Shown one piece after another: positions 1 to 64,000 of a DNA stretch of 64,000 bases. The notes under the pieces were generated by a model, which was given only the letters and a program-made list of their open reading frames with translations, did not search any database and had not been told where the DNA came from. The stretch spans positions 186,001 through 250,000 of the forward strand of contig OW568896.1 in assembly GCA_938743325.2 (NCBI GenBank). The letters run 5' to 3'. Each line of letters begins with the position of its first letter. The first letter of the stretch is position 1. Made by a program: the position numbers and the translations under genes. This DNA comes from Pycnococcus provasolii. Its lineage: Eukaryota > Chlorophyta > Pseudoscourfieldiophyceae > Pseudoscourfieldiales > Pycnococcaceae.

Positions 1-106
1 GGTCATAGTGTTGTTACAAGAGCGGGTCCTTGTGTGCCCACGTGTGGTTGATGGTGCACCGGCGGTGCGTCGGGGTACGCCGTTCCGTCACATCGCGGTT
101 GTGTTC

Positions 107-529
107 TCACCGCGCTGGTGCCGCCGCCTTTGTCGTTTTGTTCTTCTTGTTCTTTTTCTCCTTTTTATCTTTCGTCTTGCGTTTTAGTTGGCTCATGTGC
201 GCACGAAGCAGCGTGTTGAAGTCCTTCTGGAATTTCACGTGCTCCGACGATGACACCGCCGTCGACGACTTGGCTTTGCGCCTGCGGTTTTTAGACGCGG
301 AGACGGAGGCCCGAAGCAGGCACACCGCACCGCCTGCTTTCTCCGCGAGCGCGGCTGCTTTCGATTCCTTCTGCGCTTTTGCCCCGCCCTTGGGTATTGG
401 CTGCAGCGACGACCTCTTCATGACGAGCGAGAGTGAGCCGCTCTGCGTGGTTGCCTCGAACATGCGCGTGAGGTCGGTGAGGAACGACCCCTGGGACGAC
501 ATGGACGACGACGACAGCGGCGCCGCCAT
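107..529 (-). CDS. SRP14: Signal recognition particle 14 kDa subunit (SRP14)
   Basis: 140 aa. SRP14 pairs with SRP9 on the Alu part of SRP RNA in the cytosol and delays translation elongation during co-translational targeting to the ER. The protein shows the SRP14 pattern: FLTDLTRMF near the N terminus, a central VCLLRAS strand, then a VSSSEHVKFQKDF helix and LLRAHMSQLKRK, followed by a Lys-rich tail ending in KAAAPAR. The length is usual for plant-like SRP14. The frame stays open upstream to 571 but without an ATG; the ATG at 529 (MAAPLSSSSM) is the first. It diverges from the EBP1 gene with about 360 bp between the two starts. Identity rests on pattern recall, not alignment. Confidence 0.87.
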   Translation of the reverse strand: MAAPLSSSSMSSQGSFLTDLTRMFEATTQSGSLSLVMKRSSLQPIPKGGAKAQKESKAAALAEKAGGAVCLLRASVSASKNRRRKAKSSTAVSSSEHVKFQKDFNTLLRAHMSQLKRKTKDKKEKKNKKNKTTKAAAPAR

Positions 530-889
530 CGAGAGAGGAAAGAGGAAAATGAGGTTGGGGAGTAGGAACAACGAGCTCGAGTGAGTTGGGGTTCGCAGGA
601 CACTCCCAACCCCGAACTAACTTCGCCCTCGCCCATATGCCACGGGGATTAGAAGTACCCCCGTGGCAGTCTTCTCTTCCGAGGCGCTGTCATCAATCAG
701 CCTGTGGAGTTCCAAGGGTTTCTTCGGATCAAAAACCCTCCCCCCCTTTCCCTCTTCCCCTTATCCTTCGCGCCGCCCCGGGAATATCCCCTTGGACTAC
801 CCTGTCCCACGCACCATTACCGGCTCATTACCGGCTCCTCGCACGCAACTCGAGCATAACTTGCCCAGCACACGATAACACACGATACG
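530..889. promoter_or_regulatory. Divergent promoter region between SRP14 and EBP1
   Basis: No gene seen. Both flanking genes serve protein synthesis or targeting. The region holds a perfect 10-bp inverted repeat with arms at 638-647 and 659-668 and an 11-base loop, plus pyrimidine-rich CCCTTCC tracts. A shared regulatory role is inferred only from position. Confidence 0.45.
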
Positions 890-2086
890 ATGTCCGATGA
901 CGAGCGCGACCCCGAGGAGGAGGAGGAGGAGGAGGAGGAGGAGGACCAGGACCTCACCAACTCTGACGTCGTCACCAAATACAAGGCGGCGGCGGATATC
1001 ACAAACAAGTGCCTCGTCACCTTGTTACCCAAACTCGTGCCCGGCGCTAAGCTCATCGACCTGTGCAAGACCGTCGACGACATGATGAACGCAGAGCTCG
1101 CTGCAATCTTCAAGGGCAAGAAGCTCGAGAAGGGTATCGCATTTCCGTGCTGCCTCTCGTTGAACAACGTCGTCGGGCACTACTGCCCCGCGGACGACGA
1201 CACCGTTACTCTCAAGGCTGGCGACGTTGCGAAGGTTGACTTTGGGTGCCACATCGACGGGTACATCGCCACGCAGGCGCACACGCACGTCGTCAGCGAC
1301 TCCGCCGCGGACGGCGCAACACCCGTTCCACCTGTTACTGGGCGCGTCGCGGACGCCGTCGCTTGCGCGCAGACGTGCTTCGACGCGGCGGTGAGGCTCA
1401 TCCGGCCTGGAAAGAAGACGGACGAGGTGGACAAGGTGCTCGCCAAAATCGCCGAAGTGTACGGCTGCCAGATTGTCGAGGGTGTCATGACGCATCAGAT
1501 GAAGCGCTTCGTGATCGACGGCAACAAGGTGATCCCAAACAAGCCGGCAACTGACCAGCGCGTCGATAGCCAGGAAATTGAGGCGGGAGAGGTGTATGCC
1601 GTGGATATCGTCGTGAGCACCGGCGAGGGACACAGCCGCATGATTGACGAGAGGCAGACGACCGTGTACAAACGCGCGCTTGACATGGAGTACAAGCTGA
1701 AGATGAAGGCTGCACGTGCGGTGTTCTCCGACATCAACAAGCGATTTCCCGCGCTGCCGTTCACGACGAGGTATCTCGAACCTCCGGAGGGTAAGGCGTC
1801 TTTGATAAAGTTGGGAATGAAGGAATTGCTGGATCACGAGCTTCTGTACGCGTATCCAGTGCTCTACGACAAGGCTGAGAAGCACGGCGAGTGCCATGTT
1901 GTGCAGGTGAAGGGAACGATCCTGCTGATGCCGAGCGGATGGAGTGACCGCGTTACGAAGGTGCCCCCGGAGATGGTGGCGGAGGCGAAGAGTGATAAGA
2001 AGGTTGAAGACCAGGAGATTCTCGACATTCTTGCGACTTCCATCGACAACCCGAAGAAGAAGAAGGACAAGAAGAAGAAGAAGTGA
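890..2086 (+). CDS. EBP1: EBP1 / proliferation-associated 2G4-like protein
   Basis: 398 aa, single exon. EBP1/PA2G4 proteins have the M24 methionine-aminopeptidase fold without activity; they bind RNA and ribosomes and regulate growth and rRNA processing. Seen here: an acidic N terminus (Glu run at residues 4-17), the NSDVVTKYKAAADI start of the fold, AFPCCLSLNNVVGHYCP, GDVAKVDFGCHIDGYIA, and a C-terminal Lys tail (KKKKDKKKKK) typical of the family. Length matches plant and animal EBP1. The start is the first ATG in an open frame, after an A/C-rich leader. It shares a divergent promoter with SRP14. In the family the metal ligands are lost; I did not check each residue. Confidence 0.92.
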   Translation: MSDDERDPEEEEEEEEEEDQDLTNSDVVTKYKAAADITNKCLVTLLPKLVPGAKLIDLCKTVDDMMNAELAAIFKGKKLEKGIAFPCCLSLNNVVGHYCPADDDTVTLKAGDVAKVDFGCHIDGYIATQAHTHVVSDSAADGATPVPPVTGRVADAVACAQTCFDAAVRLIRPGKKTDEVDKVLAKIAEVYGCQIVEGVMTHQMKRFVIDGNKVIPNKPATDQRVDSQEIEAGEVYAVDIVVSTGEGHSRMIDERQTTVYKRALDMEYKLKMKAARAVFSDINKRFPALPFTTRYLEPPEGKASLIKLGMKELLDHELLYAYPVLYDKAEKHGECHVVQVKGTILLMPSGWSDRVTKVPPEMVAEAKSDKKVEDQEILDILATSIDNPKKKKDKKKKK

Positions 2087-2322
2087 AATTGTCGGATATT
2101 GAGCGCAGAACAGGGGTGTGAGATGAGTGACGACGACGGCGGCAACGCGAGCAGCACAGGGGCATGTAACTCTCGACGCACGTCGCCAGCACTGTTCGAA
2201 GAAAGGAAATGGGGAAAAAAATTAAAACGTCACACACGACGGGTACGGGTACATAGTTGTTTCTGCGGCAAACATAAATATTAGGGAGGATTCTTACAAG
2301 ATGATACAAATAGGAGCGTCTT

Positions 2323-3261
2323 TCAACTTGCTTTGGCTTTTTTCGGAGCACGTTTTTTTGTCCTTTCGTGTTCTCTCGAGCACACGGCGGTGATTATGAT
2401 GGCGCTCGTACCGACGAGTATCGCCGTTGCAGTCGCGTTATTCGCCGCGTCGTGGTACGACGGGTCAATGGCGTGCACAAGCCACGTGACTGTATTTTTC
2501 TTTTCGTCGTCAGAGCTTGACTTGTCGCCGCCAATCAAACTCGCCCTAACGAGAGGTGAACCGCTGACACTCCAGTCATCGGCATCTTTGCAGCGTGCGA
2601 GCGTCTTTGGTAGGTCGATCGTGTACATAGCCACCTCTGCAACGTCTGGTGGCGGATACCTTGCGTGCACAGGTATTGCAAACGTTGCCTGTGGGCTGAC
2701 GTGGATGGCATCCCACGAAACGACGAGCAGGGATGGGTGACACAGTTGCGCGGGCGACTCGCTCAGCACGCATTCGTCTCGTTTGTGTGTGACGTACGTA
2801 GTGTTGACCGAGTTGGGTAGCCGCAGTCGCTTGAGTTCGTCGGCGTCCACAAACACGCCCGACGGCAGTCCGATCGTCAGTGCGGCGTGCGGACAGTCTG
2901 TGTGACAGTGTTCGCCCCGCGTCTGTTCTCCGAGGTGTCTTCTAATTTTCACGTGTATGAATCTGTGCGAGCCGCCGTGTCCTTGTACTTGCACGAGAGC
3001 GGCGCGCGAACAAGCAAGCGTCGTTTGCGTGTTGGTGCGGTGTGGTGTTGGCGGTGGTCCCGCGTTGGTCGTGGTCGTGTGTTCGTCTGTGTGTATTTTT
3101 CCGAACGCGCTTATGAGCGTATCGAAGTTCGCTACTTGTGCGTCGTGAGCGAGGGGTACGGCGTCGGCAAGGGTGCTTAAGAAGAAGACGTACGTTGCAC
3201 AGTAGAGCAAGACAAGAATACGAGTACGAGTACGCGTTAGCATCTTCGTCACCAACGCCAT
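2323..3261 (-). CDS. PIGX: PIG-X, subunit of GPI mannosyltransferase I
   Basis: 312 aa. PIG-X stabilises PIG-M, which adds the first mannose to GPI anchors in the ER lumen. Seen here: an N-terminal signal sequence (hydrophobic ILVLLYCATYVFFLSTLA, residues about 14-31), then the family blocks HRFIHVKIRRHL, LPSGVFVDADEL, FAIPVHARYPPP and YTIDLPK, then a C-terminal membrane helix (TATAILVGTSAIIITAV) and a basic tail. The last five residues, KAKAS, fit the KxKxx ER-retrieval pattern, giving a type I ER membrane protein. The frame is open upstream to 3375 without ATG; 3261 is the first ATG and precedes the signal sequence, with 3243 as an alternative. Confidence 0.82.
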   Translation of the reverse strand: MALVTKMLTRTRTRILVLLYCATYVFFLSTLADAVPLAHDAQVANFDTLISAFGKIHTDEHTTTTNAGPPPTPHRTNTQTTLACSRAALVQVQGHGGSHRFIHVKIRRHLGEQTRGEHCHTDCPHAALTIGLPSGVFVDADELKRLRLPNSVNTTYVTHKRDECVLSESPAQLCHPSLLVVSWDAIHVSPQATFAIPVHARYPPPDVAEVAMYTIDLPKTLARCKDADDWSVSGSPLVRASLIGGDKSSSDDEKKNTVTWLVHAIDPSYHDAANNATATAILVGTSAIIITAVCSREHERTKKRAPKKAKAS

Positions 3262-3736
3262 GAGGGCAACTTCCCGGGAACAGCACAGGGTCACTGGGAC
3301 AGGAAACCCGGGCGGAAACCGGAGATGCCAACCCCTAATAAGAAAGGGAAAAGAACCAACCCCTAACTGAGTCACGGGACGAGGACTAACTTAACCCCTA
3401 ACTGGAACCGTTTCCCTGCGAAGTCCCAGGAAGGGAAGGAAGGACAGGTGCAGAAACGCCTGCTCAAGCTGGCCCCTGTTGCCTGTTGTGCCCTAGGGTT
3501 TTTCTCACCATGTGACCAGGTGACCACCTAGGGGACCCCTGTTGTTGTGCCCTTTTTCTCGCGCGTAACCGTAATGCGTCCCGGCCCCCCCACCATGTGA
3601 ACAGCCGCGGTCCCCCTTCCCTTCCCTGCTTCCCTTCCAGCCGCTTGTCTGGAAGGGAAAGCGCGTCAGGGTTGGCGTGAGCGGATAGACATCTCCCCGG
3701 CAACCCGCCACTCTTGGTATTCGTGTGGATTGCAGA
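3262..3736. other. Intergenic region upstream of PIG-X and rhodanese genes
   Basis: No gene seen. It holds several degenerate telobox-like AACCCCTAA(C/T) elements (about 3330-3410), and an imperfect direct repeat around CCCCTGTTG...TTTTTCTC near 3473-3510 and 3535-3560. It is the likely promoter of both divergent genes. Confidence 0.4.
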
Positions 3737-4255
3737 ATGACGTCCGCGCTCTTCGTCCCGCGCGCGCTCTCCATGCTCACGGCGGCGTCAACCACCTCCT
3801 CGTTCGCTGTCACGCGGAGAACTATGCACAAAACAAACAAACCGACGGGAATCAGAAGTCGATCAGCCGTTAGAACCGTGGCGGCTACCGCATCGACCGC
3901 CGCAGCCTTTAACGCCTCAACAGACGTCGTTCAGATGAAAGTCAGCGAGCTTTCCGATATACTCAGAGGAGGGGCGGAAGACGCTTATCAGCTCGTGGAC
4001 GTGCGCGAACCGAGTGAGCTCGACTTGGCCAAACTCGACGGATTCACCAACTTGCCTCTCAGCAGGTGGACCGAAACTACGGCGGATGTCCTCGACCCTG
4101 AGAAGCCGACGATTTGCCTCTGTCATCATGGAATGAGAAGTCAACAGGTGGCGATGTTCCTCAAGCAGAGAGCAAACTTCCAGGAAGTTTACAACGTCGT
4201 GGGTGGCATCGCGTCGTATGCTGAGGAGGTTGACTCGTCCGTGGGTACCTACTAA
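3737..4255 (+). CDS. Rhodanese-like domain protein, probably plastid
   Basis: 172 aa. A single rhodanese (sulfurtransferase) domain from about residue 70 to 165. The active-site loop reads CHHGMRS with the catalytic Cys in place (C-x3-[MG]-R-S type), preceded by QLVDVREPSELDLAKL and followed by VYNVVGGIASYAEEVD. The CHHGMRS form is the one I know from cyanobacterial and plastid single-domain STR proteins. The first 60 or so residues are Ser/Thr/Ala/Arg-rich without acids, like a plastid transit peptide. A GTG codon lies 12 bases upstream in frame, but the first ATG is at 3737. The sulfur acceptor is unknown. Confidence 0.85.
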   Translation: MTSALFVPRALSMLTAASTTSSFAVTRRTMHKTNKPTGIRSRSAVRTVAATASTAAAFNASTDVVQMKVSELSDILRGGAEDAYQLVDVREPSELDLAKLDGFTNLPLSRWTETTADVLDPEKPTICLCHHGMRSQQVAMFLKQRANFQEVYNVVGGIASYAEEVDSSVGTY

Positions 4256-5333
4256 GGTGTTTTTGGAGCTTTGAAGTACAAAGTTTTGATAGTCTATAGA
4301 GTCCGAAAGGGGAACGGAATAGATAGAGCACGTACTACAATACTAAGTAAGTAACTAAGTAACTAAATAGTAGATGATTTTACAACCGAAACAGCTCTGT
4401 CTTGCCGAGCGTGGACTACAGATCGAGAAATCAGGACCAAGGGCGTGGTTCGAAACTCTAAGCTGGCGTGCAGAACGTCCAGTCTCGGTGGCTGCGACCA
4501 AACATTAACTTTTAAGGCATTACGGGTACGAACCAGTGAGAGATCTCGTCACAATCTTATTCTTCCAGAGCTGGTTGGAAGCGAGCATGGTTGGTCGCGC
4601 TGCGCTCGATGAAGCCAAAGATTGAGACGTTGGAGAGCCGAAGAGCATCACTGACGCGACCACAGCCAAGCTAATCACTTGCAAGAGCTCATGAGACGAC
4701 AACCCGACATCAACCACGTGAAGGCCCGTATGCGAAAGGTTGTTGCAAGCGACACAGAGCTGTGCTTCAGACCGCAGAGAAAGGCAAAGAGCCATATCCG
4801 TGACGCATCAAAGCAAGTCAGGTGGACTTGCGCGTTGGTGTTGTGCTACTTTTGCCTCCTGGTGCCTGACGGTCAGTTGAGGTAGGCTTGTCCTTCTGCG
4901 TCGCAAGCCACAGATGACAGAAGGACAAGGCGGCCGTACCCCCAACCCCAAGGCCAAGGCGGGAGCGCAGCACTGCGAGGCCACCGTGGACATAGTCTAT
5001 GGCAGGTCACGCCCAACGACGAAGTTGTCCCATCGTAGTACTGGCAGTTGGTAGCGAGCGTCACCGGGAGAAGTGTTTGGTCGACGGAGGTGGTCGACGA
5101 AGGGAAAACAGGGTCACGGACGAGAGGAGAGGGGGGCCTACCCGTAACCCTAACCCTAATAATGGGCAGTGGGCCCTTCCCTTCCCTTCCCCTCCTTCGG
5201 CACCTTCCCAAATGAGGTGCCCCTTTTTCTCTCCTCACGTCACGTGACACGCGCCTCGTCCCCTCCCTTCCCCGCGGCCAACCACCCTCTTTCGTCGTCC
5301 CACCACTCGCCCTCCCCACTCGCGGCTCAGTGA
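4256..5333. other. Intergenic, 1.1 kb
   Basis: No gene recognised. Short open frames here lack coding character. A GGTTCGAAACTC string near 4448 looks like a tRNA T-loop, but no cloverleaf forms around it. The right end is the presumed promoter of the next gene, with a telobox at 5145-5160 and repeated TTCCC. Confidence 0.4.
5145..5160 (+). promoter_or_regulatory. Telobox pair upstream of the SnoaL-like gene
   Basis: TAACCCTAACCCTAAT, followed at 5172-5190 by repeated TTCCC. It lies about 175 bases before the ATG at 5334. In land plants AAACCCTAA boxes bind Myb/TRB factors; a role here is inferred. Confidence 0.45.
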
Positions 5334-5921
5334 ATGCTTGCTCGTGTCGCAGCCTCGCGCGTACGCCTGCTCCAGATCCGCACTCCTCTTCACTCGTCTT
5401 CGCGCCGCTCGCTCACAACCACCATGTCTCTGCCTGCGCAAGTCACCGCGTTCTGGTCAAAGCGTGACCAGGCGTTCCTCGACAACATTGACAAGGACTA
5501 CGCGGACGAATTCACGCTGACGTTCGTCGGACCGCACACGCCGCCGTTCATGACGCCAGACAAGATGACGATGACCAAGGACAAGCTGCCGATGGCCATG
5601 GGTAACCTCATGCAGGCGTTCCCCGACTTAGAGTTTAAGGCGGTGGAAGAAATCAAGGAGGTTGAGCCGGGCAAGTTCCAGGCCCTTACCGCGGTGAGTG
5701 GAACGCACACCGGTGGGGCGTTCTCGCCTGCGCCGCACCTCGAGGCGATCCCGGCGACGGGCAAGGCCGTGACGATCGGGCCGGAGACCTTCACCGTGTA
5801 CATGAAGGACGGCAAGGTGACCGCCGTGACTGTTGAGTGCCTTCACGCCGGCAAGCCGGTGGGTCCGCCCGGCTTCTACACCGAGATTGGCGGTGTGATG
5901 AAGCCTCCGCCTGCGGCTTAA
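5334..5921 (+). CDS. SnoaL/NTF2-like fold protein with organellar presequence
   Basis: 195 aa. The first 30 residues (Arg, Ser, Leu-rich, no acids: ARVAASRVRLLQIRTPLHSS) look like a mitochondrial or plastid presequence; an internal ATG at 5424 starts right at the mature domain. The rest fits an NTF2-like cone: VTAFWSKRDQAFLDNIDKDY, DEFTLTFVGPH, MQAFPDLEFKAVEEI, FQALTAVSGTHTGGAF and TFTVYMKDGKVTAVTVE, as in SnoaL-like polyketide-cyclase/ester cyclase families. The GTHTGGAF-type turn is common in SnoaL-like proteins. Substrate unknown; many such proteins have no enzyme activity. Confidence 0.72.
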   Translation: MLARVAASRVRLLQIRTPLHSSSRRSLTTTMSLPAQVTAFWSKRDQAFLDNIDKDYADEFTLTFVGPHTPPFMTPDKMTMTKDKLPMAMGNLMQAFPDLEFKAVEEIKEVEPGKFQALTAVSGTHTGGAFSPAPHLEAIPATGKAVTIGPETFTVYMKDGKVTAVTVECLHAGKPVGPPGFYTEIGGVMKPPPAA

Positions 5922-6067
5922 GGCAAGGTGAAGTGTCCCCGCAGAATTCACACATGAACGCCGACATTCTTATTCGTGTGTAGCTAATAACCTCCGAACA
6001 CGAGAGGAACGATACCCAACATCATGCATCAGCCGAGGTGAGAAGAAGAGGGGGAATCAGAACCGCC

Positions 6068-6085
6068 GTAACCCTAACCCTAACC
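6068..6085 (+). promoter_or_regulatory. Telobox array upstream of small membrane protein gene
   Basis: GTAACCCTAACCCTAACC, followed at 6110-6131 by repeated TTTCC. It lies about 115 bases before the ATG at 6200. This is the same arrangement as at 5145-5190. Confidence 0.45.
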
Positions 6086-6199
6086 TCCTCGGGCATTCAA
6101 AATCAAACCCTTTCCTTTCCTTTCCTTTCCCCTCCGCCTGTCCGCGAACCGTTTCCCTCTTCATCTCCGCCACGTGGTCGTCCTCGTCTCACCTTCCCG

Positions 6200-6532
6200 A
6201 TGACGGACGCCGCCTTGGCTGTCGTCACCGCAATCACCGCGCAAGTGCTCGAGCCCAAGTGCCTGCTCGCGGCGATGCTCGCGTACCTCCTGCTCTTCAA
6301 GCCATTCAAAGAGAAACAGCCACGCATACCCATGCAAGGAGTTTTCGCATACATCTGCCTCGCATACGTCACGACGTACGTGCTCGACGGATATCACGAT
6401 GCCGTGTACGGAGCGCGAGTATCGTACAAAGTCTCCTCACAGTACGACGGCGTTCCAAACCCCTTGGTTGTCGTAATGAACGCTGTGACATTTTTGTTCG
6501 TGTTGGGGTGCTGGAAGAAAATGTGTGTGTAA
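6200..6532 (+). CDS. Small membrane protein, unknown function
   Basis: 110 aa. Two clear hydrophobic segments: LAAMLAYLLLF (about residues 23-33) and GVFAYICLAYVTTYVL (about 47-62), plus a third near the C terminus (LVVVMNAVTFLFVLGCW, about 88-104). Between them lies a polar stretch, DGYHDAVYGARVSYKVSSQY. It ends in KKMCV. No family recognised. The longer frame from 6038 includes promoter-like CT-rich DNA, so the ATG at 6200 (CCCGATGACGG) is preferred. It is a stand-alone gene with its own telobox and pyrimidine tract. Confidence 0.6.
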   Translation: MTDAALAVVTAITAQVLEPKCLLAAMLAYLLLFKPFKEKQPRIPMQGVFAYICLAYVTTYVLDGYHDAVYGARVSYKVSSQYDGVPNPLVVVMNAVTFLFVLGCWKKMCV

Positions 6533-6692
6533 AAACTACTAAAAAGTTCAGATAAACAAAAAGTTTTTTACTTTTTTTTCAGTCACAAAAATTGTGTGTG
6601 CTCTGATGAGTCAGAGCGCAGAAAAATTTGCAAGCAAGGAAGACGACGGCACACCCAAAAACTAAACGGCTAAACCTGTTCATCAAAAAGCT

Positions 6693-8123
6693 CTATTGCT
6701 GCTCGTCGAGTTTTCCACCATGCTTGTCCAGCAAGCCCTTCAGTCGGCGCCAGGTGAGACCACCACCAGCGCCGTACGAGTCGTAGACGGCATAGGCAGC
6801 TTTCCGGCTGAACTGTGCTTGCATTGACGCGGATGTTCGCAGAATCACAGGCATAATGCCCGCCGAACGCGCCTTGGACGCGCTGCCTTGCGCGGCACCC
6901 ACGTATGCGGAGCGCGCACACCCGACGCCCAAGATGAGGTTCGCCGTCATGCCAAGCACTTTCTCATCGACGGCAATGCTCGCGGCTGAGCCGCCGCTCA
7001 AGTTCGCGAGCAGAGACGCGTCAGCCCCTACGCCTTGCATCTGGCTGACGGCATTCAGCATCTCGTACGCCTTGCTACTCCTTCGCTTTGCCGCTTCCCT
7101 CTCGAGAGCCTTTTCAAAGTCCAGCGGGATGCCGGCGTTGTCCACCTCCTCATCGTCGTCCAGAAAGCCGTACTCGTCATCGCCACCGTCGTTCGTGGGG
7201 AAACCTCCCACCACCGCGGTGGCATTGGCGACGTCCAGACCGCACTCCTCCGCAATGGCGTCTAGAGCCGCGAGAGCGACACCTTCCCGAGGGTGGCTCG
7301 CGGTGGCTGGCACGAGCGCAAACTTGACGTTGTCCGCGACAAGCTCCTTCAGGAAGTCGCTGGCACCCACACGCAGTGGAATGCGTCGCTTCAGCACCAT
7401 GTTGGAGAACACGTCGATCTTCGTCTCGTGTATGGCGTGAACGAGCTCGTGTCGCTCCGCGTCGTCGGCGTTGCCCCAGCCGATGACCTTGAAGTACACG
7501 CTTAGCAGCCCCTCGCCAGTCCCACCTCCCCTGTGCATGAGGTCCGAGTACAGCTGCGCGTTTAGTGCGCTGTGCGGCACTTTGTGCTTTTTGAGAGCCT
7601 CGATGAACGCGACGCGGTGTCCGTCGCGGTGCAGGTCGAAAAGGCACGAGTCCACCTCGATAAGCACGGCAGCGTCGCACACGGGCGGAGGAGCGGCGGC
7701 ACCTGTATCTGCCGACTCAGGTTCTGCGACGGCGGGAGGGCGCGACGGCTTCTGCTGCGTCGCTTCGGGCTGCATTTCCGGCTGCATGTTCGGGTTCTCT
7801 CCAGGTGCGTCGTTTTCGTTTTCCGAGTTTCCTCCCAAGTTGTTGTTTTGTGACGACGACGCGCGGCACACCACACTGTGCTGTCCAATTTGCTGAGACG
7901 ACCTGTAGACTGAAGGTCTTCCCACGGAGAGAGCCGATTTCAAAGGCAGAATGTGCGGTTTTCCTGGAAACGACTCTGAGGCACACATGTGACTTGCGCC
8001 ACATGGTGGAACCCCCCGCACACACCGCACGTGTGTGAGTGGAACATGGAGTCGCTGCTGAAAGGCGCCACGCCGAGCCATAGAGGAAGAGGAGTGAGAA
8101 ACAGACTGAGGTAGAGCCACCAT
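6693..8123 (-). CDS. Plastid HAD-like (CbbY-type) protein with altered nucleophile motif
   Basis: 476 aa. The first ~100 residues are Ser/Gln/Asn-rich, like a transit peptide plus linker. A HAD-like domain follows: motif I region LIEVDSCLFDLHRDGHRVAF, a cap region with LYSDLMHRGGGTGEGLL and YFKVIGWGN, then PLRVGASDFLKEL and C-terminal VYDSYGAGGGLTWRRLKGLL. The usual motif is DxDG; here the first Asp, the nucleophile, is Glu (EVDS) and the Gly is Ser. From memory the order of blocks resembles the plastid HAD-like family of Arabidopsis At5g45170, which also has EIDG. So it may not be a classical phosphatase. Start is the ATG at 8123. Confidence 0.75.
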   Translation of the reverse strand: MVALPQSVSHSSSSMARRGAFQQRLHVPLTHVRCVRGVPPCGASHMCASESFPGKPHILPLKSALSVGRPSVYRSSQQIGQHSVVCRASSSQNNNLGGNSENENDAPGENPNMQPEMQPEATQQKPSRPPAVAEPESADTGAAAPPPVCDAAVLIEVDSCLFDLHRDGHRVAFIEALKKHKVPHSALNAQLYSDLMHRGGGTGEGLLSVYFKVIGWGNADDAERHELVHAIHETKIDVFSNMVLKRRIPLRVGASDFLKELVADNVKFALVPATASHPREGVALAALDAIAEECGLDVANATAVVGGFPTNDGGDDEYGFLDDDEEVDNAGIPLDFEKALEREAAKRRSSKAYEMLNAVSQMQGVGADASLLANLSGGSAASIAVDEKVLGMTANLILGVGCARSAYVGAAQGSASKARSAGIMPVILRTSASMQAQFSRKAAYAVYDSYGAGGGLTWRRLKGLLDKHGGKLDEQQ

Positions 8124-9039
8124 ATTTCAGGAAACTGCACTGCGAATGGCAATGCGAGTGCGCAAGGCGAATGGATGCTTGGGAAGCCGGAAGCCGCGGT
8201 GTGGTGTGGTGGAGTTGGAGAGGACAGGTGGAGGGGGAGTCCCAGTGGTTTGGTTTGGTTGGCTTGAAAAGGATGCTGGGGGGGAAATATCGCACTTTTT
8301 CGCCTTTCGAAATCCCCACGCGGCGAAACTTCAGGTCCCAAGGCGCGACCTGCAACTTGCTTGCTTGCCTCCTTCGCAGTCGCAGTTCGCATGTCTCATC
8401 ATTCCGGACTCTCTCTCACGGCGCACCTCCTGTCGCCCTGTGCTTTTATTTGGGCAAGTGGGCTTGGGTTCGGGGGTGCAGCAAGGTTTTGTATGCGCGC
8501 GCAGCTATAGGTAAACGTGAAAAACGCCCGTGCTTCTTTTGGCGCTGTTTCGTGGTTTTTCGTGGTTTTTTCCATCGCGCTCACCATTGCGCCTTCCACT
8601 TCAGCGGCGACACCTGTGCGCCATTTCTCACACTCCCCTGCCTCAATCTGCGCCTTGTTTTGTGAATTCGCGCCAGCTAGGAAAAGGTTTGTGCGCCGAA
8701 CTGCACACACCTCCCTCCTCTTTGTGGTGTGCGTTTTTCGCAAAGCGAATGTTCTTTTTCTGGGTTCTTTTTCAACTTTTCAAGCTTTTCAAATCTCGCG
8801 GAGATTCACGGGCAGGCCAGCTGGCTGCGGTGCCGGAGACGAATTCCCGGCCATTGAGTCTATTGAGCGATGTTTGATATTTCCATACCACCCGCACCAC
8901 GCCACTTGCTACGAACAAAAAGAGGGCGCAGACCAGATCGGCAAGGGTTTTGCAGTTCGGGGTTGAGGTTGGGGCGACCATCAAGCCCGAATCATAAATC
9001 TGGCTTGCTTCTTCCAAGGCGTCCGCGTCAGCCTCATCC
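8124..9039. other. Intergenic, 0.9 kb, between divergent genes
   Basis: No gene recognised. Both strands carry open frames (for example 8171-8665 on +), but they are low-complexity T/C-rich translations without domain character. It presumably holds the promoters of the HAD-like and D2HGDH genes. Confidence 0.4.
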
Positions 9040-10578
9040 ATGGCCGCCGCCGCCCTGCTGTCCGTGGCGCGCCAACCTTCTCGCACCGCACTCTTCGCCT
9101 TCACACGCAGCCTGGGCACGGCGCCAACACCGCCACGCCACTCCTTTGATAAAATAAATGCACAACACATCAGCGCGTTGAAGCAGATCGTCGGGGGCGA
9201 CGCCAACTGCTTCACGGACGCCACCAGCCTTGCTGCCTACAATGCCGACTGGACGGGAAGGTACCGCGGCTCGTCCCAACTAGCGCTGCGCCCACCAACG
9301 CCGCGCGCGGTCGCTGACGCTCTCAAGTACTGCACCCAGCACGGTTTAGCGGTTGTGCCGCAGGGTGGGAATACAGGTCTCGTGGGGGGAGGTGTGCCCG
9401 TGTACGACGAGGTGGTCATCTCCACCGCAGCTCTCAACGCCGTCGAGTCCGTCGACGCGGATAGCGGGTGTGTCGTCGCAGGCGCGGGCGTCGTGCTGCA
9501 GGCGCTCGACGAAGAGCTCGCGAAGCACAACCTCATGGTCCCTCTCGACCTCGGCGCGAAGGGATCGTGCCACATAGGCGGAAACGTCTCCACGAACGCT
9601 GGCGGTCTGCGCTACCTGCGCTACGGATCGCTGCACGGCTCCGTGCTCGGGTTGGAGGTGGCACTCGCGGACGGAACGCTGCTCGACTTGCTCTCCACGT
9701 GCCGCAAGGATAACACGGGGTACGACCTCAAGCAGCTCTTCATAGGTGCTGAGGGAACGCTGGGCATCGTCACGCGCGTCGCGCTGCAGGCAGCGCCGAG
9801 GCCTTCCAGCGTGCAGGCAGCCTGGATTGGCATCCAGACGTTTGAGGACGTGCGACGTGCTCTGCGCCTTGCGAGAAGGCACCTCGGAGAAACGCTGAGC
9901 GCGTTCGAGTTTGTTGACCGTGCTAGCTTGGACGTGGTTTTGGAAGGTCAGCACGCATCGATGAGGCTTCACGACCCTCTGCCGGATAACCCAACGCCAT
10001 TTCACGCGCTCGTCGAGGTGAGTGGCTCGAACGAAGCGCACGACACGGAAAAGCTCGAGCACTTTTTGGAGGCGGCGTCGGAGGAGGGCATCGCGGTGGA
10101 CGGTACGGTCGCCAGCGGAGGGCGCCAGCTGGCGGAGCTATGGGCGATCCGCGAGGGCATCTCCGAGGCCCTTGCACGTCGAGGGGCGCCTGTATACAAG
10201 TATGACGTCAGCATTCCCCTATCTTGCTGGTACGACATCGTCACAGATATGCGCGCGCGGCTATCAGAGGCTGGTTACAACGACAGCAGTGGCGTTCGCG
10301 TCGTGGGATATGGGCACATGGGAGATGCGAACATGCACCTGAACATCTCCAGCCTAGAGGTGGACGACCGCATCGGCGATTTGATCGAGCCCTGGGTGTA
10401 CGAGTGGGTGAGTTCGCGCGACGGTTCCATCAGCGCGGAGCACGGTTTGGGTCAAATGAAGGCGTCCGCGATCGGATACAGCAAGCATCCTGAAGCGGTA
10501 CGTCTAATGGCTCAGATCAAAGATGTTTTAGATCCGAGTGGAACGCTGAACCCATACAAGGTGCTTCCTTCTTCATGA
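9040..10578 (+). CDS. D2HGDH: D-2-hydroxyglutarate dehydrogenase, mitochondrial
   Basis: 512 aa, single exon. An FAD enzyme oxidising D-2-hydroxyglutarate to 2-oxoglutarate, with electrons passed via ETF in plants. The N terminus (SVARQPSRTALFAFTRSLG) is a likely mitochondrial presequence. FAD-binding PCMH domain at about residues 65-260: YNADWTGRYRGSS, LALRPPTPRAVADALKYC, VPQGGNTGLVGGGVPVYDE, GGNVSTNAGGLRYLRYGSLH, GAEGTLGIVT. C-terminal domain with the metal/substrate motif GHMGDANMHLN and the signature SISAEHGLGQMK near the end. The NADW...GRYRG start separates it from D-lactate dehydrogenases. ATG in good context (TCCATGGCC). Confidence 0.92.
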   Translation: MAAAALLSVARQPSRTALFAFTRSLGTAPTPPRHSFDKINAQHISALKQIVGGDANCFTDATSLAAYNADWTGRYRGSSQLALRPPTPRAVADALKYCTQHGLAVVPQGGNTGLVGGGVPVYDEVVISTAALNAVESVDADSGCVVAGAGVVLQALDEELAKHNLMVPLDLGAKGSCHIGGNVSTNAGGLRYLRYGSLHGSVLGLEVALADGTLLDLLSTCRKDNTGYDLKQLFIGAEGTLGIVTRVALQAAPRPSSVQAAWIGIQTFEDVRRALRLARRHLGETLSAFEFVDRASLDVVLEGQHASMRLHDPLPDNPTPFHALVEVSGSNEAHDTEKLEHFLEAASEEGIAVDGTVASGGRQLAELWAIREGISEALARRGAPVYKYDVSIPLSCWYDIVTDMRARLSEAGYNDSSGVRVVGYGHMGDANMHLNISSLEVDDRIGDLIEPWVYEWVSSRDGSISAEHGLGQMKASAIGYSKHPEAVRLMAQIKDVLDPSGTLNPYKVLPSS

Positions 10579-11451
10579 AAATGTAAAAATGTGTAAGTAT
10601 TAATGATTCTGTTGCAATGTCACACGCACACTTACACCTAATAAGACTCTCCTCGCTTATTTGTCTTGACGTACTCGGACAGTCGGACCCCGCGCTCGGC
10701 GCCTGTGACTCAAGGTTGATGTCGAAGGATTTAGCGGAGAGGACGGGAAGGACCGACGGGTGTGACGGATTTAGCCATGTCGCAAGTGACACTGCGAAGT
10801 GTTTTTGTTTTTGAGTGTTGTGTTGTGTTGTACAAGCCCATGCGCGGGCGGGGGCGACGACTGCGACATTGATCAGGAGACAATGCAGTGAAGACGCTCG
10901 GCCACCTAGTGCAGTCGAACCTGGCCGAGGCTGCTGAGATTGCCGAGTACGACATGGTTAACTTCCGAAGCTGGCAACGCAGCCAGATCAAGCGTCAACT
11001 CGTCTACACTCCTAAAGTAGCTTGCGAGCATGACGAAGCAAAACTCGAGGAGGTTGCGAAATTCAAGATGCAGTGGAAGATTCGTGCCGCCGGCCGCTTT
11101 CTCTTTCTCGGAGGCTCAAGCCCCGGCCCGGCCCCAAGCTGCCGCGTGAGGGCGGTGAGGCGTGAGCACGGAGAATAATAGGACGGTTAGGACCGCGGGC
11201 CGTATGCCCGTATCCGCAGCCAACGCTTCGAGAGCGAGCACGATCGCAACCCGGCATCACATGGACGTCGTCCTGAACAGAAAGACCGAGCGGCGAGCGC
11301 GACCGGGATCCCAAATGGCAAAAGGCGCCCAGGCTTACGCTGACCCATTCGACGACGGATCCCCCCGATGAAAAACCGGTATCCCCGCGCGGAGCTCTCC
11401 TCCGAGGTTCTCTGCGCTATCAGATCCATATCTCGCTTTCAGGTTTGCGCC
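10579..11451. other. Intergenic with an unassigned open frame
   Basis: No recognised gene. On +, a frame open from about 10873 to 11178 has coding-like codon use (for example EAAEIAEYDMVNFRSWQ and EEVAKFKMQWKIRAAGR) but no ATG at its start and no recognised family. It could be an exon fragment or a remnant. The rest looks noncoding. Confidence 0.35.
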
Positions 11452-12633
11452 ATGGCGGCAGCACAACACAACATGGCGCTGCAGAGAACACAGCAGCACA
11501 GCGCCGCGAGAGGTCGGTGCAGGCTCGCTGGAGGGTTAGGGTCTCCCGCCAACGACAATAGGCGTCGGCTGTCCCATAGAGCAGCGCGTCAGCCGAGTCG
11601 GCGCGTTGGGGTCAGCGTTAGGCCTAAAGTAGCCGTGGCTTCCGCCGTCGTCCAGGAAGGGAACATCGTGCGCGTGACGTTCGCGCTGGAGGCACGCAAG
11701 CCTAAAATGTACATGAAAACGTTTGGAGACAAGGAGAAGGAGAAGCCGCAGAACCAGGCGTCGTACAACGCGCCAGGCCTCTACCAGAAGGGCGACTACA
11801 ACAGCCCGGACGAGCCTGAGGACCTGCGCGAGGTCCTGTATGCCATCGAGCCGCCTGAGCCGCCGGACTACAAAACGGGATACGAGGAGCGCGATCCGCT
11901 GAATAATCCCGACAAATACCGCGAACTGACTTTCGTCGAAATGCCAGAAGCGGAAGATGGTGGGTTTGAGAAGCCGTACGACTCATATGCCGCGAAGCTG
12001 GACGAGGACTACAAAGACTACTGGGGTCAACTTCCCATGGTGAACGAGCAGATGAAGGAAACGGGAGGGACGCGCTTCGGTGACGGCAAGGGTGTCTGGC
12101 CAGACACAGACTTGGACGGATACTACGAGCTCGGTCAGGAGGAGATGGAGCACGTCGTGAAGGAGGAGGGCGAGTTGACGTTCGAGGTTGGTAGCACGGA
12201 GGTTGTTCAGAGGAACGCGCTCATGGAAGTGCTCGACGGCGTCATTCGCGGGTACAGTGTCGGCGAGGTGCTGGAGGTGGAATGCCAGGGACCGAAGTGG
12301 ACGCGCGACCTCTGCTTCGAAGTTCCGTACGACCACCCGGAAGTCGAGCGGCTCAACGCACGCTACAAGAGCACGGGAGGGATCAAGGAGGGTGAGATTG
12401 TGGAGCTGGCGAACGGCGCGAGTGCGTTCGTGTCTTCCATCTACAGGGAAGAGTTCGAGGCGCACGGAACCGCTCCAGGACCGGCGGGTATGACAGTCGA
12501 GTATCGGTACAAGGGCGAGGAGTCTGACATGGAGCAGACGCACCGTGACATGGTGCGACTTGATTGCAACAGCCCTTACTGCGACAAGGACTTGACCATC
12601 AAGATATCGATCGAGGAGATCGAATCTAGGTAA
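11452..12633 (+). CDS. SlyD-like FKBP-type prolyl isomerase, plastid, with large insert
   Basis: 393 aa. Arg/Ala/Ser-rich N terminus (about 60 residues) like a plastid transit peptide. The FKBP fold seems split: first strand GNIVRVTFALEAR at about 70-82, then roughly 155 acidic, Pro/Tyr-rich residues (SPDEPEDLREV, GYEERDPLNNPDKYRELTF), then the rest from about 241: LTFEVGSTEVVQRNALMEVL, GVIRGYSVGEVLEV, FEVPYDHPEVERLN, a flap-like KEGEIVELANGASAFVSSI and RLDCNSPYCDKDLTIKISI, which matches the NxLAGxxLxFxVxV ending of SlyD. ATG at 11452 has a strong Kozak context (GCCATGGCG); 11368 is an in-frame alternative. It runs tail-to-tail with the P4H gene, 72 bp apart. Confidence 0.68.
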   Translation: MAAAQHNMALQRTQQHSAARGRCRLAGGLGSPANDNRRRLSHRAARQPSRRVGVSVRPKVAVASAVVQEGNIVRVTFALEARKPKMYMKTFGDKEKEKPQNQASYNAPGLYQKGDYNSPDEPEDLREVLYAIEPPEPPDYKTGYEERDPLNNPDKYRELTFVEMPEAEDGGFEKPYDSYAAKLDEDYKDYWGQLPMVNEQMKETGGTRFGDGKGVWPDTDLDGYYELGQEEMEHVVKEEGELTFEVGSTEVVQRNALMEVLDGVIRGYSVGEVLEVECQGPKWTRDLCFEVPYDHPEVERLNARYKSTGGIKEGEIVELANGASAFVSSIYREEFEAHGTAPGPAGMTVEYRYKGEESDMEQTHRDMVRLDCNSPYCDKDLTIKISIEEIESR

Positions 12634-12705
12634 TACATTCTTTTTTTTGTTTTCTCTTTTTCGCTTTGAAGCAAGTTTCAAGTCAACAAAAGAAAACTGT
12701 TTTGT

Positions 12706-14058
12706 TTACCTTGCATGATAAAACGTATGCATTCGAACCCACTTCGTTGCTGTCCACTTTTCACCTTTGACGACGTCGCAGCTTCCGTGAAGCGCAAAAG
12801 GGTGGTCAGTCTCACCGCTTGGAGTAAGCGAGTAGAAAATGACGGCAGCACCCTTTTGTGGACGAACGCTAAATCCACGAACCATGCTTGGTTCACTTCC
12901 GCATGAATGCGAGACGTACGACGAGGCTTCTGATAACGATGACGATGATTTCTCGTGCTCTACGTCACGGCCCTCCTCTTCTTCTCCTCCCGTGATGCCG
13001 CCGCCGTATGATGCTTCATCGTCCGAGACCCCAAATGCCATTGCAGCCTCGCGCTTTCGACGCCGATCGTTGTCACGCTGTTCGATCACGCTCACGCCGT
13101 TGGGAAACGATGTCTCACCCCCGTTCTCTGGCTCACGAAGGTACATCAGCACAGTCGCAACGCGCTGGTTGGGGTGGTCTTTCTCCAAGTTCTCCTCCTT
13201 AAAGAAGTCGAAGTGAGGCTTGTACAGCTCGCCCTCACGGTAGCGGAGCACGTGAAGGCTCTCACCATTCTCCACGGGTAAAGCAAGATGCTTTGCAATT
13301 CGCTCATCGATGCGACGCACAATCGGATGGTGTCGCAGACCTCGATTGAGAAATGCACCCGATGAGGTGCGCACGCTCATTTGTGCCAGCTGTGTGTTCG
13401 GATTTAGACCACCGGCCAAATGTTTGTTGTTGTTGTCTGCTGGTGAGTCGTTCTTCGGTGGAAGAACGACCCGCGAACGCGCCAGGCGCGGCGTGGCGAG
13501 GTCGATCAGCGCTTCGCACTCCTCGTCTGACAAAAAGTTTGGAATGATTATCGTGCGAGGTTTCCAGGCCAGCACAACAACACTAGAATCGTTTTTTGAG
13601 GATGCGGATGGTAGTAGCAGTGGTGGTGATGAAGGTGGTGGTAGCGGCGGCGGCGATGGTGGATAGGGATGGAGTGGCGGTGTCGAGAAAGGATGATTTG
13701 TCGACGACGACGATGGGTCATCACCGCCGCGTATCGGCGGTGGTGCCTGATGAAGATTATTATTTGGAACAATCATCTTCCTGCCTCCACGAGCTAGACG
13801 ACGACGAGCTGCTGCTGCTTGGTCGCCATCATCCTCAACATGAGTCCTGCGACTCGACCGCTCCAAACCGCCGATTGTGATTGAAATGCTTGCAATCACT
13901 GTAGCAAAGATCACAATCGAAAGCGCAAGCAACAGCATGCGCTCAAGTATCGCCTTGCGTGGAAGGCGACGCTGATGTAGTAGTGTAGCCATCATGCTGC
14001 TGCTGCGCCTGCCGGTAGCATTAGCAGCGCGTCGCGCGAAGCCGGAGAAGGAAGACAT
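12706..14058 (-). CDS. P4H: Prolyl 4-hydroxylase, type II membrane protein
   Basis: 450 aa. A 2-oxoglutarate/Fe(II) dioxygenase that hydroxylates proline in secreted proteins such as Hyp-rich glycoproteins, in ER or Golgi. One membrane helix (LLLALSIVIFATVIASISI) at about residues 42-60, then a low-complexity Pro/Ser stalk, then the catalytic domain from about 165: IIIPNFLSDEECEALIDLA, QLAQMSVRTSSGAFL, LHVLRYREGELYKPHFDFF with the HxD iron ligands, NGGETSFPN, and ALHGSCDVVKGEKWTATKW with distal His and the 2OG-binding Lys. About 65 extra acidic/Ser residues sit between GGETSFPN and VRPQKGAAVIFY. The frame is open to 14193 without an earlier ATG. Confidence 0.9.
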   Translation of the reverse strand: MSSFSGFARRAANATGRRSSSMMATLLHQRRLPRKAILERMLLLALSIVIFATVIASISITIGGLERSSRRTHVEDDGDQAAAARRRLARGGRKMIVPNNNLHQAPPPIRGGDDPSSSSTNHPFSTPPLHPYPPSPPPLPPPSSPPLLLPSASSKNDSSVVVLAWKPRTIIIPNFLSDEECEALIDLATPRLARSRVVLPPKNDSPADNNNKHLAGGLNPNTQLAQMSVRTSSGAFLNRGLRHHPIVRRIDERIAKHLALPVENGESLHVLRYREGELYKPHFDFFKEENLEKDHPNQRVATVLMYLREPENGGETSFPNGVSVIEQRDNDRRRKREAAMAFGVSDDEASYGGGITGGEEEEGRDVEHEKSSSSLSEASSYVSHSCGSEPSMVRGFSVRPQKGAAVIFYSLTPSGETDHPFALHGSCDVVKGEKWTATKWVRMHTFYHAR

Positions 14059-14400
14059 GACCTGATATATTTTTCTATCGTTGTTATTCGTGTATATAAC
14101 CAGCGGTGTGCCGGTGTTGTCGGCACTGCTCTCTGCGACAAGCCGACAACGCTCGCTCTCCTTGAACTGAATATTAGTAGGCGATTTGAGCACGTTCCCC
14201 AGTTTTTGAACTCACTTGAGTAGGAAGATGGGGATCCGTAATAGAATCATTCCTCATATAGTATTCTAGCGCTGAATTCCAAGGGAGGGCGTTGCGGGAT
14301 CCCGGTCCGGCAAGCTGGGCAACAACATGACAACAACAATGGCCACCGGGCAGTTGACGGGGAGGAGACTCAGGAGAGTCCCGTTCGACGTGCTCGCGGC
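14059..14400. other. Upstream region of the P4H gene
   Basis: No gene seen. Presumed P4H promoter and leader, AT-richer than its surroundings. Confidence 0.35.
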
Positions 14401-15060
14401 GGCGGCATTGGCTTCATGACGGGGAGCGGCGGCGGCGCCGAGCGCCCGGATATTGTTGTCAGCGAGCATGATGGGAATGCCACACTTGTTGAAGTCAAGT
14501 CGACAATGAGGACTATCACATGGTCGCTCTTGCTGCAGTGGTTCTACCAAATACAGACTTACCTTGTGCTGCGTCTCCTTGCACAAGCCATGGCGTCTAG
14601 TTCCGGCGTTAAGTTCTAGTACTCCGGACTTCCCATGCTCATATTGGCTCGTCGATTCTCCTTTTTTTTTGGATTCTGGCGAAGGGACTCGACGGCATAA
14701 AAAACAAAATAACTGGAGAGTTTTGCATAGAAAAGGAGGCGGAGGCGCAGGAAACCAGAAACTTGGCAGCTATCCTAGTCCGAGAACGACATAGGTTCCT
14801 CAACCTGCGGTACCCAGGAGGAGCCGTTGGAGCCCCCCCTCCCTCCCCCAGCCGAGCAGCTCCCTCATTTTTACGGTGCGCCTGTGCGTGGACCACCACC
14901 ACCACCACCACCACCACCACCACCACCACCACTCGCGGCGGGATCATCCTCATCAGTATGCGGAAACCGTGGCGTATTTCCAAGAAGAGGTAAGTATGTG
15001 GCTGAAATCTGGGACGGAAGCACTGCCTCACCTCTGGCCACGCCGCTTCCGTCAAGTAAG
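14401..15060 (+). pseudogene. Unidentified coding-like remnant
   Basis: Three stretches on + have codon use and amino-acid composition like real protein but do not sit in one continuous frame. One has a PD-(D/E)xK-nuclease-like pattern (RPDIVVSEHDG...LVEVKST). A second reads EKEAEAQETRNLAAILVRER with HRFLNLRYPGG. The third follows a CAC repeat and reads AETVAYFQEEVSMWLKSG. The simplest reading is a decayed gene of unknown family; a spliced gene is not excluded. No function assigned. Confidence 0.3.
14892..14930 (+). repeat. (ACC)13 microsatellite
   Basis: 39 uninterrupted bases of ACC inside the coding-like remnant. It would read as poly-His, poly-Thr or poly-Pro depending on frame. Confidence 0.9.
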
Positions 15061-15124
15061 TTGAAGCCTAAAAAGCCTTTTATAAATGGCCTTTTTACAT
15101 TTTCTATTACTGTGTGAAATCATG

Positions 15125-18100
15125 TTATTGCTCGTTACGAACAGCATTGCTTTCCCAAACAGCGGCTCGAACAAACAAACCGCAATTAGGTTTGCAGGGA
15201 AAATACCGCACACCCTGAACGACGCCGCTATTACGCCCTTCGGGAGCCTCGAGTTCGATGCCAACCCAATAGTCGTTGTCGCCAAAGGCGGTTGCGCCGT
15301 AGTACCGGATGTGCCCTGACAACTTGCGTCGCCGTCCGACGACAACGCGGTCGCCAAGCTGGAATGGGCCGCGCATAGGTTCGGGGAACGGAAGCTCGCC
15401 CGACAATGCGAGGCACGCCTGCGTGGCGTCTGAGGTCGACGTCGTCGTGGCAGATGCCGAGGTGGACCCGGGAGGTGCGGAAGCGAAGGAAATCGGGCAG
15501 AGCACACCTCCTTTCGAGGCGGCGCCAGCCAGAACCTGGCGAAGCTCCTGGTTTCGTCCAACACGCAGCAGTTTTGCTGCGAGCGACACGGTGTCCTCCA
15601 GGCGCTTGACACGATCCAGAAGCGTGCTGTGTGCCGCCGCGGAGCGATACTCCTCGCTGAGAAAGGGATTCTCGATGCGTTCCTCTCGGCTCGGGCTCAT
15701 GCCAGCCATGGGCGTGCCGGCTGTCGGTGTCGAAGCACCTGAAGAGGGTGCGCGAGGGGGAGAGGACGGCGTGGTCAAGACAGAAGCAAGTGGCGCATTC
15801 GGAGCGGCGGGGACGGTTGCTGTTGGCGGCGGCGGCGGTGGAGGGAGCGTCCGTGCATTCGTATGCGCTAGCTTCGACTCGCCTCCATTCAGTTGAGGCG
15901 ACGGCGTCGCCTGATTTTCCGTTGAAGTTGCGAATGGCCATCCGAGGCTGCTCCCATTAGCCCCCGCAGCTGGCGCTGGTGCCATGCCTGACACTGCGGT
16001 GCTGCTACTCAGCTGGTCCGTTTCAGCCTGCGAGCCTTCCTCATCCGAAACTTGCGAACCTGTCTGCGACACGTTGTGCATGGAGTCCGGGCGATTGATG
16101 GAATCGAAAGGTTGCGAACCGACTCCCATCGAATAGATCGAAGCTTGGCTCTCGTGGTGAGCGAACGAACCCGTCTCCAGCTGCTCGTCGCCGCTCTCAA
16201 GCCCGAAAAATCCGCTACCTGCAACATCCGGAGGGATCAGGCCGCCATTTTCCTCAGCTTCCTCGTCGGAGGCAAGGCCAGCGGCATCTCTGCCACGCTT
16301 GGATCCCGCAGCCTCGGCTGCCAAAGCGTCGGCACTGTCCTCACGTGTCGGGAGCAACTCGCGCCGAGCGCCCGTCTTCCTTGTGGCGGTGACCTCGGCG
16401 GCGGTGGCGGAAGATGTTGTTGCGGAGGTGGTGGAGGCAGACTTTGCACGGGGCGAGGCAACGGATGCAGAAGGCGCAGCCGTCCGCCGCGTTGCCGTCG
16501 TCGTGCTACCAGCACGCGCCGAAGTTGCGCGCCGGGCGATGTCAGCGGTGCCCGAGATCGCACGCCTTGCGGCGGAAGCAACGCGCGCCGCTGCCGCTGC
16601 TGTTGGCTGTGCCCAACGCGGCATTCCGCTAGACGGCGCCGGTGGCTTGGAAGATGACGATGGAGTGCCGCGTGCGCTCGCCGGCCTCGTGCTCGCAGCT
16701 GCGCTCGCGCGCGCTGACGTGGCGGCGGCGTCCTCCTCGCGCTTCCTCCTCCGCTCCGCCTGGCGCTCCTGCAGCAGGCGGCTGGACTCCTCGAGGTGTC
16801 GCTTGCGCGCCTCCAGCGTTGCGTTATTGGTCGGCGACGACGGTGTCGTCGGTGTCCCACGCGCCGATGTTGGTCTTGTGGATGCGGGCGTCGCACGCGA
16901 TGTCGCCGTCGCGCGCGGCGTCGGCGCGCGCGTCGCAGATGCTGGCGTCGTTGTCGTTCGCGGCGTTGGCGAGCGTGTCGTAGACACCCGCGGCGAGCTC
17001 GCTGGACGCGTGACGCCAGTCGTCGCGCGTGCCGCCGTCGGTGCCGCCGCGGCAGTAGTCCGTGGACTTGGCTTCGGCGGCGCAGCGGCCGCTGATGGGA
17101 TCGTTCTCGCTTTTGTCGCACTTGACGACGGCGCAGACTCGCGCTCACCAGGATCCGGGCTTCCGCTTCGTCCTCCGGGCGGCAGCGCGCATGCAGGCGG
17201 CCATTCACCGCTGTACAGCATGCTCTCCCGCAGCGCATCGGCATTTCCCCGCGCAGCCTCCGAGGCAGCGACCATGTATTCGTGCGACAGCAGCTCCGTG
17301 GACGACAGCCGATTCTCCGGGTGCTTGCGCAGCATGCCCTTGATGATAAGGTCGCTCATACCAGACTGGTACGCAGTTGGCAGCGGGGATACGGACGCCT
17401 TTTTGATCTTCGCCACGAGGCCAGCCATGTTGAACGCCGAGAACGCTGGCCTGAGCGCCGCCAGCTCGTAGTAGATGCACCCGAGGCTCCACACGTCGCC
17501 CTTCGTGCCGTACGCCTTGTGGTAGAAGTGCTCCGGGCACATGTAGTTCGGCGTGCCGACGAGGCTGCGCGAGCTTTGCTGCGTGGACGTGAGCACCTTC
17601 GCGAGCCCAAAGTCTCCAATCTGCAGGTCGCCGTCGGCGGTGATGAACAGGTTCGACGACTTCAGGTCGCGGTGCAGAACGCCAGCGCCGTGTATGTACT
17701 CGACTCCCAGGAGGGTCTGCGCAATCCACTTTTTGATTTGCGCTTCGCTGAAGTGCCTCTTGGCGTTGGCGCGTCTCTGCAGCAGTGCGGCGAGATCACC
17801 GCCCTCGCAGTAGCTCAGCACCATGCAGATGGTGTGTCCCTTCTCGACCCAAGCCTCCTTGAAGTGTATGACGTGCGCGTGCCTTAGCGACGACGCGAGT
17901 GCCATCTCAAGGTAGGAAGCGGCTCTCTGCCTTTCCGACTGCCTTGCAAGGCGCACGCGCTTGAGCACATACGCCCTGTGGGTTGTTTTGCACACGGCCA
18001 CGTGTGCGCTCCCAAACGCGCCCTTGCCGACCTGCGCCTTCACCTCGTAGTGCTCTAGCAGATATCGTTCTGTGTGGTGTGGTGTGGACGTGTCGTAGTC

Positions 18101-18151
18101 CAGGTAGTTGCCCGCGTTCGACGCCGCCGCCGCCGCCGCTGCTGCTGTCAT
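15125..18151 (-). CDS. NEK-family kinase with C-terminal CAP-Gly domain
   Basis: 1008 aa. Kinase domain at about residues 30-290: YEVKAQVGKGAFGSAHVAV (Gly loop), YVLKRVRL (catalytic Lys), HRDLKSSNLFI, IGDFGLAKVL, GTPNYMCPE, all in NEK style. Then about 600 low-complexity Ser/Thr/Pro/Ala residues, with basic RATPASTRPTSARGTP-like repeats typical of microtubule binding. A predicted helix (LLDRVKRLEDTVSLAAKLLR) precedes a CAP-Gly domain at about 927-997: LGDRVVVGRRRKLSGHIRYY, DYWVGIELEAPEGRNSG, VQGVRYFPCKPNCGLFV. The canonical GKNDG is GRNSG here. The frame is open to 18250 but the first ATG is at 18151, so an upstream exon is possible. Likely acts on microtubules or cilia/centrosomes. Confidence 0.88.
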   Translation of the reverse strand: MTAAAAAAAASNAGNYLDYDTSTPHHTERYLLEHYEVKAQVGKGAFGSAHVAVCKTTHRAYVLKRVRLARQSERQRAASYLEMALASSLRHAHVIHFKEAWVEKGHTICMVLSYCEGGDLAALLQRRANAKRHFSEAQIKKWIAQTLLGVEYIHGAGVLHRDLKSSNLFITADGDLQIGDFGLAKVLTSTQQSSRSLVGTPNYMCPEHFYHKAYGTKGDVWSLGCIYYELAALRPAFSAFNMAGLVAKIKKASVSPLPTAYQSGMSDLIIKGMLRKHPENRLSSTELLSHEYMVAASEAARGNADALRESMLYSGEWPPACALPPGGRSGSPDPGERESAPSSSATKARTIPSAAAAPPKPSPRTTAAAAPTAARATTGVTRPASSPRVSTTRSPTPRTTTTPASATRAPTPRATATSRATPASTRPTSARGTPTTPSSPTNNATLEARKRHLEESSRLLQERQAERRRKREEDAAATSARASAAASTRPASARGTPSSSSKPPAPSSGMPRWAQPTAAAAARVASAARRAISGTADIARRATSARAGSTTTATRRTAAPSASVASPRAKSASTTSATTSSATAAEVTATRKTGARRELLPTREDSADALAAEAAGSKRGRDAAGLASDEEAEENGGLIPPDVAGSGFFGLESGDEQLETGSFAHHESQASIYSMGVGSQPFDSINRPDSMHNVSQTGSQVSDEEGSQAETDQLSSSTAVSGMAPAPAAGANGSSLGWPFATSTENQATPSPQLNGGESKLAHTNARTLPPPPPPPTATVPAAPNAPLASVLTTPSSPPRAPSSGASTPTAGTPMAGMSPSREERIENPFLSEEYRSAAAHSTLLDRVKRLEDTVSLAAKLLRVGRNQELRQVLAGAASKGGVLCPISFASAPPGSTSASATTTSTSDATQACLALSGELPFPEPMRGPFQLGDRVVVGRRRKLSGHIRYYGATAFGDNDYWVGIELEAPEGRNSGVVQGVRYFPCKPNCGLFVRAAVWESNAVRNEQ

Positions 18152-19635
18152 ATCGTCGTCGTCGTCGTCAATGTCGATGCTGACGTCGTTTGCCACAGCC
18201 ACGTGCCACGAAGTGAAGTGTTCGTCCGCTGTCGCGACCGCGTCGTCCACCTCCAGGAGCTGCCTAGAGATCTGCCGTTGCCGCAGGCACGCCGCCGCCG
18301 CGAATACGTTCTGAAGCCAACGAGACCTCGTCGTTCCTGTCTCTCTGTTGTTCTTTCTGCCAAGAAAAAAGCAAGTTCCAAACGGGTTCGTGAGGAGACA
18401 GCAGGTTTGTAAGAAACAGTCCGTCTTATGTAGCTGTAACTACACAAGTAGCTGTAACCTCTCTCTGCAAGAAACGGCCAGAACGAAGACTTCAGACGCT
18501 TCTTACAAACGTTAAGAAGACTCTTCAACGAAGTATCTTCAACGACACACCTTTAAAGACACGTACAGTATGCGACCCGTACAGCCGTATGAGAAAGAAA
18601 AGAGCACAATACAGCTGACGTTTAGCGAACACACACAGCCGCTTAAACACTCGTTTGTTTCGTGTGTTTCTTCCCGGATCGTTGGTATTAAAAAAAATAC
18701 GAGTATTCGTGTGTTGTGTTGTTGGGAGTGGTTTCTTGGGAAAGCCGCTCCTCTGCAGAGTTCACTTCACGTGAGGTCTCTCTGAATAAACGGAGCAGTG
18801 AGCACAGCACAGCCAACAGACAACTGCTTTCTATCGCGCGAGCTCTTAGTAGCACAGCTTTCTACCGTAGCACAGCTCTCAAAAAAAGGCAAACTCCGGA
18901 GGGATGGAGGGCCTCAAAGGCCGACCAAGCGTGGTACCCCAAATGTCGACACCCTATTGGCTCTTGCCCTTGCTCTTGCTTTGTTTTGCATTTTGGTTTG
19001 TTCTTGTCGCTTGGTGTGCCCTTCCACGCGAGGTTTCATGAGATGGAAAGGATGAAGAGGTCTGGAAAGGGACCCTGAAGTCGGACGGACTGGTCGAGTC
19101 TAGGTCGGCGATTCTAAGGTTACTTCGTAGGTGAGGTCGGCGAAAAGATGACCACCTGACTCCAGGGGTCGGACACGCGCAACGCAGGAAGACACGAAAG
19201 AACCGAGGCTCGAGAGCTCGAGGGGAAGTTTAACTGGAGGAGGAGCTGGAAAAGTAGTACTTAAGGGGTTCGAAAGAACCAGCTATTCGTGCGACCAGCC
19301 AGCCAGCGTGCGCGGTGCGTGTGCATGCAAGAAGGACAGCAGGAACCAAGCTGCCAAGGACCAAAGGAGGAAAGGAGCCGTGCAAAAGAAACACCATGTA
19401 CCTTTACATGTGTGCGAAAGGCAGAACCCTAACCCTTTGGAAGGAAACCCCGAATCCTTAATGAATCGTTCCAAGAAAAAAAGAACCAACCCCGAATTCA
19501 TTCATTCCTCCCACCCCTTCCCTTCCCTGCTTCCTCCCCCTCTCCCCCCCAGTCACCAGCCCCTTCTCCCTCTATGGGGAATAAGCCGTGGGGATACCGG
19601 TTGCCCTCCATTTCTCCCTCATTCTCGCGAAGCAG
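18152..19635. other. Intergenic, 1.5 kb, between divergent genes
   Basis: No gene recognised. It contains a repeated GTAGCTGTAAC at 18429 and 18450, a telobox at 19424-19437 and CT-rich DNA just before the PWWP gene. Presumed leaders and promoters. Confidence 0.4.
19424..19437 (+). promoter_or_regulatory. Telobox upstream of the PWWP gene
   Basis: GAACCCTAACCCTT, about 200 bases before the ATG at 19636, followed by CCCTTCCC tracts near 19515-19530. Confidence 0.4.
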
Positions 19636-20187
19636 ATGAGCTCCATGAGCGGTGGCGCTGCTGCCGGCGCTGGCACTGCTGCTGCTGCTGGTGGTGGTGC
19701 CGGTGCCTCCATCTCTGCCTTAGTCTCAGCCTTAGACTCTCCCTCTGAGGGACTGGGGGGCTCTGCTGAGGGGGTTAATCTCGCGCAGGGGGCTCACCCT
19801 GCGTCGTCGCCTCCTCAGCCGGACAGTCTCCGAGGTTCGTCGTTAGGAGGTTCAGCCGACCCTGTCATGGCGGCGGCGGGTGCGTCTAAACAGACCGAAA
19901 TAGGTGGGGACGCGGAGCAACTGGCGGACAGGCGTGACGCAGACGAAAACGAGCACGCCAACGCGCAAAACAAACACGCAGGCGCGTCGGAACCTCCGGC
20001 GCCGGCGAAACGCGCCGACGACGTCGGACGACTTAAAGCAGACAAAAAGCAAGGAGGAGATGAGCACGCCGAAAAGCCGACTCGCGCAGAAGAGCGCACT
20101 TCGGACGATGAGAAGCGAGGCGACGAAAAGGCGAAGAATAGCAGCGGTGATGGCGTTGGCGGGACAGCAACAGCTGACGAGCCTGGT

Positions 20188-20221
<34 letters not shown>

Positions 20222-23200
20222 ACGCACATCAACCCGCGCCGGCGCGAGAGGAAAACGGCGACAAAGTGGACAACGCACCTAGCGCCAAGCAAAGTGATGA
20301 CAAAGGCGCAAAGGAGCAGCAGAGGCTGCCCAACAGTGATGGGGGTGCCGACGCCGACACAAAACCCCCAGGTGACGATGACGACGACAAGGAGCAGAAA
20401 ATGGACCTCGACAACCTACAACCTTCTTCTGCACATGCACGGGAAGACAATCAGATGGACGTCGACGGAGACCACGACAACGACATTAACGACAAATCTG
20501 CCGAGCCTTCGTCTTCGTCAGGTGCCGCCGCAGACGAGCCTGCTGGTGATGAAGCAAACCAGACTGCCGAGCCTATGGACGAATGCGACGAAGAACATGC
20601 CGCAAAATCAGAAGACAAGGCTGCACACGAAAATGGTGGAACCGCTGTGAAGGCGGAGGCGACCGATCCAGCAGGTGATAAAGCCACGGACAAAAATATA
20701 AAGGGTGGCGCCGGCGGTGGCGGTAGTGACAAGAAGAAGAAGAAGAAGGATCACGCCGCTTCAGCGGCAGGAGCCAAGGGCGAGAGTGCTGCCGCTGACG
20801 TGACAGCGGCAGATGAGCCTGAGCAACCCACAGATTGGCAGCCAAAACCCGGCGAAATCGTGTACACACGTCTGGGTGGCTTCCCGTGGTGGCCTAGCCG
20901 AGTCGTTGAGTACCCCACGCGCCAGGAAAACAATAAGGAGTCCAATGCGTCGGACTGCGTGCTCGTGGAATTTTTCGGTGACAACAGGTGGAGCGTCGTG
21001 TCTCGCAAGCGCGTGCAACAGTTCGCGTCGTTTCGCCTACCCGCAGACGTGCTGGAGGACGCGGCGCAGCAGACGCAGCGTCAGGCGGCGTCGTCCGACT
21101 GGGAGGAGCGACTCGTGCTGCACCGGCAGGCGGAGGCGTGGCTGAATATGCGCAATGACACGCCAGAAAAGGATGGCATACCGCTCCCGGCACCACCCAA
21201 GCATGGACTTGAGGTGACATGCGGTGATGCCATCGGTAGTCTTTTGCCCGGAGGCAGCAAGGGCGACGAGTGCGTGCACGTGACCCGATGGCCAGGGCCT
21301 GCCATCTCCGGACGTGGGGGTGGATCCGCGGGCCTACAGAGCGCTTCCGACGGCGGCGAGCGCAGTATGGGAGCAATTGTCACCGCGGTAGAATTTGAGC
21401 GCGTTGGAGGGCGAAGCTCGAGCCGCAGCTGGCGCCGCAGCCTCGTCCTCGCAAATCGCCGCCAGGCGCTCAGCCTGTGCTGCCACGATCAGTGCGACCG
21501 ATACGCGAGCGCAGTAGCCGCCGCGAAGTCGGGCAAGGAGAGCACAGGAGAGGCGCTGCTGCGACTCGGCGGCGGCGCACCAGGTGCGGCACGCGTGCGC
21601 CCCGATGCAGATCTCAAGGCGGAGGAGGAGAGCATGCAGGAGGCGGCGGCGGCAGCTGCAGTGGCTGCCAACGGGCCGGCGACGTCGCAGGGCGCGGGAT
21701 ACCACGCACCTCCCGCGGCGAGCGTCGGTGCGTGGATCGTGGAGGAAAGCCGAAGGCGGCATTTATTTCCCCCCGTAGGATCACGCCTACTGCTCTGGTG
21801 GATCATGGATGGACGTGCGTACTCGTGTCGTGTGGTAGACGTCGACGCCAAGACTGGCATGCACCATCTCAGATACGACATGGACGGCGTTCTGGAGTGG
21901 GCATTCCTCCCCTTGCAGTGGTGTAAGCTTCTGTGCTCTGACTCAGATCAGAAGCACGCGTTCCAGGGTCCGATCACAGCGGATGACGTATACAGGTACA
22001 GCTCTGCGACCGTCGAGTGCCCCCCACCGGGCTTGGCGGCGCCTACGGCAGCGCTCGACGACCTGGCGGCGCTTGGCACCGCCGATGACGATGGCGCGGC
22101 GAATAGCGAAGGTGGGCCAGATGGGCCTCCCATGCTGCCAAGCATCACAAGCAAGCGCTACGGCCCGGCGCTGAAGCGTGCGGTACTGGAGGCGCTCGCA
22201 GAGCTGTCGCGCCGGGAAGCGCCGGCACCGATCCCCCCGCCACGAACAGCTGGTGGTCCTTCGCGCCGCCGGGCGGCGCCAAAAGGATCTGGAAACCGCT
22301 TCCGCGGCGGCATGGGCACTGGCATGAATGCGAGCCCCACCGCCAGCCCGTCGATTGCGACCGCCGTTGCGACCAGGAATAGCGGCGGCGGTGCCGGCGA
22401 AGGAAGTGCAGAACCTCGAGGAGAAGTGCGTGTGGACTTACGCAGCGGAAGGCAAGCGCCCCCCGGATCTGCTGGATGGAATGCCAGCGCTTCTGCCGCG
22501 CAGTCGCTGGAAATCGAGATGGAGGAACCGGTCATGCGCTTGCCATCGGTATACGTTCCCACCGAAGCACGTCATGCACGCGACGGCAAGCCGTCCGCGC
22601 CGATGCGCGTGCCCGGGATTGTGCGCACGAACAGATTCCCTGTGACGCAGCCGATGCTCGACTCGGAGATCATGCCCGCGATTCTGCCTCGTCGCTCGCG
22701 CTTTGCGGGCGTCAAGGTGGCTGACACGCGCCATCGTGGTGCGGAGTCGCTCGGGCGCAGTCCACCAAAGCGCAGCGGCCCGGCGTACGACGGCTGGACC
22801 GCTGGCCCTGAGTGGACTGCACCGAGCAACGGCGAGGTAGCAGGCGTCGAGGAAATGCCGCCTAGCGTGATTCCAGCTGCGGCATCAGTCGTCGACGACA
22901 TGGTGCGAAAGAAGGCGAAGGATGGAATCGTTCCGCCTCCTCCTCCCCCGCCTCCTCCCCCTCCCCCGACAGAGCGAGCCGGAGTGCAACGCAGCAGCGG
23001 CGTTGCCGGAGGCACAGCACAGCCAGGTCTGTACGGTGGATCTTCGTCGAATGCCACGATCAACTTTTTGCTTCGCGCAGTTGGCGGCATGCCCAAGCAT
23101 GTTGACCCGAGAGATGAACATTTGACGCCGATTTTCGGCGTGACGAGGGCACCTGACGTTGCGGACGACGAGATCCTCGTGCCGTCGCAGAAGCGTGCGA

Positions 23201-23265
23201 TGAGTTTGGATCGTCACCTCCTCCCTCCGAAGAAGCGGAGTGCTCTCTCTGTTGTCAGCAAATAA
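19636..23265 (+). CDS. PWWP and Tudor-like domain chromatin protein
   Basis: 1209 aa. About 390 N-terminal residues are acidic and low complexity (Asp, Glu, Ala, Lys; repeated ADADADAD), ending in a basic KKKKKKDH patch, probably a nuclear signal. PWWP domain at about 400-465: KPGEIVYTRLGGFPWWPSRV, CVLVEFFGDNRWSVVSRKRV. PWWP domains bind H3K36-methylated nucleosomes and DNA. A second small beta domain at about 707-763, VGSRLLLWWIMDGRAYSCRV with MHHLRYDMDG, resembles Tudor/Agenet-type readers. The C-terminal third is basic, with a PPPPPPPPPPPP run near 1101. The start ATG at 19636 (GCAGATGAGC) is chosen over the in-frame position 19588, which lies in CT-rich leader. Confidence 0.8.
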
Positions 23266-23701
23266 TTCTTGACAAAGAGTCGCTGCTACTCGAATTCCTT
23301 TGATTTGAACCGGAGTGTTTGTTTTTTCTTGAAATAAAACTTCTGAAATCCTTGTTCCTAAGTACTACCCTAGTCTATGGATGGATAGCCCATCGTACTT
23401 ACCCGAGTACTTGTACTTGTATGTAATGCCGTACAATGCCGTACAGTACAGTACGAACGACTGGCGTAACTAAGGTAAAAGTAAAGGTGCGACATTTGAC
23501 ACGTAGTAGAAGAGATCAATAATAAAACACCTCTCGAGCCGGGTGGTGGAATTTCATGACGTGGAGGGAGATTTAGTTAGATCCCCTAGTCCTTGTCACT
23601 CCCCTTTTTCCCCTTCCCCGGGACCGGGACCTTTTCCCTTGAACTGTAACCGCCATTCCAACCGTTCGTTACACACCTTAAGCCAACTTTGCCGTCACAC
23701 A
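23266..23701. other. Intergenic
   Basis: 3' region of the PWWP gene, with an AATAAA-like motif near 23331, then GTACTTACC/GTAC-rich DNA. No gene recognised. Confidence 0.35.
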
Positions 23702-24058
23702 ATGGCCAGCCTCCAATGGGACGCGCACGAGAGACCCGTTCTCCTCCGACCGAAGCCACCTCCAAATACATGCCATAACGTTTCGCCGCCGGCAATAAAG
23801 GTGGGAGTTCAGCAGAAGAGGAAGAAGAAGATGAGCGACGGGGCTGCCGCGTCGCTGCCACCGTCGATCCGATGCGCCGCGAACGACGCATTCGCGCTCG
23901 ACAGGGCGATCAGATCGGCGCCCTCGACGTCGATCTTGAGCATGGCCACACGCCGAGCCCCCGACGCCATTCACGACTTCCTCTCCCAGGCGCGCACGCG
24001 CGGCCTGCAGCTCGCCGTCCGCCGGGGGGCCGTCACCTCGAACGCCCTCACGGTTTGA
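23702..24058 (+). CDS. Hypothetical protein
   Basis: 118 aa, no family recognised. The ATG has a good context (ACAATGGCC) after a CT-rich leader. Visible parts: a Pro/Lys-rich N-terminal half (LRPKPPPNTCHNVSPPAIK, QQKRKKKM) and a possibly helical C-terminal half (AANDAFALDRAIRSAP, APDAIHDFLSQARTRGLQLA). Overlapping open frames exist on both strands, so this could be a wrong frame or the first exon of a longer gene continuing in another frame before 24480. Low certainty. Confidence 0.3.
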   Translation: MASLQWDAHERPVLLRPKPPPNTCHNVSPPAIKVGVQQKRKKKMSDGAAASLPPSIRCAANDAFALDRAIRSAPSTSILSMATRRAPDAIHDFLSQARTRGLQLAVRRGAVTSNALTV

Positions 24059-24484
24059 CCCGTGCGTGCGGCAATTACGCGCCAGGTCTGCGCTTCTCCG
24101 GCTTGGAATTCGACGGAGGAGGTGGTCCAGACGGCCGGCTACCCGTGGTTCGCGGAGCGAACACGATGAAGGTGTCCATGCTCCACACAGCAGGCGACGC
24201 CCCCGTCCGCAACCGCGAGCGCGTGCGAGCCCCCGGCGGCCTATCAAAGAGGCGTGGAAACCTCTCATCCTCCTGGCACGTGACTCTCGCGGGCTCTCGC
24301 AGTGGGACGGCATATGCGCTCAAAACACGAGTGACTGAGTGCGTGACCCGCCCAACCCCTAATCCTACCTCGTCCTTTTCGCGCACTGTTCGCGCACCTT
24401 CCTCCTCCGTCCTCCGTCGTCGTCCCTTCCCCGGGTTTGACCGCGCCACCTCGGCCACTCTCCGCGTCGTCAGTCAGTAGTTCT
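24059..24484. other. Intergenic / possible continuation of upstream gene
   Basis: GC-rich, with competing open frames on both strands and none convincing. Near 24352 lies a telobox-like CCAACCCCTAATCC, followed by CCTCCGTC-rich leader DNA before the WD40 gene. Confidence 0.3.
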
Positions 24485-27400
24485 ATGAACGTCGCGTCCG
24501 CGCCGGCGGCGTCGCGTGGCGGCCGAGGTGAACGCACCGGCGCGTTCACCTCGGGCAAGAGCTTCGCGACCGTCACAGACGCCTTAAGCCTTAAATCCGC
24601 CTTAAGGTGCGTCGCCGAAGGAGCGTCGCTGCTCTATGCGTCCACGAGGGACGGAATCGTCTCGTGGGACGCGGAGCCTTCGTCGTCGTCGTCGTCAGAG
24701 ACTTCCTCGTCCAAGCAGCAGAAAATGGTCGTTCCGCGCGACGCGAGAGATATGGCAACGTGCCTCTGCGTCATCGACGGAAACGACCTGTGGCTAGGAC
24801 TCGGGAGCGGGCAGCTGTGCGTGTACCAAGCAAGTGACGGACAACTCAAGCAAAAACCTTTCGCTGCGCACAAGGGCGCTGTTAAGGTGCTCGCGGAGGT
24901 GAGGCACTCGCACGGCGGCTATGGGCACAGGCAGTCGGCGGACTTTAGCAGTGCGTCGGGGGTCGCCGGCCGTGCCGTTGTCGCCAGCGGAGGCGACGAC
25001 TTCGTGCTACGCCTGTGGAACGTGCTCGGCGCCCCGCTCGCCGCATTCCACGCAAGTCACGGCGCGGTGGAAAGCGTACTGTCGTGGCCCGCGGCGCCGC
25101 CGACAACAACAGCGCTGTGGGCTGGTAGTGGCGATGGAAGCTTGCTCGTCTGTGCGGACATCAATGCCGCCGTGGTGGCACATAGCTCAACCTTAGACGA
25201 ACCCACGGATGCTAACGAAGCGATGGCTGTCCACGCCAAGGCGAATGCGTCTGGCAAGGCGCTTTCCACCATGCACTTCGTGGGTATCGAGCATACGGGC
25301 AAATCAGATGATCAGGTGTGGGCGGGTACAGACGACGGGAAAATTCTCGTGTTCTCCGCAGACAGCGCCGCGAAGCTGAAGGAAATACCTAACGCGCACG
25401 CTGGGCGAGTCTCCGCGCTCGCGTGTGCTGGCGACGCGGTGTGGAGCGGAGGTGCGGACCACCTCGTGCGCGCATTTCGCGCGTCCAGTGCCGAACCTTT
25501 GTATACGGTGGGAAATCTTGGTGGCTTCGTCGTCGGCATTGTGCAGCCGGCTGTGGACACGTGGAGCCTTTGGTGCTTCACGCAGAACAGCATTCGCGTC
25601 TACACCGCGCGCGACCTGTACGAAGGCGCGATGCGAAGACACTCGAATGCCTCGAAAAGGGTTGAGGAACTTGAAGATCGCGTCGAGGACCTTAAGCGTC
25701 TGCATGGCACGGAGACACAGCGACTTGAGGACCAATTGAGCTCGAAAAATCAGGAGGCGGATGCTAGTCGAAAGAAGCTCGAGGATGTGCAGTCGGAACG
25801 TGATAAGCAATCTGCCGCACGTGAGGCGGCGGAGGCTGAGATGCGCTCGACGAGTACTGCGGCTGAGGAGAAAGAGCGAATTGCGGAGGAAGCGCGCAAG
25901 AGGCTCGAGGCGGAACTCACTGCTGAACGCGAAGCTTCGAGGCGCACAGCCTCGAAGCTTGAGGAGGAGCGAGAGAACATGCGCAACCAGCTTCAAAAGG
26001 AGATGGAGGAGGTCAGAAAACAGTCGTCCGAAAGCTCGGAGGATAGTGGACGCGCTAAGCGCGTGCTTGAGAAAATGAATCGCGATCTGGAAATGCAACG
26101 CAATTCCGAACGCGCGGAGAAAAAGAGGCTCGAGGAGCTTAAGAAGCAGCTCGAGGAAGAGGCGGAAAAACAAAAGAATAGGAGCCAAAAACTAGAACAA
26201 GAAAAAGCTGCCCAAGAAAAGCGCGCGGCGGAGCTGGAGGAGGAACGCGAGCGCATTCGTCGCGAGCTTCAAGACGAGCTTACGGCGCGCACGGGTGACC
26301 TGGAGAGCGAGTCGCGGCGTCGTACGGAGCTCGAGGCTGAGCGCGAGCGTCTTGAGTCTCTTCGTCAGCAGCTTGAGGAGGAGAAGGCTGCAGAGCACGA
26401 GGCTGGTCAGAAGCGCGCGACGGAGCTGGAGGAGGAACGCGAGCGCATTCGCCGCGAGCTTCAAGACGAGCTTGCGGCGCGCACGGGTGACCTGGAGAGC
26501 GAGTCGCGGCGTCGTACGGAGCTCGAGGCTGAGCGCGAGCGTCTTGAGTCTCTTCGTCAGCAGCTTGAGGAGGAGAAGGACGCGGAGTCTCGGGAGAAGA
26601 TGGAGCTGCAGGAACTTCGCAAGCGCCTGGAGGAGGAGAAGGCTGCAGAGCACGAGGCTGGTCAGAAGCGCGCGACGGAGCTGGAGGAGGAACGCGAGCG
26701 CATTCGCCGCGAGCTTCAAGACGAGCTTGCAGCGCGCACGGGTGACCTGGAGAGCGAGTCGCGGCGTCGTACGGAGCTCGAGGCTGAGCGCGAGCGTCTT
26801 GAGTCTCTTCGTCAGCAGCTTGAGGAGGAGAAGGACGCGGAGTCTCGGGAGAAGATGGAGCTGCAGGAACTTCGCAAGCGCCTGGAGGAGGAGAAGGCTG
26901 CAGAGCACGAGGCTGGTCAGAAGCGCGCGGCGGAGCTGGAGGAGGAACGCGAGCGCATTCGCCGCGAGCTTCAAGACGAGCTTGCAGCGCGCACGGGTGA
27001 CCTGGAGAGCGAGTCGCGGCGTCGTACGGAGCTCGAGGCTGAGCGCGAGCGTCTTGAGTCTCTTCGTCAGCAGCTTGAGGAGGAGAAGGACGCGGAGTCT
27101 CGGGAGAAGATGGAGCTGCAGGAACTTCGCAAGCGCCTGGAGGAGGAGAAGGCTGCAGAGCACGAGGCTGGTCAGAAGCGCGCGGCGGAGCTGGAGGAGG
27201 AACGCGAGCGCATTCGCCGCGAGCTTCAAGACGAGCTTGCAGCGCGCACGGGTGACCTGGAGAGCGAGTCGCGGCGTCGTACGGAGCTCGAGGCTGAGCG
27301 CGAGCGTCTTGAGTCTCTTCGTCAGCAGCTTGAGGAGGAGAAGGCTGCAGAGCACGAGGCTGGTCAGAAGCGCGCGACGGAGCTGGAGGAGGAACGCGAG

Positions 27401-28672
27401 CGCATTCGTCGCGAGCTTCAAGACGAGCTTGCAGCGCGCACGGGTGACCTGGAGAGCGAGTCGCGGCGTCGTACGGAGCTTGAGGCTGAGCGCGAGCGTC
27501 TTGAGTCTCTTCGTCAGCAGCTTGAGGAGGAGAAGGACGCGGAGTCTCGGGAGAAGAAACGTCTCGAGGAGCAAAACGCTGCGGAGGTATCTCGCCTTTC
27601 TGATATCGAGAAAGCTCGCGGGGAGCTGCAAGATGAGCTCGTGCGCCTCGGTGAGAGTGGTGCGCGTCGTGAAGCTAGCCTTGAGGCGGAGCGTGCTCGG
27701 TTGGAGGCTGAATCAAACCAGCGTGCGAGGGAAGCGGCCGATCTCAAGGCTCAGAATGATAGACTGATGGAAGAGCTGGCAGCCGCACGTGCAAGGTCCG
27801 ATGACGCGGAGCGTCGCTCCGACGGTGTACTCGATGCGATGTCGCGTCTGGAGGCAGAGGTTCGCAGGCTTCGTGAAGACGGTCCGCGCGAGTCGAGCGT
27901 TACCCACACGCACAGCCATGTCCTCGCACCTGGTTTAGCCCGTGGAAGCACGACAGATGCCGCCGCTGTTCCAAGTTCCAGCGAGCACCCCTCAGCAACC
28001 TTGGCTGTGCTCGAGGAGCGTGTGGCTGCGCTATCGGACGCGCTCGAGCGCAAGCGCACGAAGAAGCGCATTTACAAGGCAAAACTTGCCGAAGCTTCGC
28101 GTGATTCCGAGGCGCGTCTCAAGGCGCTGAATGAGGAGCTGAATCGCGCGCTGCAGGAGCGCTACGATGCGGTGACAGAATTGAAGCAGCTTCGAGGCAC
28201 GAAAGCGCGCTGCCTCGCGCTCGAGGGCGCACTGAAGCGTGCGGAAGCAGAGTATGGCACGCTGCTCGAGGAGATTGCGAGGCTGCGCACCGCGGACACG
28301 CTCCGCCGTCGGCTTGACCAGATTGGCCTCGTCCTCGGCGTGTCTGAAGCGGAAGAGGCGCTTGACGCTCTTGCGGGTGCACTGGAGGAGCGTGAGCGCA
28401 TCGCACATGAGCTTCGCGAGGCACGCGAGGACGTCTCGCGTCTTCGCGTCGAGCTCGCGGAAGCGACGTCGTCCGCACACGAGATGGCATTGCGCCATCA
28501 GGCGGTGGCGACGCGCGACGTGGCGGTGGGAACCTCCCCGAAGGATCGCCCGATTGAGGACTCGAAGGTTCTGCGGGACCGCGCTTCGCAAGCAAACGTC
28601 GAGGTGGGCGATCCACCCGCAGCTCGGCTGGGCGCAAGCGACCGTCGTGCGATCGCCGGTTGGAATGCATGA
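24485..28672 (+). CDS. WD40 plus long coiled-coil protein with internal tandem repeats
   Basis: 1395 aa, one exon. N-terminal WD40-like propeller at about residues 35-375: GASLLYASTRDGIVSWD, NDLWLGLGSGQLCVYQ, VVASGGDDFVLRLWNV, AHAGRVSALACAGDAVWSGG, LVRAFRASS. From about 390 to 1370 it is nearly pure coiled coil (Glu/Arg/Leu heptads). Within it, residues about 635-1020 are tandem copies of an 85-aa unit, two shortened to 64 aa. The C terminus is short and globular (DRRAIAGWNA). The mix of propeller and rod suggests a cytoskeletal or intracellular transport scaffold; no specific family assigned. First ATG at 24485; the frame is open slightly further without ATG. Confidence 0.82.
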   Translation: MNVASAPAASRGGRGERTGAFTSGKSFATVTDALSLKSALRCVAEGASLLYASTRDGIVSWDAEPSSSSSSETSSSKQQKMVVPRDARDMATCLCVIDGNDLWLGLGSGQLCVYQASDGQLKQKPFAAHKGAVKVLAEVRHSHGGYGHRQSADFSSASGVAGRAVVASGGDDFVLRLWNVLGAPLAAFHASHGAVESVLSWPAAPPTTTALWAGSGDGSLLVCADINAAVVAHSSTLDEPTDANEAMAVHAKANASGKALSTMHFVGIEHTGKSDDQVWAGTDDGKILVFSADSAAKLKEIPNAHAGRVSALACAGDAVWSGGADHLVRAFRASSAEPLYTVGNLGGFVVGIVQPAVDTWSLWCFTQNSIRVYTARDLYEGAMRRHSNASKRVEELEDRVEDLKRLHGTETQRLEDQLSSKNQEADASRKKLEDVQSERDKQSAAREAAEAEMRSTSTAAEEKERIAEEARKRLEAELTAEREASRRTASKLEEERENMRNQLQKEMEEVRKQSSESSEDSGRAKRVLEKMNRDLEMQRNSERAEKKRLEELKKQLEEEAEKQKNRSQKLEQEKAAQEKRAAELEEERERIRRELQDELTARTGDLESESRRRTELEAERERLESLRQQLEEEKAAEHEAGQKRATELEEERERIRRELQDELAARTGDLESESRRRTELEAERERLESLRQQLEEEKDAESREKMELQELRKRLEEEKAAEHEAGQKRATELEEERERIRRELQDELAARTGDLESESRRRTELEAERERLESLRQQLEEEKDAESREKMELQELRKRLEEEKAAEHEAGQKRAAELEEERERIRRELQDELAARTGDLESESRRRTELEAERERLESLRQQLEEEKDAESREKMELQELRKRLEEEKAAEHEAGQKRAAELEEERERIRRELQDELAARTGDLESESRRRTELEAERERLESLRQQLEEEKAAEHEAGQKRATELEEERERIRRELQDELAARTGDLESESRRRTELEAERERLESLRQQLEEEKDAESREKKRLEEQNAAEVSRLSDIEKARGELQDELVRLGESGARREASLEAERARLEAESNQRAREAADLKAQNDRLMEELAAARARSDDAERRSDGVLDAMSRLEAEVRRLREDGPRESSVTHTHSHVLAPGLARGSTTDAAAVPSSSEHPSATLAVLEERVAALSDALERKRTKKRIYKAKLAEASRDSEARLKALNEELNRALQERYDAVTELKQLRGTKARCLALEGALKRAEAEYGTLLEEIARLRTADTLRRRLDQIGLVLGVSEAEEALDALAGALEERERIAHELREAREDVSRLRVELAEATSSAHEMALRHQAVATRDVAVGTSPKDRPIEDSKVLRDRASQANVEVGDPPAARLGASDRRAIAGWNA
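26387..27544 (+). repeat. In-frame 255-bp tandem repeats in coiled-coil gene
   Basis: Unit starts (GCTGCAGAGCACGAGG) at 26387, 26642, 26897, 27152 and 27344. Three intervals are exactly 255 bp and the last is 192 bp, lacking a 63-bp segment that codes for 21 residues (DAESREKMELQELRKRLEEE type). A partial earlier copy begins near 26218. Copies differ by only a few bases, so the array is recent or homogenised. All units keep frame. Confidence 0.95.
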
Positions 28673-28987
28673 CGTGATTTGTACTTTGTATCACATCGAT
28701 ACAACTTGTAACGTTAAATATTTACATACAGTAGATACCTACAATACCTACTAGTACCTACCGTACCTCAAAATGACGGGCAGGACATGCGAATCATTTT
28801 GCAACCTTCACGTTTTTTTTCCGTTATAAAAATAATGACGTTTTGGGCTGACCAATAGTGAAGTGAAACAGAAAAATGGCGCCGACTTAAAAAGTTATGT
28901 GACAGACCGGGATCCCACAGGGACTTTTTTTTTCTCGACCTATTACTGCATTTTCTCGGAAAAAGTACGCATTTACTTTACATTGAT
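28673..28987. other. Convergent 3' intergenic region
   Basis: No gene seen. AT-rich 3' regions of two convergent genes, with repeated (A)CCTAC(C/T)TAC motifs at about 28733-28766. Confidence 0.4.
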
Positions 28988-30027
28988 TCACTCGGACGCC
29001 GGAGGCTGAAGGACGATCCTCTTTTCGAAGGAGAGCTCCACTTCATGCTTCTCCGCGCTTTCCAGCAACTTCGCGTAAAGGTCTCCCTTTGTTGCGTCGA
29101 ACGTGGCGTCGTTCTTTACCATCACCTTTGCCGTGGTGCCAACACCGTCACAAGTGATGGATGAGATGTTCACAGATCCTCCGACGTTGCGTCGCGCATC
29201 TTGCAGAAATGAGCGAAGCAGCGAGGATGACGGCGGCCTGATTTACTTGCGCGGCATGTTGTCGTCACACGGCTGCCATTCGGCCGCGTAAAGCTCCGCG
29301 GTGACACGCTTGGTCGAATGGGACCCCGCGTGACAAATGCATGCAATATTTACACGCGTCCATCCTTCTGCTTGACGATATGAGCACCTTTGCCCAGTGC
29401 CTCGAAGAGACCGACGACGTCTGCCAACAAGCCGCCGCTCTTCCTCGCCTTGCTTCCTTCGTCCATGCGTCCGCCCTCCGAGAGCTCGGTTATTTCTGCG
29501 CCGGTTAGCGCGTTGCGATCCGCACCATCCAAGCTCGTGTTGATGAGGTCTGCGAAAGCCGCCTCCGCTTGTTCTTCCGCGGTCATGAGTCCCGCACCTG
29601 GCGACAAGCCTTCTAGAGAGTTTTTGCGCGCATTCGACATGGCAAATTCGAGTATCTCTTCTGACGTTTCCTCCTCAGACTCCTGTGATGGAACGCCGGA
29701 CGACTCTTCTGACTGTGCACCACCATCACCACCACCATCATTAATATGAACACAACAGCACTGATGCACTCGTCCTCCTCCTACACTTGAGAGACTCCTC
29801 CTAACACAAAAAGGGACCCTGCGCAACTTACAAGCTGCGAGATCATGGATGCCAGCAGCACCAATCACACAGACCGAACAAGACCGCCGTGAACAAGACC
29901 GCCGTGAACAAGACCGCCGTGACCAAGACCGTGACTGTGCCAAGTGTTTGTTAAACATGCCCCAACCACATATGGGATATGCCCTCGTAGTATGCGCCAT
30001 CGTCGTCGTCGTCGCCGCTCGGATCAT
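28988..30027 (-). CDS. Two-exon gene, unknown, probably organelle-targeted
   Basis: Proposed exons 30027-29354 and 29237-28988, giving 307 aa; intron 29353-29238 (116 bp) starts GTAAAT and ends TCAG, and the phase joins as Val. The N terminus is Arg/Ser/Cys-rich, with three copies of a SRRSC unit from a 15-bp DNA repeat, like a presequence. Middle: acidic EESSGVPSQESEEETSEEI, then helical EEQAEAAFADLINTSL and LLADVVGLFEALGKGAHIVK. Exon 2: SLLRSFLQDARRNVGGSVN, KNDATFDATKGDLYAKLLES. Without splicing exon 2 has no upstream ATG and exon 1 ends right at the donor. No family named. The start ATG lies next to teloboxes of the divergent phytoene synthase promoter. Confidence 0.55.
29878..29936 (+). 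repeat. 15-bp tandem repeat in N-terminal coding region
   Basis: GAACAAGACCGCCGT occurs three times in tandem, plus a diverged fourth copy. On the minus strand it codes for repeated SRRSC in the presequence-like part of the gene at 28988-30027. Confidence 0.85.
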
Positions 30028-30074
30028 TCTTAAAAAAATAAAACCTTTAGGGATACGGGGAGCGAAAAAATCTC

Positions 30075-30137
30075 CCCCTAACCCTAACCCCTAATTAATG
30101 GATGAGGATTCTGCCTTAACCCCTAACCCTAACCCGA
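30075..30137 (+). promoter_or_regulatory. Telobox cluster in phytoene synthase divergent promoter
   Basis: Two clusters, CCCCTAACCCTAACCCCTAA at 30075-30094 and TAACCCCTAACCCTAACCCG at 30117-30136, lie between the divergent gene start at 30027 and the ATG at 30219. Confidence 0.5.
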
Positions 30138-30218
30138 CCCTTTGGACCCTTGGGAGTTCGAGCAAATCTCCCCCTGGCAAATATTATTTCTACCTTCTCT
30201 GGGCTACCCCAGACTACC

Positions 30219-31997
30219 ATGCCTTTATCGATGGCGTCGTCCATGTCCATGTCCGCTCCTAGGTATGGACGTCGTGGTGGTGTTCACGGTGTTCTTGGAG
30301 GTGGTGTTCTACGTGGAGAGTGTTGGCGTCTTCCCTTCACAGGGCGTCCTTCATCATACTCATCACCGTCACTATTTGTGGTCACCATGAGTCGTCGTCA
30401 TCGTCCCTATTCTCGTTCTGGTTTGGACGTCGTCATGTCGTCGTCCTCGGATGTAGTGGATGTGGGGGATACCTTGAAGGCATACGCCTACTGCGCGCAA
30501 GTCACACGCCGTTCCAGCGCCACGTTCCACCTCGCGGCGTCGCTCGGACCTGACGACGTGCGTGACCGCATATTCGCGCTGTACGCATTTTGCAGGGCGC
30601 TCGACGAGGCGACGGACGGCGACAATCTGTCCCTAAATGAGAGCAAACAAAAGATCGATAAACTCGAGCGAGACCTCAGGGCCGCGTTCAGCGACGACGA
30701 CGATGCCGCACTTGCAAACTGTGGTTGCGAGGCTGTCGCGCTGGCAGACACCGTTCGGAGAACGCCGAGCCTGTCCATGCAGCCGTTTGAGGAGATGATC
30801 CAAGGCATGCGATCCGACCTGCGGGACGATGTACGTTTCAACACGTGGGACGACGACCTCAGAACGTACTGCTACCGAGTCGCAGGTGTCGTCGGCCTCA
30901 TGTGCGTTGCCGTTCTCGGCACGAAAAGAGAAGCAAATGAAAAAGACGCACAGGAAGCTGCCGTGGACCTTGGCATAGCTCTGCAACTCGTGAACGTGAT
31001 TCGCGACGTCGGCGAGGACGCCAGAGAAAGGCGCCGGCTCTACTTGCCACTCGATTCAGTCAATCGCGTTGGACTCGCGGCAGAGGAGCTGTTCTCATCA
31101 GAGTACACACCAGACGAGAGGTATGAACGGCTCGTCGAGGGCGAGATCCAGCGTGCCTTGCTCTACTTCCGACGCTCGCTAAGGGGATTGCCGGCGCTCC
31201 CGCTGTTCGCTCGCATTCCTACAATGGCTGCCGCTGATATATACGGAGCACTCTTGGCGAAGGTGCGAATGAACGGATACGACAACCTGTCGCAACGTGC
31301 TTACACGACTTCGTCGGAAAAAATCTTGGCTCTTCCAGGCATCCTCTTGCGCGCAATCGGACGCACGCCAACGCTGAAGGTGTGCGGCGACAGTGCGTAT
31401 ACGAACTGGCTTGCCAAGCCTGAGCCAGCGAGATCGCTTGTGCAGGACCTGCTCGTAATGGTGGAACTTAGCAACAAGAGCGACGACGACCATGCGGTGG
31501 AGGCTGCGGCGAAGGCGCTCGAGTGTTGCAATCCGTGCACGTCGCCTGCGCGTGACTCGTTGCTGCTCGGCGAGTGGGAACTTGTGTGGTCAAGTCCAGG
31601 GAGCGACTTTGCACGTCTCGAAAGGCGCCTGCGCGGAGGTCCGCTTGAGGGCCAGGCGAAAAGCTTGCAGGAGATTGGGAACGGATACTCGCGCAACGTG
31701 GTTGTTTTTCCAGGAGATTTTGTGCGCGTCGTCATCACTGCAACGGTGGACGCAGACTCCGTGAAGGTTGACACTACAAACGTGGGTCCTCCCTACACCT
31801 TCGAGCTGCAAATTGCGGGCATAAGCATTCCGCTCAAGTTTCCTGCGGAGTTTGCGCAAGAACGCACGTGCTTGCGCACACTCTATCTGGACGAAGACTT
31901 AAAAATTAGCCGCGTTGGCGCATTCGGCGAGCGCACGACGGAGGGCAGTCTCTTCGTGCACGTGCGTCATCGCGCGGAGCAATCACGTGACTTGTAA
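30219..31997 (+). CDS. PSY: Phytoene synthase fused to a PAP/fibrillin (plastoglobulin) domain
   Basis: 592 aa, one exon. Phytoene synthase condenses two GGPP to phytoene, the first committed carotenoid step, in plastids. Ser/Met-rich transit-like N terminus (about 1-85), then the synthase domain: YAYCAQVTRRSSATFHLAAS, FCRALDEATDGDN (first Asp motif), PFEEMIQGMRSDL, YCYRVAGVVGLMCVAVLGT, LVNVIRDVGEDARERRRLYL (second Asp motif), NGYDNLSQRAYTTSSEKILA. From about residue 410 a second domain reads like PAP/fibrillin: AAKALECCNPCTSPARDS, LLLGEWELVWSSPG, NVVVFPGDFVRVVITATVD, RTLYLDEDLKISRVGAFG, GSLFVHV. Fibrillins coat plastoglobules and thylakoids, so the tail could place the enzyme on lipid. First ATG at 30219. 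Confidence 0.9.
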   Translation: MPLSMASSMSMSAPRYGRRGGVHGVLGGGVLRGECWRLPFTGRPSSYSSPSLFVVTMSRRHRPYSRSGLDVVMSSSSDVVDVGDTLKAYAYCAQVTRRSSATFHLAASLGPDDVRDRIFALYAFCRALDEATDGDNLSLNESKQKIDKLERDLRAAFSDDDDAALANCGCEAVALADTVRRTPSLSMQPFEEMIQGMRSDLRDDVRFNTWDDDLRTYCYRVAGVVGLMCVAVLGTKREANEKDAQEAAVDLGIALQLVNVIRDVGEDARERRRLYLPLDSVNRVGLAAEELFSSEYTPDERYERLVEGEIQRALLYFRRSLRGLPALPLFARIPTMAAADIYGALLAKVRMNGYDNLSQRAYTTSSEKILALPGILLRAIGRTPTLKVCGDSAYTNWLAKPEPARSLVQDLLVMVELSNKSDDDHAVEAAAKALECCNPCTSPARDSLLLGEWELVWSSPGSDFARLERRLRGGPLEGQAKSLQEIGNGYSRNVVVFPGDFVRVVITATVDADSVKVDTTNVGPPYTFELQIAGISIPLKFPAEFAQERTCLRTLYLDEDLKISRVGAFGERTTEGSLFVHVRHRAEQSRDL

Positions 31998-32628
31998 TAC
32001 TAAAGTTTGAATTTGTACTGTATACTGAATTCTTTCTCAAACACGTATTGCCAACCTTAGTCATAATGCGGCTGGCGTATTGCGCGAGGGTCGCATCGCA
32101 TCGAGCCTGCGACACAGCGCTGAGCCTGGCCTGGGTTAGGGCTAGGGTTAGGTCTAGGGTTAGTTTTTTGCCGACCTGACCTGTTCCTGCGACCTCTTTT
32201 GAGATGTGACAGCATCATCGACTTGCATCCCCGACCGTTAGGGACAGCAACCTCGACCTGTACGGGTAGTTTCGACCTTTTACGATAGTGACAATGTAAC
32301 CTTGCCCAATTAGTCTATCAACGCCGGATAACAGTCGGGCATCGGCATCGGGAGAAATCGGGGGATGTGATGGCGATGGGAATGATCGCATTTTCTCCGA
32401 CGTAATCGCTCGACCAAAGACTCACTTTCCCGGGGGATGTGATCGCAGTTCTCCTCCGACCTAATCGCTCGACCCAAACGGTTGCTTTTCTCGACCAATT
32501 CAATCAATAATTCCGTTCGGTCTCAGGCATCAGGAGTCGCTTTTATGTGTACGGGTAGGGCCGGCAACGTTGTTGTTGGGCCTTGCACACACTTGCACAC
32601 ACTTGCACGCACACACACACGCCGTAGG
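31998..32628. other. Intergenic, 0.6 kb
   Basis: No gene seen. It contains reverse telobox DNA at 32132-32163, an imperfect direct repeat around CTCGACC...TTTTC / GGGGGATGTGATCGCA near 32365-32490, and a CACACTTGCACA repeat at about 32584-32622 just before the next ATG. Confidence 0.4.
32132..32163 (-). promoter_or_regulatory. Reverse-oriented telobox triplet
   Basis: GGGTTAGGG, TAGGGTTAGG and TAGGGTTAG in close series, opposite in orientation to the other teloboxes. They lie about 135 bases after the phytoene synthase stop and 470 bases before the next ATG. Confidence 0.4.
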
Positions 32629-33825
32629 ATGATGGCTACTTCATCTTCATTCTCGTCGTCCGTGATGCCTTCTCCTCCCTTGTCTCCTCGTGGTGGTGCG
32701 GGTGGCGTCGGGAGGGTTAGGTTAGATTCTTCGGCCCTATTCAGTGACCTCGACGGTGCGCCTGACAGCATCATATACGCGGACACGCCGCGCTCACCCG
32801 TGCGCATGGGAGGACGCATGGGAGGAAACCCGTTCGTGTCAGGAGATTACCCGTACAGGACCATCAAGGGATCCGTGTCGAAAACGAAAAGCAAGGTGCT
32901 GCTTCGAGGCGACGGTGCGACGCCACTGCCAGGTTCGCCAGATGCAAGGCCGGCGTTGCAGTGGAAGTCTACAGGACAACTAGACCCGCCGAACGTCGTG
33001 CACGACCGCGTGAACACGCCCTTCCGCAACAGGTCCAACTTCAAGCTTGGGGGCTCGAGTCCGCTACCCTTCGTCAAGACGACGAATGGCGCACTCATGC
33101 CCGCGCCGGAACTCTCACCCGTGAAAGGTCGGCTGCAGTGGGAAAGAACGAAGAGCTCTGTGCCCATCTCGCACAAGGGCGACCAGCGAAGCTACCTCAC
33201 CTCCAACCAAAAGTACGCCGAGCAGGCGGCGACAATGCGCACCCACACCAAGGCGGCGGCGAAAAATGTAGGCAAGGTGCTAGCACACGGCAGCGTCAAC
33301 AAGTGTGCAAGCCTCGTGCACTTGGGCGGCGCGCCGCCGACTCTCAAGCAAGCGAAACTCGAGGGTGACGACCCCATGGGTTGCCCGCTGCACGCGCACT
33401 TGAGTCCACGACTGGGCTGGTCGCTTCCACCTGGCATGGACGATATTAGCCAGTTCAACGAAGGCATCGACGAGATGACGCAGTCTGGCAGCGACTTCAA
33501 CCCTTGGAAGACGACGAGCTCTGACCGCTACCCGGCGCCTGGCCCGGGTATGTTGCCCAAGCCGCAGCTTCCCGTGCGCACATTTAGTCAATACGAGCTT
33601 GGAGGCTCCGGCGTGGTGGGCAGCAAGCTATACACCAAGGAAGGCGCGCTAACTCCACGAGGCGTCGGCGGCAGTCGCCCGAAGTACAGGACGACGTACA
33701 TGGATGAGGCAGTGCACCCGTCGAACCACAAGCTCTACGGAGGTCCGAAGCAACCTCACGAGTACAAGCGCTTTCAGTGGTACCGCATGCACAGCAACGT
33801 GTTGATTACCGACAGATGTCCATGA
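32629..33825 (+). CDS. Unknown protein, Pro/Ser/Gly-rich
   Basis: 398 aa, family not recognised. No signal peptide, no membrane segment and few long helices. Many short proline turns (SPPLSPRGG, LPGSPDARPALQWKS, PAPGPGMLPKPQLPVR) and Tyr/Lys/Trp-rich pieces such as KYRTTYMDEAVHPSNHKLYG and PHEYKRFQWYRMHSN. Two similar QW(K/E)(S/R)T segments (LQWKSTGQL, LQWERTKSS) hint at a loose internal repeat. Such composition resembles ciliary or microtubule-associated small-motif proteins, but that is a guess. Codon use looks like that of neighbours. ATG chosen at 32629 (next at 32632); 32545 is in frame but lies in a CACACA repeat. Confidence 0.68.
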   Translation: MMATSSSFSSSVMPSPPLSPRGGAGGVGRVRLDSSALFSDLDGAPDSIIYADTPRSPVRMGGRMGGNPFVSGDYPYRTIKGSVSKTKSKVLLRGDGATPLPGSPDARPALQWKSTGQLDPPNVVHDRVNTPFRNRSNFKLGGSSPLPFVKTTNGALMPAPELSPVKGRLQWERTKSSVPISHKGDQRSYLTSNQKYAEQAATMRTHTKAAAKNVGKVLAHGSVNKCASLVHLGGAPPTLKQAKLEGDDPMGCPLHAHLSPRLGWSLPPGMDDISQFNEGIDEMTQSGSDFNPWKTTSSDRYPAPGPGMLPKPQLPVRTFSQYELGGSGVVGSKLYTKEGALTPRGVGGSRPKYRTTYMDEAVHPSNHKLYGGPKQPHEYKRFQWYRMHSNVLITDRCP

Positions 33826-33920
33826 GCGTGCGCGTATGAGCGAGGGAAAGTAATAACAAAAATTTCACTTTTAGAGTTCAAAAATTATAAGCACAGAATA
33901 TAATTACACATAACAGAACG

Positions 33921-34853
33921 TCAATTTGGAAGGGAGACGAGGAGTGGTACGTGAAATAGCGCGGCGCCGGCAACCATGGCGAACGCCGAGTCGATCGGCG
34001 CGTGGAAGTATCGCGCGGTGTAGTGCGCGTCGAGCGCGCAAAGTGTAGCGAGCGCGAGCGCACAACACGCCGCGAGCGCCCACAGCACGATGGCTACCGT
34101 CGTGATACTTCGTCGTTGTCGTTTGATCTCCGTGAACGACGCCAGCGAGCGCACGGCTTCGAACTGCGCGCATGCGCTGACAGCGAGCCCGAGGAAGATG
34201 TGGTCGGAGAACGGGTACGCTGCCCCTTTGCTTTTGGGAAAGACGACCTTGACGAGCAGCAGGTACACGCCAAGTCGCACGGTTTGAACTCCACCAAAAA
34301 ATACCACGGATGAAACGATGTGCGTCTTCCTCCTTGTACTGCCTTTTATTTTTCTTTGCTCGAGCGCGGCAAACGTTTCGCCGAGTGCGCGCATGGCGAG
34401 GGGTGCTAATGGCAGGAAAGGCCCAATGGTTCTGAGCGCGTTGTCGAACGGCGTGAGCGGCAGGTACAACTTCGTTTTTTTGTTGTCTGTGTATTCGTTG
34501 TACACGATTCCGAGTGACACCGTGGTGATCCAGATGAGCCAAGGCATGACGATAGAGGTAATAAGGACAAACATGCGAGAAGCTGACACATCCCTAGTCC
34601 AAACAGACGAATTGGAAGACCGAAGCCCTGTTAACAATGAAGGAGACAGAGATGACACCCACATGGACGAGGTCAAGAATGAGGCGTTCAACTTCGAGGA
34701 AGGACGACGACGCGACAAAGATCCCGGTGCCGACGACGCCGACGACGACATAGGTAGGTACGCACACCAACTTTGACACCAAGTTCTTCCGGAGTCAAAT
34801 GTGTAATGTGTGAAATGGCGCGGGACCCGGGGGGAGACTCCGGAGCCCTCCAT
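33921..34853 (-). CDS. Multi-pass membrane protein, unknown function
   Basis: 310 aa as drawn. The C-terminal 215 residues have clear membrane helices: MFVLITSIVMPWLIWITTV, APLAMRALGETFAAL, VQTVRLGVYLLLVKVVF, HIFLGLAVSACAQF, TTVAIVLWALAACCALALAT, FAMVAGAALFHVPLLVSL. The first ~95 residues are Ser-rich and unlike the rest. In that stretch another minus frame (34594-34780) reads as two hydrophobic segments, VVVGVVGTGIFVASSS and LILDLVHVGVISVSF, but has no ATG, so a 5' intron or a different start is possible. The start at 34853 lies only 88 bases from the divergent thioesterase gene. Family not recognised. Confidence 0.6.
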   Translation of the reverse strand: MEGSGVSPRVPRHFTHYTFDSGRTWCQSWCAYLPMSSSASSAPGSLSRRRPSSKLNASFLTSSMWVSSLSPSLLTGLRSSNSSVWTRDVSASRMFVLITSIVMPWLIWITTVSLGIVYNEYTDNKKTKLYLPLTPFDNALRTIGPFLPLAPLAMRALGETFAALEQRKIKGSTRRKTHIVSSVVFFGGVQTVRLGVYLLLVKVVFPKSKGAAYPFSDHIFLGLAVSACAQFEAVRSLASFTEIKRQRRSITTVAIVLWALAACCALALATLCALDAHYTARYFHAPIDSAFAMVAGAALFHVPLLVSLPN

Positions 34854-34854
34854 G

Positions 34855-34883
34855 TAACCCTAACAGAATTAGAAACCCTAACA
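34855..34883 (+). promoter_or_regulatory. Telobox pair in divergent promoter of thioesterase gene
   Basis: TAACCCTAACAG and AAACCCTAACAG separated by a few bases, 60-90 bases before the ATG at 34942. They lie inside the very short gap to the divergent membrane-protein gene. Confidence 0.5.
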
Positions 34884-34941
34884 GCGTGGTTCCAGGTGGG
34901 CTCCACGACGTGTACCCTTTCGCTCTTTCCCAACCTTCGCA

Positions 34942-35652
34942 ATGACAATGTCGAGTTTGTTGAAGCTGACAAGTACGATCGTGCACCGTCCCTCCTCTGG
35001 AGCTGCCTCTGGTCGGCCGTCCGCCGCCGTCGTGTGGACGCACGGACTCGGAGACACGCCGCACGGATGGGCCATGCTCACGCAGTCTTTCGCACGAGCG
35101 ATGCCGCACGCCATCTTCGTGCACCCTGCTGCACCCAACCTGCCCGTCTCGTGCAACATGGGCGCCGTCATGCCGTCGTGGATGGACCTCCTCAACATAC
35201 CCGTCACGCCGGGCATGGAAGATAACGGACGCGACCTCGACGAGAGTGTGGCGATGATGCACGCCACCGTTGACGATATCGTGGCGTCGGAAAATATTCC
35301 CGCGGACAGGATCGTCCTCGCGGGGTTCTCACAGGGTGGCGCGCTCAGCCTCGTCAGCGCACTGAAGTATCCCAAGAAACTTGCGGGAACTGTCGTCTTA
35401 TCCGGTTGGTGTCCACCCAAGGCGGACGTGAACGCGCTCGTCGCGGCGTCGCCAACGAAGGATGGCAAGTTCTTCATTGGGCACGGCGACGCGGACGGCG
35501 TCGTTGTGCCGTCTTGCGGCGAGGAGGTTGTGAAAGTGCTCAAGCAGAACGGCGTCGCGGTGACCTCTGAGGTTTATCCTAATATGGCGCACTCATCGTG
35601 CGGCAAGGAAGAAAAGGACGTGCTTGAGTTCCTCAAGGAAGTCATCCCATAA
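34942..35652 (+). CDS. Acyl-protein thioesterase / lysophospholipase-like hydrolase
   Basis: 236 aa, the usual length of the APT/LYPLA family, alpha/beta hydrolases that remove palmitate from proteins or hydrolyse lysolipids in the cytosol. Motifs: VVWTHGLGDTPHGWAML (oxyanion region), HPAAPNLPVSCNMGAVMPSW, nucleophile elbow VLAGFSQGGALSL with the catalytic Ser, GHGDADGVVVP with the catalytic Asp, and PNMAHSSCGKE with the catalytic His. All three triad residues are present. The Thr/Val/Ser N terminus is short and not clearly a targeting signal. ATG at 34942 is the first in frame. Confidence 0.9.
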   Translation: MTMSSLLKLTSTIVHRPSSGAASGRPSAAVVWTHGLGDTPHGWAMLTQSFARAMPHAIFVHPAAPNLPVSCNMGAVMPSWMDLLNIPVTPGMEDNGRDLDESVAMMHATVDDIVASENIPADRIVLAGFSQGGALSLVSALKYPKKLAGTVVLSGWCPPKADVNALVAASPTKDGKFFIGHGDADGVVVPSCGEEVVKVLKQNGVAVTSEVYPNMAHSSCGKEEKDVLEFLKEVIP

Positions 35653-35772
35653 TAGATTTTATTTATGCGAATGAATACTTGGTAACTTTTTGGTAACTTT
35701 GACTAAATAAACTACCTACTATAGTTGACGCCGCGACGAAGCGTGTCGCCGGCAACTGCAACGATGCAGCTT

Positions 35773-37063
35773 TTAGCTGCCTCGGTACGTCGAGTATCCG
35801 AATGGTGACAGCAAAATCGGAACGTGGAAGTGCTCGCGCGTCTGAGCAGCGCTGATCGTGAAATCCACCGTCACCTCGGGGTAGAAGGGCAGTCCGCCGC
35901 ACGGAGCGAGCGCCGAGGCGTGGTTTGAGAGCAAGTACGCACCCGTCTCGAAGCGCAGGCGGTAGTGACCGGGCATGAGAGGTGGCTGCAGTAGTGTGGC
36001 CACGCGTCCGTCGTCGTTCGTCGCGCCACGACCCAACTCGGTGTACGATGCCGCCGGAGGTGCTGTGCCCACAGAAGACGCTTCGAGCGGCGCTCGGCTG
36101 ATGACGATCGAAAGGTTGCTCGCCGGACGCCCCAACGCCGTGTCAAGAACGTGCGTCGTGATAGGCGAGCGCACGGCACCACCTGCTGCGGTGGCGGAGG
36201 GCGTTGCCGCCGCAGAACCCTCTCCTGGTGATTTTCGTGGTTTGGGTTGCGTGTGTGTGTGTGTGGGTATGTCGGGAAGTGAGCACGGTTGTCCGCGAAG
36301 CAAACACTCAGGGCGTGTGTGCGTGGAGGCGTGGCGCACCATGCAATGGCGCGGATGTGCCTGCGAGGTGTCGTCGCACGCCGTCCAAGCGTGCTTGGGC
36401 GCGCCGGTGCGTACCGCTGGTGTGTTCGACGACGAGCTTGTGCAGGCGCAGCTCTGTGATTTTCATCTGCTCGACAGCTGCGTTTTGAAACTCCACAGCG
36501 GGCTTATTGTTGATTCGGTCCTTGAGAGCGGCGAGTATGGTCGGCGCGGGTACACCGGACGCACATATGAGGAAGACGAACCCAAACTTGTCGTAATACT
36601 GCTCGTTGAGTGCATGCATTTGCGTCGCGATATCTTCGTTCATGGTCGCTGCCGCCGCCGCTTGTTCTTTGGATTCCCTTTCTTGTACATGTTTCTTCTG
36701 TCCTATACGCGGGTGTGCTTCGAACGCTTCTAGCCATCCGGAGAGAGGCGTTTCGTTGAGCCAGATTCGGCGCATGATCATGACAAAATCACGCGATGAC
36801 GATACACGAGTTGACGACGAGGACGACACAGAATTACCACCTGACACATTCACGGCATCTAAGAGGCGGTCCACCCAAAAGCTACTTTGACAGCACGACA
36901 TTAACAGCGAGCGCGCGTTCGCATTGTCAGAAGCAAGCAGTTTCAAAAGCAAACTACCAGAAGGAGGATCCTCACCCAACGCATCCAGAGGGGAAGGATC
37001 TAAGCCACTCCAAAGAGCGGCGGACATGTTGCCAGAATGGGCTGATGGGGGAGGAGCTTGCAT
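35773..37063 (-). CDS. TTL: Allantoin synthase: OHCU decarboxylase + HIU hydrolase, two exons
   Basis: Proposed exons 37063-36415 and 36224-35773, 366 aa; intron 36414-36225 (190 bp, GTACGC...CCAG), phase joining as Gly. The enzyme carries out the last two steps of urate to S-allantoin. Exon 1: OHCU decarboxylase with FEAHPRIGQ (catalytic His), FVFLICASGVPAPTILAAL, RINNKPAVEFQNAA, MKITELRLHKLV. Exon 2: transthyretin-like HIU hydrolase with ITTHVLDTALGRPASNLSI, MPGHYRLRFETGAYL, FYPEVTVDFTI, HFHVPILLSPFGYSTYRGS at the very end, where the YRGS tail is the family signature. The order of domains is that of plant TTL. ATG at 37063 or 37027 (MSAALWSG). It lies on the same strand as HslU, 178 bp downstream. 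Confidence 0.85.
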
Positions 37064-37241
37064 GCTGATTCGGGCATTGGGCCAGCTTGGTGGACACCCG
37101 CCGCTCGACGGGTTTGGGCCGGAAGCCGTGTATGGTCCGATGCGTTGGCCGCGTGGCTCGAACGTCGTCCCGATTATGTAAAACGTTTTGTGCTTTTTTT
37201 TTTTGATTCTGTTCTTATTACCCTTCCCTTTACAAGTCCTT

Positions 37242-39128
37242 TTACAGGATAAACTTCGAGACGTCGCTCGTCTCCAGGAGATGGCGCACCTTCGCCTCGA
37301 CGTACGCCTTGTCCACGGTGAATCGAACAACCTCCGGCCGCTCGCCCTTCTCCTCGCGAAGTCGACGGCGCTCGTCGCGTGCCCAGTCTGGCGCGTCGAA
37401 TGACAGCTCCTCTAAAATCTTCTCCACAATCGTGTGAAGTCGGCGCGCACCAATGTTGTCCATCGTGCGGTTCACCTCGAAAGCCACCTGCGCAATCGCA
37501 TCCACGGCATCTTCCTCGAAGTGAAGGTCGATGCCCTCTGAGCGGAGCAGCTCCTGCTGCTGGCGGATCATGTTGTAGTCCGGCTCTGTGAGGATGCGGA
37601 ACAAGTCGCGCTTCGTGAGACCCTGCAGCTCGACACGGATGGGAAGGCGTCCCTGCAGCTCAGCCAGCATGTCCGACGGCTTCGTGGAGTGGAACGCGCC
37701 CGAGCAGATGAACAGGATGTGAGACGTGTCGACGTTTCCGTACTTGGTGTTCACGACCGTTCCCTCGACGATTGGGAGAAGGTCGCGCTGCACGCCCTCC
37801 GAGCTCGCGTCTGCGCCGTGGCGGTGATCGTTCGAGCTGACAATCTTGTCAATCTCATCAATCACCACGATGCCATCCTGCTCGGCGCTGACGAGCGCGT
37901 CGCGCGCGAGAGTGTCAGGGCTCAGGCTCTTGTCGTACTCCATCTCCTCGAGAATCGGGCGCGCCTCCTTGACGGTCATACGTCTCTTCTCCATGCGCCC
38001 ACCACCCTTTCCCTTGCTTCCGAAAATCTGGTCCACCTTGATGACAAGCTCCTGCATACCTGCGTGGAGCTCTCCGTTGCCACCCGTGCTGAGAACGCCT
38101 TTTGACGACGCGTTGCTTGGTGGCACCTCCACGTCCACGGTGCGCTCGTCGAGGTCGCCGTTGCGCAGAAGTGTGCGAAACTGCTCGACCGTTCCCGTGT
38201 CGGCATCCGCGCCTACGAGAGCCTCGACGAGCCTCTGCTCGACGGCGGCGGACACCGCGGCGGCAAGTCGTCGTTTCGCCTTGACGCGCTCGAGCGCGAT
38301 GGCATTTTCCACGAGGTCGCGAATGATCTGGTCGACGTCACGTCCGTGAAAACCCACCTCTGTGAATTTCGTCGCTTCCACCTTCAAGAATGGCGCGTCG
38401 GCAAGCTTGGCAAGTCGCTTGGCGATTTCCGTCTTGCCACACCCTGTGGGTCCCACCATGAGAATGTTCTTGGGCATGATTTCGTCGCGCATCGGCGCAG
38501 CCACCTGGTGCCTTCGCCATCTGTTTCGCAGTGCAACGGCAACGGCGCGCTTGGCATCCGGCTGTCCGACTATGTAGCGGTCGAGCTGCTTGACGACAGC
38601 TTTCGGCGTCATGTCCGCGCCTTCCGTGGCTTCGGCGTCTTCGTCGTCGTCTTCGTCGGAGTCGTCGACGGTGTCTGTTGTGATTTCGACGGTGATTTTC
38701 TTCGGCGTTGTTGTTGTCGTCGTCGTCGTTGTGGTGGATGAGCCTGACGACGAGCCTGACGCTGACGACGACGCGAACGAGCGCTGATGACTCGAGCGAT
38801 GGTGGTGGTGGAGGAGAAGGGAGGGAGACGTCGTGTGCGTGCTGCGGGTACTGATAGTGTTCATCTTATTGCCCCCGACCTTCTTGCGTGTACCAGAAAC
38901 GCCACCACCAACACTGGCACGAGAAACTCCCGTGGATGAGGACGCATCAAACGGCACCACAAACAAGCCGCTCACAGGGAACGCCCCCGTGGAATAAAAT
39001 GAGCAGGATGGCGAGGACGCATAAACTTTAAGACAACCGTGAGTGCATGACAACACAGGAGCAGCATGACTACTAGTAGTATTCTTCACCAGGAGAGCAT
39101 GCATGGGACGGAGCAGCATGCCGGCCAT
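37242..39128 (-). CDS. HSLU: HslU (ClpY) ATPase of organellar HslUV protease
   Basis: 628 aa. The AAA+ unfoldase ring that feeds the HslV protease. About 185 N-terminal residues are Ser/Thr/His-rich (including a Thr10 run) and include a likely mitochondrial presequence. Core: PKAVVKQLDRYIVGQPDAKR, Walker A GPTGCGKTEIA (about 223-233), FLKVEATKFTEVGFHGRDVD (the GYVGRDV pore loop read as GFHGRDV), an I-domain at about 265-400, Walker B VVIDEIDK, sensor region LLPIVEGTVVNTKYG, and the C-terminal FIL that docks into HslV in bacteria. The frame is open to 39404; the ATG at 39128 (MAGMLLRP) is preferred over 39341. HslV is not in this window. Confidence 0.92.
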   Translation of the reverse strand: MAGMLLRPMHALLVKNTTSSHAAPVLSCTHGCLKVYASSPSCSFYSTGAFPVSGLFVVPFDASSSTGVSRASVGGGVSGTRKKVGGNKMNTISTRSTHTTSPSLLLHHHHRSSHQRSFASSSASGSSSGSSTTTTTTTTTTPKKITVEITTDTVDDSDEDDDEDAEATEGADMTPKAVVKQLDRYIVGQPDAKRAVAVALRNRWRRHQVAAPMRDEIMPKNILMVGPTGCGKTEIAKRLAKLADAPFLKVEATKFTEVGFHGRDVDQIIRDLVENAIALERVKAKRRLAAAVSAAVEQRLVEALVGADADTGTVEQFRTLLRNGDLDERTVDVEVPPSNASSKGVLSTGGNGELHAGMQELVIKVDQIFGSKGKGGGRMEKRRMTVKEARPILEEMEYDKSLSPDTLARDALVSAEQDGIVVIDEIDKIVSSNDHRHGADASSEGVQRDLLPIVEGTVVNTKYGNVDTSHILFICSGAFHSTKPSDMLAELQGRLPIRVELQGLTKRDLFRILTEPDYNMIRQQQELLRSEGIDLHFEEDAVDAIAQVAFEVNRTMDNIGARRLHTIVEKILEELSFDAPDWARDERRRLREEKGERPEVVRFTVDKAYVEAKVRHLLETSDVSKFIL

Positions 39129-39577
39129 TGTGGTTTGAGGTTGTGGCGAGAATGACGCGTTTGGCGAAGCACGTGCCACCCAGAAAGAGAAAGAGAAAGA
39201 AGGGTTTCGAGAATTCAATTCGGGGTTTCGTTTAGGTTTTTTTCTGGAGGGGTTGTTTTTCTGCCTATACTTTCTGCACCTCGTACCCGGTAGACGCGTT
39301 GGGTTTGGACTTTCCGTTTGTGAAATTAGGTTTTCGGACATTGGTCCTTTCGGTACCCGGGTAGGGAATGTCGTTTTGGCGCGGCGTGGCGGAATACGGG
39401 CCACGGAATACGATGTATGTACCAGTACCGGTATGGTGTTACATAATGGTGCTCTTGTTCTTGCCCCTTGCTGTTCCCCTTCTTGCTTGCTTTGTTGGTG
39501 CTCGGACCAACTCCTACTCCTTAACTCCTAAGCCTAGGTCAGTAAGTGGCCTCCTTCCTTGAGCCTTGAGCCTTGAG
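39129..39577. other. Intergenic upstream of HslU
   Basis: No gene seen. It holds the HslU leader and promoter, with GAGAAAGAG repeats near 39185 and GGTACC/GGTACCGG motifs at 39352 and 39427. A GAGCCTT direct repeat (about 39560-39577) abuts the inverted-repeat element. Confidence 0.35.
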
Positions 39578-39785
39578 GCTGAACCTTATAGGGACTTGTT
39601 CCCACTCCCGAAAAACTCCCCAAAAAAGGTTTTTCAGGGTGGTGGGACCGTTTAGTGGGGAGCGAAAAATTTGTTACCTTAAAGGGATGAGCTCCCACTC
39701 CCACAATTCGCTCCTCCTCAACCGGTATCCCCAACTCCTTGGTCGGCCCCTGCCGACCTAAACCTTTAAGTCCAGCCTTCCCGAC

Positions 39786-40316
39786 CTACGGGACCAGCTC
39801 TTCAGGATTGAACAGCAGGCGATGGCGCGGCCGGCGTTGCGGCGTAGCGGAGGAGGGCACGCCGACGAGCTCCTCGGTGAACGTCCACCCGTTGTTCTGC
39901 TCTGGCGCCATGTTGACCTGCACGCGCGGCGCCTGCTGCACGTACTCGTACGCTGACTCCACGACGAGGCACGCGTCGCCGATGTTGTCCTTGATGTCGG
40001 CGAGGGCGGTGGCGACGTCGGCAGTCTGCGCGCGCGTCACGCGGTCTTGCAGGCGCTCCTCTGCTTCGTCGACAGCGCGCTGCGCAGCGTTCAGCCGGCC
40101 GTCGAGCACCTCAAACATATTCAGCATCGCCAGCATGCGCGACTTGTACGCGCGGCGTTCGAGGCCACGCCCGGCCGCGAGCTCGTAGTACGCTCGCTCG
40201 TACACGTCGCGCGTCGGGTCCGTCGTGCGCTCAGCGACAGCGCGCTGCAGCGTGTCGCGCGCGTCCCAGAACGCGTTGTCCGCGAGGTCGAAGCACATCA
40301 TGGGCACGTCGGACAT
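39786..40316 (-). CDS. Unknown helical protein inside inverted-repeat element
   Basis: 176 aa, family not recognised. Mostly charged and probably helical: LADNAFWDARDTLQRAV, YERAYYELAAGRGLERRAYK, LDGRLNAAQRAVDEAEERLQ, ALADIKDNIGDACLVVES. The C-terminal 45 residues are polar and Pro-rich, ending FNPEELVP. No signal peptide or membrane segment. The gene is GC-rich while its flanks are AT-rich with repeated AAAGTTTG just upstream of the start (40320-40365). It is enclosed by inverted repeats at 39578-39617 and 40821-40860, so it may travel with them. The coding call rests on length, codon pattern and ATG. Confidence 0.6.
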   Translation of the reverse strand: MSDVPMMCFDLADNAFWDARDTLQRAVAERTTDPTRDVYERAYYELAAGRGLERRAYKSRMLAMLNMFEVLDGRLNAAQRAVDEAEERLQDRVTRAQTADVATALADIKDNIGDACLVVESAYEYVQQAPRVQVNMAPEQNNGWTFTEELVGVPSSATPQRRPRHRLLFNPEELVP

Positions 40317-40717
40317 GGCGGGAAAGTTTGAAAAGTTTGTAAAGTTTGAAAAAGTTTGAAAAAGTAAAAAGTAAGTTACTCTTCACCAACAAGGTCCTCA
40401 CACACCACCTTCCACTACGTCGTTGTCGTCGTCTTCGGCGCGGCGCTGCCAGTGACGTCACGGCAGCGCCAACAACACCACACAACTCCTCGCACTAATA
40501 CACTTTTTTGAAATTCAAAAAAGACAACACAGCAAACTCAAACACAACAAACTCAACATTCCCACTCGACAGCGCGCCATGGCCAGGACCTCACAGCGGG
40601 CGGTAAAAGCTACGGCTAACGCTAATCCTTCTCTGAACTATACCAACTGTACCGGGGGAGTTTTTCGGGAGACCTTTCCCACTTCCGAAAAACTCGCGAG
40701 TTTTGTGGGACTGGGAA

Positions 40718-40743
40718 CGTTTTTCGGGAGCTCCCGAAAAACG
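40718..40743. repeat. 26-bp perfect palindrome
   Basis: CGTTTTTCGGGAG followed directly by its reverse complement. Nearby, 40689-40704 is a 16-bp palindrome centred on CGCG, and TTTGGGGCCGTTTTATGG (about 40751) pairs with CCATAGAACGGCCCCAAA (about 40802). All lie in the right arm of the inverted-repeat element. Confidence 0.85.
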
Positions 40744-41490
40744 AAAACCAATTTGGGGCCGTTTTATGGTTCCCTAAGGTGGCCCCATCCCACAAAACTT
40801 CCCATAGAACGGCCCCAAAAAGTTTTTCGGGACTGGAAATGGGACCCTATAAGGTTCTGCCTGAGACCACTTGAGGCTTGAGGGTGTGCCTTCAGTAGTT
40901 CTTACCATTCAGTTGGTTGCCGACTTGCAATCTTAGTTAAGTAACTGATGAGCTTGGTGTGGTAGATTTGTGCATCTTTTCCGAAAATCTGATATGATTT
41001 TGCATTAGGTTTTTTTGGAAAAATTGTGAGGCTCTTTGCAGGAAAAAAGAAAGTCATATACTGCAGTGCTTGGACCTATTTCGCAAGCCTTTTCCATAGC
41101 CGTCTCAGGAGAATGGAGAGGTAAGACGTGCGCGAGCGTCCCTTTCCAAGGAAAAGAAACAATGCGTCATACTGCTACCCTAGCAATGATCAAAGGCGAA
41201 TCACAACGAATCAACAGGCCTTGCGGAGTTGCTCATGCCTGACGAAAACGTCTCAAACCAGAACCAGCCGCGACCGAACGCCCCAAAGAACGCCAAAACG
41301 CTTGCAAGGAACGGAAGAGAACTCCAGACTTCACCCGAAATACACCTCAGAACTCGTCAGAAAACGAAGACGAAGAGGGGAATACTGTACAAACAAGCAG
41401 ACACACAAAAGGAGCCAATACCGTATGAGAACCTGAGAAAAGAAAAGCAAAACACCCAAGTGCACCACGAAGGCAAAAAAACCACTACAA

Positions 41491-41560
41491 GCACCACAAG
41501 CACCACCACCACCACCACCACCACCACCAACAGCACCACCACCACCACCACCACCCTCAC
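41491..41560 (+). repeat. ACC/CAC low-complexity tract
   Basis: Nearly pure CAC/ACC trinucleotides, with two interruptions by AAG or AAC. Confidence 0.85.
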
Positions 41561-42031
41561 CAAGGACCAAAAAAACGAAAAAAAAAACGAAAAAAACAAA
41601 AAAAAAACAGAATCGCAACCCCCAAACAATAAGTATGTCCCCGTGGACATATCCAAACCAACTCTTCAGGCCCTGTGCACCCCTCGTTGAGCCCTTTTTT
41701 CCCTCTCCTCAAAAACTTCTTTGCCGTAGCACATTTCGGACAACTTTCCTGGAGCTCGAAGCGGTGCCTGTGTGCGTGTGCGTGCTCGTTACTGCTCTGC
41801 TCTGCTCTGCTCGGCTCGGCTCTCCTTTCCTTTCCTCGGCTCGGCTCGGCTCTGCACTGATTTGGTTTGGTTTGACTGTGATTGATTTTCATCTGGTATG
41901 ATTTTCTATAGACTGGTGGTTCATTGAATATTGTTTCATTGAGTTTTTCTTTTTTGGTTCTTTGGATTTTTCTTTTTTTCTCGTGGATTTTCTTCTCGTC
42001 TCTTTAATCAGAACGACTGATATCTCTTATA

Positions 42032-43885
42032 ATGATGACGGAAGACCTCTCTCGGGAGGCTCACGAAATAGGTCATAATACCAATGGTAATGGCACGGCT
42101 TTGACGACGACGACGACGACGACATCGGAAGACACGGCAGCGGCAGGTGCACCATCGGCACCCACCTCGGCACCCATCTTGCTAACAAGCAGCAAGATTT
42201 CTGCTGACGACAACGTCTTCGCTGCGGCGCCGGCTGTTGCGGAAGATATGCACAACACGCCGTCGCCAAATACCACGACACTCGCGGGGGACGAACAACA
42301 ACAGCAAAACAACGACAAAACGGATCTTCAACATACTGCTTCCGTTGCTGTTCACCCAACGAACACCACAGCCACAGCCGCTGCAACGTTACCAGCAGCG
42401 TCGCTTGATCTGAAAAGTGCGCTACCCGCACGCCCTGGATTTCCTGACGGACTTAAGGTTCTGCTCGTCGACGAAGATCAGACGTCTCTTGACGAAGCTA
42501 AAGCTCTCCTGGAAGAGTGCCACTTCGAGGTGACTCCGTTCGACTCGGCAAAGGAAGCTATTGCAAACCTCAACAAGCAGGAAACCGTTTACGACGTCGC
42601 GATGTTTGCCGCGGCGTTATTTTTGGAAGGATCGGATGCGGCGGAACTGCAGGAAACGTCCATCGACAAGTGCCAGCTTCCCGTCGTTCTCGTCGCCAAC
42701 TCCTCGAGCATCTCCCTCGTGATGCGAGGTGTGCAGAAAGGTGCCGTGGACGTGCTGCTCAAGCCGCTTGTCAGGCACAGACTGATTAACATCTGGCAGC
42801 ATGCCGTGCGCAAGATTTTAGGGGGAAAGCCAGCGACTTCGAATGCCAACGCCACCGCAGCAGCTGCCGCAGCAACGCCTACCGCCGCCAACACCTCCGC
42901 CGCCGCTGCCGCACCCGCCACCGCCGCTGGCTCCGCAGATACCACCAAACAACCACAACAGCCTGATACGCCACCGGACGCCACGGAGGCCCAGCAGCAA
43001 CGGCCAACAACCAACCAACCAACCAACCAACCATCAACCGCAACCAATAACAACAACCAGCCATCGTCGACGAATCCTCCACCCACTGGACGTGCAGGCA
43101 GTGCCAAGGCATCGAAAAGAAGTGGTGGGAAAGCAACGCCTAACCCCATGTCTTCCTCCGTACCACCACCGCCGCCGCCGCCACCGCCGCCGCCGATGGG
43201 TGCTAGCGCTACACCTGGAGGAACGTTTTTACCGCCGCCACCAGGGTCAATGCAACAGCACCAAGGCGGCCAACCTCCACCTCCACCTCCACCGTACAGA
43301 ATGTACATGATGCCACCCAACGCCTACAACACCGGCGCGCCGAACAGCGCGGTGGGTCCCGCGAGGTGGACGGGCCACGGGCCACCACCGCCACCGAGCC
43401 ATCACTATCCGCCATGCGGCCCACCGGGATATCCCATGCCCGGAGGTCCGCCACAGGGTAACTACGGCGCACCGCCGTACGGGTATGGAGGACAGGCACC
43501 GCCAGGACCAGGAGGGCCGTACGGTGCACATCTGTATGGATCGAACATGGGCGGCCAATTCGACGGTGGATGGCAAGGGTCAGGCAGCAACATGGGAACG
43601 AGAGGTGGAATGGCCATGGGTGGTCAACGACGCTCCATGTCGTACAACGTGCTTGACCACCCCCCGCCTGCCGTGCCGCCACAGGTGGAACTGCGATCGA
43701 TTGATGCAACATCGTCAGGTCCACTCGGATTAGACTTGAAGAAAAGTCAAAGCTTTCTCAACTTGCTGGAGAACAGCGTCTCGCACACGGACAACGGCTC
43801 GGGCGTTCCGCCGACACCCGGCGTGACGAAACCCGCGTCGGCGTCCGATCTGACAAACCAGCCACCCGATCCACCGCCCACGTAA
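42032..43885 (+). CDS. Pseudo-response regulator with Pro-rich tail
   Basis: 617 aa. After about 135 Thr/Ala-rich residues comes a receiver domain (about 141-266): LKVLLVDEDQTSLDEAKALL, EVTPFDSAKEAIANL, YDVAMFAAALFLEGSD, LPVVLVANSSSISLVMRGVQ, GAVDVLLKPL (conserved Lys) and NIWQHAVRKIL, the ending typical of plant type-B response regulators and clock PRRs. The phosphoacceptor Asp is absent (Ala in AMFAAALF), so it should not take phosphate. The C-terminal 340 residues are Ala, Asn, Gln, Pro and Gly-rich with long proline runs, and end without a GARP/Myb or CCT domain. Probably nuclear; partners unknown. Converges on the next gene with a 61-bp gap. Confidence 0.83.
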   Translation: MMTEDLSREAHEIGHNTNGNGTALTTTTTTTSEDTAAAGAPSAPTSAPILLTSSKISADDNVFAAAPAVAEDMHNTPSPNTTTLAGDEQQQQNNDKTDLQHTASVAVHPTNTTATAAATLPAASLDLKSALPARPGFPDGLKVLLVDEDQTSLDEAKALLEECHFEVTPFDSAKEAIANLNKQETVYDVAMFAAALFLEGSDAAELQETSIDKCQLPVVLVANSSSISLVMRGVQKGAVDVLLKPLVRHRLINIWQHAVRKILGGKPATSNANATAAAAAATPTAANTSAAAAAPATAAGSADTTKQPQQPDTPPDATEAQQQRPTTNQPTNQPSTATNNNNQPSSTNPPPTGRAGSAKASKRSGGKATPNPMSSSVPPPPPPPPPPPMGASATPGGTFLPPPPGSMQQHQGGQPPPPPPPYRMYMMPPNAYNTGAPNSAVGPARWTGHGPPPPPSHHYPPCGPPGYPMPGGPPQGNYGAPPYGYGGQAPPGPGGPYGAHLYGSNMGGQFDGGWQGSGSNMGTRGGMAMGGQRRSMSYNVLDHPPPAVPPQVELRSIDATSSGPLGLDLKKSQSFLNLLENSVSHTDNGSGVPPTPGVTKPASASDLTNQPPDPPPT

Positions 43886-43946
43886 AAAATTTATGAAAAA
43901 TGTGTGTAAAACCTTCATTTTGATCCAATATTACAAAATCCAGCTC

Positions 43947-46871
43947 CTACAAAGAGCTGAGTCTGTACAAATATCGTGTCCAGAACGTGCTCGCATCCAC
44001 AACATGCGGCACGGCCGCACGTTCGAGCTCCTTGACAACTCCCTCAGATCGCGCCTTGTCAGCCGCCTCGCTCGCCTCCGCCTCGCCAGGCGATAGCGAG
44101 GATGCGAATGCTTTGTACGACGATGCGTCGTTCTCACCCGGGCCAACCAAGAACGTTCCCGCGTCCGAACGAAGTTCCTGTATGCGAGGATCCAAGGCTG
44201 CCGCGGCGGAGCTCGCGTTGCCCGGCTTACGAAGGATCGCCAGAAAGCTCACCTGTTCGCCGCCGGAATCGCCGCCGCCGGAGCCAGAGCTGCCTCCGTA
44301 CGCCGCCGCAGCACGTGCCATCGCACTCGCGCCGGCGACACATCCCATCTCCACGAAAGAGGAGCAAAGAGATCGATACGCCCAAAGTCGCTCCGGCATC
44401 GAGCGTGCACTTGTCGACGACGGCGCATCGTTCTCGTCGTCACCGCTGCGAAGCGCCTTCGTCGCCGCAGTGGACGCCGCGATGCGCGCCGATGCCTCGT
44501 ACACCGGATGTCGATCGCCGAAGAGCAGCTCCGCGAGAGCGGCAGTGCGCTCATCGTCCTCCTGACCGCTCGCGGCGTGTGCTGCCTCTGCGAGCTTGCG
44601 CAGGGCGCGCGCGAGCGACACTGCGCCGTCGGAAAGACGTGCAGACGTCTTGTCGGCAGCGGCACTCGCCGCATCCGCGGCGAGCAGTGCAACCGTGCGA
44701 TCGTGAAGATGAGCAGCCGCAAGCATGATGCGACATACTGCCCAGTAGCTGGAAGGCTCCCAATCACCATGAAACGCGACAAAGTCGCCATCTCGAAGGC
44801 GATCAAGAGGCTTGCGTAGCGCCTCGACCGAAGCATCCACAGCCTTTCCCAGCTCTCCATCATCCGCCTCAGCCGCAAGAAGCTCGAGCACCGCCGTCGC
44901 AGCAGCCTCGCCTGCACCAGACGGTGCATTGCGCAGACTACGTGCAGTGCGGTCCATTGGCGCCTGCGTCCACGCGCCGCGTGGGACGACAGCCTTTGTC
45001 GAAAACAGCAGAGCGCGACCCGCCTCGGCCGTTCGTGGGTCAACATCCTCCGCGTCCAACTTGGTTGTCAAGGGGCTCGCACCCTCCGAGGGATACGTGC
45101 TCGCAACGAGCGACACGTCGAGCATCGCAAGTCTGGCAGCGCGCTGGGTTGCACTACTGCCAGCCAGCGCGCTCGGAAGCGCGAGAGCAACGACCGAGCG
45201 AGCGACATGGCGTCCGAACGCATCGTCCGGCGTCCCGAGCAAATTCGGTCTCGATTCTGGCAACGGCAGGTTGAGACCAAGTGCCGCATGGCGTCGCAGT
45301 GCTTGATCGACGCTTGTAGCCTCTTCACCTCCAGTGCTTACCTCGGACGTCGCTGTCGTCGTTACCGCCTCGCTGCCATCGCCGTCGCTGTCGCATGCCT
45401 CAGCGGTTGTCGTGATCACGACGGCTGACGACCCATCGTCTTCTCGGCGTCCTGTCAGGCGCACATTCACACGGCATGCCATTTCGTTATCTTGCAGCTG
45501 CACGAGCAGCGCATCTCGTGCGGCATTCACGGCAAGTCGCTGAGCCTCCCGCTGCTCGGCAAGCCTCTTGCGCTCCGCCTCCTTCTCCTCTCGATCTCGC
45601 TGGCGAGCCTCCTCACGCGCCGCTGCCGCAATCGCCTCGCGACGTCGCAGCTCCTCCCGCCTTTTCCGTTCCTCCTCAGCCTCGCGTGCCTCCCGTTCCG
45701 CCTTCTCCTTTGACGCCCGCTCCGCTTCGGCAGCCGCCATCGCTTCTCGCTCGGCATTCACGCGCCGCTGCTCCTCCATTTCTCGGGCGCGCTGATCGCG
45801 CGCTCGCTTAAGTCTTCTCGCTCGCTGCTTAGGCGTTTCCAGCGGCTGCTTCGGGGCGGCACTTGACGTGGCTTGCTCCGCCGCGACGCGCTCCTGCTCG
45901 CTTGGTAGCGCTCCTAATGCGCCGATAGGAGACCTGAGTGCGGCGAGCGAGTCTGCAGAAGCAGTGAACATCTCCTCCTTCTTGTTCGCGACGCTGTCTG
46001 GCAGTCCGGCGCGTCGCAGTCCCGTCGCATCGAGCACGGCTGCGAGCGTCGCCGCCTCGCTGGATGCGGAGGCGCGCATGCCAAGATTCCACGACGTCAC
46101 GTCCGAAGACGCCGCTTCTTTTCCAGAGCGAGCTCGTTTTTCGAGGTCTCTCCACGGCGCACCCGTTCGGATCGCCTTGGTGGCAACGACGGTCACGGCT
46201 GCGAAGGTTGCGGCGGCGAAGCTCGCTAAGCTCGGTTGCGTGACAAGTGATGGTGGTGGTGGTGCGAGTGGCGTTTGCTTGGATTTTTGTACCGCCTTCA
46301 CTTTCTTTTTCTTCTTTCTCACTGGCGTTGCCGATGCTGATGTCGTTGCCGTCTTTTCCTTTTCCTTGTCCTTGTCCTTGTCCACCGTCGCAGAGGCAGA
46401 GGCGTCGTCCGCAGATGCAGATGCGTCGTTGTCTTTTGCTCTTGCCACTGACATCTCCGGGACGCTTGACGGCGGCGGCGCATTTGGTTGGGGTACACGG
46501 GAACCCACCAAAGACGAAGGCGATTTGTCAACAGTGTCGCCGCCTGACATCTGAGCGCTCTTCTCATCTTTCTCAGCGCTCGACACGGCTGATGGAGGTT
46601 GAGGACCAGGTTGAGTGACGTCACCAGCCAATGCTGCAGTAACCACTGGAGCAGTCACCTCCTTAGTAACCACTGGCACAGTCCCCTCTCCAACCACCAC
46701 CGGACTTCGATGACCAGAAACGGATGATGACGACGACGACGACGACGAGTGACAAGCGACAAGACGACAAGACGACAAGCGACTAGACGACAACGACACT
46801 TCTCTATGAGCATGATGCTGACGTGGACCGTGACGCGGCTTGACACGGACCTGTGCCATACACTGCTGACA

Positions 46872-46905
<34 letters not shown>

Positions 46906-46907
46906 AT
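43947..46907 (-). CDS. Large coiled-coil protein, possible BSD-like C terminus
   Basis: 986 aa. Ala- then Ser-rich N terminus resembling a transit peptide, a basic VRKKKKKVKAVQKSK patch, a hydrophobic stretch (SLASFAAATFAAVTVVATKA, about 235-255), a strong charged coiled coil at about 345-460 (RRLKRARDQRAREMEEQRRV and following), then a long helical Ala-rich region. The C terminus, VVDASTFWTRYLYRL, resembles the FW.RYFy end of BSD domains, but the match is short. No family assigned. ATG at 46907 in GCGCCATGGCGC context on the minus strand follows a CCG repeat. Confidence 0.65.
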
Positions 46908-48472
46908 GTATACCTGTTGTGTAGTATGGGAACCAGAGGCCGGATTTCAAACCCCGAATTTTAAAACGAACGAGGCGGGTGATTCGACATCGGGGTTACT
47001 CGTAAAAGGATCTGGTACATGTGTAACTGTTAATAGCCCATAATGAGGAAATATAATGAGGCATGCTCCATGGTTGTCCAGAGTGACGCCAAGTCTTTCG
47101 ACTTTCTCCTTGTGCTAAGTTTAAGCCTGTGCCTGTGCTAGGAATATACGGCACGTGCAAGCCAACGCCACACTGGTGTTGAGGAGGCAAGCACACGCGA
47201 TGGGGTGCAAGCGATGGGGTGGGTTCCTAGTCTAGGGAGGGGAGGGAATCTCCGCCGACTGATGAAGAATGTACTGTAAGTACTACATAGGACGGAGGAG
47301 GCTCACAAGAAAGAGAGAGAGAGAGACGAAAGCTTGAGCGTGCGCAACAAACAACACAGACGAACAACTGGTGCTCAAGCAACCCCGTGCGCACCTGGTG
47401 ACCTGGCTGGCCCCTGGAAGAACGCTGGAAGAATCGTCCTCGTGAAGTCTTGCCGACGTCTCTCGGATGCAAAACCCATCAAATGGTTGTTGTTTTCGCG
47501 TCATTTTACAGGTGCGTCGTCGTGAATTCAAGGTCGCCTTGAAAGTGGAAAGGATTCGCTGGATTGAGTGTAGCAGCTTAGCAGTAAGTCTTCAAGAGGC
47601 GCATGCAAGCGAGAGACACAGCAAGGTGAACAAAGAAGCGACAGACAACACCACACCCAACAAGAACAACGGGCAAGAAAAACAACGGGCTTGTTTCTTC
47701 TGCACACAAGCAAAAGCAAGCGATACCTACTCGAGTGAGTGTTTCGCGGTGGTTGGTCCCTTGCTTGCTTTTCTTCCCTGAAACGCTGAAAGAAAACTGT
47801 CGACACTTGTGCGTGAAGAGCTCTAGGGTATCGTAGGTGAGGTGGACCTCTACAGCTCTCCCGTACCCTTGAGAGGTAGGTTTTGTTAAGGTTTTGAGAC
47901 ACTTCTTTCTCTCGGCCAGCTCTCTCCCGAGCTGTTGGCACCTGTTTGTTGTGAGCACAGCTACGATAACCTTAACACAGCTCACTTGTGCTCGCCTCGC
48001 ACCTTGCTCGTCTCCTTCTTGCTTCGCTCGAATCGCAGTCGTTCGTGAGTCGTTTCAGACGTCGTTCGCCACGTCTCCTTCACGCCCACTACTCCTGCAG
48101 AGTAGTAGTCTGTGTGGAGCTTATCTGTGCAGCTTATCTGCTCGTACAAGATACGTGCGTGTACTGGGAGCAGCAGGAGCAGCAGCAGCAGCAGCAGCAG
48201 AACAAAGAGTCTTCCAAGAGTTTTCTTGTCGTCCTCTTGTCTCTGTGTCGAGCAGCAGCTTTAGCAGCTTTAGCAGCACAACCACTTCAGCTTCAGCTTC
48301 AGCTTCAGCAGCGTCGTCCACCTCTACTTCACGAGGCTTCGCGGCAAGTGCAGCTGACCCGAGCGTAAACTCGTCGGGTTCAGGCAAGCGCGGTTTCAGT
48401 GCAGCCACTGCTGGAACGGTAGCGGCAGTCGTCGGTGTAGCCGGAGCAGCCGGCACTCTCTTTTTCCTGAGA
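46908..48472. other. Intergenic and CDPK 5' region
   Basis: 46908-47890 shows no gene; GAGAGAGAGAC repeat near 47313. From 47894 the frame of the CDPK gene is open without any ATG down to 48472 and ends with a hydrophobic GTVAAVVGVAGAAGTLFFL. A CAG repeat lies at about 48172-48200. Confidence 0.4.
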
Positions 48473-50319
48473 ATGGGCAATTTGTGCGGCGGAGGAGAAG
48501 CACAACCTGAGGCGCCAGTTTCCCACTCAAACAAAAGCAGCACAAAACAGTCGAGCGACATGGGCTCCGTGAAGACAGTACTCGGCAAGGGGCTCGTCGA
48601 GCTCTCCTCTATGTACCAGATCGGCGAAGTGCTCGGCCGAGGCCAGTTCGGCACGGCCAAGCGCGCACGCAACATCAAGACACAGGATCCTCTCTGCATC
48701 AAGTCCATCGCAAAGCGCAAGCTCGTCCGCAAGGAGGACATCGACGACGTGAAGCGAGAAATCCAAATCATGCACCACCTCGCGGGTGTCAAGCACGTCG
48801 TGCACCTGCACGGCGCGCACGAGGACAAGCACCACGTGCACCTCGTGATGGAGGTCGCGGAGGGTGGCGAGCTCTTCGACCGCATCGTCAGCCGTGTGTA
48901 CTACAGCGAGAAGGACGCCGCGGGTATCTGCCGCTCCATGCTCGAGACGTTGCAGCACTGCCACGGCCTCGGTGTCATGCACCGCGACCTGAAGCCCGAG
49001 AACTTCCTGCTGCGCGACAAGTCGGACAACGCCGAGCTGATGCTCACGGACTTTGGCCTCAGCGTGTTCGTCAAGCCCGGCATCCCGTTCAAGGACATCG
49101 TCGGTAGCGCATACTACGTCGCGCCTGAGGTTTTGCGGAAGAACTACGGCATGGAGGCTGACGTGTGGTCGATCGGAATCATCCTGTACATCCTGCTCAG
49201 CGGCGTGCCGCCGTTCTGGGCGGAGCAGGAGCCGCAGATCTTCGACGCCATCCTCAAGGCGGACCTCGACTTCTCCACCAAGCCGTGGCCGGCGGTTTCG
49301 CAGGTACGTTTTCGTTTTGTTTGCCTAACTATACAAGTTGCATGTACGCCTGTTTTGTTTTCGCTTATACGCGCGGCGGCGGGGGGCGGCGCAGCGGCGG
49401 CGCAGCGCAGAACCGTGAAGAGTGGAACTCCGATCCCGAAATAATTCCTCGTTTAATCCGAGTCGACGCGGCTTACGCGTCGTGCGCTTGACGAGTATCG
49501 TCGGAGATATGTCCGAGTTCATGAGAGAGAGAAAAAAAAAACGATGCGACGCGCGCGCGCACTTCAAACCTCATCGACGGGAACTGACGCCCATTAAACT
49601 TCTCCCGCTCCACTTTTCTCTCACACGACACGTTTTACTCATCACAGCAAGCGAAGGAGGTGGTGGCAGGCATGCTCACGCGCGACCCCAGGCAGCGCTG
49701 GACGATCCAGCAGGTGCTCGATCACCCGTGGATGAAGGGCAACGCCAAGGACACGCCGCTCGACTCCGTCGTGCTTAAGCGTCTCACGCACTTCTCAAAG
49801 ATGAACAAGCTCAAGCGCCGCGCACTGCAGATCATCGCCGGAACGATGACGCCGGACGAGATTGCGGGACTTAAGAACATGTTCGAAGCCATTGACCGCG
49901 ATCGTTCAGGATCGATCACTTTCAACGAGCTGAAGGAAGGACTCGCGAAGCAGGGATGCAAGGCGAGCGAGGAGCAACTGCACGATCTGATGGGCGAGGT
50001 TGACGCTGATGGCAACGGCACGTTGAACCTCGAGGAGTTCATTGCCGCGACGATGCACATCTACAACGCGGTGAATGACGAGAAGATCGTCTCCGCCTTC
50101 AGGGCACTGGACAAGGATGGCAGCGGCTTCTTGACACTTGATGAACTTGAGGAGGCGCTCAAAACATCTTCAGGTGATATGAATGCTCAGGAGCTGAAAA
50201 AGCTTGTCGAGGAAATTGATAGGAATAGGGATGGTAAGATTGACTACGAGGAGTTCGCGAGCATGATGCGCGACGAGCTGCCTGGTCTCAAGCAGCTGCG
50301 AAGCCGTGTGCACGTGTAG
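48473..50319 (+). CDS. CDPK: Calcium-dependent protein kinase (CDPK), two exons
   Basis: Exons 48473-49303 and 49648-50319, 500 aa; intron 49304-49647 (344 bp, GTACGT...ACAG, phase 0) joins WPAVSQ to QAKEVVAGMLTRDP, exactly the CDPK pattern. The N terminus MGNLCGGG fits N-myristoylation at Gly2 with a palmitoylatable Cys5. Kinase: YQIGEVLGRGQFGTAKRA, CIKSIAKRKL, GVMHRDLKPENFLL, LTDFGLSVF, GSAYYVAPEVL. Autoinhibitory junction LKRLTHFSKMNKLKRRALQ. Four EF hands: DRDRSGSITFNE, DADGNGTLNLEE, DKDGSGFLTLDE, DRNRDGKIDYEE, all with good ligands. Ca2+ binding should release the kinase. The frame continues 579 nt upstream without ATG. Confidence 0.93.
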
Positions 50320-50657
50320 GATACGTGCTGCGTGAACATTCGGCGCTGGGTTATGAGGTACTGAGGGAAATCTGGGGAATAACGACGTACGGAATTTATT
50401 GTTTGAATATCAGAACTTCAATGAATGGGCACGCGTACAATTACGGTGGGTCAGTAACAGATTTATTTTTCGACAAGCTACCCTAGCTCATGAGAGAATA
50501 TTCGAAGAGTCAAAACAAGAACCCAACTCAAGCATGATCAAGTTACACAAACGAAAGTTTTAGAGAAGAAAGAGGGTGGACATATGAAAAAAGAGGTGGA
50601 AACGGAATACTTCTCGAATGTTTTTTTTTTCTTAGTTTTTCAGACTTTATATATTTC
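50320..50657. other. Convergent 3' region between CDPK and PheRS
   Basis: No gene seen; AT-rich 3' ends of two convergent genes. Confidence 0.45.
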
Positions 50658-52016
50658 TTAGCGCAACTCCACCTTGAGCTCTTCGACAACGCGATCGCGC
50701 GTCGTGTCCTGCAATGCGTTGATCTCTTCATTCGTCAGGCTTCGCTCCATGGAGCGGTATGAGATGCGGTAGCAGTTGGACGTCTTTCCTGTCTTCGGGT
50801 TTGTGAACTCGTCAATTAGTTTCACCTCCTCGACGAGATCGCCTCCCACATCCTTGATGAGCTCGCATAGGTTGTTCTCGATGCTATTCGACTCGCCGCC
50901 GTAATCGGCATCCTCAGGCAGCCAGAACGCCATGTCCTTGAACACCGCGGGGTACTTCGAGAACGACTTGAAGCGCAGGTCGCGCCAGTTGGACTCGTTC
51001 GCACCCTTCCACTGCTTGAGGAATCGCTCATCCTCAGACCAGAAGAGTCGAATATCTGGGATTTCGAACAGCACCATGGCAAGTCGCTCGAGTCCAAGTC
51101 CGAAGGCCCACGCGCGCTTTTCGGGCGACCCACCCTCGGTAAGAATTTCCTGCCTCATGACGCCGCAGCCGAGCACCTCGAGCCAGTCTCCTCCGTAGAA
51201 CACTTCAAGTTCCGCGCTCGGCTCCGTGAAGGGGAAGTACGCGTCAACCCAGCGCATCTCGACGTCGCCGAAGAGGTGTCGCGCGAGTCCCTCGAGCGTG
51301 TTTTTGAGTTCCTGCTCGGCGAAGGCGGTGGAGTCCATGCCCGCCGCCTCCCACTCGCTCGGATCGAAGACGCGCACGCCCTCCATCTGGTGGAATACGG
51401 GGTAGTGCGTCGCGTCGATGGTGTCCCTTCGGTACACGTCCCCCATGACGAGGAACCTCTCGTTTCCCGCCTTGAGCTTCTCGAGCTGGTGTGCCGACGT
51501 GTGGCAACGCAGCACGGTATCGTCGTCGACGTAGTAGGTGTCGTTGGAACTTCGCGACACGTGGTCTTTGGGGATGAGCAGTTCGTCGAAGTTCTGCTCG
51601 ATGCGCACGACGGGCGCCATGTCGTCGAAGAACGCGAACGGCTTCCCGTCGGTGGCAACTTTCGTTTCGAAGTACTCCTGGATAGCCGTGCGCAGTATAC
51701 CGAGCGGGTGTTCGCGTCGGTGGTGCAGGTTCACGCCCACTTTATTGAAAATATAATCCGACACGTTATTTCGCGGGTGCGCCTTGATGACGTCTGAGCG
51801 TGTCAGCGCCACGGAGGATGACGCCGCAGACGCTGCCGAGACCACATCGGTTGATGACGACACATTGATTGCACGACAACACCTGTGATGCTGGGGATGA
51901 TGGTGATTATGGTGATGAGCCGAATGAACACCACCAAGCACCACTCCCGGGATCCTATGCCCAAAGAAACCACACGCAGAAGGAGAACGCACGGATGTGC
52001 CCTTCAGCGCGAACAT
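50658..52016 (-). CDS. PHERS: Phenylalanyl-tRNA synthetase, organellar
   Basis: 452 aa. Single-chain class II enzyme of the mitochondrial/plastid FARS2 type, charging organellar tRNA-Phe. N-terminal ~75 residues are basic and Ser/His-rich, a presequence. Catalytic core: HPLGILRTAIQEYF, FDDMAPVVRIEQNFDELLIP, RCHTSAHQLEKL, FLVMGDVYRRDTIDATHYPV with FHQMEGVRVF, WVDAYFPFTEPSAELEVFY, LEVLGCGVMR, AWAFGLGLERLAMVLFEI (motif 3), RLFWSEDERFL. C-terminal FDX-ACB anticodon-binding domain from about 355: SKYPAVFKDMAFWLP ... NCYRISYRSMERSLTNEEIN. Length fits the family. The frame stays open upstream without ATG; 52016 is first. Confidence 0.94.
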   Translation of the reverse strand: MFALKGTSVRSPSACGFFGHRIPGVVLGGVHSAHHHNHHHPQHHRCCRAINVSSSTDVVSAASAASSSVALTRSDVIKAHPRNNVSDYIFNKVGVNLHHRREHPLGILRTAIQEYFETKVATDGKPFAFFDDMAPVVRIEQNFDELLIPKDHVSRSSNDTYYVDDDTVLRCHTSAHQLEKLKAGNERFLVMGDVYRRDTIDATHYPVFHQMEGVRVFDPSEWEAAGMDSTAFAEQELKNTLEGLARHLFGDVEMRWVDAYFPFTEPSAELEVFYGGDWLEVLGCGVMRQEILTEGGSPEKRAWAFGLGLERLAMVLFEIPDIRLFWSEDERFLKQWKGANESNWRDLRFKSFSKYPAVFKDMAFWLPEDADYGGESNSIENNLCELIKDVGGDLVEEVKLIDEFTNPKTGKTSNCYRISYRSMERSLTNEEINALQDTTRDRVVEELKVELR

Positions 52017-52564
52017 CTTATCTTTGAGACTTTTGACTTGTGCAATCTTATCTCGAAAAATGAATGATCGGGAGAACCACCCCCAATGGAGGGCCAGAGG
52101 CGGACGGATACGGATGTGTGGCCAGCGAGGGAGCACACCTCCCCGGGACCTATTGGTACGACCAAGCGAATTGATCGGGGATCCACCACTGGATGGTACA
52201 TGTGAACAGGCGGTACTGGCAGGGGGAAATAACAACCCCTTGTTATTTCCCCTTGGTAGGAAGGCCTACTGGTACCAGGATTTCCGGAGGGATGAGTTAG
52301 GGGTTTTAAACAGGTGGGTAGGGAATGGCACGTCCAACCAATCTCTCCGAAACAGAAGGGCAAGGCAAGGCAAATTATTACACGTGTACCTAACGCACAG
52401 ACAAGCTCACCCACGCACTGTCGCGTTCGACGGCAGACTCGGGAACGGCGCGCAGGATTGAAGCGGGTTTAAGGGAATATCCCAGAAAATTAAAGTGTTT
52501 CTTCGAGTTTTCGTGACACACATGTCATAGTAAGAAGTGCTTTCAGGTTAAGGATTTTCCTCAT
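52017..52564. other. Intergenic between PheRS and bestrophin genes
   Basis: No gene seen. It contains a strong hairpin at 52223-52252 and is the presumed PheRS promoter and leader. Confidence 0.4.
52223..52252. repeat. Perfect 13-bp stem hairpin
   Basis: GGGGAAATAACAA, loop CCCC, then TTGTTATTTCCCC. It lies about 210 bases upstream of the PheRS ATG (minus strand). Could be a regulatory palindrome or transposon footprint. Confidence 0.85.
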
Positions 52565-53992
52565 TTATTTGTACCCGAACGTCTCGCGGCACGTCTTCTG
52601 ACCGCTCTTCACACTCTCGCAGATGGGGGTCAGAGGCAAGATCGCGAAAGGCTCCTCAATCTCCACGCCAATCTCGTCCACGCCAAGCAAAAGGTACGAA
52701 AGAATGAATATCGCAGGAACGAGCGTCCAACCCATCGCCGGGGCGAGCGTGAGAGGAAGCAGGCACAGGAACATCATGAGAGTTCGACCCGCGTGACGCG
52801 TGTACGACAGAGGGATTGGCGTCTTAAGCAGACGCTCGCACGCGCCCATCACGCCGCAAAGCGTCTGCAGGAACTTGTGCAGCTCCGAAGACACCTCGAA
52901 CGGCGCGTTGGACGAATCCTTCAGCTTCCAGCACGCATCTGTAAGAAGGATGAGGCAGTTGAGAGGCCCGTGCGCGCCCTTCGTCAGGAACTTCACATCC
53001 TCGCTGTCCGCATCGCTGCAGGGCGCCATCGCCTCGACGACATTCGGCTCCACGTCGTCGTGGTACGGCAGTCCCGCGCGAAGGTGCGCCTTGAGAAGCC
53101 ACGCGAACGACTCCGTCAGGCAGGAGACACGTAGGGCGAGTGCGGCGGACTCCGGGTTTCCTCCGTTGCGTGCGCACGTGGCTGCAACGCGCCCCAGGTC
53201 GCGCGTGGTGTTGAGCATGCTTCCCCAGTGCAGCCGGCACTCGACAAATCGCTGGTAGCTCGAGTTTGTGCGGAACACGAGCATGAGCGAGATGACCTGC
53301 CCCGCTATGGTGAACGGCATGGCGTTGATGGCGGCGACGGGCCACTTCATGTAAACGCACACCGCGGCGATGATTGTGGGAACGCACACTGGCGGGAAGA
53401 CGCGTCGGAAGACGGTGGACTGCCAAATCTTGTACACGACGCGAAAGTACCTGTTGATTTCGCGGTGTCGTTCCCAGTCTGCGTGGCTGAAGACCTGCGT
53501 TACTGGCGTTCCGCTGCTGATGAGGCTCATGTTCAAGCCTGGGTCCTTTGTGTGTAGTTTCTCGCGTGTCTTGGACGCGTCTTTCTTTCCCGGAAATCCC
53601 GGCAGGACCCAGTTTCGCGGACCCACCTCTTCGTGTAATTTTTCGTCGTCATAGTCGGTTGTTTTTGACGCGAGCGGCGCAGCTTGCGGGGGCGCCGGTG
53701 CTTGTGTTGGCGGTGTCGGTGGCGGGGGAGGAGGCACGCCGTACGACACGTCACCGTAGTAGTCGTTTTTCAACGGAGGAGGCTCGACATGTTGAGACCC
53801 AGGAGGAGGTGTTGTCAGCGTCCAGTCGTAGTTGTAATTATTATTGCCACCCCCACCCCCACCACGCTGCTTAACAACCACATTGCGCTTAAGGTGCTTG
53901 TTATGATTCCGACGAGACGAAATATAAGAACCACGACCACGAGGCGTGCCCACTGCTGCCGCTGCTGACGAGCGCACTGACGAGTACATCAT
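52565..53992 (-). CDS. Bestrophin-like (UPF0187) chloride channel, plastid VCCN-type
   Basis: 475 aa. In plants this family (VCCN1/AtBEST) forms voltage-dependent anion channels in the thylakoid that tune proton motive force. About 165 N-terminal residues are low complexity (Asn/Tyr/Pro-rich) and probably hold the transit peptide. Conserved part: HADWERHREINRYFRVVYKI, FPPVCVPTIIAAVCVYM (TM1), INAMPFTIAGQVISLMLVFR with TNSSYQRFVECRLHWGSMLN (family signature), LLKTPIPLSYTRHAGRTLMM, LVPAIFILSYLLLGVDEIGV, IEEPFAILPLTPICESV. The block order and spacing are those of UPF0187/bestrophin. ATGs at 53992 and 53989 are adjacent. Confidence 0.9.
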   Translation of the reverse strand: MMYSSVRSSAAAAVGTPRGRGSYISSRRNHNKHLKRNVVVKQRGGGGGGNNNYNYDWTLTTPPPGSQHVEPPPLKNDYYGDVSYGVPPPPPPTPPTQAPAPPQAAPLASKTTDYDDEKLHEEVGPRNWVLPGFPGKKDASKTREKLHTKDPGLNMSLISSGTPVTQVFSHADWERHREINRYFRVVYKIWQSTVFRRVFPPVCVPTIIAAVCVYMKWPVAAINAMPFTIAGQVISLMLVFRTNSSYQRFVECRLHWGSMLNTTRDLGRVAATCARNGGNPESAALALRVSCLTESFAWLLKAHLRAGLPYHDDVEPNVVEAMAPCSDADSEDVKFLTKGAHGPLNCLILLTDACWKLKDSSNAPFEVSSELHKFLQTLCGVMGACERLLKTPIPLSYTRHAGRTLMMFLCLLPLTLAPAMGWTLVPAIFILSYLLLGVDEIGVEIEEPFAILPLTPICESVKSGQKTCRETFGYK

Positions 53993-54309
53993 GCTGACAC
54001 ACACAAGGGACAAGTGAGTTCTTGCAAGAGGCGGAAATTACACTCCAGAAGAATGAAGAGAGATTTGTTTTCCCTCGCCTCGCCAGCAGGGGAAAAAAAC
54101 AACCAAAGCAAACCGTGTGAGCGAGCGACACGGTGGCAGGCGAGGGCGAGAAAAGGAAAAAACAGCAGGGGGGGGGGGCGAGACAGGTGGGCGAGACACA
54201 CTCGGAACGTAAGGTTTCCTCGTACAATAGGCGGGTTTTGGATAACGCCGCCCACGAGGCATTTTCTTCACCAGCCCCCCTGGGGTTGGTTCGGGTCCCA
54301 ATTCCCGAG

Positions 54310-54355
54310 AGGGTTAGGGTTAGGGTTAGCTTGGGGTACATAGGGTTAGGGTTAG
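54310..54355 (-). promoter_or_regulatory. Reverse telobox clusters upstream of LTD gene
   Basis: GGGTTAGGGTTAGGGTTAGC and TAGGGTTAGGGTTAGC, about 310-350 bases before the LTD ATG and about 320 bases before the divergent bestrophin ATG. Confidence 0.45.
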
Positions 54356-54409
54356 CTTAGAGACCTTGATTGTGACCTTGATGATCAATCGGCATTCCTT
54401 TTTGGGGGT

Positions 54410-54490
54410 TGGGTTCCGTTGAGTTAGGGGTTTGGGGGTTGGGTTCCGTTGAGTTAGGGGTTTGGGTTCCGTTGAGTTAGGGGTTTGGGT
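54410..54490 (+). repeat. Tandem repeat of about 20-30 bp
   Basis: The core GGGTTCCGTTGAGTTAGGGG recurs three times, two with an extra TTTGGGGGTT spacer. It resembles degenerate telomere-like sequence. Confidence 0.8.
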
Positions 54491-54662
54491 TACCATAGGT
54501 CGATGTGTTAGGTAACCCGGACCCTGCTACCTATGCTTGGGGATCCCTTCGTAGTCGTAGATGCCGGCACCAACGAGGGAAGATCTGCGTGTTATCCAAA
54601 CGCCTTTCAGCCTCTCCTTGCTCCCCTTATTTTGCTCCATCTTACTCCCTCACATCACAACG

Positions 54663-55163
54663 ATGTCTTCTTCTTTAATGAGCACGTCGCGGTACACTTC
54701 GAATATTCGTCGACCTTCCTCTTCCCTGATGAGACATAACCCTTCTTCATCTTCGGCTCCTCGTGGTGGTGGTCGTGGTGATTCCAGTCATGTTTGCGGT
54801 GTGTTCGCCCGATTCAAAAAAGCCATAGGAGCAGGGGAAGGGGATGGATCCGCCGATGGTTCGGTCAAGTCCGTATATGGGGACCTGTCGCGTGATGAAT
54901 ATGAATACGACGATGTCGAACAGTACTACAACTACATGGGACTTAACGCCATTGGAATCGAATACAGTGTCTTCCAAGAACCGATCAACGCGGGTATGCA
55001 CCCCGCAGACTGTATCCTCATGCTCGCTGCCATGGAGGCGGACATGCCGAAAATCGAGGAAATGCTTACAGCAGGGGCGAACCCAGATGCCACGAACCAC
55101 GAAGGAAAGACTGTCAAGGAACTCGCGAAAAACGACGAAGTGCGTGACGAACTCAGCAAGTAA
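54663..55163 (+). CDS. LTD: LTD/GDC1-like ankyrin protein for LHCP sorting in plastids
   Basis: 166 aa. LTD (GDC1) hands imported light-harvesting proteins from the inner envelope to cpSRP43 in the stroma. The Ser-rich N terminus (SSSLMSTSRYTSNIRRPSSS) is a plastid transit peptide. The mature part shows the family blocks: FARFKKAIGAG, DDVEQYYNYMGLNAIGIEYS, MHPADCILMLAAMEADMPKI, EEMLTAGANPDATNHEGKTV; the last two form the ankyrin-like unit. Length is close to the plant mature protein. The in-frame ATG at 54561 would add 34 hydrophobic residues; 54663 gives a typical transit peptide and has an ACGATGTC context. Confidence 0.87.
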   Translation: MSSSLMSTSRYTSNIRRPSSSLMRHNPSSSSAPRGGGRGDSSHVCGVFARFKKAIGAGEGDGSADGSVKSVYGDLSRDEYEYDDVEQYYNYMGLNAIGIEYSVFQEPINAGMHPADCILMLAAMEADMPKIEEMLTAGANPDATNHEGKTVKELAKNDEVRDELSK

Positions 55164-55425
55164 ATAATCGTTTACCAACCAACAAGTTGCAAGTTCCCTT
55201 AAGTCAAGTACCCTCATGCCTAATCCACGCAACGCTCAGTTCTTCCGCTTGCGCTTGTGTTGTCGCTGTCGTCGGACGTCGTTGAAACGGATCAATGCAT
55301 GCATTCTCCATAATTGTTTTTGGGAACGTTTTGGCCATGCTCTGGACAGCACCTTAAATATAATAATAAAATACATGATGTAACTAACACATACACAGCA
55401 GCAGAACTTCATCCTACTTATTAAA

Positions 55426-58400
55426 TCATTTTATCCACGCGACTGTTGAGCCGCCAGCGCCGTCTTCGTCAACCTCCCACTTCAGCACACGTGGGTGGCG
55501 ATCCATCGTCCTTCGGGTTAGCCTCAGGAGAACGCCTTCATCTCCAAAGCCGTGAATGACAAACAAGTATCCGCCACGTGGTGCGCCTGTGAGAGCATCC
55601 GAAAGACGACTTGACAGTTCGTCAGCAGTCAATCCACGCACATCCAGAGTGTTCTTCTCCGATCGCATAAACGGCAAACGTTGTCCCTGCGTCACTACGT
55701 CACTGCCACCTCTCGAAGAACGTCCTCCGTTGCTGCCCCTGCTGCGGCGGCGTTTGCTCCCTCGGCTAGCCTGCGCATTCAGCTGCTCGCGGTACTCACG
55801 ATAAGAAAGCTGCATCGTGCCTTCTCCGTCCACGTTCGCGGCACGACGTGACCAGTTCGGAGGCTCGACGTCAAGCGACGTGCACGACACGACAAGCGCA
55901 CCGACACGAACCTGCAGCTGCCACCGCGAAAAATCCTCATCCTGATCCTCCTGCTTCTCCTCGTCGATTTGCTCCACCACGCCGAGCTTGTTTTGCATCG
56001 TGCGCACGCGAACGAGGTCGCCGCGCGATGGACGCCACACGTCACCGCCCGATGTTCTGCGCTCGACGTTAAGCGTCGAGCCCTCGGCAGTCAGCCAGAG
56101 ACGCTCCGAAGCTTCGTCGAAGTGCGCATTCATCGCGCGCTCCGCCTCCGTGGCGGTGATCGATCCTGAAGCGATACGTGCGGCGAGCTCCGACGCCGCT
56201 GACGACAGCATGCGCCTCGCCTCTTCAAGCTGGCGTGCCACACGAGCCTCGTCCGCGCCTTCAAGTGCTTCCACACGCTGGCGATGTTCCTGCACACTCA
56301 GCGACTCGGAGGACACCGCAGCATACAGCGCCTCGGCGCGCTCGCGCGCGGTGGAGGCGGCTCGTGCCTTCTCCGCCATCGCAGATGCTGACGCGGACAA
56401 CGACGCGACGAGGCTCGCGGTAAATCTCTCGCCGCCGAGAGCCTCCGCCTCTATTCCTCGAGAACCCACGAGGCGGCGCTCGGCGTCTTCGAGCACGGAA
56501 GGTGGCATACCGCAGCGTTTCGCAACGTCGAGAGCTCGGCTCTCGCCGATGGCATTCCAGATCAGCTCGTACGTCGGTTGCAGAGTATTCGCATCGTAAC
56601 GCATCGCCGCTGGAACAAAGTCGTCACGTTCCGAAGCAAGGCGTGCACATGCCGCGTGGTGCGTCGTGCACACGCTGAGGCGAGCACCTCCCGTGGCGGC
56701 AAGGCGCTCGAGAAGGCTGACGGCTAAGCTTGCACCCTCGTTCGGGTCAGTTCCCATGCCAATCTCGTCAAGAAGCACGAGAGCTGGCACCGACTCCGAA
56801 GCTTCGGTGGACGACGTGGAGGATGCCATGCCATCCAGCGCGTCGAGAATGCCTGCCCAGCGCTTTACCGCACCACCGAATGTGCTCAGGCTCTGCGTCA
56901 GGCTCTGCGCGTCGCCGATGTCCGCAAATATGCTGTCGAACCACGGAACGATCGGCGTAGGCTGATTGCCATTCGTTGGAAGAAACACACCAGCGCGTGC
57001 GCATGCGCAGCTCACGCCAATGGTGCGCAGCACCGCGGTTTTCCCACCGGCGTTTGGCCCTGTGAGCACGACACTGCGGCATTCCCGAAGTACCTCCACG
57101 TCGATGGGTATGCACTGTGCAGACCGATCCAGGCTCGTGTGCTCAGCCAGTGCAGCGGACGACGCCTCGCGCAGCGCCGCGACGCGATCGCAAGACGGCG
57201 TCGTTGGCGATGCCGCCTCTGCGCGGTGCTTCGTTCGTGCAGCTGTCGCTTTCTCCATCTCCGTGGGAAGCATGGACACGGCGTGCGTAGGCAGCGCTGG
57301 CAGTGCCCTGAGCGCGAGCAGCTCGGGATGGAAGACGCCGCTCAGCTGCAGCAGTGGCTCATCTTCCCCTGCATCGAGGCGCGGCACGACGCCGCCTGTC
57401 CATGCGGCGTGCTGAGCTCGCGCGCAGGCAAGATCGACGCGCGCAGCCGCCTCAAGACTAGCGCGCGCTGACTGCGCGTCAGATGCAAGGGCGCGATTTA
57501 GATTCACGAGCACGCGCAGCTCCTCGGCATCTGCTGCGGACTCCGCCTCGATCAGAGCGTCGTTGCACGCCATCAGCTCTGGCGGCTCAACAAACTGCTG
57601 TGCGCCCGACTTGGAGTTGGCGAGCACGACGCTTCCCTTCGGCTTACGTCCCGCCTTGACGAGCACGCACGCGCGTCCCTGCCTGTAGACAACGGCCGAT
57701 GCGCCGTCAGCAAGCGCGCCTGAGTCGCGCAATTCCGCAATGCACCGCTTGCTTTCGTCGCGCAGTGCGGCGGTCGCCGCGCGCCTCGCGTCTCTCGCGT
57801 CGGCGAGTGCTTCGGTGGCGTTGTCGACAATTGCGCCGAACGTGTCGAGGCTTTTCGCGGCGTCGCGTCGGAACTCGCTTGCCGCGTTGAGTGCGTCCTC
57901 GGCTAGCTCGAGTAGACACTTTGCACTTTCGTCGCCTTCATCAGCGGCTTGTTTGGCGACTTTGGCAATGGCACTTGCCGCTTCCAGCGCACTTGCGATG
58001 CGCGCGAGCGTCGCGCCGTCGACAGGTTCGTGGGCGTCATCTCTTGTCTTGCCTTTAGCGTCGTTTGCAAACTGCACTGCGTCTTGAATTGTGCGGTTGC
58101 CGTCAAAGTCTTCGAGTCGTGCGAAGTCGAGCGGCAGGTTCGCGGTCGCGGTCGCCGCCGCGTAGAGTTTTTTTGCGTCTTCTTTCGTTTGTGCTTGTGG
58201 CAGGTACGGCGGTTGTGCGGCCTGTCTTCTCGCGGATGTCGTGCGGCAGAACGACGCGACTTGCTGAGAAATCTGCACGAATCCGATCATCGACGAGGAA
58301 ACTTCGGCCGGCCACGAGGGGGAGGGTGATGGCACGTTCGATGACGACGATGACGATGACGATGACGATGACGCGTGAGGCAGAGAAGACCGAGATGACG

Positions 58401-58488
58401 AGAGCAAACGACGTGAAACACTAACACGCACGCAAACACACCTGAGGCTCCTCCTCCTCTGAAGAGTAAGCGCGCTCCGATGCGCCAT
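55426..58488 (-). CDS. MUTS2: MutS2 with C-terminal Smr domain, organellar
   Basis: 1020 aa. MutS2 proteins are non-mismatch MutS homologs; in bacteria they limit recombination and act on ribosome collisions through Smr. N-terminal ~60 residues are Arg/Ser-rich, a presequence. Core: LPLDFARLEDFDG, SGAQQFVEPPELMACNDALI, Walker A LTGPNAGGKTAVLRTIG (about 473-489), FDSIFADIGDAQSLTQSLST, Walker B LLDEIGMGTDPNEGASLAV, CTTHHAACARLA. Then a coiled coil and the Smr domain at about 943-1019: LDVRGLTADELSSRLSDALT, YLFVIHGFGDEGVLLRLTRR, MDRHPRVLKWE. The Smr HGxGxG reads HGFGDEG. ATG at 58488; the frame is open to 58581 without ATG. Confidence 0.93.
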   Translation of the reverse strand: MAHRSALTLQRRRSLRCVCVRVSVSRRLLSSSRSSLPHASSSSSSSSSSSNVPSPSPSWPAEVSSSMIGFVQISQQVASFCRTTSARRQAAQPPYLPQAQTKEDAKKLYAAATATANLPLDFARLEDFDGNRTIQDAVQFANDAKGKTRDDAHEPVDGATLARIASALEAASAIAKVAKQAADEGDESAKCLLELAEDALNAASEFRRDAAKSLDTFGAIVDNATEALADARDARRAATAALRDESKRCIAELRDSGALADGASAVVYRQGRACVLVKAGRKPKGSVVLANSKSGAQQFVEPPELMACNDALIEAESAADAEELRVLVNLNRALASDAQSARASLEAAARVDLACARAQHAAWTGGVVPRLDAGEDEPLLQLSGVFHPELLALRALPALPTHAVSMLPTEMEKATAARTKHRAEAASPTTPSCDRVAALREASSAALAEHTSLDRSAQCIPIDVEVLRECRSVVLTGPNAGGKTAVLRTIGVSCACARAGVFLPTNGNQPTPIVPWFDSIFADIGDAQSLTQSLSTFGGAVKRWAGILDALDGMASSTSSTEASESVPALVLLDEIGMGTDPNEGASLAVSLLERLAATGGARLSVCTTHHAACARLASERDDFVPAAMRYDANTLQPTYELIWNAIGESRALDVAKRCGMPPSVLEDAERRLVGSRGIEAEALGGERFTASLVASLSASASAMAEKARAASTARERAEALYAAVSSESLSVQEHRQRVEALEGADEARVARQLEEARRMLSSAASELAARIASGSITATEAERAMNAHFDEASERLWLTAEGSTLNVERRTSGGDVWRPSRGDLVRVRTMQNKLGVVEQIDEEKQEDQDEDFSRWQLQVRVGALVVSCTSLDVEPPNWSRRAANVDGEGTMQLSYREYREQLNAQASRGSKRRRSRGSNGGRSSRGGSDVVTQGQRLPFMRSEKNTLDVRGLTADELSSRLSDALTGAPRGGYLFVIHGFGDEGVLLRLTRRTMDRHPRVLKWEVDEDGAGGSTVAWIK

Positions 58489-58885
58489 AGTATTATCCAC
58501 GATTCCAACTACGAGAAATGGGAGCCACAAGTCCCAACCCCGAAATAAATACGAAGCATCGACCCGAGAAAAAAATCGCAAACCCCCAATTGTTTCCTGC
58601 GCCTCTTCTTTTGGTTAAGTGCTACGTACGTACTGTACGCCTCTTCTATCGTAGCCATACAGTACAATGCTAGGCCGTGCTGTGCCGTGCTGTGCCGTGC
58701 TGTGCCGTGCTGTGCCGTGCTGTGCCGTGCATGTGCCGTGCCGTAGTATTTGAACATCTAAAATGTCCATATACTGTATCTATCGTTAAACCCTCTCATT
58801 TTGTTGTCTTTATTACACCTTACATTCATTTCAGGTTAATCTTAGAAGTTGCTTCTCTGCTCTGTGCAGCGTCAGCGTCGCTCGC
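58489..58885. other. Intergenic between MutS2 and EGF-U-box genes
   Basis: No gene seen. Contains the 10-bp tandem repeat at 58681-58730 and GTACGTAC motifs near 58625. Confidence 0.45.
58681..58730 (+). repeat. 10-bp tandem repeat, five exact copies
   Basis: TGTGCCGTGC repeated five times, with partial copies on both sides (58671-58741). It sits upstream of MutS2 and downstream of the EGF-U-box gene. Confidence 0.95.
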
Positions 58886-60637
58886 TCACTGCTCAGGGCT
58901 GCTATTCTGTCGACTGCTATTGCGCGCGAGCTCGACGTCGCCCTCGGAGCTGCTGCCAGGATTCGCGTCAGCTTCGTCAGTGGCAGCTTCGTCAACCGCG
59001 CCTGATGGCTCGTCACGATCACGAGCCTCCAACGAGGCGCTCGGACCGTGAGCCTCAGATGCCGGTGTGTCAGCTTCCACGTCCAACGCCACCGCCTTGC
59101 CTCCGTCGGTAAGTTCGTTCTCCATGTTTTTGCGAATCGACGCGGCAGCCTTGCCACAACGACCGTAGCTGTCGTTGAACGCGAGAATCATCCCACGCAG
59201 AGAATGGTTCGGAACGAGTCGACGACTCGTCACAGGCTCGTTCGTGCAAGGCGAGCAGCGCTTCACGCGAAGCCAGCGCTGAATTGCTGATCTCTCGTAC
59301 GTGTACCCGTCGGCGCACACCACGGGATCGCGCATGGTTCGCATGGTGATTGGACATTTGAATTCCTTTGGCACAGATGCACGCACGCCAGATGCTGACC
59401 CCGCATGCGCGCGCCTTGAGCGATGCGCGGAAAGGCTGCCCGTCGCTGCTTGCGTTGCCGGCGATCCCTTCTGCTTCATCTCCTCCTCCGACGCCGCCGC
59501 GCAGGTTGCGTCGCCGCCAGCACCAGCCTCCATATCAACTTCCTGGTGATCTTCGTCGCCATCCTCTTCGTCATCGTCCTCTTCGTCGTCGTCCTCGTCA
59601 CTCTCACCCTCGCTAGGGCTCATCGTAACGGACGAGTCCGTCTCGTCGTCCTCGTCGTCCTCGTCATCGGAGGCGTCGTCGGAGCCGATGAGCGGCTCTT
59701 CCTCGTCGCCACCTCGTCGCCGGCGCTCTGCGATGGCGTGGCGAGGGAAGCACATGCATATGAAGCACATGCACCCGGCCACGGCGGAGAGGAGGAAGAG
59801 CGTCGCCTGCTTGAGAAAGTTGGCAAACTGCTCCGACTTCGAGTCGCTGTCGCCCGAACTCGGCGGCGGCACGTCGCACCTGGTTCCCGTGTACCCGCCG
59901 AGGCACTGGCACACGCCGTTGTCACACGAGCCATGATCTCCACAGTCGCCAAGCGCCTTGCACGGGTCCGACGGCAGCGCGTCCGCCGTGCACAGCCCAC
60001 AGCACTCTGCGGGTGCGACGGGAACGAGTCCGCTCGTGCTCTTTTCGAGGCGCGCGCTGCGGAAACCGACGTAAGCACCGCCTCCGTTGGGCATGCCAAG
60101 GCACCCTGGGTTGCCGTACTTGAGGCTGAGGCCGTCAAGCTGGCAGTCGGCGCACGTCTGCAGGAGAAGCGGCTGCGCCTGGCTCTCGAAGATGTATCCG
60201 AGTGAGCAGCACTGCGCGCGTCCTTCGGGGAAGTAGAACGAGTTCTTCAGCGGCACGGCGTTTTGGAATCCGACGAGAAACTGGCCTGGGTTGCACATGA
60301 ATCCGTTGTAGTCGTTCGCCTGCGTGCAGCCAAGGTGTGCGACCGCGACGACGGGGTCGTTTGCGCGAAACTTCGTTCTGTTTTTAGGGAGGCACGGTGT
60401 GCAGCACTGCGCGTTGCTGAGCGGCACGACGAAGTCCACTTGGTCGGAGACGTGGTCGAACCTTGCCATGACGCGTCCGTACCCGCACTCCAGGCCGTGC
60501 AGTCCCGTGGCTGGCTGGCAGTCGCACAGCCCGACGTGCTCAGCCTGTGAGGAAACGAAAAGAGTTGTGAACAGGAGTGACCATAGCAGGATGAGCGTGT
60601 TGCGGCATCTTCTCAGAGAGAGTGTGCAAGCTGACAT
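58886..60637 (-). CDS. EGF-like, transmembrane, U-box protein (putative membrane E3 ubiquitin ligase)
   Basis: 583 aa. Signal peptide (LILLWSLLFTTLFVSSQA, about 15-32), then a Cys-rich luminal or extracellular region (about 35-270) with three repeated units built around GLxCxYG/GFMCNPGQFLVGF and AQCCTPCLP/AQCCSLGY/AECCGLC, ending in one EGF-like domain (CGDHGSCDNGVCQCLGGYTG). One membrane helix LFLLSAVAGCMCFICMCF (about 277-298), a very acidic stretch (SDDASDDEDDEDDETDSS), then a U-box at about 424-490: FKCPITMRTMRDPVVCADGY, TYERSAIQRWLRVKRCSPCT, LVPNHSLRGMILAF. U-boxes recruit E2 enzymes. The layout suggests a type I membrane E3 with an outside sensor. First ATG at 60637. Confidence 0.88.
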   Translation of the reverse strand: MSACTLSLRRCRNTLILLWSLLFTTLFVSSQAEHVGLCDCQPATGLHGLECGYGRVMARFDHVSDQVDFVVPLSNAQCCTPCLPKNRTKFRANDPVVAVAHLGCTQANDYNGFMCNPGQFLVGFQNAVPLKNSFYFPEGRAQCCSLGYIFESQAQPLLLQTCADCQLDGLSLKYGNPGCLGMPNGGGAYVGFRSARLEKSTSGLVPVAPAECCGLCTADALPSDPCKALGDCGDHGSCDNGVCQCLGGYTGTRCDVPPPSSGDSDSKSEQFANFLKQATLFLLSAVAGCMCFICMCFPRHAIAERRRRGGDEEEPLIGSDDASDDEDDEDDETDSSVTMSPSEGESDEDDDEEDDDEEDGDEDHQEVDMEAGAGGDATCAAASEEEMKQKGSPATQAATGSLSAHRSRRAHAGSASGVRASVPKEFKCPITMRTMRDPVVCADGYTYERSAIQRWLRVKRCSPCTNEPVTSRRLVPNHSLRGMILAFNDSYGRCGKAAASIRKNMENELTDGGKAVALDVEADTPASEAHGPSASLEARDRDEPSGAVDEAATDEADANPGSSSEGDVELARNSSRQNSSPEQ

Positions 60638-61095
60638 AGTACTTTGAGGCGCCGCCTTGGTTCGTTGGTTCGTTGGTTCGTTAATTCGTTCGTGAAAATG
60701 AATATGAACGAGCTGCTCACTAAGCACCCTAAGCCGAAGCCGCAGATGAAGCCGAAGATGTGTACAGCAGTGCAGTAAAGGTACGTACGAAACAGTGAGG
60801 CTCACTGACAAACGCTCGAGCTCACCACAAGCTGACTGACGGCCGGCCACAAACAAGCACAGAGAGCACAGAGCACAGAGGCGTTTCACAAGTTGTGACG
60901 AGTCGTACTATTGCTTTCTATGAGTAGGTACCCGCTAAAGCCGCTGGTCGACGAGTTCTGGTGACTGGTGACTGGTGACGTGCACGCGCCACCAGAAGCG
61001 ACTAGTCTGTGGTGACTGGTGACTGGTGCTCGAGGTGAGGTGAGGTGCTTAAGCCTTTAAAAGAAGAGCCTGGAGGGGACTGCTGACCAGGGAGT

Positions 61096-61185
61096 GCGCC
61101 GTGGGACCCGCTGCGCCGTGGGGTTGCGCCGTGGGGTTGCGCCGTGGCCGTGGGGTTGCGCCGTGGCCGTGGGACCCGCTGCGCC
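61096..61185 (+). repeat. Tandem GCGCCGTGG-type repeat
   Basis: Units GCGCCGTGGGGTT and GCGCCGTGGCCGTGGGGTT recur at least five times, framed by two copies of GGGACCCGCTGCGCC. Confidence 0.85.
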
Positions 61186-61344
61186 TCTGCGCCTCTGCGC
61201 CCAGTCGTTGCAACTCCTAAACCTAGTAGGTGGGCCCTCTTCACCTTGCACCTACCTCTAACCTCTACGCGACAGCGGCCGGCGGAGAAGTCCGTCACTC
61301 CGTCAGGCCTTGGCGGAGCTTCTGGGCTGCGCTGCCAAACTGCC

Positions 61345-61410
61345 AAAAATTTGTCAAAAAATTGTCAAAAATTGTCAAGAAAAATTGTCAAGAAAAATTG
61401 TCAAGAAAAC
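61345..61410 (+). repeat. Tandem AAAATTGTCAAG repeat
   Basis: AAA(A)TTGTCAA(A/G) repeated about five times. AT-rich; no promoter or gene assignment. Confidence 0.8.
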
Positions 61411-62094
61411 TTGGAAAAAAAACAAAAACTGAAATAAAAAAACTTCTGTGTCACGGGTAACTTACAGCACTTGTTTGAGCGCTTGTTTGCACGCCAAATC
61501 ACTTTCAGGCCGCGTACTTCCTAGTACTGTGTATGTAGTGGAAGCGCAGCGCAGCAATAAGTTTTTAATTATGCCAATATTTTTTAATGCATGCAAAAAT
61601 GGTTCCATACCCTGACGATGGCGTTTCAGTCCAAGCACTTCACCATGCACTCCCTCCCCAGAGCTCCCTCCCAAGCTCTGCTACGTCGCCTCATCCTATC
61701 CCTCTCTTCTTGATCCTTCCTGTTCAACAAACGCGGCGGGTGTGTGATTTTGGTGACTTTCCTTTCTACCGTTGGATTATATGTGCATAACCATAGTCTA
61801 TTTTCGCAGGCTACACGCGTGATGTCACTTGATCCCATGTTCAATTGATTCTGTCACGGTGCAGGGTAGGTGCAGGGTCGTACGATACACACGCACACGA
61901 CGCACACGTTACACACGTTACGTTGCGATGGATGCACGCCTCAGTACCTACGACGTGTGCTTAGGTGCTGTCTGTGCTCATAAGAAATATATATATATAA
62001 GTCAAGTTTATTCATTTTACTTTTACTTAAAAAAATATCACATCCCGTTTGATTGGTTTTGATTTTCTTCTACCAGCGACTCAGCTTCTACTTC

Positions 62095-63378
62095 TCACGA
62101 ACGCATGCTGGTGAAGGTGGCCGAGCCGTCCGCGAAACTCGCCGCAAGCGTCTCCGCCAGCTTACCCACCTCCTCCGCCGTGCCTGAGCCTCCCGTGCAC
62201 GCCTGCGCGTTCTCGAGGTCGAGAAGCACGAGGTCCACCTTGCCCTGCTTGGGCTTTCCCACCTTCGCGAGACGGCGAATCTGCGAACTGATGCCGCCAT
62301 CCTCTGCAGCGAAGAAGAAGTGAAGCTCGCGACCGTCCGCGTCTTTCGGCTTTCCGCTGCTAGACGTCGCGATCGCGGTGAGTGCATCCTGCACCGCCTT
62401 CTGCTCCGCCTCGTCCACCTCCTCGACGAGCGCCACCAGGCAAGGAACCTCGTTAAGAGGCTCTGGGTTCTCGTCGACGTCGGCGACGGCGGGAGGATGC
62501 CAGGGAAAGTTCGAGCAGTCTTCGTCCTTCATGACCGCGCCACGCGCATCGCTGCGAACGACGTTCAGGTCGCTGTCGAGGATGACGAGGCGCGGGATGC
62601 CCTGCACCTCGAACTTTTCGCTGAGCGCGCCTGTGCGTTTTCCGAAGTTGGCGTCGTCGAACGGCACGGCGTGCCACGGCATGTGTCCGAGGTACTCGTC
62701 GAACGACTTCTTGTCGCGATCTGAGCTGACGAGTACGATGTCGAACGGCTGGTTGTTCTTGTTGAGTTTGTTGTACGCCTCTACAAGTTTCGGCGTGAAG
62801 CTTCGGCACGGTCCGCACCAGCTCGCGCTGAAGTAGACGCCGAAGTGTCCTTTGCGCGCCTGCAGGTCCGCGAGTGCTGTCGTCGTTCCATCCGCCTTGA
62901 CTAAGTTAGGTCCGAGCGCCTCCGAGACTTCTAGTGGTTTCCAAGGGAAGCCTTCCGCCCCTTCTGAGGCGACTGCGCCGCGCGCCTGTGGGTTGATTGT
63001 GTTTCCCGTGTCCCCGTCGACGAGAACGAGTGACGGGATTCCGCTGACTTTGTATTTCTTCGAGAGCGCGTCTTTAACATCACGCGCGGCATATGGCACA
63101 GCGAGCCACGGCATTTCCGCGAGATACTCGTTGTATTGCTCTTCTGACTTATCGGAGGAGATGAAGACGATTTCGAACGGTTTTCCATCGTCCACCAACT
63201 GCGAGTAGATCGAGGAGAGCACGGGCGTGAATTGCCGACAAGGCGGACACCAGTGTGCGGAGAAGTAAAGACCGACAACCTTACCACTCAACAAAGCGGA
63301 AGTTGACAACAATGATCCAACTGAAGCTGATCCCGAGGATGAGCACGAGCGAAGGGACGCGCCCAATAAAGACTCCAT
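62095..63378 (-). CDS. NRX: Nucleoredoxin-like protein, tandem thioredoxin domains
   Basis: 427 aa. Disulfide reductase of the nucleoredoxin/tryparedoxin group. Domain 1: VVGLYFSAHWCPPCRQFTPV (active CPPC near residue 44), FEIVFISSDKSEEQYNEYLA, VSGIPSLVLVDGDTG. Domain 2: HFGVYFSASWCGPCRSFTPK (CGPC near 188), FDIVLVSSDRDKKSFDEYLG, VQGIPRLVILDSD. A third thioredoxin-like region without CxxC follows (VPCLVALVEEVDEAEQKAVQ ... KVDLVLLDLENAQACTGG). This three-part layout is that of plant and animal NRX. Both active sites are complete. First ATG at 63378; the frame is open upstream through a poly-C tract without ATG. Confidence 0.92.
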   Translation of the reverse strand: MESLLGASLRSCSSSGSASVGSLLSTSALLSGKVVGLYFSAHWCPPCRQFTPVLSSIYSQLVDDGKPFEIVFISSDKSEEQYNEYLAEMPWLAVPYAARDVKDALSKKYKVSGIPSLVLVDGDTGNTINPQARGAVASEGAEGFPWKPLEVSEALGPNLVKADGTTTALADLQARKGHFGVYFSASWCGPCRSFTPKLVEAYNKLNKNNQPFDIVLVSSDRDKKSFDEYLGHMPWHAVPFDDANFGKRTGALSEKFEVQGIPRLVILDSDLNVVRSDARGAVMKDEDCSNFPWHPPAVADVDENPEPLNEVPCLVALVEEVDEAEQKAVQDALTAIATSSSGKPKDADGRELHFFFAAEDGGISSQIRRLAKVGKPKQGKVDLVLLDLENAQACTGGSGTAEEVGKLAETLAASFADGSATFTSMRS

Positions 63379-63452
63379 TGATGAAAAAAGTGTTGTTGAT
63401 TTCGCAAGTGGAGAATGATCGCCGAGGAGGCGGCCCCCCGCCTCCTCTGCTC

Positions 63453-63483
<31 letters not shown>

Positions 63484-63768
63484 TTTGAGGTGAGGGAAGC
63501 TTCGCCTTCCTGGGGGCACCCACCCTCCCCTGCAGCCCTGCCCCCCCCTCCCATCCTCCCTCTATGGCTCCCGCACGCTCTCGAGCACACTGTTTCTTGT
63601 ACCAACCGAAATGCTCAAGTAAGTGCGAGTCGCTGCCACTCTGTGCTATCTTACTCGTCCCACTCGTGTACGCGTTTGTGTAACGAAGGAAGACGTAAAT
63701 TTCCTCTGTTTAGTCTGTGAGCCTGCCTCGCAAATTTGGTCAAAGCCACTACGATAGTGCTGTGAGTG
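63379..63768. other. Intergenic with a 30-bp poly-C tract
   Basis: No gene seen except possible 5' exons of the right-edge gene: a GTAAGTGCG donor-like site follows an ATG at 63612. Divergent promoter between nucleoredoxin and the right-edge gene. Confidence 0.35.
63454..63483 (+). repeat. Homopolymer C30
   Basis: Thirty consecutive C residues. Length is prone to sequencing and assembly error. Confidence 0.9.
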
Positions 63769-64000
63769 ATGACCGTTGTGCGAGGTGTGAGCACAGCTAT
63801 CTCCGTGATTATTTCCGCAGCACTGGCATGCATGACTGCTGTCTGCATGCTCTGGGATGGAAACGATCTGGGATGGAAAAACTCATTGATTGGCGTCATC
63901 GTCGTGGCCATCACGATGATGCTCAGGCTTCTCCTATCGGCCCTTCGTACCTGCCCGGCGACGCAGACGACGGATCCGTCCCTCCTGCAGGTTGCCCATC
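63769..64000 (+). CDS. Partial membrane protein running off the right edge
   Basis: The frame from ATG 63769 has no stop to the window end (77 codons). It codes for two hydrophobic segments, STAISVIISAALACMTAVC and LIGVIVVAITMMLRLLLSAL, separated by a polar WDGNDLGWKN loop. Composition is like a real membrane protein. No family can be named from this part; earlier exons are possible. An upstream in-frame stop lies just before the ATG. Confidence 0.4.
   Translation, partial: MTVVRGVSTAISVIISAALACMTAVCMLWDGNDLGWKNSLIGVIVVAITMMLRLLLSALRTCPATQTTDPSLLQVAH

What the first reader, a model, noticed from the sequence alone, without database searches (positions are those of the whole stretch)
30219..31997. 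Phytoene synthase with a C-terminal plastoglobulin (PAP/fibrillin) domain in one reading frame
The frame runs without a stop from a complete phytoene synthase (both Asp-rich motifs, NGYDNLSQRAY ending) into a domain with the fibrillin blocks LECCNP, LLLGEWELVWSS and LYLDEDLKISR. Phytoene synthase is known to be found at plastoglobules in some plants, and fibrillins are plastoglobule coat proteins. A fusion would hard-wire the first carotenoid step to lipid droplets. I do not recall this fusion being described.
Basis: partly seen in the sequence, partly recalled or inferred. Interest (0 to 1): 0.78.

Follow-up and report, generated by a model that had tools for sequence, protein, structure and literature searches.

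The report
Carotenoid enzyme fused to lipid-binding protein
A marine green alga makes the enzyme for the first step of carotenoid synthesis joined in one protein to a fibrillin, a kind of plastid lipid-associated protein that in plants is separate, and the same fusion occurs in a distant green alga, so it is a conserved design and not an accident.

Summary
Window 30219-31997 (+) is one stop-free 592-codon frame: SQS_PSY at residues 97-364 (E 2e-62) and PAP_fibrillin at 417-565 (E 2e-9), both above Pfam cut-offs. Four other protein records carry the fusion: two unnamed ENA records (98% and 74% identical), Tetraselmis striata (44%) and a partial unnamed JGI record. Against Tetraselmis the fibrillin part (53.9%) is more conserved than the PSY part (44.9%). 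Assembly size and chromosome lengths match Pycnococcus provasolii CCAP190/2, chromosome 36. The genome also has an ordinary cyanobacterial-type PSY. The fused enzyme belongs to a separate clade (99/96) with Micromonas-type PSYs, which stop where the fibrillin part begins. The fused PSY domains are not one clade (AU p 0.0004), whereas their fibrillin domains are (97/95). The simplest reading is an old fusion, later trimmed in the Micromonas line. Most likely function: a real phytoene synthase with a lipocalin-like domain in cis that takes up hydrophobic product or docks to a plastid lipid surface. Anchoring specifically to plastoglobules is not shown. New variant of a known kind.

The parts
30219..31997 (+). 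whole PSY-fibrillin fusion gene, 592-codon frame without need of an intron, plus stop; start codon inferred (first ATG of the frame)
30219..30452 (+). N-terminal residues 1-78, probable plastid transit peptide (17 Ser, 10 Arg, 1 Glu, 2 Asp in 78; low confidence in the model)
   Evidence: targeting inferred, not tested
30507..31310 (+). phytoene synthase domain (SQS_PSY), residues 97-364
30603..30617 (+). first Asp-rich motif DEATD, residues 129-133
   Evidence: D129 and D133 invariant in 38 rows
31005..31019 (+). second Asp-rich motif DVGED, residues 263-267
   Evidence: D263 and D267 invariant in 38 rows
31311..31466 (+). junction and linker, residues 365-416; the Micromonas proteins P0008 and P0013 end 9 and 11 residues after the LPG that lies in this stretch
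31467..31976 (+). fibrillin (PAP) domain, Pfam match residues 417-565, modelled fold to about 584: helices plus nine strands
31857..31967 (+). strongly conserved block QERT..LYLDEDLKISRVGAFGERTTEGSLFVHVR, with a longer segment at the place of the usual fibrillin RGD-x-G

Best explanation
The gene encodes a nuclear-coded, plastid-targeted phytoene synthase of a divergent green-algal type, with a fibrillin domain fused to the natural end of the enzyme. Shown here: one reading frame, both domains, intact catalytic motifs, the same architecture in Tetraselmis, and conservation of the fibrillin part at least as strong as that of the enzyme. Inferred: the PSY domain joins two GGPP into phytoene. The fibrillin barrel works in cis, taking up or sheltering the water-insoluble phytoene and presenting it, or docking the enzyme, at a plastid lipid surface (thylakoid, envelope or plastoglobule). 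This makes permanent the kind of partnership reported for separate plant proteins (FBN5 with solanesyl diphosphate synthase, FBN6 with PSY). The ordinary cyanobacterial-type PSY on C16 probably covers housekeeping carotenoid supply.
Against: No activity, localisation, expression or lipid binding was tested. One duplicate algal PSY (Dunaliella salina PSY2) almost lacks activity (PMC10269666, start of abstract and passages), so a second PSY may be weak. The fibrillin domain departs from the family at its C-terminal signature (RGD-x-G replaced by a longer conserved block), so its ligand or partner may differ. The window's domain alone finds no fibrillin in the PDB by sequence. Subfamily not assigned. 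Relative orientation of the two domains in the model was not assessed.
Confidence: 0.6

Rival explanations
1. Plastoglobule tether: the fibrillin domain is only an address label that holds PSY on plastoglobules and does not handle product.
For: Seven Arabidopsis fibrillins are plastoglobule core proteins (PMC10160619 and PMC11580037, passages). Rice PSY2 targets plastoglobules (PMC10264786, passages).
Against: Other fibrillins are stromal or thylakoid. Rice PSY2 is steered to plastoglobules by its own hydrophobic regions. The fused domain lacks the usual C-terminal RGD-x-G and its subfamily is unknown.
Confidence: 0.2
2. Regulatory or scaffold domain: the fibrillin part no longer binds lipid and instead binds other pathway enzymes or tunes PSY oligomerisation, perhaps on a PSY with little activity.
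For: Altered C-terminal signature shared by the three fusion records that reach it besides the window (P0002, P0003, P0004). Low activity reported for one duplicate algal PSY. High conservation of the C-terminal block (45 of 69, 65.2% to Tetraselmis) would fit a protein interface.
Against: Catalytic residues are kept. A set of nine strands as in fibrillin barrels is still predicted.
Confidence: 0.17
3. Gene-model or assembly artefact: two adjacent genes read as one.
For: No transcript evidence was available. The gene lies between short telomere-like repeats and next to a dispersed repeat.
Against: The raw frame is open without any intron. The fusion appears in Tetraselmis, ENA and JGI records. 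The linker aligns in 4 of 4 rows, with some gaps in Tetraselmis. PSY and fibrillin parts have alike third-position GC (0.68, 0.66).
Confidence: 0.03

Closest known systems
Micromonas-type second phytoene synthase (P0008 M. commoda, P0013 M. pusilla)
   Same: Same PSY clade, support 99/96; 49% and 47% identity over the domain; two PSY genes reported for Micromonas and Ostreococcus (PMC10269666, passage)
   Different: Ends right after the PSY domain; no fibrillin match
Cyanobacterial-type PSY (own C16 gene, P0123; cyanobacterial CrtB)
   Same: Same family, motifs and presumed reaction
   Different: Separate clade, 96/95 with cyanobacteria; P0123 is 39% identical to the fused domain and has no fibrillin match
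Plant FBN5 with solanesyl diphosphate synthase; FBN6 with PSY (separate proteins)
   Same: A fibrillin working with an enzyme that makes a long hydrophobic isoprenoid (PMC5507956, passages; PMC11580037, passages)
   Different: There two proteins that bind each other, here one chain
Modular fibrillins (FBN11 with kinase; FBN3-type with FHA)
   Same: Fibrillin domain in a multidomain protein; an FHA-fibrillin protein is in this genome too (L007)
   Different: Partner domain is a kinase or FHA, not a carotenoid enzyme (PMC11580037, passages)

Membership tests
Phytoene synthase (SQS_PSY) | Profile match above cut-off over nearly the whole domain | tested here: met
   211.6 bits, cut-off 26, profile 2-260 of 263
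Phytoene synthase (SQS_PSY) | Two Asp-rich motifs and neighbouring catalytic residues | tested here: met
   R126, D129, D133, Q256, N259, D263, D267 invariant in 38 rows; their catalytic roles are recalled
Phytoene synthase (SQS_PSY) | Nearer to phytoene synthases than to squalene or HpnD-type synthases | tested here: met
   Sister to cyanobacterial-type PSYs with 100/99; the four rows of HpnD or squalene-synthase name lie on a separate long branch, 100/100. NCBIfam's best of six hits is the cyanobacterial PSY model, but all six are under their curated cut-offs (212.9 of 550 bits for the best)
Phytoene synthase (SQS_PSY) | Makes 15-cis-phytoene from GGPP | not testable with these tools
   needs an enzyme assay
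PAP/fibrillin family | PF04755 match above cut-off | tested here: met
   38.2 bits whole protein, 41.9 bits C-terminal part, cut-off 22
PAP/fibrillin family | Lipocalin-like beta barrel with helical lid | tested here: inconclusive
   Model shows helices 404-418 and 425-437 and nine strands. Listed PDB fold matches are filled by the PSY part. A 16-row fibrillin profile of this genome hits the FBN5-homolog structures at E about 3e-26, but the window's domain alone hits no fibrillin
PAP/fibrillin family | C-terminal TYLDxDxRxxRGDxG signature (consensus) | tested here: inconclusive
   LYLDEDLKISR kept; RGD-x-G replaced by R-VGAFGERTTEG
Plastoglobule coat protein | Sits on plastoglobules | not testable with these tools
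   needs microscopy or fractionation

The most novel reading that the evidence does not exclude
This second PSY class of green algae was born as a PSY-fibrillin fusion. The fibrillin barrel is a built-in acceptor that pulls phytoene off the enzyme and passes it to the membrane. The Micromonas line later dropped this domain. The fusion would then be a natural record that the loose PSY-fibrillin partnership of land plants is ancient and functional.
Probability: 0.33. Interest if true: 0.75.

Novelty: new variant of a known kind. Interest (0 to 1): 0.62.

Why it matters
How phytoene, which does not dissolve in water, leaves its synthase and reaches the membrane enzymes is (from general knowledge) poorly understood, and fibrillins have been suggested as helpers of such enzymes. 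An alga that has fixed enzyme and fibrillin in one chain gives a stable pair to purify, crystallise and cut apart. It also gives evolutionary support for direct PSY-fibrillin cooperation, and a ready-made part for carotenoid engineering.

Tried and rejected
Artefact of neighbouring genes: rejected on recurrence in other records and open raw DNA.

One clade of fused PSY domains: rejected by the AU test (p 0.0025; p 0.0004, after adding 10 of the 80 loci). A first tree, without cyanobacteria, separated fused and unfused rows by one branch of weak support (72/85) and had the own C16 gene on a long branch; one search supersedes it. P0007 (near-copy of P0006) and P0014 (its middle reads out of register with P0011) were left out of the trees; P0014 also of alignments A2 and A5.

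Structure comparison of the fibrillin domain: the 50 rows listed by each of the two Foldseek searches and by the VIA-align look were filled by the PSY half. No fibrillin chain appeared among them, which says nothing against the fold.

Search for separate, unfused relatives of this fibrillin type in other algae: not done. Within the own genome the nearest separate frame is C38 (P0124, L024), 27% over 174 aa, joined to the fusion domains with support 86/56 only, and it has no PAP_fibrillin match. In the tree, frames over 300 aa were cut to their last 260 residues, and 10 of 16 inner branches are open.

P0004 did not reappear in the table, although it is in the query; 8000 candidates were scored and the best 120 of 615 hits listed. 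I do not know why.

Subfamily assignment (FBN1-12): not possible without named plant sequences. Tran et al. 2009 on two PSY classes is not held; only its title and a citing sentence were seen. That the fused clade equals their second class is my inference. The algal fibrillin survey of Lohscheider and Rio Bartulos 2016 was seen only as cited and may mention such fusions.

Full report
Observation. The + strand frame from ATG 30219 to TAA 31997 is open for 592 codons. Pfam places SQS_PSY at residues 97-364 (E 2.2e-62) and PAP_fibrillin at 417-565 (E 1.9e-9), both above curated cut-offs. Cut out alone, the C-terminal 232 residues score 41.9 bits for PAP_fibrillin. The frame beyond the PSY domain (31374-31994) stays open in 4 of 10000 mononucleotide shuffles. 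Third-position GC is alike in the two domains (0.68 and 0.66) and lower in the N-terminal stretch (0.42).

Organism. The window lies in a 32,333,900-base assembly of 46 contigs, contig 36, bases 186001-250000. The Pycnococcus provasolii CCAP190/2 genome note reports 32.2 Mb, 44 chromosomes, a mitochondrial and a plastid genome. Of the 13 contigs whose lengths one search gives, 11 could be compared with the part of its chromosome table that I saw (3, 5, 6, 10, 14, 16, 24, 31, 36, 38, 42), and 11 of 11 agree to the two decimals given (PMC11130579, start of abstract, passages); 19 and 20 were not in the passages shown. I take the window to be chromosome 36 of that alga.

The fusion is conserved. 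A search with the C-terminal region returned three proteins at E <= 0.01 among 3296 candidates, and 3 of 3 carry both Pfam domains: P0002 (98% identical overall), P0003 (74%) and P0004 of Tetraselmis striata (44%). P0002 may well be the same species. Searching again with the Tetraselmis region gave no further protein. A profile of the four found one more, P0005, a partial JGI protein whose last part no longer aligns, perhaps because of an intron. Of the 120 rows listed (of 615), three carry PF04755. Against Tetraselmis the identity is 44.9% in PSY (123 of 274), 37.8% in the linker (17 of 45) and 53.9% in fibrillin (89 of 165). Against P0003 it is 72.0%, 66.7% and 78.7%. A domain under no constraint would not be the better conserved half.

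Trees. With 33 rows (5 fusions, 8 unfused rows of the same type of which two are named Micromonas, the C16 gene, 10 of the 80 loci, 9 other bacteria) the fused PSYs and the eight unfused PSYs form one clade (99/96). The C16 gene joins the cyanobacteria (96/95). Within the first clade the three window-type fusions group with the unfused rows (100/99), away from Tetraselmis and P0005. Forcing the five fusions together is rejected (AU p 0.0004). In a tree of 19 fibrillin domains, five from fusions and 14 from this genome, the fusion domains form a clade (97/95), though most other forks are unresolved. The simplest account is one old fusion and loss of the fibrillin part in the Micromonas line. 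Two fusions with the same kind of fibrillin are not excluded, because no unfused fibrillins from other algae were in the tree. P0008 and P0013 end 9 and 11 residues after the LPG that opens the junction and have no PAP_fibrillin match.

The fibrillin half. The AlphaFold2 model of the window protein (38-row alignment, mean pLDDT 78.7, pTM 0.79) has two folded parts: the PSY fold, and helices 404-418 and 425-437 followed by nine strands with a short helix between. The Tetraselmis model is alike (pLDDT 78.2, pTM 0.66). Residues 1-78 have pLDDT under 50, are rich in Ser and Arg and poor in acid, as plastid transit peptides are. The usual fibrillin ending TYLDxDxRxxRGDxGxxFV (consensus) reads LYLDEDLKISRVGAFGERTTEGSLFVHVR in the window, with the same pattern in P0002, P0003 and P0004. 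The genome has at least 15 PAP_fibrillin matches including this one; two on C3 seem to be one frame.

How it may work. In Arabidopsis and rice FBN5 binds solanesyl diphosphate synthases and is proposed to remove the hydrophobic product (PMC5507956, passages). FBN6 co-precipitates with PSY (PMC11580037, a review, passages). The fusion looks like such a pair made permanent. Product hand-over or membrane docking in cis is my main reading. A pure plastoglobule tether is possible but unsupported: fibrillins also sit in stroma and thylakoid, and rice PSY2 is steered to plastoglobules by its own hydrophobic stretches (PMC10264786, passages). Low activity of a duplicate PSY is a real possibility, as in Dunaliella salina PSY2 (PMC10269666, start of abstract and passages).

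Novelty. Text searches for PSY together with fibrillin and fusion terms listed no description. They cover openly licensed PMC papers only; one search listed 20 of 109 hits, and the term PAP_fibrillin was read as one word. Modular fibrillins with kinase or FHA partners are known (PMC11580037, passages), and an FHA-fibrillin protein is in this genome. So the kind is known and the PSY partner is, as far as seen, new.

Noticed in passing
G000:C6:757687-757804 and G000:C42:189817-189923 (L029 4688-4805, L028 4318-4424): Two short pieces (118 and 107 bases, 98% identical) of this gene's 3' part lie alone on other chromosomes, one of them covering the stop codon and 3' flank; they look like recent copied fragments.
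   Followed up: partly
30076-30135 and 32133-32163: Short telomere-like repeats on both sides of the gene in opposite orientation (CCCTAACCC upstream, its complement downstream). The 9-mer occurs 12 times in the window against 0.12 expected.
   Followed up: partly
32079-32309: Dispersed repeat just downstream of the gene, with copies on C7 (85%), C34 (81%) and part of it on C40 (76%).
   Followed up: no
L027 4636-5275 (G000:C19:154135-154774): A phytochrome PHY domain directly followed, in another frame, by the last third of a cryptochrome FAD-binding domain; perhaps a piece or variant of the known phytochrome-cryptochrome fusion (dualchrome) of Pycnococcus (PMC8209157 passages).
   Followed up: partly
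L024 1054-2022 (G000:C38): Frame P0124 resembles the fused fibrillin domain (27% over 174 aa) but has no PAP_fibrillin match; its N-terminus has a twin-arginine stretch like a thylakoid-lumen signal (signal by eye only).
   Followed up: partly
24437-28672: Long frame of 1411 aa with internal repeats of a charged coiled-coil-like unit (EEERERIRRELQDELAARTGDLESESRRRTELEAERERL...), upstream of the fusion gene (by eye).
   Followed up: no
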